Shown: one piece after another, positions 1 through 64,000 of the stretch
How positions within the stretch are numbered: position 1 is the first letter of the stretch
Layout: each line of letters opens with the position of its first letter
From: Paralichthys olivaceus
Taxonomy: Eukaryota; Chordata; Actinopteri; Pleuronectiformes; Paralichthyidae
Length of the DNA stretch: 64,000 nt
Direction: 5' to 3'
Assembly (NCBI RefSeq): GCF_024713975.1
Contig: NC_091107.1
Span: forward strand, 12,885,501 to 12,949,500
Made by a program: the position numbers and the translations under genes
The notes under the pieces: generated by a model
The model's database searches: none
Told to the model about the DNA's origin: nothing
What the model saw: only the letters and a program-made list of their open reading frames with translations

Positions 1-86
1 GACGTACTATGAGACAAGTTTGCAGATGTGTGATTTTTGCAGAGCCTGCTTCAGATCGTAATGTCTGCTGCCGTTTCCTCCTCCAG

Positions 87-3042
<2,956 letters not shown>

Positions 3043-6000
3043 CCGATATCAACAGATCAGGGTCTGCGGCCTCTAAATTTCTTTGGCAAACATTGTGTCA
3101 CATGAGAAGATGCCCAGGTCTCTGCTCACATCAACGTATCAGCAAACACGGACCAAAGACAAACCTCTGTTTACGACTCATGCTCAGATGCACACTTTAT
3201 AATGTAATCATATGTAACAAATGAAAGCAATTGTTAACCAGGTTTCGTAATTAAGCTACGCAGTAATTTTTTTATTTGTTTATGTTCCATGAGTGGCTGA
3301 GGCAGCACTAAATCTTTATCTAGCTTTCTCCGTCTGGTCACAAAGTCTCTGCATGTCTCTTTAGCGTTTTCTTTTTTCCAATCCAATCTTTATCAGGGAA
3401 ACTTTTAAAAGGTCGTGAACTCAACATCTGCTTCTCCTTCAAACTGTGTTACACATTGATGCTGCTTCTCAGTAACAGATGCATGTCTGTAAAAAAGCTT
3501 TCGAGAAACTGTAGCCTTCTCCGATTTTACTTATTCCATATTTTTTCAAACCAAAGTTCATGTTGCAGGTCCAACTCTGTTTCTTTAACTTACTTTTATT
3601 TCTATTCCCTATTACCCAATAACTTCTCAGTATTTCTGTATCTAAATCAGAAATTAATTTCTTCGAAAATCAGTGTTAACATCATACAATGGAGTATCAG
3701 GGGCACTTCAAGGGAAACAAATCTTGAGATTTCGAGAATAAAGTTGTAATTTTATTAAAATAAAGTCATAATTTTAGTCTGGGTGTCACATTAGAGCGGG
3801 AATATCCACATTTTCATATTAACTCTGATTTTTTTATTTCTATATTGTGACTAATATTCAAATGTAGCTACTGTGGGTATTATTTCATATTTTAAACTCA
3901 AGCATTTTGATTGCTGCTGCCAGACTGCAAACATAAGCTGGTCTTGTCTGCCTCTTTAAAGCAGAGCTGAATGTTTGCCATTAGCAATACCTAAAGACTA
4001 TATAGATATGTCTATGCATCACTTTGATTCCAGCAAGCTTTGAGAGATTATTATTGGCACTTTTTTACGTTTTTTAATTATATTTTATTATTAAATGCTC
4101 ACAAATGCTCTACTCATTGCAGTAGAGTGTTTTCCCAAATTACAGTGGTACTGTTTCATATTTAAAACCGTGCAACTAGCTCCCTCTGTCTGCAGTGTAG
4201 CAGAATGGTCTAAAAAAATGAGGCCATGTTGCGCAGCAGTGATGCTGAATGTACTGCATCACCCGCATGTGTTTTACATTTAATTCACTATGTTTTTCCA
4301 CCAGCAGAGGTCCTCAATGTAGAGTGGTTGCACTGGGATGATGTAATGCTCTGCCTGGTTGGTCCACACCTAAATAATTGACTTAGAAAATACAGCCTCA
4401 GTCATCCATATTTTCTAATGTTTATATATCAGATATGTGCATTTATTAGCACATGTACAGTAAATCAAGTGTGAGATTTGCTTTTTGAAAGCAAACCCTG
4501 GGTCAATTAATAAACTGAATTTATTTTTTCAAATTTTACTATAGAATCCACACATTTGACCTGTATATTTGTTGTTATTTGCAACAGTGTGACTGAATCT
4601 GAAACTGACGGATCACCAGAGTGACCAGCTTTTGGTTCACAGACGTCAGGGCTCACTGCTCCTCTCGTGCAGCCTAAGTGTCAGTTTACTCCGTCCTGCA
4701 GAGTGCAAGTCAGGCTGCTGAGCCCACTGTGTTGCAGATGAGTCGCTGCCTCTGCCAGAAGTGTCTCTGTGAACACGCGTGTCTCCCGGGTAAACATTGC
4801 ACCACCAAACTGTCATCCGCCATATGACACACAAGCCTTAAAACCAAAGCCAATGACTCACATTTCAATTTTAAATTTTTTAGAACATTTAATGTTTTAT
4901 ATTTTGTATATGAACAATTTTTTGACACTGTGCTACTGGTTTTTATACTCAACCTGTGTCATGAATAAATCATTTGGATTATGAATTGTATCTCTGAGAT
5001 GTCATGGTCACTTGTTTGGTATTTTGAATGTGAACATTATATTTCACTTAGCTGTAAAAACCTAATGGGTTTAAACTTTGAGGGATAAGTGAGCTCAATT
5101 TTTACTGTAGCACCAAAAAACTGCTTTATAAATGTCAGAATGTCAGAATATGGTGTTACAGTGATATTGTGCACCATTATTTCTGCACTGTTCTTGTACT
5201 GTGTCACCACAGGGATCCATGGCCTTATTACATTGGACGACACAGTGCCCCTGTCATGCAGTATAACTTGACTATTTCATGAAACCTATTGATGTAGTTT
5301 ATAAGAGTCAATACCAGCTTTACTGGGAGTTCCTCTCAGTATATTTAAACACAACCTGCAATCTCGCAGAAACGCGAAACAATATTTTCTTTGAATGTGA
5401 TGCTATCAACTGTGGCTGAGGCCTTATTCAAAAATAATCATGAGGTGTAAATCTCCAGTTTTCCACATTTTAGAGCTTTTTGAGCATATTATCTCTTTTT
5501 AACCCCTCATATCTCTCTGTAATTGTAATTGTTATCATATCTTCTGATAAAAAGATTTGATAAACAGTTTCTCTGAAAATATTATATTATTATATATTAT
5601 ATTATAAGAATATTATTACTGCCACCGTCAAGGCCTAACAGTAAGAAACCAAATTTAAATTCACTAGATCACTGGATTTTTATTTGGATCTGCACCAAAT
5701 TTCCCACACATCAAGATCTGTGAATTATTCTCTGAGAAATAAGTCACCTGTTCTATATGAAATGTAGCCTGAGATAAATGCAGCAACAACAATTTTTCAT
5801 ATTGAGATGTTGAAATGTTTCCTCATGGAAAATGACTTGGAACTGTTAAGTTATCAGTTAGGGTGGAGTTAAGGCGGCTGTGGCTCAGGGGGAGGGTGGT
5901 TCATCATCTAACCAGAAAAATATTTTATATAAATATAATAACATGCAAAAAATGCCTCAAAATTAAAGTAACGCATAATAATAATACATGAAAATGCTGC

Positions 6001-8627
6001 AACTCAGTAATTCACATTAAAACTGTGTGAACTAATGACTGGGTGTCTTATTAGCATGTATACCGTGCTTGTGCTCATTAGGGCACTCATGCTCCAAAAC
6101 TCCTCCTCTACAAACTGGCAGCCTTTGATTGGTTGACCTAGTGGGGTTGGCATGGAAACACTAGAATGAAGCATGCTAAATTAGGTTCTAAAGAGGCACG
6201 TCTCTCCAGAGGCTGAAGCAGACATAAACACGTACAGATCACAGAAAGCTGGGGTGGCCTCAGTGCATTATGGGTGCTGTGATAACCATAATGTGCAACT
6301 ATGTTTTGGAGCGAGGGGCCTTGTCTTCAACACAGAGCCACAGTGTTTGCAGGGAAACTCACAAACAACCTCTAAACAGACTGAGACTGCTTATGCAATA
6401 TATCTCTGAAGTTTAATTCCACATGTTCCTTGGTTTAACTTCACTTAAGGCTGTTGTCACTATCACTTACAAGCATGAAAGCCACATCGCTGGAATATCA
6501 TGTGAATGTGAACGTTGACAAAAGGCAGCATTCACAGATTGTGCTTGTTTCATTTCCCTTTTTAAAACTGCAGGAATCATTTATAGCAATGGTTTACTGA
6601 AACCACAGCATAATGTAATTTATCACACTGTGACACAATTGGAGCCCCCATAAGTAGCCTGATCTCTGCCCTTACAGGCATGATTATAAATCTGCATGCT
6701 CTTAAGGCCGCTTTTTAACCCTGAATCACAGGTGTTACCAAAAAGCAACCATGTGTTGCTGTTGTCGGAGCCTCAGGGCTAAACTGTTCTTTTCTCAGGG
6801 AGATGGTTTGGCCCTCTGTGGGCTTTATCAGCACCTGATGTGGTGAAATCCTCGTGTTTTTCTCGGGTAAATTATGGTCTTCTCTTCTCAGCTCACAGCC
6901 TCTGGCTTCCTGAAGTATACAGAGGTCTTTTTGTGTCACCTCCGCAATGCTTTTTTTTTTGTAAAAAGAAAAAAAAATCACCTTTTGTCCTTAACTTCTT
7001 CCCAGATTCTTCTAACCCCATGACCGAGACCAGCTTCTCATGCTCAATATGAGGTCTTCAGCTCCACTCTAGTAGCTTTAAGTGTTGCTTTTAAATGTCT
7101 TCTACTTGTTCTATCTTTTTGCAACATAATCAATAGTCTCTATGTTTCACATTTTATCCTGGACTGCAGTGATATCAAGCTCGTTCTAAATGTCCAAATC
7201 AAACGATCCACTCAGTCCGAGGGGAATTATTCATCACATCCAATGGGTGCGTTTCACACTAAGAATAGCAATGACACACATTCCCTAACCATTTTCCTGA
7301 TAATAAGGTATGCATGTTAAGCGTTTTCCCTCGCAGCTGATTGGCTGTGCTCTGCTGACATTCATGTGCTCTCTATTCAGGTCAGTGAGCTTGGAGTGCG
7401 AATGATGCTGCAGTGATGTTCCTATGAGGGCACTCTGAGCCCAGGCTGTAGTAAGATGCTGAGCCTCTGTGGGAATTTGTCTGCGAAATATAAACATTTT
7501 TTTTTTAATATGCATTCTTTCTGATCCTTAACCTTTCTCTAGACGACATAGTTATGTAACTTTCTACCAGAACCAATAAATTGTCCCAATCTCTTATCTG
7601 TCTGCAAACTTGCACATTATAAAATACAGAATATCATTCACAACTTAAACAGATCTCATCTTGCGAAGTACTCATATTGTTTTATTGATTAAATAGGAAA
7701 CAGAACAACATAGATGAGACTATACACACAGATATTGTTCTCATCTTATAGTATAAGTGGATAAGGATATGGATGTGTCAGTGTATGAGCTGGAGATCTC
7801 ATCCCAGCATCCTCTCTGTCTCTTTCAGCAGTGCCATTCATAATGGCTCCTGTCCGTTTTACTGGAAGGAGTTATCCACCTCTCCTCCCTCCAACCACAG
7901 TCTCTCCCATAGTTCACAGTGAGATCTAATCCAAGTTACATATGAGCCGGCTGACACAAAAGCACTGTACATTTCAACATCTTGTGCAAAAATGAATGGC
8001 ACGTTTTCTGCTACATAACATCCAGGGATAAGTGTGGAATGTAAATTTGGTCGCTGCATTTATTTATAGAGCTCCTGCTGTTATTCCCCTGACATAAATA
8101 AAAGCTAAAGGGTCTGGTTGTTATCAAAGAGACTTGCTGGAAAGAAAAGACAAAAAACATTTGAAAGTTCCTACAAAAAGTGGGAGTAACAAAAGTTAAA
8201 AGTACTGTAGAAAAGACTGGATCAATTCTGAGAGTCTGTAGGAAAAGCACCCATAGAAAGGCACTAGCCCATGTTATGAATGTGTGACTGTTCCCAGAGG
8301 ATCTTTAATCCTGCTTCTCCTTATTTGCCAATGCTGCTGTGTGTCCAGGTGTGACCCTGAACCTTTCCTGAGTGCATGTCCATTTGGCTCAGCACCAATG
8401 AGCCAGGCTATTTGCCTGAGCGCCATGTGGAGATGTTTTGTGCTTGAGTGCTGTCAGCGTCCTTGATTATGTTATTGTTGCTTATGGTATTGTGACGCCA
8501 AGAGATGGCAAGCCAAGAATTACAGTATAGAAATATGAAATTAAAAAAAGGGTGGTCATGTAGTTTGATTGGAAAAAATTTGCAGTCAAAGCCTTAATCG
8601 GTATCCTTGGTTGGTTCAGTCCATTGT
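3043..8627. other. Gene-free interval between convergent phldb2 and AMER-like genes
   Basis: I see no convincing exon here; open frames are short and lack family resemblance. The left part should hold the phldb2 3' UTR and the right end the AMER-like 3' UTR. A reverse-oriented F1 fragment lies at about 5622-5745. The rest is AT-rich unique-looking sequence with short A/T runs. Confidence 0.6.
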
Positions 8628-11600
8628 TTATTTTCTTGCGTGGGTGCTGCCTCCTGCAGCTGCAGGTTTATTGCCAACCCTGCGGACAGGAACTTTGGAT
8701 GTTGGTATCTTGGAGCGAGGGGGTTCTTTAGCTTGAGGGATTTGGGAGGCAGTGTGAGACTGTGCACCATGCTTCACAGGGATCTTCGAGTCACGTTGTA
8801 AACTGATGAGGACCTTTTGCTGGGGAGGATGCTGATTCTCCTCCAGGGTGTGTTTAAAAGCTGGCACATTCGCCTCAATATCACTGATTTTATCTTTGCT
8901 CCTTGCTGTATCATGTGAGTTGAAGTGGGGTCTCTCATATTCTGGAGTAGGTGGGTCTCTGCTTGCTTCATCATCAAACTGTTGGCTGTCCCGCACAGGT
9001 AGCTTGCCTGCTCTGCCCCCTCCAACAACAGGTATTTTGCTAAGCCCTGATGCCTTCACTTGTGGTGTCTTCTTTTCTCTGCAGGGGCCTTGGAGGTTTG
9101 TTCGTGACTCACTATGCAGTTCCTCTGTTTTGGAAGGCCTGGTCTGGGCCCCCAGGATACCTGTGCTATTTGGATTAACCATTTGGCAATCTGCTGATAC
9201 CTGTCCACTTCCTGTCATCTTAGCAGAGCTTGGGGCTTCACTTGGCCAAGGTGCAGAGGCAGAGGGAAGAGGACTGACAGGGTAAGGGGCAGGGGTAGGA
9301 GCAGAAAAGGGCTTAGATTGAGAGGTTTTAGAAGGCAAAGGAGGGTCTTTAGATACAGAAACTGGTATCTGAGCAGGCAAAGGAGGGTCTTTAGATACAG
9401 AAACCGGTATCCGAGCCAAAGGGTCTTTAGATACAGAAACTGGTGTCTGAGCAGGAGGGTCTTTAGATACAGAAACTGGGATCTGAGCAGGAGGGTCTTT
9501 GAATACAGAAACTGGTGTCTGAGCAGGAGGGTCTTTAGATACAGAAACCGGGATCTGAGCAGGAGGCTCTTTGAATACAGAAACTGGTGTCTGAGCAGGA
9601 GGGTCTTTAGATACAGAAACTGGGATCTGAGCAGGAGGGTCTTTGAATACAGAAACTGGTGTCTGAGCAGGAGGATCTTTGAATACAGAAACTGGTGTCT
9701 GAGCAGGAGGATCTTTCAATACAGAAACTGGTATCTGAGCAGGAGGGTCTTTGAATACAGAAACTGTTGTCTGAGCAGGAGGGTCTTTCAATACAGAAAC
9801 TGGGATCTGAGCAGGAGGGTCTTTCAATACAGAAACTGGGATCTGAGCAGGTGCAGAGGGCTCTTTAGAAATAGAAATTGGGATTTGAGCAGGTGAACAA
9901 GGAGCTTTAGAGCTCTGAGCCAGAACAGGAGGTGTTGGGGATGCTGTGCAAACAACAGCATGAGTAGAAGGGGCTGGAGTCAGTTTGGGAACAGGGGGCA
10001 TCTTATCTACAGAGATTGGTGCAGGAGTGGGTTTAGTTGTGGGAGGAATGTTATCTAAAGAATTTGATGATGGAGTTGGGACAGATGCAGGGCTAGCTTG
10101 AGTTTTAGTTATGGCACTCAGGGCAGAAGAAGGACAAAAATCTGGAACGGCAACAAGGGAGGGAGGGGTCTTAGTTAGGTCCATTGGGCTGGAGGTGAGT
10201 GTAGGCTTGGAAATGGCCATAGATACTAAGCCTGAGGTTGTAGTTGATGTAGGAACTGTTGTCATCTTGGAGGGGATAACTGGTGATGGACAGGAGGGTT
10301 TGGTTGTAACAGAACAGGTTGCTGATACTGGGGCTTTAGTTTCTCCTGCAGAGGAACTTAGAAGGGAAGGTTTGTAGGAAGTAGAAGTTTGCCAATTAAG
10401 ACCATTAGATGAATCTAATTTAGCAGGTAGAGGTTGGGTGAAAGCTACAGGGGTGGGAGGGCTATGCGTTACTGGTGGAGGTTTAGCAGATACAAGAGGT
10501 GGAGTTGCTACATGGGTAGGTTTACTTACTGAATCAGTTGCAGAAGGTGCTGCAAGTTCTGAAGCCAATTTGCTTGCCGTCGAGGTAAGTTTTGGACTAA
10601 CTGAGGGAGCTTTGACTACAGTAGCTGGGGTGTTCAGAGGAGCTGTGGTTGTAGCAGTGGTGGAGCTCTTTGTGGATTTATTTGTTATTGAAGAGGAAGA
10701 CATCAATGGAGCTGAAAGACTTGGACTCCTGACAGGAGTCTTTGAAAGTTCTGTTGCGGTGGGTGTAGGAGTTGATTTAATCATTACGCTGGAGGCAGAA
10801 GTAGAATCCGAGCTCAGTTTGACTGAGGGAGTTGTCAGAGTGGAAGATTTGGTCAATGTTGTGATGATTGTGCTCGGCTTGGAAATGGGTGAGGAGGTTG
10901 GAGCTGTCTTTGTCAGAGGAGTAAAGGATTGGCTGGAGGCCGTTGTGGGGAAACAGGGTTTTGCCGTAGCAGCTGTGCTGACCGAGATAGAAGTCAGCGG
11001 AGAGGAGATGGTGGGTTTGGTGAAGAGAGATGCAGATGATGGCGTGACTTCACTCACTGCTGCACTGATGGCATTGCTGGCTTTCCCCCACTCTGCCTCC
11101 ACATCAGCCATGATGTCACCACCCCCTGAGATAGAGTCAAAGGTCAGGAGAGAGGAGATGTCTGCCAGCAAGGTGCTCAGGCTGTTATCACCGGGTACCA
11201 GGGGCGGTGCAGAGACAGGTTCATCAGTTCTATTCACATTCCCTGCTGTCAACTGGGGGGTTATGGTCTCTGACGGGGTCGGAACTTCCCTGTCCTGTGT
11301 TGTCAAGCTTGTGATGGGCTCAGAGCTGTCTGTCTCTGAGCTGTCCTGTGATCGAGGCTGGAACTTGGGGGTGAGGGTGAGGTCCTCTTTGATGATTTCC
11401 ACGCTGTTGGCCCGGGACGACATGAGTAGTGGACTCGGAGGGGTATCCTCCTTGTCCTCTTTATCTTTTGAGCGGAACCTAACAGTGCCAAAGAGACCCT
11501 TCAGCCCACGACGTTGCCTACCTACAGGCTGTGACACAGTGTGGACCCGCCGGTCCCCCATTCCTCTCCGGCCACCCCTCAGTAGCGACAGAAAGCTGAG

Positions 11601-11948
11601 GGACTTGGCCGAGCTTGCCGAAGAAATGGAGGTGCGAGCAGGGGCTGCAGCCAGAACGCCATCTTCAACACCAAGTGGCTCCTCTTCTGCCTGCTCCCTC
11701 TCTTCTTGACTCACCTGTCTTTTTTCCTTGTCTGACTCTGGCTCCAAATCTGCTGCAGCCATGTATGGTAATCCATCTTGGGTTTTGCTACTGTTAACAG
11801 GTGACTTGTTGTTTCCATCACCTTTGCTTCGAATAGAAAAGATGTTACCTGGCTTGCGTTTGCCAAACAGCTTGAATCCTTTTCTGATTTTTCCACTCGG
11901 CTGGGATTCACCAGGCGGGGGGTCCATGTTCTCCGTTTGTACATCCAT
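8628..11948 (-). CDS. AMER (FAM123) family APC membrane-recruitment protein, Amer2-like, single exon, 1106 aa
   Basis: AMER proteins bind PI(4,5)P2 at the plasma membrane and recruit APC; AMER2 also binds EB1. The whole CDS is one exon, as usual in this family. Two basic N-terminal segments (about residues 20-34, KIRKGFKLFGKRKPG, and 144-163, RQRRGLKGLFG) match the lipid-binding region. The order PSGKI..FKLF.KRK..SKGDG...DGL resembles AMER2. A TFDSISGGGDIMAD motif near residue 270 matches the FDSLTGCGDI block of the family. The middle is Ser/Thr/Pro-rich and low in complexity, followed by about 15 copies of a 12-residue repeat (DPPAQIPVSVSK type). The C-terminus carries SKIP, SKIP, SQIP and SKIP motifs at residues 970, 1054, 1068 and 1079. 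At 1106 aa it exceeds human AMER2 (about 670). Start ATG lies in a purine-rich context. Family is secure; the exact paralog is not. Confidence 0.85.
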   Translation of the reverse strand: MDVQTENMDPPPGESQPSGKIRKGFKLFGKRKPGNIFSIRSKGDGNNKSPVNSSKTQDGLPYMAAADLEPESDKEKRQVSQEEREQAEEEPLGVEDGVLAAAPARTSISSASSAKSLSFLSLLRGGRRGMGDRRVHTVSQPVGRQRRGLKGLFGTVRFRSKDKEDKEDTPPSPLLMSSRANSVEIIKEDLTLTPKFQPRSQDSSETDSSEPITSLTTQDREVPTPSETITPQLTAGNVNRTDEPVSAPPLVPGDNSLSTLLADISSLLTFDSISGGGDIMADVEAEWGKASNAISAAVSEVTPSSASLFTKPTISSPLTSISVSTAATAKPCFPTTASSQSFTPLTKTAPTSSPISKPSTIITTLTKSSTLTTPSVKLSSDSTSASSVMIKSTPTPTATELSKTPVRSPSLSAPLMSSSSITNKSTKSSTTATTTAPLNTPATVVKAPSVSPKLTSTASKLASELAAPSATDSVSKPTHVATPPLVSAKPPPVTHSPPTPVAFTQPLPAKLDSSNGLNWQTSTSYKPSLLSSSAGETKAPVSATCSVTTKPSCPSPVIPSKMTTVPTSTTTSGLVSMAISKPTLTSSPMDLTKTPPSLVAVPDFCPSSALSAITKTQASPASVPTPSSNSLDNIPPTTKPTPAPISVDKMPPVPKLTPAPSTHAVVCTASPTPPVLAQSSKAPCSPAQIPISISKEPSAPAQIPVSVLKDPPAQIPVSVLKDPPAQTTVSVFKDPPAQIPVSVLKDPPAQTPVSVFKDPPAQTPVSVFKDPPAQIPVSVSKDPPAQTPVSVFKEPPAQIPVSVSKDPPAQTPVSVFKDPPAQIPVSVSKDPPAQTPVSVSKDPLARIPVSVSKDPPLPAQIPVSVSKDPPLPSKTSQSKPFSAPTPAPYPVSPLPSASAPWPSEAPSSAKMTGSGQVSADCQMVNPNSTGILGAQTRPSKTEELHSESRTNLQGPCREKKTPQVKASGLSKIPVVGGGRAGKLPVRDSQQFDDEASRDPPTPEYERPHFNSHDTARSKDKISDIEANVPAFKHTLEENQHPPQQKVLISLQRDSKIPVKHGAQSHTASQIPQAKEPPRSKIPTSKVPVRRVGNKPAAAGGSTHARK
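9336..9899 (-). repeat. 36-bp coding minisatellite inside the AMER-like gene
   Basis: About 15 head-to-tail copies of a 36-bp unit encode 12 residues each (DPPAQ[IT]PVSV[FSL]K). Two end units carry an extra two codons. Two alternating versions, AQIPVSVSK and AQTPVSVFK, suggest a higher-order 72-bp unit. Copies differ by few bases, implying recent expansion. Because the period is a multiple of three, the opposite strand stays open too and gives a false Arg/Tyr-rich ORF. Confidence 0.92.
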
Positions 11949-12204
11949 CTTCTCTCTGCCTCCCCCTTTCTCTGTATCCTCCAGTCGCTAGCTGCGGTTT
12001 TTATTCCCCAGCCAGTGGAGAGGGCATTTATTTCCTTCGTCCGTAACCTTGCTTTATCTCTGCTGCTCGGTGTGTGTCTTTATCGGTTGTCTGTATCACT
12101 CTCTCCCTCTATCTTTCCCATCCAGCCCTTTCTCCTCTATTTCTCCCTTGAAAGCCCCTCCCATTTGCCTCGTTTTTTTTTTTTTTGTCTGGCTGCTCTC
12201 CCCG

Positions 12205-12218
12205 GTTGCCATAGCAAC
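12205..12218. promoter_or_regulatory. RFX-type X-box upstream of the AMER-like gene
   Basis: GTTGCCATAGCAAC is a near-perfect palindromic RFX X-box (consensus GTTNCCATRGNAAC). It lies about 257 bp upstream of the AMER-like ATG, in a CT-rich probable promoter. RFX factors drive ciliary and neural genes. Motif is seen; function is inferred. Confidence 0.6.
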
Positions 12219-14054
12219 TGAGGAGCTAAGCAGCTTTCGTCAGCAATGCAGAGCCAGGGGCTGTCATCAACCCACCCTGAACGCAGCTTTCTCTGCCTCT
12301 CTCTCTCTCCTCCTCTGTGTCTGATGACTCTGTTTACATAAACAGCAAAGACAAATACTCCATTAATATGGCCAAATTTTGAATTCTAAATGATCTGGAT
12401 TTATATAAACATCTCATCCAGATTAATGCAGTGTGTGTCTATATGCAGCATATTAATCTGGAAGTGGAACAGATTAGATTTTATTCTAAATAGTGTTATT
12501 TTCACATCGACTTTGTCGGAGCAACCTAGAATAACCTATGCCAGTCTGTTAAAAAAAACATAAACCTACTGTTCTATAAATAGTTATTATCAAGTGTCAC
12601 TAGTGTTTCAGCCGACATCTTCATATGAGCAAAATTTTATTTTTTCAATCTGTCATGTTACTATCAGTGTGTTTAAAAGAAACAAACATTTTAAATGCCC
12701 ATCAGACAAATGTTAAAAAAACTACAATGCTTCCTGTGACAGGAAAACGTTGGTGTTTCTATAATAAAATCAAGATGTTGTTGGAGGCTGTGACCTTTTG
12801 AACATTTTCACAGAATCAACACCAGTCCTGCAGACAATGAAGCCATTGAGATTCGATTACATAACAGTAAACGAGTCAGTAGATTTCACTTTGAAGAGTA
12901 GAAGGGAAGGTGTATATAGAAGTCATTATCTAAAGCTTGATGTACCATATTGTTTTCAGGTATTTGCCATTCTGTGGGAATAAATACTTGGGCAGTAAAA
13001 GTGAATTCAGTTAAATCCGTCATGTGCATCTTGTTGCTATTAGTTTGAATCTCCTGCTTTATGTGAACAGGAATTAATGAATGATAGCAAATTTTAAATA
13101 GGTTTAACCAAAAAAAGAAATCAAATTTTGTGCAACTATTTTAAAACATTTTACCCGTTTAATGCCCAAACAAATAATTATTTATTTTACTCTCGGCCTG
13201 AATTATATTTGTCAAGATAAAGCTTGTTTCTTGTAATATCAGTGTTGTCTTCCTGCATTTAAGGACCGTGTGAGTGTTTTTAAAGTAGTCGTGAGCCAAG
13301 TAAAGGCAACTCTTGTTCATGAACAGGCTAAAGGTTGACGAACAAGTGGAACGAGTGCGGCCTCTTGTGGTGCCTCTGGAAACAAAGCATGGCACAGTTT
13401 GGCTGCAGACGGCCCTGAAAATTCACTGAGTCTGAAAATAAAGCTGCTGTCTCATCCACGTGTATTTCCTGGCCCAACTAAATCTGAGCAAGTGGGTCAG
13501 CAACCTTTGAACAAATCCCACAGTTTTTCCAGGCCATGTTAAGAAATTTGGTCTTTTGTTCTCTAGTGTTGTGTTTTAACATTGAAACAGGAGCAGTGAG
13601 AGCAAAAGGATTAAAATTCCAAGCCAACATATTGATGATGTAATTTAGATGTTCAATTCTAAATAATTTGATTCTCATCATTAACAATTCAATTATCACT
13701 GGTGTCAATGTTCATATGAGATCTACTGTTTTGAGATATCTAGAATTATATTTCAGATACGTTAAACTGCATTTCAGATATCTAAAATTGTAACAAAGAG
13801 AAAATATACCAAAGATATGTGAATTCCCTTCTGTAGTGATTGGATTTTAGATATTACTAATCAAAAGGTTACCATTGATATCTGCAATGATGAAAATCAA
13901 TATGCTAATCAGGATCACATCCCAAAATAATATGCAAATTAAGGCACATTTTTCAAAAATGGTTTATTGTCATGTCAAACTAAAGCCTCAGACTCAGTTT
14001 CCACTGTTTAATGGTCTCAACTTGACATTTAAAGCCCCCCCGCTGTGTACTTTC
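12219..14054. other. Interval between AMER-like promoter and slc51a 3' end
   Basis: No exon or RNA gene recognised. AT-rich unique-looking sequence with several GATATC/AGATATC-like short repeats near 13730-13880. The right end is probably slc51a 3' UTR. Confidence 0.5.
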
Positions 14055-17000
14055 TTAGACATCATGCTCCACGAGCGTGTCCAGCTTCTGGTTGTTGTCA
14101 TGCACCTCAGTTGGAAGTGTGTCATATGTGCGACGGTACAAACACCGAGTGACCAGAGTGATGATGAACATCTCCACGATCATGATCTGCTGACTCAGCA
14201 CTGCAGGGCAGAGGGAGAGAGAGGAAGAGATAGAATGAACCCTTTTTTTCTTTTCACTTCACACACCAGCAGCAGATGCAGAAAGAGATTCACAGATTTT
14301 TTTTATTCTTACTGGATCCCCAAGCTTGAGAAGAGAAGGGAGGGGAACACGGGATGGTTCCGTTCAAGGCCAGGATGTTAATGATTGACGTCTGCAGCTG
14401 ACTCAACACAAGTATTAGCTGAGGACCAAAACAATTCCCAATCAGTTAGCTGCAGTAGATTATATTACACTGTGTCTGATTATCAGTCATTTTCTCTTGG
14501 ATTTCAGGTTCTGGCACCAAACAAAGATCTCACACTAGTGCATATTTGCAGTGATTATGTTGTGTTCTAGTTTGAGACCACCTTTTCCATAATCCTTGTG
14601 GCTCTTTTTCTTTTGCTTTGTACAAAAACTGAAAAAGGGAAAAAGTTTTAGTTGTGGAAGAGGCTGGTTATCCTCTCGTTTAGTTTAATTTTTACCTCCA
14701 CAAAGGAGGATGTGTTTTCACTCCTGTCCATTTCTTTGATTGTTGATGATTCTTGAAAACAAGAATACACCAAAACAAAAGAACAGGTTTTTACATGAAA
14801 ATGTCAGGAAAAAATTTCTTTAACCTTACGAGATCAGGAAACTTAGTGCAGCTTGATTGAATTTAAGGGAGCTGTGGGGCCATGGTGCCGTGTGGTCTGC
14901 TGAGTGACATTAGTTGTTGTTGGTTGTTTTGTTTGTTTGTCATCAGGATTATGAAAAAAACTACTGAACGATTTTCCATGATATTTTGTAGAAGGATGGG
15001 ACACGGGCCAAGAAATATTTTGGCACGAATCTGAACAGAGTGGTTGATCCAGGAATTCCTTTTTCTTTCTTTAACAGAATCCAAATTTATCAAGGATTCA
15101 TTCATGGATCTTGATGGGGGAAAAAATCTGACATGTTTAGGGGGCAGATATTTATAACTGTGTGTATTTTGATGCAGAACTAAAAAAAAACCTAAATGCA
15201 GATCTAGCAGATTTAAATGTGGTTTCATAAGGGGACTGTTGGGCCTCAGTGGAGTTTAATCTGTAGCATTTAGAGGTTTTAAAGTAGGTTTTCCTCATGC
15301 TGTGTGAAGATAAATACAATTGTTTGACTCACTTGGTACATGGCATACTTGGGTATGATGTTGAGCTTGTGTAGATGACTGTTAGTGTTCATGAAGATGA
15401 TGGCAACAGGCCACAGGGAGGTTATTGTGAGAACGCCAATGAATGGGTTAATCCAGATAGCTGTGCCCGTGATCTCCAGCTGAAAAAGAAGTAAAGAAAT
15501 ACTTAAATTTTATGCCATGCTTATTTATTTAAAAAAAAAATGTGTGTGTGTGTAACCAGATTGGTCGCAAAGTGTTTGAAACACTTACATCAGAGAGGTC
15601 AAAGTTGCCGTTTGTCCACAGTATTATGGAGAGGACAGACAGCACTGTCTTTAGGATTGCATACTGAAGAGCAGCCATCTTCAGCAGAAATAACATTCGC
15701 CTGCATGATCCCAACCAAAGAAAGATCGCCTTTAGATGCGTATATAACCCTAAGACAATGTCTATTCAATATAGGAAGAAGGATATAGATAAGAGAGTGG
15801 GATTTAGTTGCCAAATAAATATCAATTCAGGAACACAGACTTTAGTTATTGGAGCCAGAACAGTGATACTCAGGGTGTATCTGTATAAATACCGTGACAT
15901 GGGTACACGGGGTAAACAGAGACAGCAGCAGCAGCAGGGTCCCGTGTTGATCCTAAAGGTTTTACCAGAAAACCTCTTCAGAAAAACATCAGTGCCGCCG
16001 TACTCCTCGATCATCAGAACCAAGACTTTGTACACGACCACTGCAAAATAACTACAGAGAGGAACAGAGGTCTGTGATGTTATATTCATGCTTCTCTCCC
16101 AAGTGCTATTTATTATTTTATTATCACACCTGACATGTGAGGAGTCACAGTCAGGGAACATGAAATGTAGATTTCCTGTATTCTAGTAAAGTTGAGCACA
16201 TGTTAGCTGGAAATGATCTTTGATCTTTGCATGTAATGAGTCATCGGGTGGTTAAACTGTGCCAATGACATACTTGTAGTAGTAATACTGTATCTCAGGG
16301 GTTAGATGGATGGGAACCTTGAAGTCTTTGGCCAAACTCTAATTACCCATGTTTAAGTTTTACAAGATTATACAGTTCATTTCATCATCGGTTATTACCT
16401 CCACCAAGGAGGTTATGTTTTCACCCCTTTTTGTTGGTTGGATGGTTTTTTGTAGGAATACGCAAAAACCACAGGAGGAAAGATTAAGGAAAGAACCCAT
16501 ACCATTTTAGTGCTAATCCAAAAGTTAAACTCAGATCTAATGAATCATCATAATGCACTTCATTGAGTGCCTTTCAGTCTTTAAATAAGATAAAAACCAA
16601 TATCATATTTCAACCTTTTAGAAATGTTAATGAAAGAAACCCTTAAAAGTATTTTGCCATGTGTACACATTTACGTGGTGTAGAGAAAACGTACCAGTTG
16701 GACGTCATGTCCGTGAACATGACTGCCCTGGGGATCCACATCCCAAAACAAGCCATGGTAGCAATGACCTAAAAAACAAATCTTCAAGTTTACTGTTGAT
16801 ATAGCATTTTTAGATTTCACATTGTGAAGCCTCTTATCCCACTCATTGAAACCAACTCCACCAAATACAATAGTTCGTAATGATTATATTTCTCTTGGTT
16901 AGAGAATTAGCAACACATCCTTACTGGTGCTGCACCATTTATCCAGATGATGGTCGTCTTCTTGGGGTAGGGCAGTTTTTTATAAATATAGATGCACTGC

Positions 17001-17721
17001 TCCAGGTACAGCAGCAGGGAGATGCAGGACATGAGCGTGAGGATGCCGTACAGACAAAATCCAAATGTATCGAGCTCTGAATAAATAAAAAAGAACAAGT
17101 TTTCCTCAGGGCTGAAAAGGGACATTGTTGTGATAACAGTAAACAACTTTATAACAGTGATTGTGAACTGGATGAACACTGATACTTGTTTGAAAAAAGA
17201 GGCTGATACATGATAAAAGCAGAAACGAATGTCGCTTAGTACATTCAAGACTTCAGACACAGAGATAAGCTGAGTGAAGTGTCCTGAGCACAAAAGTGCT
17301 GATAAGAAAACTACACGCTGCCCCTCAGTGACATCATTAGAGAGCACATTGTGTGTTTCTATGTTTTCAGATGACACTGTCACAACTGTGCAGCAACAAA
17401 CTCCACGACTTACAGTCTTCTGACGGAAAGAAAATGGATGTGGATGTTCCTGTTACTGTAAATAACTCCCTGGATTAAATCTGACATAACAAGTCACGTG
17501 CACATTAAGAAAACGTGATTTTTCACCTTGGACATACACTTTAGTTTCAGCTTTTACAAATCCTAACAATCCTGAAAAGCTGATGCATTATTACCATTAA
17601 GATGACGTTATCAGTGAGAAGAATGTAAAGATGTGGGTCACTTACGCTTTATCACATCGATAGCCTGCGGAGGCTCTTGTAAACATGCTGGATCAATGGT
17701 GCTGTTGAGAGTTTCCTCCAT
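14055..17721 (-). CDS. slc51a: Organic solute transporter subunit alpha (SLC51A), complete, 8 exons, 323 aa
   Basis: OST-alpha pairs with OST-beta (SLC51B) to export bile acids and steroids across basolateral membranes of enterocytes and hepatocytes. Exons in order: 17721-17646, 17076-16925, 16768-16695, 16051-15893, 15700-15589, 15479-15333, 14418-14313, 14200-14055; phases join without a break and end in TAA. The short extracellular N-terminus (CLQEPPQAIDVIK) is followed by about seven hydrophobic segments. The hallmark poly-cysteine run GPCCCCCLCLPR occurs at residues 138-149. FGMWIPRAVMF, LSQLQTSIINILA and CSPPFSSQA match family blocks. Human SLC51A is 340 aa. It sits 5' to 3' ahead of the AMER-like gene on the same strand and follows the zdhhc and pcyt1a genes, as in the human 3q29 cluster. 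Confidence 0.93.
14692..15256 (+). repeat. Dispersed repeat F1, two adjoining pieces in an slc51a intron
   Basis: A 5' piece (TTACCTCCACAAAGGAGG) is followed by a second, nearly complete copy from about 14930, containing CAGGATTATG...ACTACTGAACG, CATGGATCTTGATG and the tail GGGGACTGTTGGGCCTCAG. Orientation is opposite to slc51a. The class is unknown to me. Confidence 0.6.
16396..16525 (+). repeat. Dispersed repeat F1, 5' fragment
   Basis: Begins TTACCTCCACCAAGGAGGTT ATGTTTTCACCCC and decays after the CGCAAAAACCAC segment. It lies in an slc51a intron. Confidence 0.55.
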
Positions 17722-20700
17722 GGTATATGCAGATATAAATTCCCCAAAAGACTAAAGTTTAAAAAACGAAAGTTCTAGAAAAATCTAATTTCTCCCTTAG
17801 CACAAAAAAGTATTTTGTAGTAGTAAAAAAACAAGATCTACTTAAATAACGTGTTTCCTCTTAACATTGCTGTGTCCAGCAGAGGTTTGCAGTAGCAGAC
17901 AGCAACTGTAGCCCTCAAGTAACTTTTAAGGAATGGAGGGAAGATGACGGGTTCAGAGCTTATATGTTTATGAGAAGTCCTCCATATCATTAACTGTTGC
18001 TCATTCATTCACAGACTGAGGTCACAGCTATTAAAATAACTCCAAGGTCAATGAAACTCACTGTGTGTCAACAGACGTGAACTTTGACAAGGCGTGTTGT
18101 ATTCCTTCCACTAAATATGAAAGCATATAAAGAGATAAAGATAAAAATTACAAGTGCCTTGAGAACATGAAATGATTCTGTTTGTGTTGGTTAATATGTG
18201 TTGGTCTGTGTCAGACAGTTCTCCATGCAGATGCTCAGGATATTACTAATGAATGACGTAGAATTAATTATTAAAAACAGTGTGCTGCAGAAGCACTCTC
18301 ATGCAAGCTAAGGTTGGAGGTATTGTTGTCTTCAGGTTTGACAGAAAGAGAAATTATACCTTTTTATTACAGTAGAAATATCATTTTTAATCCAAAGTTA
18401 TAGAAAAATGTAAACAAATGATCATGAAATGTCGGCAGGTTTGACAAAGAGGAAAAAGAAAATGACATTATAGGAGAGTGGCTGCATTTATCAGTGTCAG
18501 ATCAAGTGTTTTTGAAGAAGAAGTATCAAGTGCAAGTCTGAGATTGATCATTTGAAAGTCCTGGTCCTTAAAAGAAGCTTGAAGATGAGGCCATAGTGAT
18601 GTGGCAGAAAATGATATCAAGATTTAAAAAATCCATTAGAGCTGTTAATGATTATTATCACAATAAATGTCACATTATTATTTATTTTAGGTTTAAAGTC
18701 TGATTGTTGCTCCTGAGTGAAGGTTCTGCAACTGATACAGTTATGTTGCATAAATTATTGATATTATTTTATTGCCCAGTCCTAAAATGTAAAGCCTTAA
18801 TGGATTGACTTTTTCCATTGCAAAGCATGAGTGTTGACTCTCATCAGCTTTTATCTGGAGCCCAGTCAATGAAGAGGTGAACAACACTGTGGTCACTCAC
18901 CTCTGTGTGGTTCCCACCTCATTATGTTAGTCAGCTCATTATGTGCCCGACACTCCGAGCTTATCAGCAAGGTTCAACTTTTAATGAGCTTGAAAAAGTG
19001 AAGAGTTGCCTTGAGTCAGTTCAGTCTTGTGAAATAAATGTGCTTATAAATCTATACATGACCAGCACATCTGAGGGCTATAAATGCATGATGGATTTAA
19101 TTTTTAACTTTACTTCAAACTGATCCACGTTCCTCATTTGGTATCTCTTCAATTCTTTGACAATGGAACATCCACCACTTTATTTAGCATTTCAGTAAAA
19201 ATCACAGTCTACAGTCATGCTACTGGCACTATGACACTGTACTTATAGACACAATGGTGTCTATGTAAATTGTGTGAAAATGCTAATGCTGGCAAGCAAG
19301 CTCATGGTAATGTGAGCCCTTGTTGGATGTTGTTGATAAGTTTTATAGCATCCATCCAATAGTTAATGAGGAAAATTGAAAAACTGTAGTGGAAACACAA
19401 GATTTGGTATTTCTTGCATTGCTCAGGCAAAAATATTAGTTTCAATGACTTTTAACTTCATTTATGAAAACATGGAAGGCACTCTTAAAATAACAAAGTA
19501 ATAGTTTTGTGAGGTCACAGTGACCTTGACCTTCCAATTCGAATTGATATTTTTAATCCGACTGAACGTTTGAATCAGATTTGAAGAAATTTCCTCAAGG
19601 CCTTATATACATAGATATATTGCGTTCACAACGATGGGACGGACAGACTGCTTAAAAACATCACACACACCTCCTCTCACTGGTTGTTGTCAGTGCAGAG
19701 ACATGAAAATCATAATGAATTGTTATAATAATCACACTTTATAGCTTCTTACATTTATTACTACAGAACAATTCAAATCAACATGAATGATGTTCTCGTG
19801 TGTTTAGCCAGGTTTGATCAGTAAAATTAGTTATTCATCTGCCATGAGTACATTCACATGGGCGATCACTCACTCAGTGACATCACAACACATCTGTTAT
19901 CTTCTGAAACTCATAATCCCACACTGTGCTGAGCATCATTTCTACTAACAGCAATATAATGTAACGACAGAGCTGCCAGGAGCACAGAGAGGAGCATTCA
20001 TGTCCTCAGTCATAAATTAAGTCCACGTCGTCTATCCTAGTTTGTGCTCAAGGACGCAGGGGAGCAAACGTCTCTGACCGTTCTGACATTGCCTTTAAAC
20101 ATGGTTTCATTTTGTGCTCTTTGCTTTAAATAAATCTCATTCTCAAACGCGAACAATAGATTTAACTCATTATCTTCGGCATTAACACGCAAGACTGATT
20201 CATTTTACACAAATCAAAGGATAGATCATGAGTGTGAAAACGCAACAAAGACAAACAATCATATCATTTCTAAGAAAGAAATAAATACATATAAATAAAA
20301 TCAGTACACATGGAAAGACAATAATTTATAAAAGCTTGATAACAAATAAATTACAAATATTTATGGGACAATGAAAAATGGCAATGTAATTAATAATTAT
20401 AGGACAACATTATACAGTAGTTTATCTATTGGTTGTGCAAATCATTTGGAATGAGAAACAGTTTAAACTACAGTTAAACTGGATTTTTGGTCCTTGCATT
20501 TTAAGTTTCTACACCTGCACATTTACCAATCGTATAAAATTTGAAATGCAAAAATAATACAAAAGTGTAAACAGAAAGACATTTTAAATGTTTGGATCAT
20601 TTTATAAACTAAATTAGATCCTCTGATAATTGACGACTGGTCTTAATTGCACTGTGCTTGGAGTTAAAAACTGATAACACATTATATCACACACTTTATC

Positions 20701-21281
20701 AATAGTTTTGAAATGTCTCACCATTCTGAGTGAGTTAAAAAAAATCTCGCTTTAACTGGTGCCACTACTCCACGTCAAACATCACCAGATTCAAGGCGTA
20801 GTCACTTATGCATGATTAATACTGACAAAAGGATAAGTCATGTTGAAATATGTAACGTGATTAATCCATGGAGATAAATGCCAATATTCTGTACAGTGGC
20901 TCAGAGGGAAAAGCAGTGGTCAAGTCCCAGAGTTTTTCAGATGCAATGATAAAAACTGTTTATCTTTGGCTCAAAACAAAGACAAAACCTTGGAATCACC
21001 TCCATGTGGTCCCTGTATTGTCTCAGCTGACATGAAGACAGTATTGTTTGAAGTAGACGAGGGATGATCCATGAGAACATGCGGCTTGAGGCTGCACAGA
21101 CTCTAAATGAGGGTGGAGGACGGCTCCTGCTGAGGTGCTGATGCTCCCGATTTAAGGCATCCCAGTTGATGAGCTCTCTGAAGAGGTGCCACCTGCGGCG
21201 ACAGCCACCAAAGTGCAAATAAACACAGGAGAACGACAAACCAGAGGAACTACAGTTATTTATATCATGTCTACTTACCTG
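17722..21281. other. slc51a upstream region and zdhhc 3' region
   Basis: No coding exon found. Left part should contain the slc51a promoter. A degraded dispersed repeat (GTGACCTTGACCTTCC ... GATGGGACGGACAG) is at about 19505-19640. Near 21195 (minus strand) CTGTCGCCGCAG looks like an acceptor for a zdhhc 3' UTR exon. Confidence 0.5.
18045..18057. promoter_or_regulatory. Imperfect IR-1 nuclear-receptor element upstream of slc51a
   Basis: AGGTCA A TGAAAC is a perfect left half-site and a weak right half-site with one-base spacing, the IR-1 layout used by the bile-acid receptor FXR, about 325 bp upstream of the ATG. A second half-site, GAGGTCA, lies near 18018. Mammalian SLC51A is FXR-induced. 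A single imperfect motif can be chance. Confidence 0.3.
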
Positions 21282-24200
21282 CTACGGCTCAGTCTCCACT
21301 GTCACTGAGACTTTGAGGGCTTCGTCTGAAACCAAACAGCGAGGACAGAAGAGATGGTTCATTTTGAGCAGAGAGTTAAAGACTAAATTACTCAACATAC
21401 AAGCTGTGATGACAAAAACAATGTGAGAAATAGCGCCAGCAACACACCAACTGTCTCTTTGCCGTTGTCCACAGTGTGTTGTATATTGTTACTATGGAAA
21501 CAAGCGCCGGTCTCCACCCCATCAGCAGGGCTGTAATTCAAATCACATGATAGATTAATAAAAATAAACCTGGATGGAATCAGATTAAATAAATAAAAAA
21601 AGAGGGGGAAAAAACACTAGCCTTTTTCCATTTTGCTGGAGGACACTGTTTGCTTGTTCAGGATCTATGTGAACCAGTCTGGTAACAAAGGAATGCCCAT
21701 CTCCCAGACTGGTATAAGAGAAATAAGAAATAGTGAACACATTGGAACTGGATTGATCCGGGTGTGAAACACACTGATTTTCTGCACTCTATTAAAGTAG
21801 CTTCAGCGCTGATGACCGCCAGTCGCCTGACTGTTCCAGAAATGTTCCTGTTGTTGTGAAACCATCTGACCCAGACAATCTCTTTCCATGTGAAAGGAAC
21901 AAAATCTGGGACCATTTTCTGGACATCTTCAACGTTCATGTCTGAAAACAGCTCTTCACCCTGAAGCCCAGTGTGGACTTACACTAGCGCTGCCTATCAG
22001 TTTGCATCATTGTGATTGCTAAGGTGACTGCAGCTATATCAGGCCAAAGCACACTCACCTTGAGAAAATGGGACAAATCCAGTACTTTGCTTGGTCTCCA
22101 AACACCTCTGCTACATTTCTGCTAAAACCGAGTGAAAACCCATTTTTGTCTGGACCATTTGCGAATACAGGAGCCCTGAAAGCCTCTGGAAAGATTTTTT
22201 TTTAAAACACAGTCAGCGGTGACCTTCAAAGCACACAAGCATCAGTTTAATAAAATTGAAATATTTAGGTACAGTTACCTATAGTGGTCCTGTTCTTTCC
22301 CACGAGCCACAGATGGTAGCTGAGAAGTGACAAGATGCTGATAAAGAACAGGGCCGCCACGAAGAACAGAAACAAGATATGGAATTTGGCATGCGTGTCC
22401 GGTAGCTGTTTCTTTACAGAGGGGAAAAAAAACGGAACAAAGGTTTAAGTCTTGCCACTCTGCATGAGTGAAAGAATATTTGTTGTCCTCTGACTGATCA
22501 AGTCATGCAAAACTATCTGTTATTGTGTTTAGCAATTTTCTGACTGTATTTTTTCTGTCATTACACAATAAACTCCTTCACTGTTCGACCACATGACAGG
22601 AGCCATTGTCTCATGCAAAGCGGAAAGCTAAAGAGAGAGCACAGATAAGCGATCACATGACGACAGTGACACATTTGCAAACCGATCAGTCGATATCTTA
22701 CAATGTAATCTGCAGTAGATCACATGCCTCACCAAAGCCTGACTGTACTTAAATTTAATCTAATAATTGATATCTTAAGTTATCTGAATCCTGGCCAAAA
22801 AAAATTGAAATATTTAAAAGCTCAAAAGAATTTGATGCTTGTGTTTTTAAAACCCCAAACTGCTGAATGTTGATGTATCTGTACTTACAGTCCAGAATTT
22901 GATGAAATACTGGACGACTGTCGCACATATTACGACACAGTAGAGCGAGGCGAAGGCCAAGAACAAGACAAAGAACTTGTAATTTGAGAATCCAACACAG
23001 TTATTCACCCTGAAAGAAAACATGATGGAAACGTGAGACAAACAGTGGATCTCTTAATATTTTCTCAGTTTTATTATAAAACAACGTGGCCAAAGGTGAC
23101 CCACATTGAAGTAATTGAAAATAATTCATGTTTAAAAGAGAAAATCCTACCAGGGGCAGTGATGGTCCATTTTTAACACACACCTTGAGGAATTAGAAGG
23201 AAAACAAACATCAAATCAGTCAAATCTAGTAGATGTCTACATGTAAAATAATCAGCATGCTATCATCTTTAAAAAATAAATAGAAATGTATCTACGCTGA
23301 TTTTGTTTTTAAACATTTTCTTTAAAACAACTATTTGCAGCGTAAATTAAAATTGTTGGAGTATAAATTCTCTATTTTCTTAACAGCAGCACATCTGCTT
23401 TTCCTCTTCTGTCTTCTGTTCACTGTCTGTTACCAGATTATGCAGGTCGTAGTAGTAGTGGTATTATTGGTGGTAGCAGTAGTAGTGGTAGTAGTAGTAG
23501 TAGTAGTAGTAGTAGATAGGTTAAAGCAAGGCAAAACACTCTTTGTATTAAGTTGTGACTGAAAAGGAAGCGAAACGGTTCCTAAATTCTTATTGATTGC
23601 AGCTTCCCCTCCAGAAATAAAATATAAAATAAATCCGATTAGGGTTGCAAATGTCCCCGTTGTGGGACTAATAAAGGATTATCTTATCAGCTTATTTGAG
23701 AAAAACATAACATAAAAAATACATCAGCAAGCTGCAATTATAGAGTAAACTGAGAAAACACTCACATTTCACAGGTGGAGCAGTGATGGCAGCGGTCAGG
23801 TTTGATCACCTGGCAGATGTCACAGTATCGGACGGCTGTTTAGAGAAAATGAAAGCAGAATTATGAAAGTGCTTCTGTGTGACTGGTGCTTTTCCACACA
23901 CAGACAAACAAAACCTTGTACTTCTATCTTAGGGAGGACACTCAACTAAATGACTAACGCTAAGCCGAAGACCAAGTCTTAACCCTCAAACAGCCCTTTG
24001 AAAGTGGCACAGAAAGTAATGACAGACCAGTACAGTACAAAGACCTGTACAAGCTTGAAGACAAGGCCCCATAATGTGAGAGCAACAGATTTAGGTCCCC
24101 ACAAGAGTAATACTTGGACCACACGCGCACAGCTCTACTATCAGAGATTGCACCATTAGAGTGTTTGTGAGGCGAAATTTAAGCAGAGTAAGAATTTGAG

Positions 24201-27030
24201 CTGCATTCTTTAAATCAGACCCTTACCACAATTTAGTTGAAACATTTCTTGTGTTCCTTCTTGTATTTGTCTCTTATTGATTCTGTAGGATATTCTAGTA
24301 TGAGGGCATTATTTCAGGGTGTCGTTGTAACTTGTCCCTGGTGACATCGTGGCTCTCGATGAGGAGCCAGTTGTGTTCCGTAGAGATACGGAAGCACACC
24401 TGAGTCAAATTAATCCTCCTGGTACGCAGGGTTCCATAAACACAGGACGAGGCTGATGCAAACAGCAGCAGAGAAACAACACCTACGAGGATCAAGTTGT
24501 TTTTAACACATACAGTGTTGCAATATGATCCTAGAGGGGAAGAGACACGGTGACAACACATTTACACAATTTCGATTGCGCTGCTGATGTGAGTGACAGA
24601 TATCAGCTGAACAATGAGGACAGTGTCTCTGCGTCCTTTCCACTTTGCTAGAGGCATTAAAAGAGTGAAGCAACCACAGGCCGTTTTGTTCCCGCCTCAC
24701 CTCCCCCCGCCGTGCGCGTGAACACAGGTAAATTCCTCGCCACTTTCTTCAGGACCTCCTGTTGCCTCTCGGCTCGCTCCTCTCTCTCGTACATTTCCTT
24801 TTCTGCTCTGGGGAGACCAAACTGCCAGGAGGAGAAAAGAAAGCTCCTCAGTCGGAGAAAGTACCGTCACACATACAGGAATATATCAGAACGTTTGCTC
24901 GCTTCCAATCTGTTCAAGTGACATTTATTTATTTGCAGCGTCGCTTTCAACTTTGGTGAACTTTGACCCATGATATTCGTTTCACATTCACGTAAATGTG
25001 ACTGTGCCCTTAAACTTAACACTAGAGCCCAGCCAATATGGAGTTTTGGGGGCTGATGCTGATTCCGATTTAGGAGTAAAACATTTCCAATACAGAGCAA
25101 GAGTCTCAGAGAGTTTTTTCAAACAGTATTTACAAATATCCTGCCATCCAAAAATGAATAGCATGTATATGTATATTGAAAAAGTGTGAATGGAAGAAAT
25201 TTTTTTTATTTATTTTGGCTTACTGCTTTTGAGGGGCTGGCTGGTGTGGACCAGATAGTTTTCCAGTAGGACCATATGAACATGGTGATGAAAATGTGAA
25301 AGATGACCAAATAGCTGACTGTTGAGAGGGAGAAAAAAAAGGTTTGATTTGTAGCGTTAATCTTTGCTATGACTAATTAGCATGAGGCAAGTTACAGCAT
25401 TTAATGTGAATTAGTGAGTAGATAGATACAATGAACCATGTGGTGTTGATTCACTTACTTCGTTCTGCATTGTTTGGGATTGTATCTACATGAGGCAGAA
25501 AAAGATCAAATCTATTAGTGAGTAGCCCTAAGAGTGCATGACTACACATCCCCCCACCACAGACACACACACTTTCTCTTTCTCACGCCATGTGGCAGCA
25601 GCCTGGCACGGCCAGCGGTGACCCACCCATAACAGAGTGCTTTGTTAAAGCAGCAGGGATGTCCCTGTCCTGACCACAGCCACTTGGTTACACACATAAC
25701 TGCAGCACGTCTATCTACACACTGATAATTGTACAGTTTCACCCAACTATAAAAAGAAACCACTGTGAGTGCATGGATAACGATGCATGATCAATATCTA
25801 TCTGCTGAATAAAACATACAGTACTCAGGCCCACTGAGCTTCTTTCAGACCTGCTGGTTCAGACTTCAAATAAATATGCATGTACACATTGATCACATTT
25901 GATAATAACAAAAGAAGGAACTCTTATCCGCCCCACGGCTGATTGATGATTACATTTTGAGAAGAATCATCAGTGATTTGATTGAAAAATAGTGATAACC
26001 AATTGTTCCTATGAATCAATCATTTGTCTATGATGTTTTTTAATTTCAAGAAGTTAAAATAAATCCTGACATTCAACCACTTTGACAGACACAAAAGCTT
26101 CTGCTTTATTACCAGTTTTAACTTAACGCATTACTTTGTATAAGTATCAACTATTACATAAATAATACATGTGACTGTTTTAGTAACGCTTTGAGAAGAC
26201 TTTGAAGGTCTTAACAGTCTTCCTTCTTCTCCAGCCCACAGTAAATCTTCACTGGATAACACATGATAATTCAGATAATTAAATCAGAGCTGTAACCCGA
26301 CTATTTAACCTCAGGATTTGGCAACTTGTAAATAGAAAATACATAAAGTAAATACATTCAACGTGTTAGTAATTACAGATGCAGATCACAGACACATCAA
26401 AGGACAAGAACTTTGGATAGGAATCTGAAACAATATCTTTATTTTAGTGTGCAAACTTGATATTTAAAAATAAATAGCTGATCTCTGTTTTGTTTTTTTA
26501 AACTGATTATGACACATTTGTGTTATGATGTATAGTTTCATTAAAATCACTCTCTGAAAATTTTAGCAAGAAAAACAAATAAGGAAGTTTTTCTTTTCAA
26601 ATCTGTTCCACATTCACCCGAACTCTAATGTCACCTGGTTATTAACGACTAGTTATAATATTTATTTAAGCTTCCTAGACTCTGATAGAAATCTGAGAGA
26701 AAACCAAGTTTGACAGGGTAAAGTGATGCATGTGCAGCTGAGGTGAATGAACCGATTCACGTGAAGTGTCAAACTGTGATAAACTGAGGTTTGAAAGCCT
26801 GAGTTAAGCCAGAGGTCTGTAAACCTCACTTCCACCGGATGATCAAACTTGGCAAACCCCCCCCTGAAGCTGTCAACTCGAGGTAAACACGGAGGAAAGT
26901 GACGGTACTCACACACACACAGCTCCACCACATAGGCGTAGTAGGACCAGCCGATGACCAGGTTAATAAACAGGACAGGTATCCAGTTCAGAGCCCGCTT
27001 GCAGCACCTCAGCGCATGAGAGGGCGCCAT
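21282..27030 (-). CDS. zdhhc20: DHHC palmitoyltransferase, ZDHHC2/15/20 group (closest to ZDHHC20), complete, 12 exons, 335 aa
   Basis: S-acyltransferase of Golgi/plasma membrane. Exons: 27030-26913, 25485-25459, 25318-25224, 24821-24701, 23835-23766, 23183-23151, 23009-22889, 22405-22279, 22185-22059, 21708-21622, 21530-21493, 21325-21282. The first exon has [12 protein letters not shown] as in ZDHHC20. The cysteine-rich domain ([15 protein letters not shown]...) carries the catalytic DHHC at residues 150-153, followed by [13 protein letters not shown]. Four membrane segments flank it. The TTxE motif (TTIE, 235-238) and the downstream [10 protein letters not shown] block are present. GKNRTTIEAFRAP favours ZDHHC20 over ZDHHC2/15, but CEMCVLKM is ZDHHC15-like, so paralog assignment is tentative. 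Exon 10 is compatible only with a GC donor (AAAAAG|GCTAGT). The stop TAG lies three bases before a strong donor (CAG|GTAAGT), so a 3' UTR intron is likely. It sits where mammals have ZDHHC19. Confidence 0.88.
23448..23516 (+). repeat. (GTA)n trinucleotide microsatellite
   Basis: Imperfect run of GTA/GTG units in a zdhhc intron. It makes a spurious valine-rich ORF. Confidence 0.9.
23598..23690 (+). repeat. LINE-like 3' tail fragment
   Basis: GTTGCAAATGTCCCCGTTGT GGGACTAATAAAGGATTATC resembles the 3' end of fish L2/Rex-type LINEs, which end in short TTATC-like repeats. Only the tail is present, as expected for 5'-truncated insertion. Confidence 0.45.
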
Positions 27031-27102
27031 CTTTAATCCGAGTGCTGCACACAAACTGACGGCGACGTCACAGCCTTGGGTTTAAAGGACGGAGGCACAG
27101 AA

Positions 27103-27120
27103 ACTGCAAGTCCCAGAAGC
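27103..27120. promoter_or_regulatory. ZNF143/THAP11-type promoter motif of the zdhhc gene
   Basis: ACTGCAAGTCCCAGAAGC resembles the conserved promoter element ACTACAATTCCCAGAATGC, about 75-90 bp upstream of the zdhhc ATG. A CRE-like GACGTCAC (27064-27071) lies between it and the start codon. Both suggest a housekeeping-type promoter. Confidence 0.4.
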
Positions 27121-28605
27121 CCCTTCGACTTTGAACGAGCGCAGAGGGTTTTGTAGTTCTGAAGATGTAGTTTGTGTTTTAACGTTTGATCAGAAAGTAC
27201 ATTTGCTGAGGTACTGCATTTAAATATAGATTAAAGTGGTATTTCTACTCAGGGTATTTCATTTAATTACTCCACTACATTTATCTGACAGCTTGTGTTA
27301 CTTTATACATTTTCACATAAGAAAATACAAAGAGCCTATAAAATGTGACGATTTGTGATACATAAAACTTCTGAACCAAAATACAACTACAGCAGAGAAA
27401 TTATTTGTGGACTGTCGTGACAGGATGCAACTAAGTTTATTAACTTTGTCACTGTATTTAAGTATTTTTTTATGTTTCTGTACTTAAGCAGGTTTACCGT
27501 ACTTTCTACTTCATTGCATGTTTACAGCACAAAGCATTATATATTCATTGCTTATCTATATTTTAAAAAAGTAATCAATGATTTTGTAATAAACAGAATA
27601 TACTGTAGGTGTTAATGGTGTAGTAAACTGTCGTATTAGGGTATAGACTACACTCAGCAAGCGCTCTTTAATACTTTAAATATTTCTCTCAAGTAGAAAA
27701 GTGTGGTACTTTAGTACTTCCCCCATCTGGTTGATTGACAAATTATATATTACAGAATATTTATATGATATTTATAAGTAAGCTGTTAGAAGGCTGTGGA
27801 CCAGTTAGTAGTGAAATTAAGTTCATTTGACTTGAGTTGTGTTGTCATGTTTGAGGCACTTTTAATAGTGCTGGTGGTTTGATTGTTGTTTTGTCCCTCA
27901 GTGTTTCCCTGAGAATCTTTAGTATCTTTTGTTGCACAGCACCTCTCAGGCCACAAGAGTGCAGGCCATACCAACATGACACACTGGTGTCAAGCAAAGG
28001 TGATACAACCCTTCATTATTCTCTTCATTCTACCCTCCTCACTCCTGGGTCAGGTTAAAAAGTCCTCTGTTATTCCAGGGCACAATCCAACTTTCCCATT
28101 CATCCTGTTAATAGGTTGCTTCACTTTTACAACTCTGCCACGACATCTGCATTACATCAGTATCAACTTAAGGCCTCTAATGGCTGAATGATCTGGAATG
28201 AGAATTTGATTTGGATTGTACTAACATTGAAGACGTTATTGTGGCCACCAGCAAATTTCATACTGTTCTGCAGTGACGTAGCCTGTCTCCTGTACAGCTA
28301 CATACAATGATACTCATTACATTACACAAGTCTGAAAACCCCCCTCTGTATAACTGCATTATAACTCCTTAACATTCAGTTGCTGAGTCCAATGAAATTG
28401 AGTATTTGTATGGAAGAATAACAAAAAACAGACAGCAAATCACATCAAGCTAAATTTTAATGTTCTTTTTCTTCTCCGTAGTATTATGTACATTAAAATA
28501 TATTGCACTTGAATAAACCAGTAATGAATTGACGTTCTCATTTTTATTTGTTCCTTTTTTATCATTTTATGAATAGCCTCCTTAGATGGTAACCCATGTG
28601 TGAGC
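27121..28605. other. Interval between zdhhc promoter and pcyt1a 3' end
   Basis: No exon seen. The right-hand 160 bp (about 28440-28605) are likely pcyt1a 3' UTR. The sequence includes a degraded region of repeated TACTTTAGTACTT-like text near 27440-27720. Confidence 0.5.
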
Positions 28606-33568
<4,963 letters not shown>

Positions 33569-34332
33569 CCTGGACGTTCTGCTGCCGTGTCACTGCACCG
33601 GCGTGTCACTCCTCTCAGCTGATTCAAGTCGTGTGAAGGGGGCTGTTTGTGAGTACACTTCCCATCGGCCGGCCTGCCTGTTCACTGATGACGGGAGAAC
33701 ATAGTGAGCAAAGTTCACAGACTCTCTGGTGAAGGCATTTGGAAATGGAGATTGCACTTGTCATCAATACTGAACTTTTGAGGATTTTCCCTTTCTTCAT
33801 TTGGTATCGCTGACACTTCAAAGTCACACTTTTAGTAAACTTCATGGTCTTCGTGGAACAGTCCAGGTAGAGGTGAAAGTTCAAATTCATGTTGTGAAAC
33901 ATTTCTTAGATTTCCTTCGAGACTATGTTGTGTAGGAAGTATGATATATGGTCCAGAGCTTTCACAACTTGCAGCCTTTGGAACCAAACACTGAAGCACA
34001 AAGTGTCCCAACATTGCACTAAACTGTCAGAACTTACCCACAGCAAAGCAGTTTGGGTACATCTTGAAATCAATAACGTGTCGCTGCATGTCATAGCACA
34101 TTTAGTGTTTTACACCAGCTGCTACTTTATCATACACACTGTTGACTCTGTAGCACCAGCTGCAGATTGACCCTGCTGTTAAAAGATTTACACACAGGTA
34201 CTGTCTAAAACAACCAAATCATATTACATAGTCTCAAATGCATGTGCAGAAATGCTTTCAATTTTAGTATTTATTTGGACATATATGTCAAGCGAAGAAT
34301 TTTTAGCCGTATGAGCAAAACCATTAGTTTAA

Positions 34333-34652
34333 AGGAACAGTGTGTAGAATTTTGTGATATCTAGTGTTGAAGTTGCATGTTGCAGCTGATCACTCCTCAC
34401 CTCACCCTCTCCTTCCAAACATGAAAAAGAACCTGTGGTAGCCTTTTATTGTCATAAAAACTCAAAAGGTGTTTAGTTTGTCCAGTCTGGACTAATGTAA
34501 AAAACATGGCGGCCTCCGTAGAGAGGGTCCCCTCGATGTAAATATAAAGAATTTGAATAGATGAAATGAACTAGTGAAAACATCATGAGGATTATTCTAC
34601 ATGAAATATCTGCCAATAGATCCCTTTCACCTTAATCTTACACAATGGTCCT
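34333..34652 (+). mobile_element. TTAA-flanked MITE (piggyBac-like), 320 bp
   Basis: Flanked by TTAA at 34329-34332 and 34653-34656. The ends are inverted repeats: AGGAACAGTGTGTAGAATTT on the left, TCTTACACAATGGTCCT on the right. The interior, with ACATGGCGGCCTCCGTAGAG AGG, is shared with the copy at 62508 in the other orientation. TTAA duplication is typical of piggyBac transposition. It has no ORF and so is non-autonomous. Confidence 0.75.
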
Positions 34653-35689
34653 TTAAATGTCTCAAAAACTATTGTAGTGGATTCATGTGAAATGTTCTGA
34701 CATTCATGGTGCCCAGAGGATGAAGCTTATATACTGACTCCTCCATCAACACCACAATGAGGTTGACGTCTGTGGTTTTGAGTACACTGTCTCCACAGCT
34801 AATCGATGAGTTTCTATTAAATTTAATACAGAAGTTCATGAATTTTTGTAACTTTGGTGATGCCTTAACATTTCATTTGTAGCGCCATCATCACGTCAAC
34901 AATTCAATCTGTCCAATACATTATGGTTTATGACAAAATAAATTACATTTCCATTAGATGTACTTTGAGTTTAGTGCTACTTCTGTTGCTAACATGGTGA
35001 ACATGTAGCTGCAACATCAACATGTTAGTGTTGTTATTATAAATATGTTAGATTGAGATACCAAAACTAAAATGTCAATCAGTAGAACGCATAACTCCGC
35101 CAAGGTCCAACAGTCCCCTTATGTCAATTCACTAGATCCACATTTTTGTCATCTGCACCAAATCACACACACACTAATAATTATCAGTTCTCTAAACATC
35201 TATCTTTTATCTTTATTCATCAAGATTCATGAATCATCTTCTGAGAAATCAATAGCAATAGGGAGAGGGTGGTGGAATGTTTATTTATAAAAGGGAGGGC
35301 GGTTCCCTAGCATAATCAATAACAATCAATATAATTAATATCACTTATCAAAAAATTTATGATCAACATGTTGAAAATACAGCCACTGTCATTTGTGAAT
35401 AAAAAGTTAAAAGATGCAATATTTGATATTTAAATAGATTTTTTTTAAAATACAATAAATAATACAATATAAAGACATGAGACTGAAAAAGTTAAAGCTC
35501 CTCCCTGCTCTCCCCTAAAAACTCATACAATCCCACCCAGGACTGATCACTGTGTAAATATAGCCTCAGTGAGACACATGGCTGCTGAATGTAATTAAGG
35601 GTGTGTTCTGTGTTCATAGAGGATACTTCTCAAACATTGTCATGAATATTTTTTGAATGGTTGCATAAACACAATGTTGTTTTTGTTGA

Positions 35690-35995
35690 TTGTAAAGGAG
35701 GTTATGTTTTCACCCCTGTCCAATTTCCATGCCATTTTTGTAAAGTGGTGGGAAACAAACCAGAGAAGAACCTGTTTTGGTGTGGATCCAGTTCAGGGCG
35801 TGGAGCTTTCATCGACAGTTTCACATTACTCAGGGAATCATTCATGGAACTTGATAGAGAAAGAGAAATGAGGCACATTAAGTGAACTGATTACTATGAG
35901 TTTGTGAGATTTGGTGCAGCTTGATTGGATTGAAAGACACTGTTGGGCCTTGGCGTATGTATGTTGCTCTACTGAGTGCTGTTGTAGTTACTTAT
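35690..35995 (+). repeat. Dispersed repeat F1, nearly full-length copy
   Basis: From AAAGGAGGTTATGTTTTCAC CCCTGTCC through TCATGGAACTTGATAGA to CACTGTTGGGCCTTGGCG and TCTACTGAGTGCTGTTGTAG. About 40 kb of the window contain at least ten relatives. Confidence 0.65.
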
Positions 35996-36935
35996 GAATT
36001 TAAACATTAATCCAACCTCTTTGTGAACATGCAGGAGACACCCAGAGCAACTGGAACATTCAGGAAAGTTCACAGAAATGTTCTTCACGTGTTTTACTTT
36101 CGTTCTAACATCTTCCACATGAATAAGAGTCGACTCAACGCACAGGAACATGGTTAAGGTTCTTTTATAGAATCAAATCAAGTTCAACAGAAACAGAAGA
36201 AACAGCCGCCCAACTGGTTTGAGGACACATGGATCAGTGACTTCACAGGAATTTTTCACCTGTGAACATAATGACCTGGAGCAAAGGGGTGGGGCTTTCC
36301 CTGTGAGAGCATGCAGGGTGGCAGTATTTCTTTACAGTGCTTCCTCTCACTTCCTGATCTCTGCACAAATATGTGGAGGGACAAACAAAGGACGGCCTGT
36401 TGTTATACTCTGGACCTCTGAGATATTACCCAGCAGCAGAGGTGAGACTGTGATGACACTGAAGTTACTCTCTGATTATTGTCAAAACTAAAGGTTGCTG
36501 GTTGAACCACAGGGAGATACTGTGCAGTGCTGTAAACGCCAGGTGTCGACAGTAGCAGAATAAATCAGACTGCAACACAGACTGTGATTTCGGCAGATTT
36601 CAGTTTCACTTGTTATCACCATGTCATAGGTTGAGATTAATCCAAGTGGGTGGAGCCAGAATAAGAATACAGATTTTCCGTGGATTGAAAACAGTTTTTC
36701 ACCAGCTTAGTCAGGAGCACATTGTAATTACACTGAGAGGTGAGTAGATAAGTAACTAACTTCTGTCAGTGAAAAGTGTCTCAAAGGTTTTACAACAGTT
36801 TTATGTTGTGTGTTTACATCCATGTGATTTTTCGTTTAATTACTTTAATTAATGTCTGACTGATTTATTTTCATGTGAGGATCTGACTCTGATAACTCTC
36901 GTCTGTAGATTATTTGCCCGTCGCTGGTGTAAAGT

Positions 36936-39900
36936 ATGTTCTTGTGGAATTATCTGACCGTGCTCCTGCTGATAGCTGCTCAGATATGTGAAGGTAAGGC
37001 ATGATGCATGTTCACAGACACAAGTATAACATGCACTCCATACACAGTCAATTTGACAATAAGCGATACAACAGCAGCTTCTGGGAAACAGTCAGGAAGA
37101 ATTTGAGGAAGTGACATTTCTTTGGAAAGCCAACATGTTGTGAGAAAATGACCTGAACTGTGGTATCAGGCTTTTCAGCTGATATACTGAATATGCAGCC
37201 ATATGATGATTTATTGTGTAACAGCTACAGAGAGCAGCTGATTGTTTTTCCTCAATGTGGTAATACTTTGGATGAACTGTCTGTTTTGACAGTTCATGTT
37301 GACCCAAACAAAGCACGACAGTGACTTTAGGCTATGGGATAATAAACGTGTGTCATATTCCCAAACTAAAAATGTTGTAATCTTATTTATTAAGAAGCCT
37401 TGTATAATTTAATGATTGTAATAGAAATGTTAACTGTCTGTGAAACCTTGTATGTAATGTCTTTCTAGTCCATGAACAATGGTACTTCCGTTAGCACAGT
37501 CAGCACTGGATCAAAGCCAGTTCTAATGGTCACAGATGCATTTGTTTCTTAGGTCAAGGACACAAGGTTTCACAGACAGTTGAAACTTCCATTACAATCA
37601 TCTGCTGAAAATATTTTTACATTTGAGTTTTCCTTCTTTAAAATCTGCCCCTGCCTTCTGGATCCTGTCTTTTTTTCAGACCATCAGTTTCCGATCAGCG
37701 TTGCAGGACAAAGCTGCAAATTAACAAAATGTATGGCGAAACTGAAAAGTGTGTGTTGTAAAATGAACTCTGAAACAACAGACACCAATAGGAGTGGGCA
37801 TGTATGTCACCCTTTCAGTTCTAACGTTTCAGAATTGTTTTCCAACGTACGTGCACCAATTTTCAGATTAGCATTTACAAGGTTTCAAATCTGGAAAATA
37901 AACCGATGCACTGGGAGAAGACTGATACATTTCAAAAATTTGAAAAAAGAGCACTGCAGTTTAGGAAAACTCAAATTCAAAATAATTCAATTTTCATCCT
38001 TTTCTCTTCGAATCACATTTTTTAGATAACAAGTTTTGAAAGCCTTTGTTCCAGTTTAAGAAAAAGAGATTGATCCCATATTATAAGTCAGACCCTCTCA
38101 TAAACCTCACGGTTGCCTCATTATCTGTTTTCCCATTTGAACTTGTTTATATCTGTCCGGGGGTTTCACTCTAGAATTGCTAGTCATTTACTCTGAGTCA
38201 TTTGGAAATGATGTCATTGATGCAGGCAGAAACTGTGGATGATAAGTCATGAAATAGGTTACGCAACCTTCAGCAAAGCTTGTAAAATCTTAATGTTCCT
38301 GTGTCTAATTTATTCTTATTTAAAAGTGTCTCTCTTTTTATCTCTTCGTCCCTCAGCGGCTCACATATGTGACAAATTGGGGAAACTGAATTTTGGCCAC
38401 GCGTTCTTTGGCACCAACGTCCAAGTTAAGTTGCGGCTGTTCACCAGGGAAAATGTCACCTGCGGCACGCTCCTGTCCCACACCAACCTGTCTGCCCACC
38501 CACAGTTCAACTTGTCTCGACCCACCACCTTCATTATTCACGGGTATCGGCCCACAGGGTCTATTCCTCTGTGGATGGACAGCAGCGTGGAGCTGCTGCT
38601 GGCCAGAACGGACACCAACGTCATAGTGGTAGACTGGAACCATGGAGCTACCAATGTGAACTATTTAAAGGTGGTGGAAAACTTGCAGGAGGTAGCAGCA
38701 AACCTCACTGGGTTCGCTGAAAGGATGCAGGTATGAGATGGGTCTGACACTCTCTGTGATCTCATGTTACTCAGACTGCTGTGTGTAACACGATGTAATA
38801 ATGATCTCCTCAGGAACACGGGGCATCTCTGAGCTCCATCCACATGATTGGAATCAGTCTCGGAGCTCATATATCAGGTTTCGTAGGCGCCAACCTGAAT
38901 GGCTCGATTGGAAGAATTACAGGTAAGAACGACTCATTTTGGAACATGGATTCAGATCATTTTGTTTCTTCCTGATCCACAATTACTGATTTTCTGATCA
39001 CACTGATCACACTGATCACAAATTCATAAATTCATCCACTGATCGTCCGGTTAGTGGATGACCCTCTCTACCTCCTGAGCCACAGCCTCTCCAGCACCTA
39101 TATCATTTACTGTTGTGTTCAGAAATAAAGGGACATTTCACCTGAGGTCTGCTGATGTGATGTTTGCAGCTCTGGATCCTGCCGGGCCTCAGTTCACTGG
39201 CACTGCACCAGAGTTGCGACTGGACTCCACAGATGCCCAGTTTGTGGACGTCCTGCACACAGACATCGATGGTGAGTTGAGCTGAATTTCAGTCAGATAT
39301 ATTCAAAACTATTTCAGATATGTTGTATAACTTCTTTTTCTCCGTATGTGTAAAACACTCATGTTCACGTTCACAGCTCTGGGCTACAGGGAGCCTTTGG
39401 GTCACATTGATTTCTACCCAAATGGAGGAACTGACCAACCCGGCTGCCCAAAGACCATCTTCTCTGGTACAGCCTGTAAAATCATGGGACTTGTGTTTCA
39501 AGGATACAAACATAATAATAACATTTCTTTCTCCATGTTGCTTCTGTACAGGAACTTCTTATTTCAAATGCGACCACCAGAGATCAGTGTTCCTCTTCCT
39601 CGGCTCGGTGAATCAGACGTGTTCCATCAGGGCGTTCCCCTGCTCGTCCTACAGCGACTTTCTGGACGGAAACTGCCTGAGCTGTGAGCAGTTTGGTGCT
39701 GCTGGGTGTCCTGTCTTTGGTTAGTACTCACATTATCTAGTTTTTTACTCTCAGAACTTACTAGAAAACAATATGTAAAGATAAGATCTACTGTTAATGG
39801 AAACATGAATTGTGTGTGATTCAAGATGTTTACTGTCACACAAGTTTTACAGAAACAATGATGCACTTTTATTAGAACAAACTGTTTATCTCCACAATAA

Positions 39901-41282
39901 ATATTAAAATATGAACACTCAGAATAAACTCTTGAGTGTAGAATGATTTGTACAGTTTGTTGAATATTGCAGTATTGGGTATTTGAGGTATTTTCCATAT
40001 TGATAGAATCCAAAAGATATTTTCAGGTACAAAGTTCTTTGGAGTATTAGTAAGGTCTGTCAATGTTTCTGAATAGAAACCTTTATTTACAGAATGTTAT
40101 TGTTGACCTGACGCTGCTGTTTTTGCTCAAACACAGGCTATGACGTCGCACAGTGGAAAGACAGCCTGGTGGGACTGGGCCAAACAAAAATGTTCTTCAC
40201 AACAAATCCAGAGTCTCCGTTCTGCAGTGAGTAACAGAACATGCATGATAACAATCATACTGGGGGGGGGGACAAAGGAGAGTAATGTAATCTCTGCATC
40301 TCTTGCAATAGTTTGAGGAAACACATTCAAGGGAAAAACAGGATTTGATCAAATAATCCCTAAAAAATGTGATGGCACATTCCAGTCTGTGAACCGAGTC
40401 AAGGACAATTGAACAGTTTTGTAGAAAAAGAAACAAATAATATCCAACACAATGATCCTTTAATATGACAGCATGAAGAACAACCTCACATTCTAGAATA
40501 GAAAAGGATAGAATGCACTGAACCAGCAGTTTAGGAGCAGAAAATAAAGAAGGGAAATTCAAAACTTGATTCCGAGTACACCTCATTTCAGTGAAGAGAA
40601 ATATTTTAAAGTCAGAAGGATGAACGTGTTGTGTTTTTGTCTCCTCTTAGCTACAGGCTACACAGTGGATGTGGTGATATGGAACACCAATATTCAGTGT
40701 GGATACATGACCATTAAACTTCATCATAATGGTACAGAAGCAGTGGCGACCATTGACCAGTGAGCCTTCTCTCCATTTATCATAACGCACCAATACTACT
40801 AATAATACTATAATGCATAAACTATGACTTCTTTTGTCGGTGTATTACTGTGTTCTCTCTGTATAATGTGTTTTTTTTTTCACAACAGTAAATCATCAAA
40901 GTTTGAGAAGTACACAGAGAGCAAGTTGTTCGCCCAGTTTGACAAAGGCATTGAGTCAGTGGACAAAATCTCTGTCAAGTTCTCCACTAAGAACCTGCTT
41001 AAGTCCAAATATAAGCTTCGTGTTCTGCGAATCCGTCTCACGCATCTGGAACTCAAGAAAACGTAAGCAACATATTTTTTTAAATGCAATATCTTATTAA
41101 TTTGACCTACTTGAGCCGTAATTTCCGTCATTCTTATAGTCGAATTAATCTTTTCTCCCAGCTCTATTAACAGTTATACGTGATCTCTATGTTACAGGGC
41201 TCTCTGTCGATATGACATCCTTCTTGAGGACAACACAGAGGTCACATTCAGGCCGATTACCTGTGAAGAATTCAACTTCTGA
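36936..41282 (+). CDS. liph: Membrane-associated phosphatidic-acid-selective phospholipase A1 (lipase H type), complete, 10 exons, 452 aa
   Basis: Secreted pancreatic-lipase-family PLA1 that makes 2-acyl-lysophosphatidic acid. Exons: 36936-36993, 38357-38730, 38814-38922, 39170-39271, 39377-39466, 39552-39719, 40137-40226, 40651-40759, 40889-41062, 41198-41282; all junctions stay in phase and it ends in TGA. Residues 1-20 form a signal peptide ([16 protein letters not shown]). [10 protein letters not shown] forms the oxyanion region. The nucleophile is Ser159 in GISLG, the acid Asp183 in LDPAGP, and His253 in KCDHQRS, each offset +5 from human LIPH. Paired Cys blocks ([21 protein letters not shown]) fit the family. 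The C-terminal half is the PLAT-like domain. Human LIPH is 451 aa. LIPI is the close alternative. Confidence 0.92.
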
Positions 41283-41807
41283 GGCACAATCAAACCTTGT
41301 GTCAGAAACTTTACTGTGTGTTCTGAGGCTGTCAGCTGCCTTGCACAGGAAAACAAAAAGGAAAAGAGAAAAGAAATCACATGGCAGCCAAAAATTTACT
41401 TACAAATTCAATGTGATATACCGGTGTATATACTGTATATGTGTTTTTAAGAGAAAATATATATTATATGTGTGTTTGTCTGGGAAAGGGACTGTATTTG
41501 ACTTTCACTCCTGGTTAAAATCTGAGCCATTTTAAACAATGTAAATTCATTCGTCCTCAATTTTTAAAAAACAAAAACAAAAATACTCTGTCCTTTTGTT
41601 CATTCAGCAGTCTCACAAAAAAGTAAATGAAATGACCTAACCTAAGTATTTTTTAATGTTATATAAGTATGTGTATATAATATTTATATGTTTTACTCTT
41701 TTTAACTCAAGCATAGAAAAATATTTATCAGATATGGGTTCAACAGGATATTTAAACATAGTTCTTTTTGTCAAATCAGGATCTCATGTCTCCGATGTTG
41801 ATTTCAG

Positions 41808-43642
41808 TCATTTAGACATGTGCTTCTTCATACGCTGAATCTCCATCTGCAACAAAACACCACAAAACAAACCATGAGAGTACTTTCTAACATTGAATCT
41901 AATGTTCTCAGCTCAGAAAACACAGATTCCACTGTTCTTCGTTTCTTTCGAGTTTCACCTGTAAAGTCAAGCGGATCCTTTTCTCCTCATCCAGCTCGTT
42001 CATCAGCAGTTTGATTTCTTTGCTGGAAAAACCAAATATTGTCACATTAGTTCAGCAAAACCAAATGATGGGGTGCAGGGATGGGACAGGCGGGCCATTT
42101 AACACAGATTTTGAACATAGATTAGAGCGACAAAGCCGTACTTGTGCTGACTCTTCATCTGCTCAAACTGGTCCCTCAGGTCCCTCAGCTCCGTCTGCAG
42201 CTCATCCAGGTTCGCTGACGTGTGTGTTGCTGGATGTCTGCTCGGCCGGGGGTCGGACCTGAGGCCCGGGGGCAGCACAGCAGAGAGAGCCTTTGGTAAC
42301 AGAGAGGAGAAGGATGGGATGGGCTCACTTTTTGGTGCCGCTGCCTGTAGAGAATAACCCAACATTATTATTTGACAGAAATCTGAGATAATAATTACAA
42401 GTATTTTTTTCTCTTTACGCTCACCGGCAGGGCAGAGCCATTGTGACTTGCTTCCTGACAGTTTTCTTTTAGTGTTGAAGCATCCAGCTCTTCACTCAGG
42501 TTTTCTTTTCTTTCCTTCTCCATCATGAGTGTTGCCTGTAAGTTGAGTCTAGTTTGAGATGTCTGATAAGTAAAGTACATCTAAATTCTATTCTAAATAT
42601 ATAAAACAAATGTCCCAGAGTTTGGTGCTCTCCAAAGAAACTATTGAAACAAATTATTCTAGTGAAAAGTGAAATGAATATTAAATACAGGGTGAGAATC
42701 TTCTGCTGTGTGTGTCAGTGTGTGTCAGAGAGGCAGCTCAGAGAAGTTAAATTTACCTCAAGGACAGATGAAACACAAACAGACCAGACCACACACTCAG
42801 CTGAGTTACAATGGTATGTAAGTGGTTAATGTAACATTGCTCTGGTTGGATTCTAAATATATAATTTCAAATGTATACTTCCCAGAGTCTGAAGCTCTGA
42901 CTGTAACCTCCCATCCCTTGCACCAGCTATCTGCTCATTCAGCTTCTCCGCCACTGACGCAATAGAGGCAAACTCCTCAGTGTCTTTGAGAGAAACGGAG
43001 AATTAATGTTAAAGAAAAATCCTCTTAGGACTAATTCAAACCCATCGTTATAGAATATATCGGCCCAATTCTAAAGAATACAGTAACATCCATTCTTTTC
43101 AAGCATGCAGCACGGTAGCATTTTATTTCTCATGACTTTGCCACAGATGAAACAGCAGTATGGTTGAGAGGCTTACCAGGAATGAGGGCTGAGCTGTAGC
43201 TGCCCATGAGGAATACAAGTGCAGTGAAAGACAGAAAGACCTGCAGAGACTTTAAATCTACATCTACAGACAGAGTGGAGCAGAATTCAACAGTCAGCTC
43301 AGTAAAACCTCGTGTTACATCTGAGAGACATTGAAAAGTTCTGAGAACAACTTTTTTCTTTTCTTTACTTCTCTACTTTTTGTGATTTTTAGCCATTTCA
43401 GACTTGGATGCTTCTTTATCAAACAGAATTTGGGGGTTTCTCAACAAACAGCTGTTCCTGTCATGCAGTGAACAAATGTGCAGCAAATGCAGGAACAGAT
43501 GCAGTGACAGATCTGAACAGTCATTAGTGAACATACTGAACCATTTAGAAGATTATTGTGAGTTGCGGTCGAAGGATCTGGAGCAAACACTCACCTTGTT
43601 TTGCCAGTGTCACCAGTGAGATACAGCAGCACCTGTGGTCAT
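41808..43642 (-). CDS. Small coiled-coil protein with a CIN85/CD2AP-type C-terminus and an N-terminal hydrophobic segment, no SH3 domains
   Basis: Well-supported exons (5' to 3'): 43263-43177, 42983-42879, 42535-42425, 42344-42142, 42022-41959, 41846-41808 (TGA). The last three give LDELQTELRDLRDQFEQMKS then ELDEEKRIRLTLQMEIQRMK, closely like the C-terminal coiled coil of SH3KBP1 (SELDEEKKIRLRLQMEV). The first listed exon encodes a hydrophobic stretch VFLSFTALVFLMGSYSSALI, either signal peptide or anchor. A start at 43642 (ATG ACC ACA G, donor GTGCTG) would give MTTDVDLKSLQ; a stronger donor at 43594 gives no in-frame ATG. Between 42879 and 42535 a 44-nt exon near 42742-42785 would keep phase, but this is unproven. 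There is no room for SH3 exons before the next gene. Existence likely; 5' end and name uncertain. Confidence 0.6.
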
Positions 43643-43865
43643 GGGACACCCTCCATTGTAACCCAGTGTGGTGGTCAGAGCATGTTGTGATGAAGGGTGC
43701 TACTGTCAGGTCTAAGTTTAGCTCAGGACAGAGTGGAGCAATAGTGCCCCGCTCACAAATATCACCGGGGCAGAGTGAAGGGCAGCAGCAGAGGTTTAAA
43801 GGGGCAAAGACAATGAAGTCACTGATGTTTACACTGCAGAAAACAGGAGGCAGAAGACGTGATCT

Positions 43866-43892
43866 GCTTTTATTGTGAAAAGTTCTGATTGG
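43866..43892 (-). promoter_or_regulatory. CCAAT box plus TATA-like element of the small coiled-coil gene
   Basis: On the minus strand GCCAATCAGAAC (CCAAT at 43892-43888) is followed about 14 bases later by AATAAAAGC (43874-43866), a TATA-like sequence. A start near 43840 would give a first exon ending at 43595 or 43633. Spacing is shorter than usual. Confidence 0.35.
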
Positions 43893-45417
43893 CTCTCCTG
43901 AACAGCTCTTAAAGGGACAACCAAGATTTCCCACATTAAGTCCAGTTTACTCATCACAGATTATTCTGCCATGTTGCAAAATCATTTGTATATATATTAT
44001 AGGGTGGGGGTGGTTGGTTTTGAGAAGGGTTTGAAATAAATACATGCATTATGGGAAATTTAGGCCCAAAATGTTTGGGATAAACTGGGAATATAAATTA
44101 GAGTCAAGATAACCCTGCTTCTTTTCCTCCCGGCAACTTTATGGACATTCAATTCCAAATTGCTGGAGTGCTTGAAGTTCTGCCACACCCTGAAATGAGT
44201 ATTGATTTAAATTTTATTGAACAGTAATTAAGGGAATTTAGTAAATAATTGAATGTAGTAATTAAATTTAAAATCTAATATCTATCTGAGGACATAAAAT
44301 AGTATGAGGTTTGATTAAGACTTAGACATTTCGACCATAGACACTGGCCTGAAAACTCCTGTATCCTCCCCTTTAATCCAATCCAACAGCTAATGGTTTA
44401 TTCCTTGGCCCATACTGCACCTTTCCACATTCTTTCAGTAAAATTGGTTCAATAGTTTTTGCAGAATCTTGCTGACAGACAAACAGCATTTAAAACAACA
44501 GCACTACTAATGAACTGATTCTGCATCTGTTCAAATCAACAGTAAAAATAAACACAACTCTGAAATGAAGTTTGTTAAATCGTTTTTTACTTCAAGTCTC
44601 AAACAATAAACTGAACATGTGATTATACAAGTTGTACGTAGTAGTAGCCAAGAGTCAGTTGAGGGGCCACGTTTCCTAATCAGAAACACCCATGAGTGAT
44701 AAAATAAGACACCTCATTGGATACGTTTTTACAAGCGATGAAGGTGAGATGTTAAAGTAAACATTTCTTGGATTGGACTCAAATGTTGCTGGACTGGTAA
44801 ACAAACAAACAAAAAATGATAATACTATGTGAAATAAAGAACGCCAAGATCACTAGCAGCAATTCCCAAATCCAAAAATACGTCAGGAAAAAAACGAGAC
44901 AATAGCATTTCATATAATACCATGTGTTAATCTTCTAAAACAAAGTACTGCAGTACTTCATAGATGAAACTGAAACACAAGTACCAGAGAACAAGTGTAA
45001 GCAACCACACTTCCTTATATACAAGCAGGTTGGGATTGTACTGAGAGAAGGGTTTGTGCAGTCCACCCAGCCGAAGAAATCTCAACGTTGTCTGCTTTCC
45101 AGTGTCACGTCTGCAGACTGTGCTGGGATACAGAAATAAACCACAGTGAATACATCCACATTTTTTTAATGTAATACAATATTACAAGTACTTTTATGAT
45201 TATTATATAATCATGATTTATTGAGTTACATAACCTTTTTAATTCGAAGAAATGACATCACAGTAAGCAAAAATACCAATGTAAACGCTAGTGGATGATT
45301 GCAGACTTCAAGGGGTTAAATGAGGGATACAGTAGCAAAGCCGATTCATACTATGTACTGAACAGGCCTACTTATGACCTGGTGATGGACGTCAGGACAG
45401 TTTCTTACCGGAGGTTG
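43893..45417. other. Interval between the small coiled-coil gene and the BCLAF-like gene
   Basis: No exon found. The right part is probably the 3' UTR of the BCLAF-like gene. A reverse-oriented F1 fragment (TTCCTTGGCCCATACTGCAC ... CTTGCTGACAGACAAACA) occupies about 44375-44505. Confidence 0.5.
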
Positions 45418-48400
45418 TCACCAGCGTTGTTGGTTGGGTCCTCTGTTGTATGGCGCACGCTGACGCATCACTCTCATGTTGCGGTATTTAGACATGATAT
45501 TATAACTTTTTCTAAACACGGGTCTCTGATTTAGGAAAGGACGTGGCACCAAGCTCTCCTGATAAGAAAAAACCCCAAATAAATTCACAAATTAGTCATT
45601 TTAAAAGAATTTTCCTGAAAAACGCAAGATATCTCTGAAGAGGGGTAAACATACCATGAGCGGTCTTCTTACATTTCCAGACATTTCAGGACCTGGGTTC
45701 CTTGGACCACCAGTGAACCTCGGTCTCTGTAAAACAACAGTGAACACTGAATACATAAAGTAAGAAATTACCCTCATTTATTCCTCATGCATTTAAAATT
45801 AAAGCAAGACCAGGCAGATGTAAATGTAACTTCATTGTCTAGTGATCATACTGCTGAAATAGTTAAATCTACCAAAAACACCCGTAGCTCACACACTTTT
45901 AGTATTTCCACACAATCAAGAATTAAACTTTAAGTTTACAGCTTGAAAGGCCGGACCCCTGTACATTGTACAACTGATTCTTTATGGTTTCATCACACAG
46001 AGCTCAACAGTCCATTAAATCAAACGCCTCACTCACCTGAAAGGGTGGTGGTCCTGGTTTTCTGAAGGGCCTCCCAGATCTGTTGCCGTCCACCATCACA
46101 TTAAACGGCCTGAAAAACAAAGAGAATGTCAGAAACAGCAAAACACTTCCAGCAAAAATCTCACATTTAACAGGTGAACCCCAGGTCTCAAATTGTTGGG
46201 TATTATAAGAAATGTACCTGAACATCCTCTTGTCCATATGTCCCCGTTTTCTGTCTTCAGGCAACGATCTTGGATTATTCGTCCTTGAGAGTCGGCTGTC
46301 CGATGAGTCTTCTTCATCTGAGCTATGTTCTAAAAAAAACAAGGAGATAAAAAAATTAGAATAAAAGCCTATGGCTGAGAGGCATGTTAAATGATGGCAT
46401 ATAAAAAAACAACTGCACATTTGATTACAAAAATTATATATTTACCACTCTTTGACTTTGGGCTGTGATCTTTGGGAGGTGAGCCATCCTTAGAGGAGCT
46501 TGGCCCCGGAGGCCAGTGGGACAAAACAACAAGGTCACGTTTCTCTATGGGAGAAGATCTGTGGAATGTGTGGAAGAGTTAAGATCATAAGCGTTCATAT
46601 AACAGCATCATGTACAAAACATTTATTAATTTGTCTTGGATACATTAACATGTTATTCAAGTGTTTCAAGAAACAGACTGAAAGTAAAAGGTAAAAATCA
46701 ACCTGTTGACTCTTAAAAGAAATTTAAACCAGTAATGAACAGAAGTATTTTTCAGGCAGATTAAAGATTATAAAGCCACGCATTACACATGGGTACTTAC
46801 AAAAAAACCATGGCATGTCCATGCTCCTTCTATTATTATACCCCGAATCAATCTGAGCTCTCTTCATTCACTCAGTGATTGTTGGAGTTGACTTTAAGAT
46901 AGTGGTCTACATCACATCACCAAATCTTCTATCATCCCTCTCTCAGAGGCACAGGAGGAAAACGCCCTGGTTTTCACTGTCACACTGAAGTTCAGGTGTT
47001 TAATCAGGTCATTCTCTGTTGTTCCTTTAGTTTCATTCAATCATTTCCATTGTCCAAACAGGATCCCGACATGTATCTCAGAGAGGCCATGAGAGGTTTG
47101 AGTCTTGAAGACGTTTGTAGTTCTGACAGGTCCGGGCTGATGATTATGTAAGTTTCTTATCCATAACTGTGCAGTGGCTTTAAGAGATGAGCCAGTCCAG
47201 GGTTCAAAGCTACTTACTACAGGCTTTGTAGAGCTTTCAAGTGAGACGTCCATTTCTTCAGATCTCTTACTCTCCTTAAAATTGTTGGCATTGGGAATGG
47301 CCATTCATGAAAATGCCAGATTTTACAAGGATCAGATTAATTCTGCAGTAAAACCACAGTGAAGGAGGTTGTGCAGTGCTCTCTACTCCTCTTCATGTAG
47401 TAACTTTAAGTTACAGAAGAATGGATTGAGGACATGTTTTGTCCAAAACACTAGACGTCTTTACAGGTTGACAGGTTGACAGGTGCAGGCTTAGACTTTA
47501 AGTGCAGTGGGCTCTGATTGCATTAGCCTTGTAAAGCAGTGACTGAATATTGTGAGTTCCCTCGGGCTCATGATGAGGTGTTCATCATGATTGTTACATT
47601 TAGGCCAGACTTCAGATTGGACACAGTAGCTGACAAACAGACCAAGCCAATGTTGACCTGTGGGTCCAGTGCAAACATTTTCACACCGATAAGAATAAAC
47701 CAGAGGGCGTGGTAAGGCTACACAGAGCAGGCTGATCTTGCTTTCGTCCACATGCAGTATCAAGTTGGAATTTTGGCCACTTGAAATCTCTTCCTTCATT
47801 TTGTTCTCATCTATTTCAAATCCAACCTCTTAACGTCTGTCTTAATTTTTCCACTTGTGCTTCGTCCTTTTTGGAGTTCGCCCTTCTGTTGAAGGTATTG
47901 CTGATACAATTAAAACAAAGCTGCTCATCTAGTAGCTCAATGGTCCCTGGTTATGCCTCATGTTGGTCATCACAAGGCTTCAAGATGATTCTCTGGCTTT
48001 GACATTTTTAACAGGTTCTGATAACGACTCCAGTATTTAAGACACTGTATGAAGTGCAAGTAGTAGTTTGTCTCCTCTTCATTCTGCCCAGTCTGAACAG
48101 AAATGATGTCCACAAGGGTTTTTGCTTCGGATGGTGCTGAACCGTGTAGTTTATCCAGATAAGCTGATCCGTTTACTCACTGGAAAAATGTCATTTCCAC
48201 CCCTTTGTCACACGTGAACTGGGCATTACATTGGGTCATAGCATATGTGTGCATGTTGTTACGCATCGAATGAATGTGAGATAATAAGTATTCTTGGCTG
48301 AGTTGACTGCGCTCGATTGGGCCCCAAAAAAAAATCTTTGTCTTGAATGTTAAAAGTCTATACTTAACTTTAGAGCTTTATGAAGCGATTGTTATTGGTA

Positions 48401-51400
48401 ATTTAATGTGCATAGACAAAGAAGTCCGAATTTTCAATCTTAATCTCTTTAGTTATTTTTCCGTGAATTTCTCAGTAAGAGTCAGACGTGTCCTCTAAAT
48501 CTGACGATGGCTGGTGATGTCCAACAACAGAAATTCCTCTTCACAGTTTAAGGACTTTAAACTGTCTCTGTGACCGTCATCCATCTTGATCATGTTGTGA
48601 TTACTCAGGGACTCAGGGAGATTAGCTTTGTTTTTGGAAATTCTTTGATAAAAAACGCCTTGACTTTTAATGCTTCTGTCCTGTCTGTTTTAGTTGGAGC
48701 CTTGAACGATCACCATTGGACATCCATTTGATGCATCTCTTTTTTCCAGAGTCCAGGTAAAAGGTGACTTTCTGCCAACAATTTAAAAATGGGGACAGTG
48801 CGAATTTCTGTGGAGTTTTCATGTCCTTATTTTGCGTACATGGATATACTGCTTTGCAATAGATGTTGTAACTTCAGCTTCAGATTTGTTTTCTACCAAC
48901 GATGAAGGGTCTTCACGATATGCTGAAGAACAACTCTCTTTAAGATATTCATTGTTGACAAACTGATGAATCCTCAACAGCACAGATCAAATCATTTTCC
49001 CATGGACCTCATCACAGCAATAATACTTTTTGTCTGCTTTTAAAAACAGGCGGGCTTTGTGTCGACATGATGCTGTAACTTAGCACTTTCTCTTGAGCCC
49101 GGGAAAATATTTTTGAAACACAGGCAGCACGCAGACAGGGAGGCGTTAGAGAACTTTTGTAGCTTTTCATCAACTGAATCAGTGTTGCACATTTAGCCCA
49201 TCACGACATCTCCATTTTCCACAGCTGGCACCCCCTTCCCATTGAGACATTCTTTCTTGACCTCTTAATCATCATCAAGCCCCTGCGAATAGTGCTACAA
49301 GGAAAATACCGTACCTGTGTGTGTTCAAGGACCGGCGAGACTCCACCTGTTCTTTGTCTGTGTCAGAGTCTCTTGAAGACTTGCTGCTAGTGCCTTCTTC
49401 TCTGGGGGGTGAATGTTGTGGTGTTGGCCTCCTTGGTTCCACCTTTCTCTGGGGAACTGGATTTGACTGGAAACGTCTCTTTCTGGTAGCAAAAACAGAG
49501 CTGAAATTTCCCCGTGGGGTGAAGTCGCCCACGCGGGGCCTGGGATTCACTGATGGGGGGAGCCTGAGCCCCATAAGAGACTCTGCTTTGACTTGTCTGC
49601 CTCTAACTAGGTAACTTTTATCACCAAAAGGTTTACCACCAAATGGCCTGGGAAAACTGAAAAACTGAGGTCGGTCTCTCCTGGGATGTTTCAGATTGCC
49701 ATGCTCTTGTGCAGCGTCTGCAGGGGGCATGCTAACATCAGATATCTTCCTCTTGCGGGGTCCAGGCCCCTGCCTTTCCTGAGGGCTCCTGTGGTAGGAT
49801 GTTGACTGTGGTGGACCTCCTTTCCATGAGGGAGATCTGAAAGGGAGCTGGTGAGGGACATCTTGTGCTCTCTCTCTACTGTGGGATCTGCTGCCCTGCC
49901 TCTCCACTGGACCACGCTGCCGCCTGGAGTCTTGCTCAGATGACCACCTGCATATCCATCAAACAATACAGAAATAATTACAATGACAGATCCATTGTCA
50001 TGTTAAGTGGGAGGCGGAACTTTTAACTTTTATCTTAATGCAGCCCTTCATATTGTCATGACAGAATGAATCAGGTAGGAGAAGTACATTCACAGAGTAA
50101 TTACAGATGTAACACTCCTCAATGGCAGGTGAAACCACATTTACATCAGACCCCCATTTATCCCCTCTAATAACTATGGGTTGGGGCAGAGTAGAGGTAA
50201 TCATTATGACCCCTGTGATTTCGAGGACTGGGCCAGCTTCAGGCCTCCTCCTTACTAATTTTACCCAGCTGGGATAGTTGCATCACTCCTGTACCTCTCT
50301 GGACACGGGCCTCTCCCATGCATCTCTCTGGGGCTCCTCTGTGACCCAGAGGGCCTGTGCTCTCCATTGTGTGGATGAGAGAATGCTCCAGCCTCGTTCC
50401 AGCGCTTCATGCCATGACCTGAGTGCTCATAGGGCCTTTCTCTGGGGTTGAAATTCCCACGAGGATCTCGACTCCGCTGCTCCTGATGGGAAAAACCTGA
50501 CTGCCTTTTGTGGCCCCTGAAGGACCCCTGAAAGGCTTGTGAAGAGCCTGGCCTCCTGTCAGCTGGGTGGTTACGAAAATGTCTCGGGGAAGGTGACCTG
50601 TGCCCTGAGGGTTGGCCGTGGAAAGGTGGGCCCCTCTGACCTGGGGATCCTTGTGCAGGACTGCGAGAGGTTGATGGGTTCTGGCCATGAGGGGGTCGAT
50701 TTGGCCTAGATGGAAAAGGCCTCCTCTGGCTATGATGCGGTTCCATTTTGGGAGAGTATGATTGAAAGGAATCCTGATTAGGGGACCTCATGTTATTGAA
50801 ACGTGGCTCCCTTTGCTCTCCCATCAGGGGGACTCTCTTGACAACTGGGGGTCGTCCTCTACCTCTGGAATCTCTCCAGTTAAAGGGGGTCTTTACTGTG
50901 TAACCTGGGGCATCTCTTCTATTTTTAGGGTTATAGTTCCCTTCATTCTGCCCCATTCCATGACCTTCTCCGTATGGTCTGAGAAGACACAAGAAAAACA
51001 AAGATGCGTAAATTAAAACACATCATCCCATTCTAAAGTACAATATTTTGCAACAACAACAATCATAAATACCAAAGATTAAGTGGAAAAAAATATATAG
51101 TACATAGTTACAAATAAAATGTTGTCAAATTATTACCTATATGTTACAACATATTGCTAGCAAAAACACAAATAAAGAACAACACACTATTGCACACTTA
51201 TATGCAACTAAATAGCATAACTGTTAAAATCCTGATCTTCCTTGTCTATCTTTTTAATTTTTGCGTCTGCCGCATGTTAGAAGCGTCATTAACCCCCCAC
51301 TGACTTTATACAAGGAGGCCAAGTGGATAAAGTCTGTAGAAACTGCGGAGCATCTCACTGGAACATTTGTGTTTACATGCACCTCCTCCGGAAAAAATTG

Positions 51401-51501
51401 CCCAGTGCATGTCTGAAAGTCGCTAGAGAGAACAAACTTGACCCAGTCAAAATACATTACCTGGGCTTTATGCGTGGTGGTCCAAAATGTGGTCGGACCA
51501 T
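45418..51501 (-). CDS. Arg/Pro/Ser-rich nuclear-type protein, probable THRAP3/BCLAF family member (BCLAF3-like), 8 coding exons, 622 aa
   Basis: Coding exons: 51501-51461, 50978-50295, 49947-49315, 46558-46446, 46329-46218, 46109-46037, 45726-45655, 45558-45418; every junction keeps phase and the chain ends QQRW-TGA. The start [14 protein letters not shown] lies in a short first coding exon. The two large exons are dominated by Arg, Pro, Ser, Gly and His with RSP/SPR dipeptides and a KRKISDV nuclear signal. An acidic-Ser patch ([10 protein letters not shown]) and Arg/Pro-rich tail ([24 protein letters not shown]) follow. Composition suggests an RNA-processing factor. I cannot align it with confidence; the BCLAF call rests on sitting between CIN85-like and MAP7-like genes, as BCLAF3 does in human. 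The conserved BCLAF1/THRAP3 core helix region was not recognised. Confidence 0.7.
46559..49314 (-). other. Largest intron of the BCLAF-like gene, with coding-like remnants
   Basis: Unlike other introns here, this 2.75 kb stretch is not visibly AT-rich, and its minus strand keeps several moderate open segments (for example 47041-47304 and 47491-47799) without clear splice borders. I do not recognise any family. It could be a decayed insertion, degraded exons of the host gene, or chance. Confidence 0.3.
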
Positions 51502-51999
51502 CTTAGGAAGTATGTGAATAATCTATGGACAAAAAAAAACATGCTCAGTAAATAGATAAAATACTTAATTCCTAAAGCTAGTCACAATCTTTGTCCTGTC
51601 GTCACTCCACTGTGGAAAAAAAGCACATTGCAGTCTGAAGTCTGAGTACAGCTGTTATTTCATAGTATAGATTAAAAATAGTTAAACAAATGAGCGGAGT
51701 CAAACGAAGCAATGGTGCAAAGTTCTATGGGTGTGACATTGTGGAAGCCAACCCACAGCATTGTTAACTATTGATCTTAGATAGGACAGAGTTCACTCAG
51801 TCTGAATCTTATCAGTTTCGTTTCAGACCAAAAAAAATAGACACTGTATTACAGTTGCCTTCATGATAATGTTCGGATGATTAAAACAGAAAACAAACGC
51901 GTTGTTTTTCATTTGATCTAGTAGCAAAACACCTTAACAGGACTGTACTAAGAATTGTGTAATTCATAATTCAAAATGACCATAATTTAAAAGAACATA

Positions 52000-52275
52000 T
52001 CACAGATTGTATTTGAATATGTTGGGGCATAAAAAACACACCATGGTCCCTTTCCTTCGTTCAACAGGAATATGTGCGATCCTAAATTTAATATCGCAGA
52101 TTAAACTTTCCCAGATGATTAAATTACAGTAATGCTCCAACTCGGTGTACAAGGGAACAGCGTGTTTAGGTTGGGTCTGTTTCAGAGGTGGCCGCTGTGT
52201 CAGCTTCTTCCCGGATCCATTACTCATGCGGACGGGATCATGGAGCCTCCATTTACGGTCAGAGCAACACGACAC
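52000..52275 (-). other. Small unassigned ORF in the 5' intron of the BCLAF-like gene
   Basis: A 91-codon frame, with an internal ATG giving MSNGSGKKLTQRPPLKQTQP and then LYTELEHYCNLIIWESL, looks more protein-like than neighbouring frames but matches nothing I recognise. It overlaps a 125-codon plus-strand ORF (52188-52565), so one or both may be chance in this GC-richer promoter-proximal area. Confidence 0.25.
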
Positions 52276-52612
52276 ACATTAGGTTGAAGCCATCGTGTTG
52301 TCTGTGTGCGGACACCAGGTCCTACACTGCAGCGGAGGAGGACATTTTATTATCACACGGAGCCTCCATGTTTCCACTGGGTTTATTTTTAGCAACGCAC
52401 CGTGGAAATACAGGTCGAGTTAACGCTAACAACCTTAACTCGCTGCTAAGTCAGCTAGCATGGGTGTTTCGCTGGTTTGTGACGCTGCGTTTAGAAAAAT
52501 GGCACCGAGTCGTTCGAATCATCTTATTAACAACTAGACAAATTAAAAAAGGACAGAAAACGTAGTGTGATGTGTCAGTAAGTGTGATTCAACCACGAAG
52601 AGCAGAACTTAC

Positions 52613-52695
52613 CCGAGCGCAGCCGTCGATCAGATAAAAGCTACGTGCGACACAGCTGAGCTTCTTCTTCGTCGCACGACACTCGTCTCCTAAAA
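52613..52695 (-). other. Probable non-coding first exon and promoter of the BCLAF-like gene
   Basis: The minus strand shows a CpG-containing stretch ending TGCGCTCGG|GTAAGT, a consensus donor, about 1.1 kb upstream of the first coding exon. The start of the exon cannot be placed from sequence alone. Confidence 0.45.
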
Positions 52696-53389
52696 TAGCA
52701 TTTGACAACCAGACTGCAGCGCCACCTGCTGCCCCGGAGGGTGAACTACGGGCTTTACTCCTAAACATGCTTGAGGTGTTAGTTTGACTTTAAAGGGATA
52801 GTTCACCGAAAAATGTAAATTCACTCATTATCTACTCACCACTATGCCGGTGGGTGAAGTGTTTGAGTCCACAAAACACTTTGGGAGTCTTAAGGGTGAA
52901 CAGTGTTGCACCCAGATCTAGTACAATTGAAGTAACTGGTGTCCACTTATTCTTCAAACATAAAGAAAACGTTCGTAAGCCCTCACATTCAAATTTGACT
53001 ACAAATTTGCAGCTAAATGTCTCTGGAGGATAACAGCAGACATTTACCTTTACCTTTACCTTTATCTCTACCTTTAACTCTTAGTGTTTGAGGGTGTTTA
53101 TCTTTTTCCCTCTGTATTTATATCAGTGACATTATAGCCATGTACGAGAAACAGTGTAACAGTGTAATGAAACATGATTTGATTCAATAGCATCTTGAAC
53201 CACAGCTGCCAAAATGTCACATCAACTGAATCACCTTTAAAAAAAACTCATTATTATGACGTGTGAGGCTTGTAGAGTGGAACATGAACCTATTAGATCT
53301 CTAACATTATGCATTGATGTGTCCATGCTTACACTGTGTTGTATGTGTTATTTCAGGTGCTGTTGCCACTGTCTCAATTAATAAGAGAA

Positions 53390-53756
53390 ATAATTACCTC
53401 CACAATGTTCTGTTTTCTGCCCTGTCCGGTTTTATGTTGGTTGATTTTTTTTTTTTTAAGCAAGATTACGATAAACTGCTGAAGGATGCTGTATGGGTCA
53501 AGGAAGAGCCCATTCAAATTTGGTGTGGATGCAGGATTTTTTTTTAACTTTCTTTAACATTGTGAGATACAGTGTTTCTCAACATTTTAGTTGTTTTCTC
53601 AAAGAATAATTCATGGATCTTGATTAACTACAATTTCACGGGTGCCTGCAATCTGGTGCAGATCCAAACAAAAATCTATTGAATGTGAATGTGGTTCCAT
53701 TAGGGGACTGTTGGGTCTTTGCAGAGGTATGCACTCTACTGAATGCCCTTCTAGTT
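53390..53756 (+). repeat. Dispersed repeat F1, nearly complete copy
   Basis: AATTACCTCCACAATG to GGGGACTGTTGGGTCTTTGC AGAGGTATGCACTCTACTGA. Contains AATTCATGGATCTTGAT and ATCTGGTGCAGATCC shared with the other copies. About 365 bp. Confidence 0.65.
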
Positions 53757-55337
53757 TCTGTCTGTCTCTGTTCAGGGGATTAAAAACAATTGATTAACAG
53801 CCAGAATGATGGGCGTAACCAGGATTAAACAGTTTTCTCTATTGTTCCAATGCAGCTAATTCATCAGGAAGTGTTTCCCCCATCTAGTCAACTGTTTCAA
53901 AGCAGGCAGCCTGAGTGATTTCTTTAATTTCTGTAATTTACTTGTCTTTAAAGTTATAAATCTCTTCTCATCTTTGCAATACATCTGTGATCACCTTCTG
54001 TTCAGGTTATCAGCTCAATAACACCCATGAACACACACACTGAAAATGCAGAGCTCCAGTTTTTTACTTTTTATTGTTTCTGGTAACATTATCATGACCA
54101 TGCTAACCATGCACAATGTCTACAGAAGTTACGTCACTTAAAGAGTTAATCTGATTGGGAGAGATTGCTCTTAAGAGCAGACAAACAATGTGGTTGCATG
54201 TATGTATCGTATTATCTTTGTATTTTCTTTTCACCCCCCTTGCAAAAAATCCTAAATGTGGAACAGCTGTTTGAATTTGCCCCAAACATATAGAGCAAAT
54301 CCTGATTCGCAGATGCAATTATTGGCTACTTCACTTACAGCGATTCAGAGAGCTGAAGCAGGGGATGCATTGTCTGAGAGACACATCTTAATGTCACTGT
54401 ATACAGTGACAATACAGTATAGCTCATAATCATTTGCAGCATGGGGGAAATAACAAGTTTCAAACCAAGGTTCAAGTATTACAGGTCACACACAGTAATT
54501 CCAGTGGCCAAACATACACTGTAACACAAAACTAAAGTAGCTCTATCAGTCTAAAATTAAGCATCTCTACTGAAATTACATTTAGACATGACACAGAGAA
54601 AGAAAAAAGAAATCAGTGATTAGTGATGTGATGAACTGTTTGTCAATTTACAGGAGGTAATTCCTTCACAAGACCACATGGATGGAGAAAAACATGAGCA
54701 GCAAACAGCATCTTTATAGCTACAGGGCACACGTACTTACGGTGATTGTTAACATTGTGCCACTTCAGTCTTGGGGCCTGGTCACATATACACAAATGCA
54801 AAGCAAATATTGTTGGTTAAAGTTCATCAAAGTTGAACCCCACACATTCGCATATGCTTGCCCTCAAAATCTACTGAATGGAATCTATGCAATTACTGTA
54901 CATCTGTTAGATGAATGCATCCATTAGCAACCTTGGAAACACATTTCAGCTAAATCAATCAGGAGTACATGCGAGAGGAACAGGACAGACATTTTTTAAA
55001 TAAATCAGGAACGTGAGATGCCTCACCCAGCTACACATTAAAGGCTTAAAAGAGATTGTGAAATGCAGAGGTTCAAACAGTCCTCAATGCTCTGCGGTGA
55101 GGGGTCTGTGTGGGGACAATTAAAGATTCTTACCGAACAGCTAGCTCACAAAACAATATTTTCTAAAGGCCTATATTTAAAACCCTGATATTTGTTTTTC
55201 TGTCGTTACATCCAGAGACGCCTTCTCTCTGTGAGGCTTTCACATGTGCTCATCTTGCACTCACACACATACACTTGTCCCAGTAAAAAGGACTGCATGA
55301 TAAACAACATTTCTGCCACACAATTTAAATGGTAATT

Positions 55338-55690
55338 AATTACCTCCGCCAAGGGGGGCAAGTCTTTGCCCCTGTTTTGTTTGTTGATTGGTGGTTTGTT
55401 TGTTTGTGAGCAGGATTTAGTAAAAACTACGGAACAGATTATCTCAAAACTTGATGGAAAGATGTGGTATGGGTCAGGGAAAAGGATTCAGACAAAGGGT
55501 AGATCCAGGATTTTGTTTTTCACCTTCTTTAGCTTTGGGAGATGAGGTGTTTTACTGACATTTTCACTATTTTCCCAAGGAATAACTCATTTATCGTGAT
55601 GGAAAAGTTCAGACATACTTAGAGGATTGACATGAGTTTGTGCAACTTGGGACTGTTGGGCCTTAGCAGAGGTATGAACTCTCCAGGTTC
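55338..55690 (+). repeat. Dispersed repeat F1, full-length copy
   Basis: Starts AATTACCTCCGCCAAGGG and ends GGGACTGTTGGGCCTTAGCA GAGGTATGAACTCT. Near-inverted motifs at its ends (TACCTCCGCCAAGG and CCTTAGCAGAGGTA) suggest short terminal inverted repeats, hence perhaps a non-autonomous DNA element. Confidence 0.65.
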
Positions 55691-55699
55691 GTCAAAGCA

Positions 55700-55972
55700 A
55701 GAAGGTTTTGTTTTCATCAGTTCGGTGGAATAATGCAGAATGGGTCAGGGAAGAAGCCATTACAGTTATGTGCTGATCCAGATTGGGGGCGGATCCAGGA
55801 ACTTTCTTTAACATTGCGACTTTTCAAAATTTCCTTGATTTTTTACAGAATTGTTTATGGATCTTAATGAAAAATAAATCAATATCCAATAAAAAGTGAA
55901 TTAAAATGTGGTTTCATGAGGGGACTGTTGGGCCTTGGCGGAGGTTTGAACTCTATGGAGTGCCATTCTATT
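55700..55972 (+). repeat. Dispersed repeat F1, second copy in tandem with the previous one
   Basis: Begins inside the element (AAGGTTTTGTTTTCATC) and ends GGGGACTGTTGGGCCTTGGC GGAGGTTTGAACTCTATGGA. Same orientation and only about 10 bp from the copy at 55338. Confidence 0.6.
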
Positions 55973-56183
55973 TGCTATGAGATTAGATTACAGGAGATAT
56001 TTTGTTTATACTGCAAGTCATGATTTATATATCTTTTTAATTCAATCTCTATGGCTCTAATCCCATAAATGTAGCACAGGGGCACATGCTCAAAATGTGA
56101 CAACCTGTGAGTGTATGTGCGTGTGGGGAGAAAGAGAGAGAGAGAAGGCAAGCGACAGAGGAAGAGGGAAGGAGATTAATGGA

Positions 56184-63787
<7,604 letters not shown>

Positions 63788-64000
63788 CTGAAGGCAACAC
63801 AGCAGAGCCAACCTTTTCAAACACTGTTCTGTCATTACCGGCATAGTTTTTGTTTGGTACTATAATAGAGAATAATATAGAGTCTATCACAGTCCAACAT
63901 GATATGTCTGTGCATTTGTTCCATTTGTTCCATTTGTTCCTTTCAGGGTCGTAGAGGGAGCTGGTGCTAATCCCAGCTGACATTGAACAAGGTTCACCCT

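Follow-up and report, generated by a model that had tools for sequence, protein, structure and literature searches.

Contig C15 of the Paralichthys olivaceus genome (588 Mb in 25 contigs) carries exons that correspond to the tail of an adaptor protein of the CIN85/CD2AP family, which raises the question of whether a gene for the tail exists here, from what it descends, and what its product might do. The stretch analysed, hereafter the window, comprises 64,000 nucleotides (C15:12,885,501-12,949,500), and the exons lie on its minus strand (42983-41808), where they match the C-terminal part of CIN85/SH3KBP1. We conclude that this locus, here termed the stub, is a real, SH3-less duplicate of sh3kbp1: it belongs to the CIN85/CD2AP family by descent, and its architecture departs from that of the family in the SH3 domains, the proline-rich region, and the CPI motif.

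Exon map and coiled coil

Exons B to F run co-linear with CIN85 residues 462-660 (tblastn of the 64-kb window), all on the minus strand. The stop codon ends at 41808, within the last coding exon, exon F (41808..41846), which encodes MEIQRMKKHMSK before the stop and corresponds to the last part of the CIN85 coil; its junction with exon E is in phase 0, the same as in the full-length sh3kbp1 gene on C17. Exon E (41959..42022; (N)KEIKLLMNELDEEKRIRLTLQ) encodes the second half of the coiled coil, and exon D (42142..42344; LDELQTELRDLRDQFEQMKSQH) encodes a short Pro/Ser-rich stretch and the first half of the coil, being entered in phase 0 and left in phase 2, like its C17 counterpart, through a weak donor (score 1.2). 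Exon C (42425..42535; ATLMMEKERKENLSEELDAST...) encodes an acidic linker that aligns weakly with the CIN85 linker, and has a phase 0 acceptor that scores 0.6. When joined, exons C-F comprise 417 bases with no inner stop and no frameshift, and their GT/AG splice sites are present. Further upstream are exon B (42908..42983; DTEEFASIASVAEKLNEQIAGARDG...), which is homologous to CIN85 462-477 and has an uncertain 3' end; a putative exon A (43177..43263), with an acceptor of 4.5 and a phase 1 donor of 5.9 that fits exon B; and a possible 5' exon with short upstream ORFs (43595..43833; ATGs at 43683, 43656, and 43642). The possible 5' exon has both the strongest donor (8.3) and the top acceptor-like site (7.3) within 44650-41780, and is preceded by CCAAT at 43892 and ATAAAAG at 43873. 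Splice scores were obtained with an approximate, self-written matrix and no trained program.

A repeat origin for exon A or the possible 5' exon was considered and rejected, as 41808-43642 matched only itself genome-wide. A dispersed repeat is located at 44351-44501, upstream of the possible 5' exon, and occurs in at least 39 further places in the genome (68-91% identity). No relative of the stub was found in scans of the genome_contigs and viral_contigs collections, neither of which is expected to contain fish.

The initial annotation had claimed that the last exons encode a nearly intact CIN85/CD2AP coil, and this claim is borne out. Of six chains matched by the tail at E up to 1, the solved CIN85 coils 2n64 (E=1.7e-14) and 5abs (E=4e-13) rank first and second, and the gap-free coil is identical at 31/56 positions to C17 Sh3kbp1, at 29/56 to human CIN85, and at 22/56 to human CD2AP. 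The 178-residue query for this search and for Pfam assumed a phase-2 route from exon B to exon C; the solved-coil matches are independent of that assumption because they fall inside the coil. By tblastn, CIN85 matches exons D and E together at E=7e-10, and the C17 exon D as query gives E=4e-8. By sequence, the stub has the C-terminal coiled coil of the family, which is predicted to trimerise. Pfam returned for the tail seven generic families only, all below their cut-offs. At the positions of CIN85 K645, K646, R648, and R650, exon E carries K, R, R, and T, such that three of the four phosphatidic-acid basic residues are K or R. According to the available text of PMC4096430, the CIN85 coil alone suffices for phosphatidic acid binding, and these four residues act as a charge cluster, with the tested pair mutants still binding.

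Loss of SH3 domains, proline-rich region, and CPI motif

The description of the locus as an SH3-less CIN85 derivative likewise holds. There is no credible match to an SH3 exon or relic in the 64 kb using human CIN85, and the fish's own SH3 exons gave nothing credible against the window (best E 0.16). Genome-wide, human CIN85 gave 69 matches (E up to 0.01; 67 of 167 candidates scored), and the only one on C15 among those listed is at 1.90 Mb, 11 Mb from the stub. Thus, the three N-terminal SH3 domains of the CIN85/CD2AP family were found for the stub neither in the window nor in the genome-wide search.

It might be argued that this is an ordinary sh3kbp1 gene, the SH3 exons of which are far upstream or were lost by misassembly; the initial annotation itself had named the joining of these exons to distant SH3 exons as an outcome that would overturn its reading, and the whole-genome search with human CIN85 does not support it. 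Introns of the CIN85/CD2AP family are long in mammals, which lends the argument some weight, as does the fact that an exon-by-exon search can miss short or decayed exons: with 67 of 167 candidates scored, and with the window's own short coil exons absent from its matches at E 0.01, the genome-wide search could have let a short, decayed SH3 exon elsewhere escape. However, the sole C15 match among the 69 listed for the 588 Mb is at 1.90 Mb, the 20 kb of window upstream of the stub contain no SH3 match, and a full sh3kbp1 with its own tail is already present on C17, so that we regard an ordinary gene as highly improbable.

The long proline-rich region with SH3-binding motifs is also gone, leaving the short Pro/Ser stretch in exon D; proline-rich pieces of the C17 gene found no match better than E=0.2 in 41.5-45 kb of the window. 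The CPI motif reads LxHxTxxRPK(6x)P in the available text of PMC4598739 and PMC2897767. The C19 family member (KLSHPTASRPKMPGRRLP) fits this published form, that on C13 (KLSHPTANRAKPPQRRPP) has one departure (RAK for RPK), and C17 sh3kbp1 (KLSHPTATRPRVTDRRPRS) has two (RPR for RPK, and the last P shifted). In the window this position reads KLNEQIAGARDGRL, and the motif is lost. The loss coincides with the 3' end of exon B, where the donor is not preserved.

Exon B and intron phases

CIN85 homology extends beyond what the initial annotation had described, to exon B. The exon B segment DTEEFASIASVAEKLN aligns with CIN85 462-477 (DLEGFDSVVSSTEKLS) with a score equalled by 1 of 5000 shuffles, and ranks first among the 1607 stop-free local windows compared with CIN85 (41.7-44.6 kb). 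The fraction of shuffles reaching the score is lowest for human CIN85 (0.0002), followed by C13 (0.0028), C19 (0.009), human CD2AP (0.11), and C17 (0.14), so that a comparison of exon B with only its C17 counterpart does no better than chance.

The start phases of exons B (1), D (0), E (2), and F (0) are the same in the window and in C17 sh3kbp1; exon C starts in phase 0 in the window, and the phase-0 donor that ends C17 exon B (GCG|GTGAGT) implies the same start in C17. Exon structure and descent are thus shared with the CIN85/CD2AP family, except for the exon B donor. Exon B of the stub has no phase-0 GT donor save one within the conserved block (score -5.4), and its GT donors in other phases score -1.8, -2.2, -2.8, -3.2, and -4.5; in consequence, exons B and C join poorly in frame. 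One possibility is a GC donor (GCTGGT|GCAAGG, last base 42922), which fits in phase and, by eye, fits the consensus poorly. The phase-2 route from donor 42908 to acceptor 42548 was rejected, its sites scoring only -2.2 and -7.9. Direct splicing of exon A to exon C was also rejected as a coding path: the phases on the two sides differ (1 and 0), and the frame that results runs into a stop in exon C.

Origin by duplication

Among the genome-wide matches listed, SH3A, SH3B, and SH3C occur in order at three loci. The locus on C17 (20.580-20.596 Mb) is sh3kbp1, with an SH3A 73-75% identical to that of CIN85 and a tail of its own; that on C19 (3.889-3.917 Mb) is cd2ap (SH3A 68% to CD2AP); and that on C13 (6.126-6.129 Mb) we take to be sh3d21-like. 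The stub is a duplicate of sh3kbp1 and probably an ohnolog, and its neighbours bear on this assignment. A pcyt1-type gene is situated about 11 kb from the stub (C15, 12.916 Mb) and has copies on C17 (6.178 Mb) and C16. A first comparison gave 86% for C16 and 85% for C17, with pcyt1a and pcyt1b indistinguishable. Summed tblastn bits with human PCYT1B and PCYT1A mark the C15 copy (533 for PCYT1B over 467 for PCYT1A) and the C17 copy (599 over 511) as B type, and the C16 copy as A type (575 over 445). Upstream of the stub, at 56-64 kb of the window (minus strand), is a MAP7-family gene (Pfam MAP7, E=2.6e-20 for the joined pieces), with the pieces of its MAP7 domain located at 58.5-59.6 kb and another MAP7-like piece at 63.7 kb. 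Elsewhere in the genome, it matches a single place at E up to 1e-4, namely 18.71 Mb of C17 (69% over 35 residues).

The presence of pcyt1b and MAP7 copies on both C15 and C17 suggests that the stub is the whole-genome-duplication copy of sh3kbp1. On C17 these genes are 14 Mb (pcyt1b) and 1.9 Mb (MAP7) from sh3kbp1 and not adjacent to it, so that the fit to duplication is at chromosome scale. The neighbours fit a single region that was duplicated and whose two copies then lost genes reciprocally, and we infer that the duplication was that of the teleost whole genome. C17 sh3kbp1 adjoins an ASK-type MAP3K gene (MAP3K15-like by eye), relatives of which occur on C19 and on C13, 0.11 Mb from the sh3d21-like gene; the human order at Xp22 is MAP3K15-SH3KBP1-BCLAF3-MAP7D2. 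In C13 6.015-6.134 Mb, a MAP3K relative, the sh3d21-like gene, and a BCLAF/THRAP3-like exon (E=0.002) are grouped together, and this segment is apparently an older paralogous counterpart of the sh3kbp1 region.

Descent from sh3d21 or cd2ap, rather than from sh3kbp1, was weighed against these data. A tree of 81 columns and six rows places the window on the CIN85 side with respect to CD2AP (97/96), and leaves the window, C17, human CIN85, and the C13 sh3d21-like gene joined and unsplit; within that group, the sh3kbp1 side is not separated from sh3d21. In addition, fewer shuffles reach the exon B score for C13 (0.0028) and C19 (0.009) than for C17 (0.14). Against such a descent, exon B fits human CIN85 best of all (0.0002), coil identity in the tree set is higher to C17 (26/44) and CIN85 (25/44) than to C19 cd2ap (19/44) or C13 (8/23), and the MAP7 neighbour agrees with the SH3KBP1-MAP7D2 order in human Xp22. 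We therefore consider an origin outside sh3kbp1 very unlikely.

N-terminus and likely product

The initial annotation had proposed that the gene starts with a hydrophobic N-terminus, which would make its product membrane-bound or secreted; neither proposal finds support in exon A. The hydrophobic run VDLKSLQVFLSFTALVFL (codons 43261-43208) precedes the only in-frame ATG of the exon (43207), from which MGSYSSALIP is read. The frame opens at 43372 and contains no ATG ahead of the run, so that translation of the run requires an upstream exon, for which there are only weak candidates, 13 single-intron combinations at lax thresholds. The top Kyte-Doolittle mean of the run (19 residues) is 1.69, a value equalled or exceeded by 111 of the 750 six-frame ORFs of at least 40 aa in the window, and by 46 of the 240 that are 60-100 aa long; the run is no more than chance gives.

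Codon usage was assessed by a test trained on 591 codons of the neighbouring genes, with 197 windows as the null (median -0.16, 90% point 0.14 per codon). In log2 odds per codon, the coding signal is above the 90% point of the null for exon B (0.53), the coil part of exon D (0.90), and exon E (0.46); exons C and F each give 0.18, and the linker part of exon D gives -0.02. For the hydrophobic stretch it is -0.10, and for the frame of the possible 5' exon that is open into exon A it is -0.07. Because the run precedes the only in-frame ATG and has no coding signal, a membrane or secreted form is unsupported, and exon A is most simply read as 5' UTR, or as contributing MGSYSSALIP at most.

A start at 43642 (MTTDVDLKSLQVFLSFTALVFL...), the end coordinate of the initial annotation, giving a membrane-anchored or secreted coil, is improbable. 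The ATG at 43642 belongs to a ten-base exon, and a phase-consistent splice from its donor at 43633 to the acceptor at 43263 does yield an N-terminus resembling a signal sequence. However, donor 43633 scores 1.0, as opposed to 8.3 for the near-perfect donor at 43595, which is 38 bases further on and the use of which would turn ATG 43642 into a short upstream ORF; the same ATG and donor rank fourth of the 13 combinations available at equal laxity; and the encoded run is ordinary in hydrophobicity and lacks coding signal. The problem of the B-C junction also persists under this start. A cleaved signal peptide would place the coil in the ER lumen, beyond cytosolic CIN85, and therefore the two suggestions of a secreted protein and of a poison of CIN85 trimers conflict.

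A soluble, cytosolic coiled-coil protein of about 135-178 residues is the likeliest product of the stub. It would most likely comprise around 135 residues if started at ATG 42526, or around 170-178 residues if started at ATG 43207, according to the way in which exons B and C are joined. Translation may begin at the pair of ATG codons in exon C (42526 and 42523), possible starts that give 135 or 134 residues.

Constraint and decay

Across 56 codons, the window and C17 coils differ at 14 first, 13 second, and 24 third positions. The NG86 method gives dN 0.29 and dS 1.08 (ratio 0.27) and LWL85 gives 0.26 and 0.35 (ratio 0.73); both ratios include constraint on the C17 paralogue, and so are no proof of selection acting on the copy in the window. 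The tail branch of the window is about threefold faster than that of C17 (0.99 vs. 0.31). Neutral evolution of exons C-F was simulated with 7 splice sites and an assumed 0.1 indels per substitution, in 3000 runs per divergence level. At 2% divergence, the exons were still open and able to splice in 31% of the runs, a share that dropped to 5.7% at 5% divergence and to 0.1% at 10%. Given the survival at 5% and 10%, any loss of function would have been recent, and under this model the open coil frame is unlikely to be a long-standing neutral relic.

These data also bear on whether the stub is decaying, i.e., whether an sh3kbp1 duplicate lost its 5' half, with a functionless transcript and coil exons that are open only through the recency of the loss. 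This is a real, though not a favoured, possibility. It would account for an exon B without a good phase-0 donor, the disappearance of the CPI motif, the faster branch, the absence of coding signal from exon A and the possible 5' exon, and the LWL85 ratio of 0.73. It has to be set against exons C-F that are free of stops and frameshifts and have GT/AG splice sites, against neutral survival that has already fallen to 5.7% at 5% divergence, and against the retention of the coil and most of its basic face.

Proposed function

On balance, with roughly even confidence, we interpret the locus as the remnant of an sh3kbp1 duplicate that kept the coil exons and likely encodes a small cytosolic coil protein that brakes CIN85 clustering. 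In this view, the teleost whole-genome duplication most likely supplied the additional sh3kbp1 copy, which would have shed its SH3 exons, the capping-protein motif, and almost the entire proline-rich region, while the exons for the trimerising coil stayed. If expressed, the product would be predicted from its coil to co-trimerise with itself and with full-length Sh3kbp1, perhaps also Cd2ap, and the entry of stub chains would leave a CIN85 trimer with six or three SH3 domains instead of nine. Its basic coil face may also occupy phosphatidic-acid membranes, without a hydrophobic anchor. The net effect would be a gene-encoded brake on CIN85 clustering.

The premises of this proposal are found in the available text of PMC7016142, by which the coil makes stable trimers, trimeric CIN85 offers nine SH3 domains, and phase separation with SLP65 needs 60 uM of the coil-less monomer vs. 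10 uM of the trimeric form. Because the coil trimerises and each trimer has nine SH3 domains, a coil-only protein should enter CIN85 trimers and cut their valency; the poisoning of CIN85 trimers suggested by the initial annotation is thus a reasonable expectation from the coil alone. In the available text of PMC4096430, an SH3-only fragment is cited as a dominant negative on EGFR internalisation, and the coil alone is not given as an inhibitor. More tentatively, the sh3kbp1 copy may have been reduced, after the teleost genome duplication, to a gene dedicated to the trimerisation coil and retained in that form, as a natural dominant negative that would set the SH3 count of a CIN85 trimer and thereby tune receptor endocytosis and B-cell signalling condensates; it is very unlikely that such a retained gene would also be membrane-tethered through exon A.

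CIN85 works by valency, the nine SH3 domains of a trimer driving its clustering with partners such as SLP65 (PMC7016142), and a coil-only gene, if true, would amount to genome-encoded control of valency and a natural test of it in fish. Should the stub prove to be a dying duplicate, it would be an example of a multidomain adaptor losing domains after duplication. A literature search under likely duplicate names of sh3kbp1 found no description; an annotation in a fish database may still exist.

Among known proteins, CIN85/SH3KBP1 (Ruk, SETA; C17 here) resembles the stub in the C-terminal coil, the intron phases, the exon B block, and the mostly kept basic face, whereas the stub has no SH3 domain, no CPI motif, almost no proline-rich region, and a tail branch about threefold longer. 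CD2AP (C19) and the SH3D21-like protein (C13) have a related coil and exon B region, but they keep three SH3 domains and a recognisable CPI region, and are less identical to the window coil. Short mammalian Ruk/CIN85 isoforms that lack SH3 domains, which Buchman and colleagues are said to have traced in 2002 to internal promoters, similarly have the coil without SH3; these are isoforms of a full gene, unlike the stub, which is a separate locus. The CIN85-CC and CIN85-PRC fragments, as described in the available text of PMC4096430, are also SH3-less and hold the coil, but are engineered rather than the product of a natural gene.

Neighbouring genes in the window

The gene at 45418-51010 (minus strand) is located between the stub and the MAP7-like gene, encodes an Arg/Ser/Gly/Pro-rich protein, and has no Pfam match; a genome search with a 229-residue piece returned no other locus at E 0.01. 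By eye and by place it resembles bclaf3. However, human BCLAF3 has no match in the window at E 0.05, and shuffles reach the alignment score of the largest ORF in 4/200 cases for THRAP3 and 39/200 for BCLAF3; owing to these results and the blank Pfam search, the name bclaf3 is not claimed. A lipase gene (36936-41282, plus strand; Pfam Lipase, E=1.5e-14 for one exon) is tail to tail with the stub, about 525 bases from its stop codon. At 8631-11987 (minus strand), a single open frame of 1119 codons matches Pfam AMER (APC membrane recruitment; E=2.4e-28), and by eye this frame holds a run of PPAQ(I/T)PVSV(S/F)KD-type repeats.
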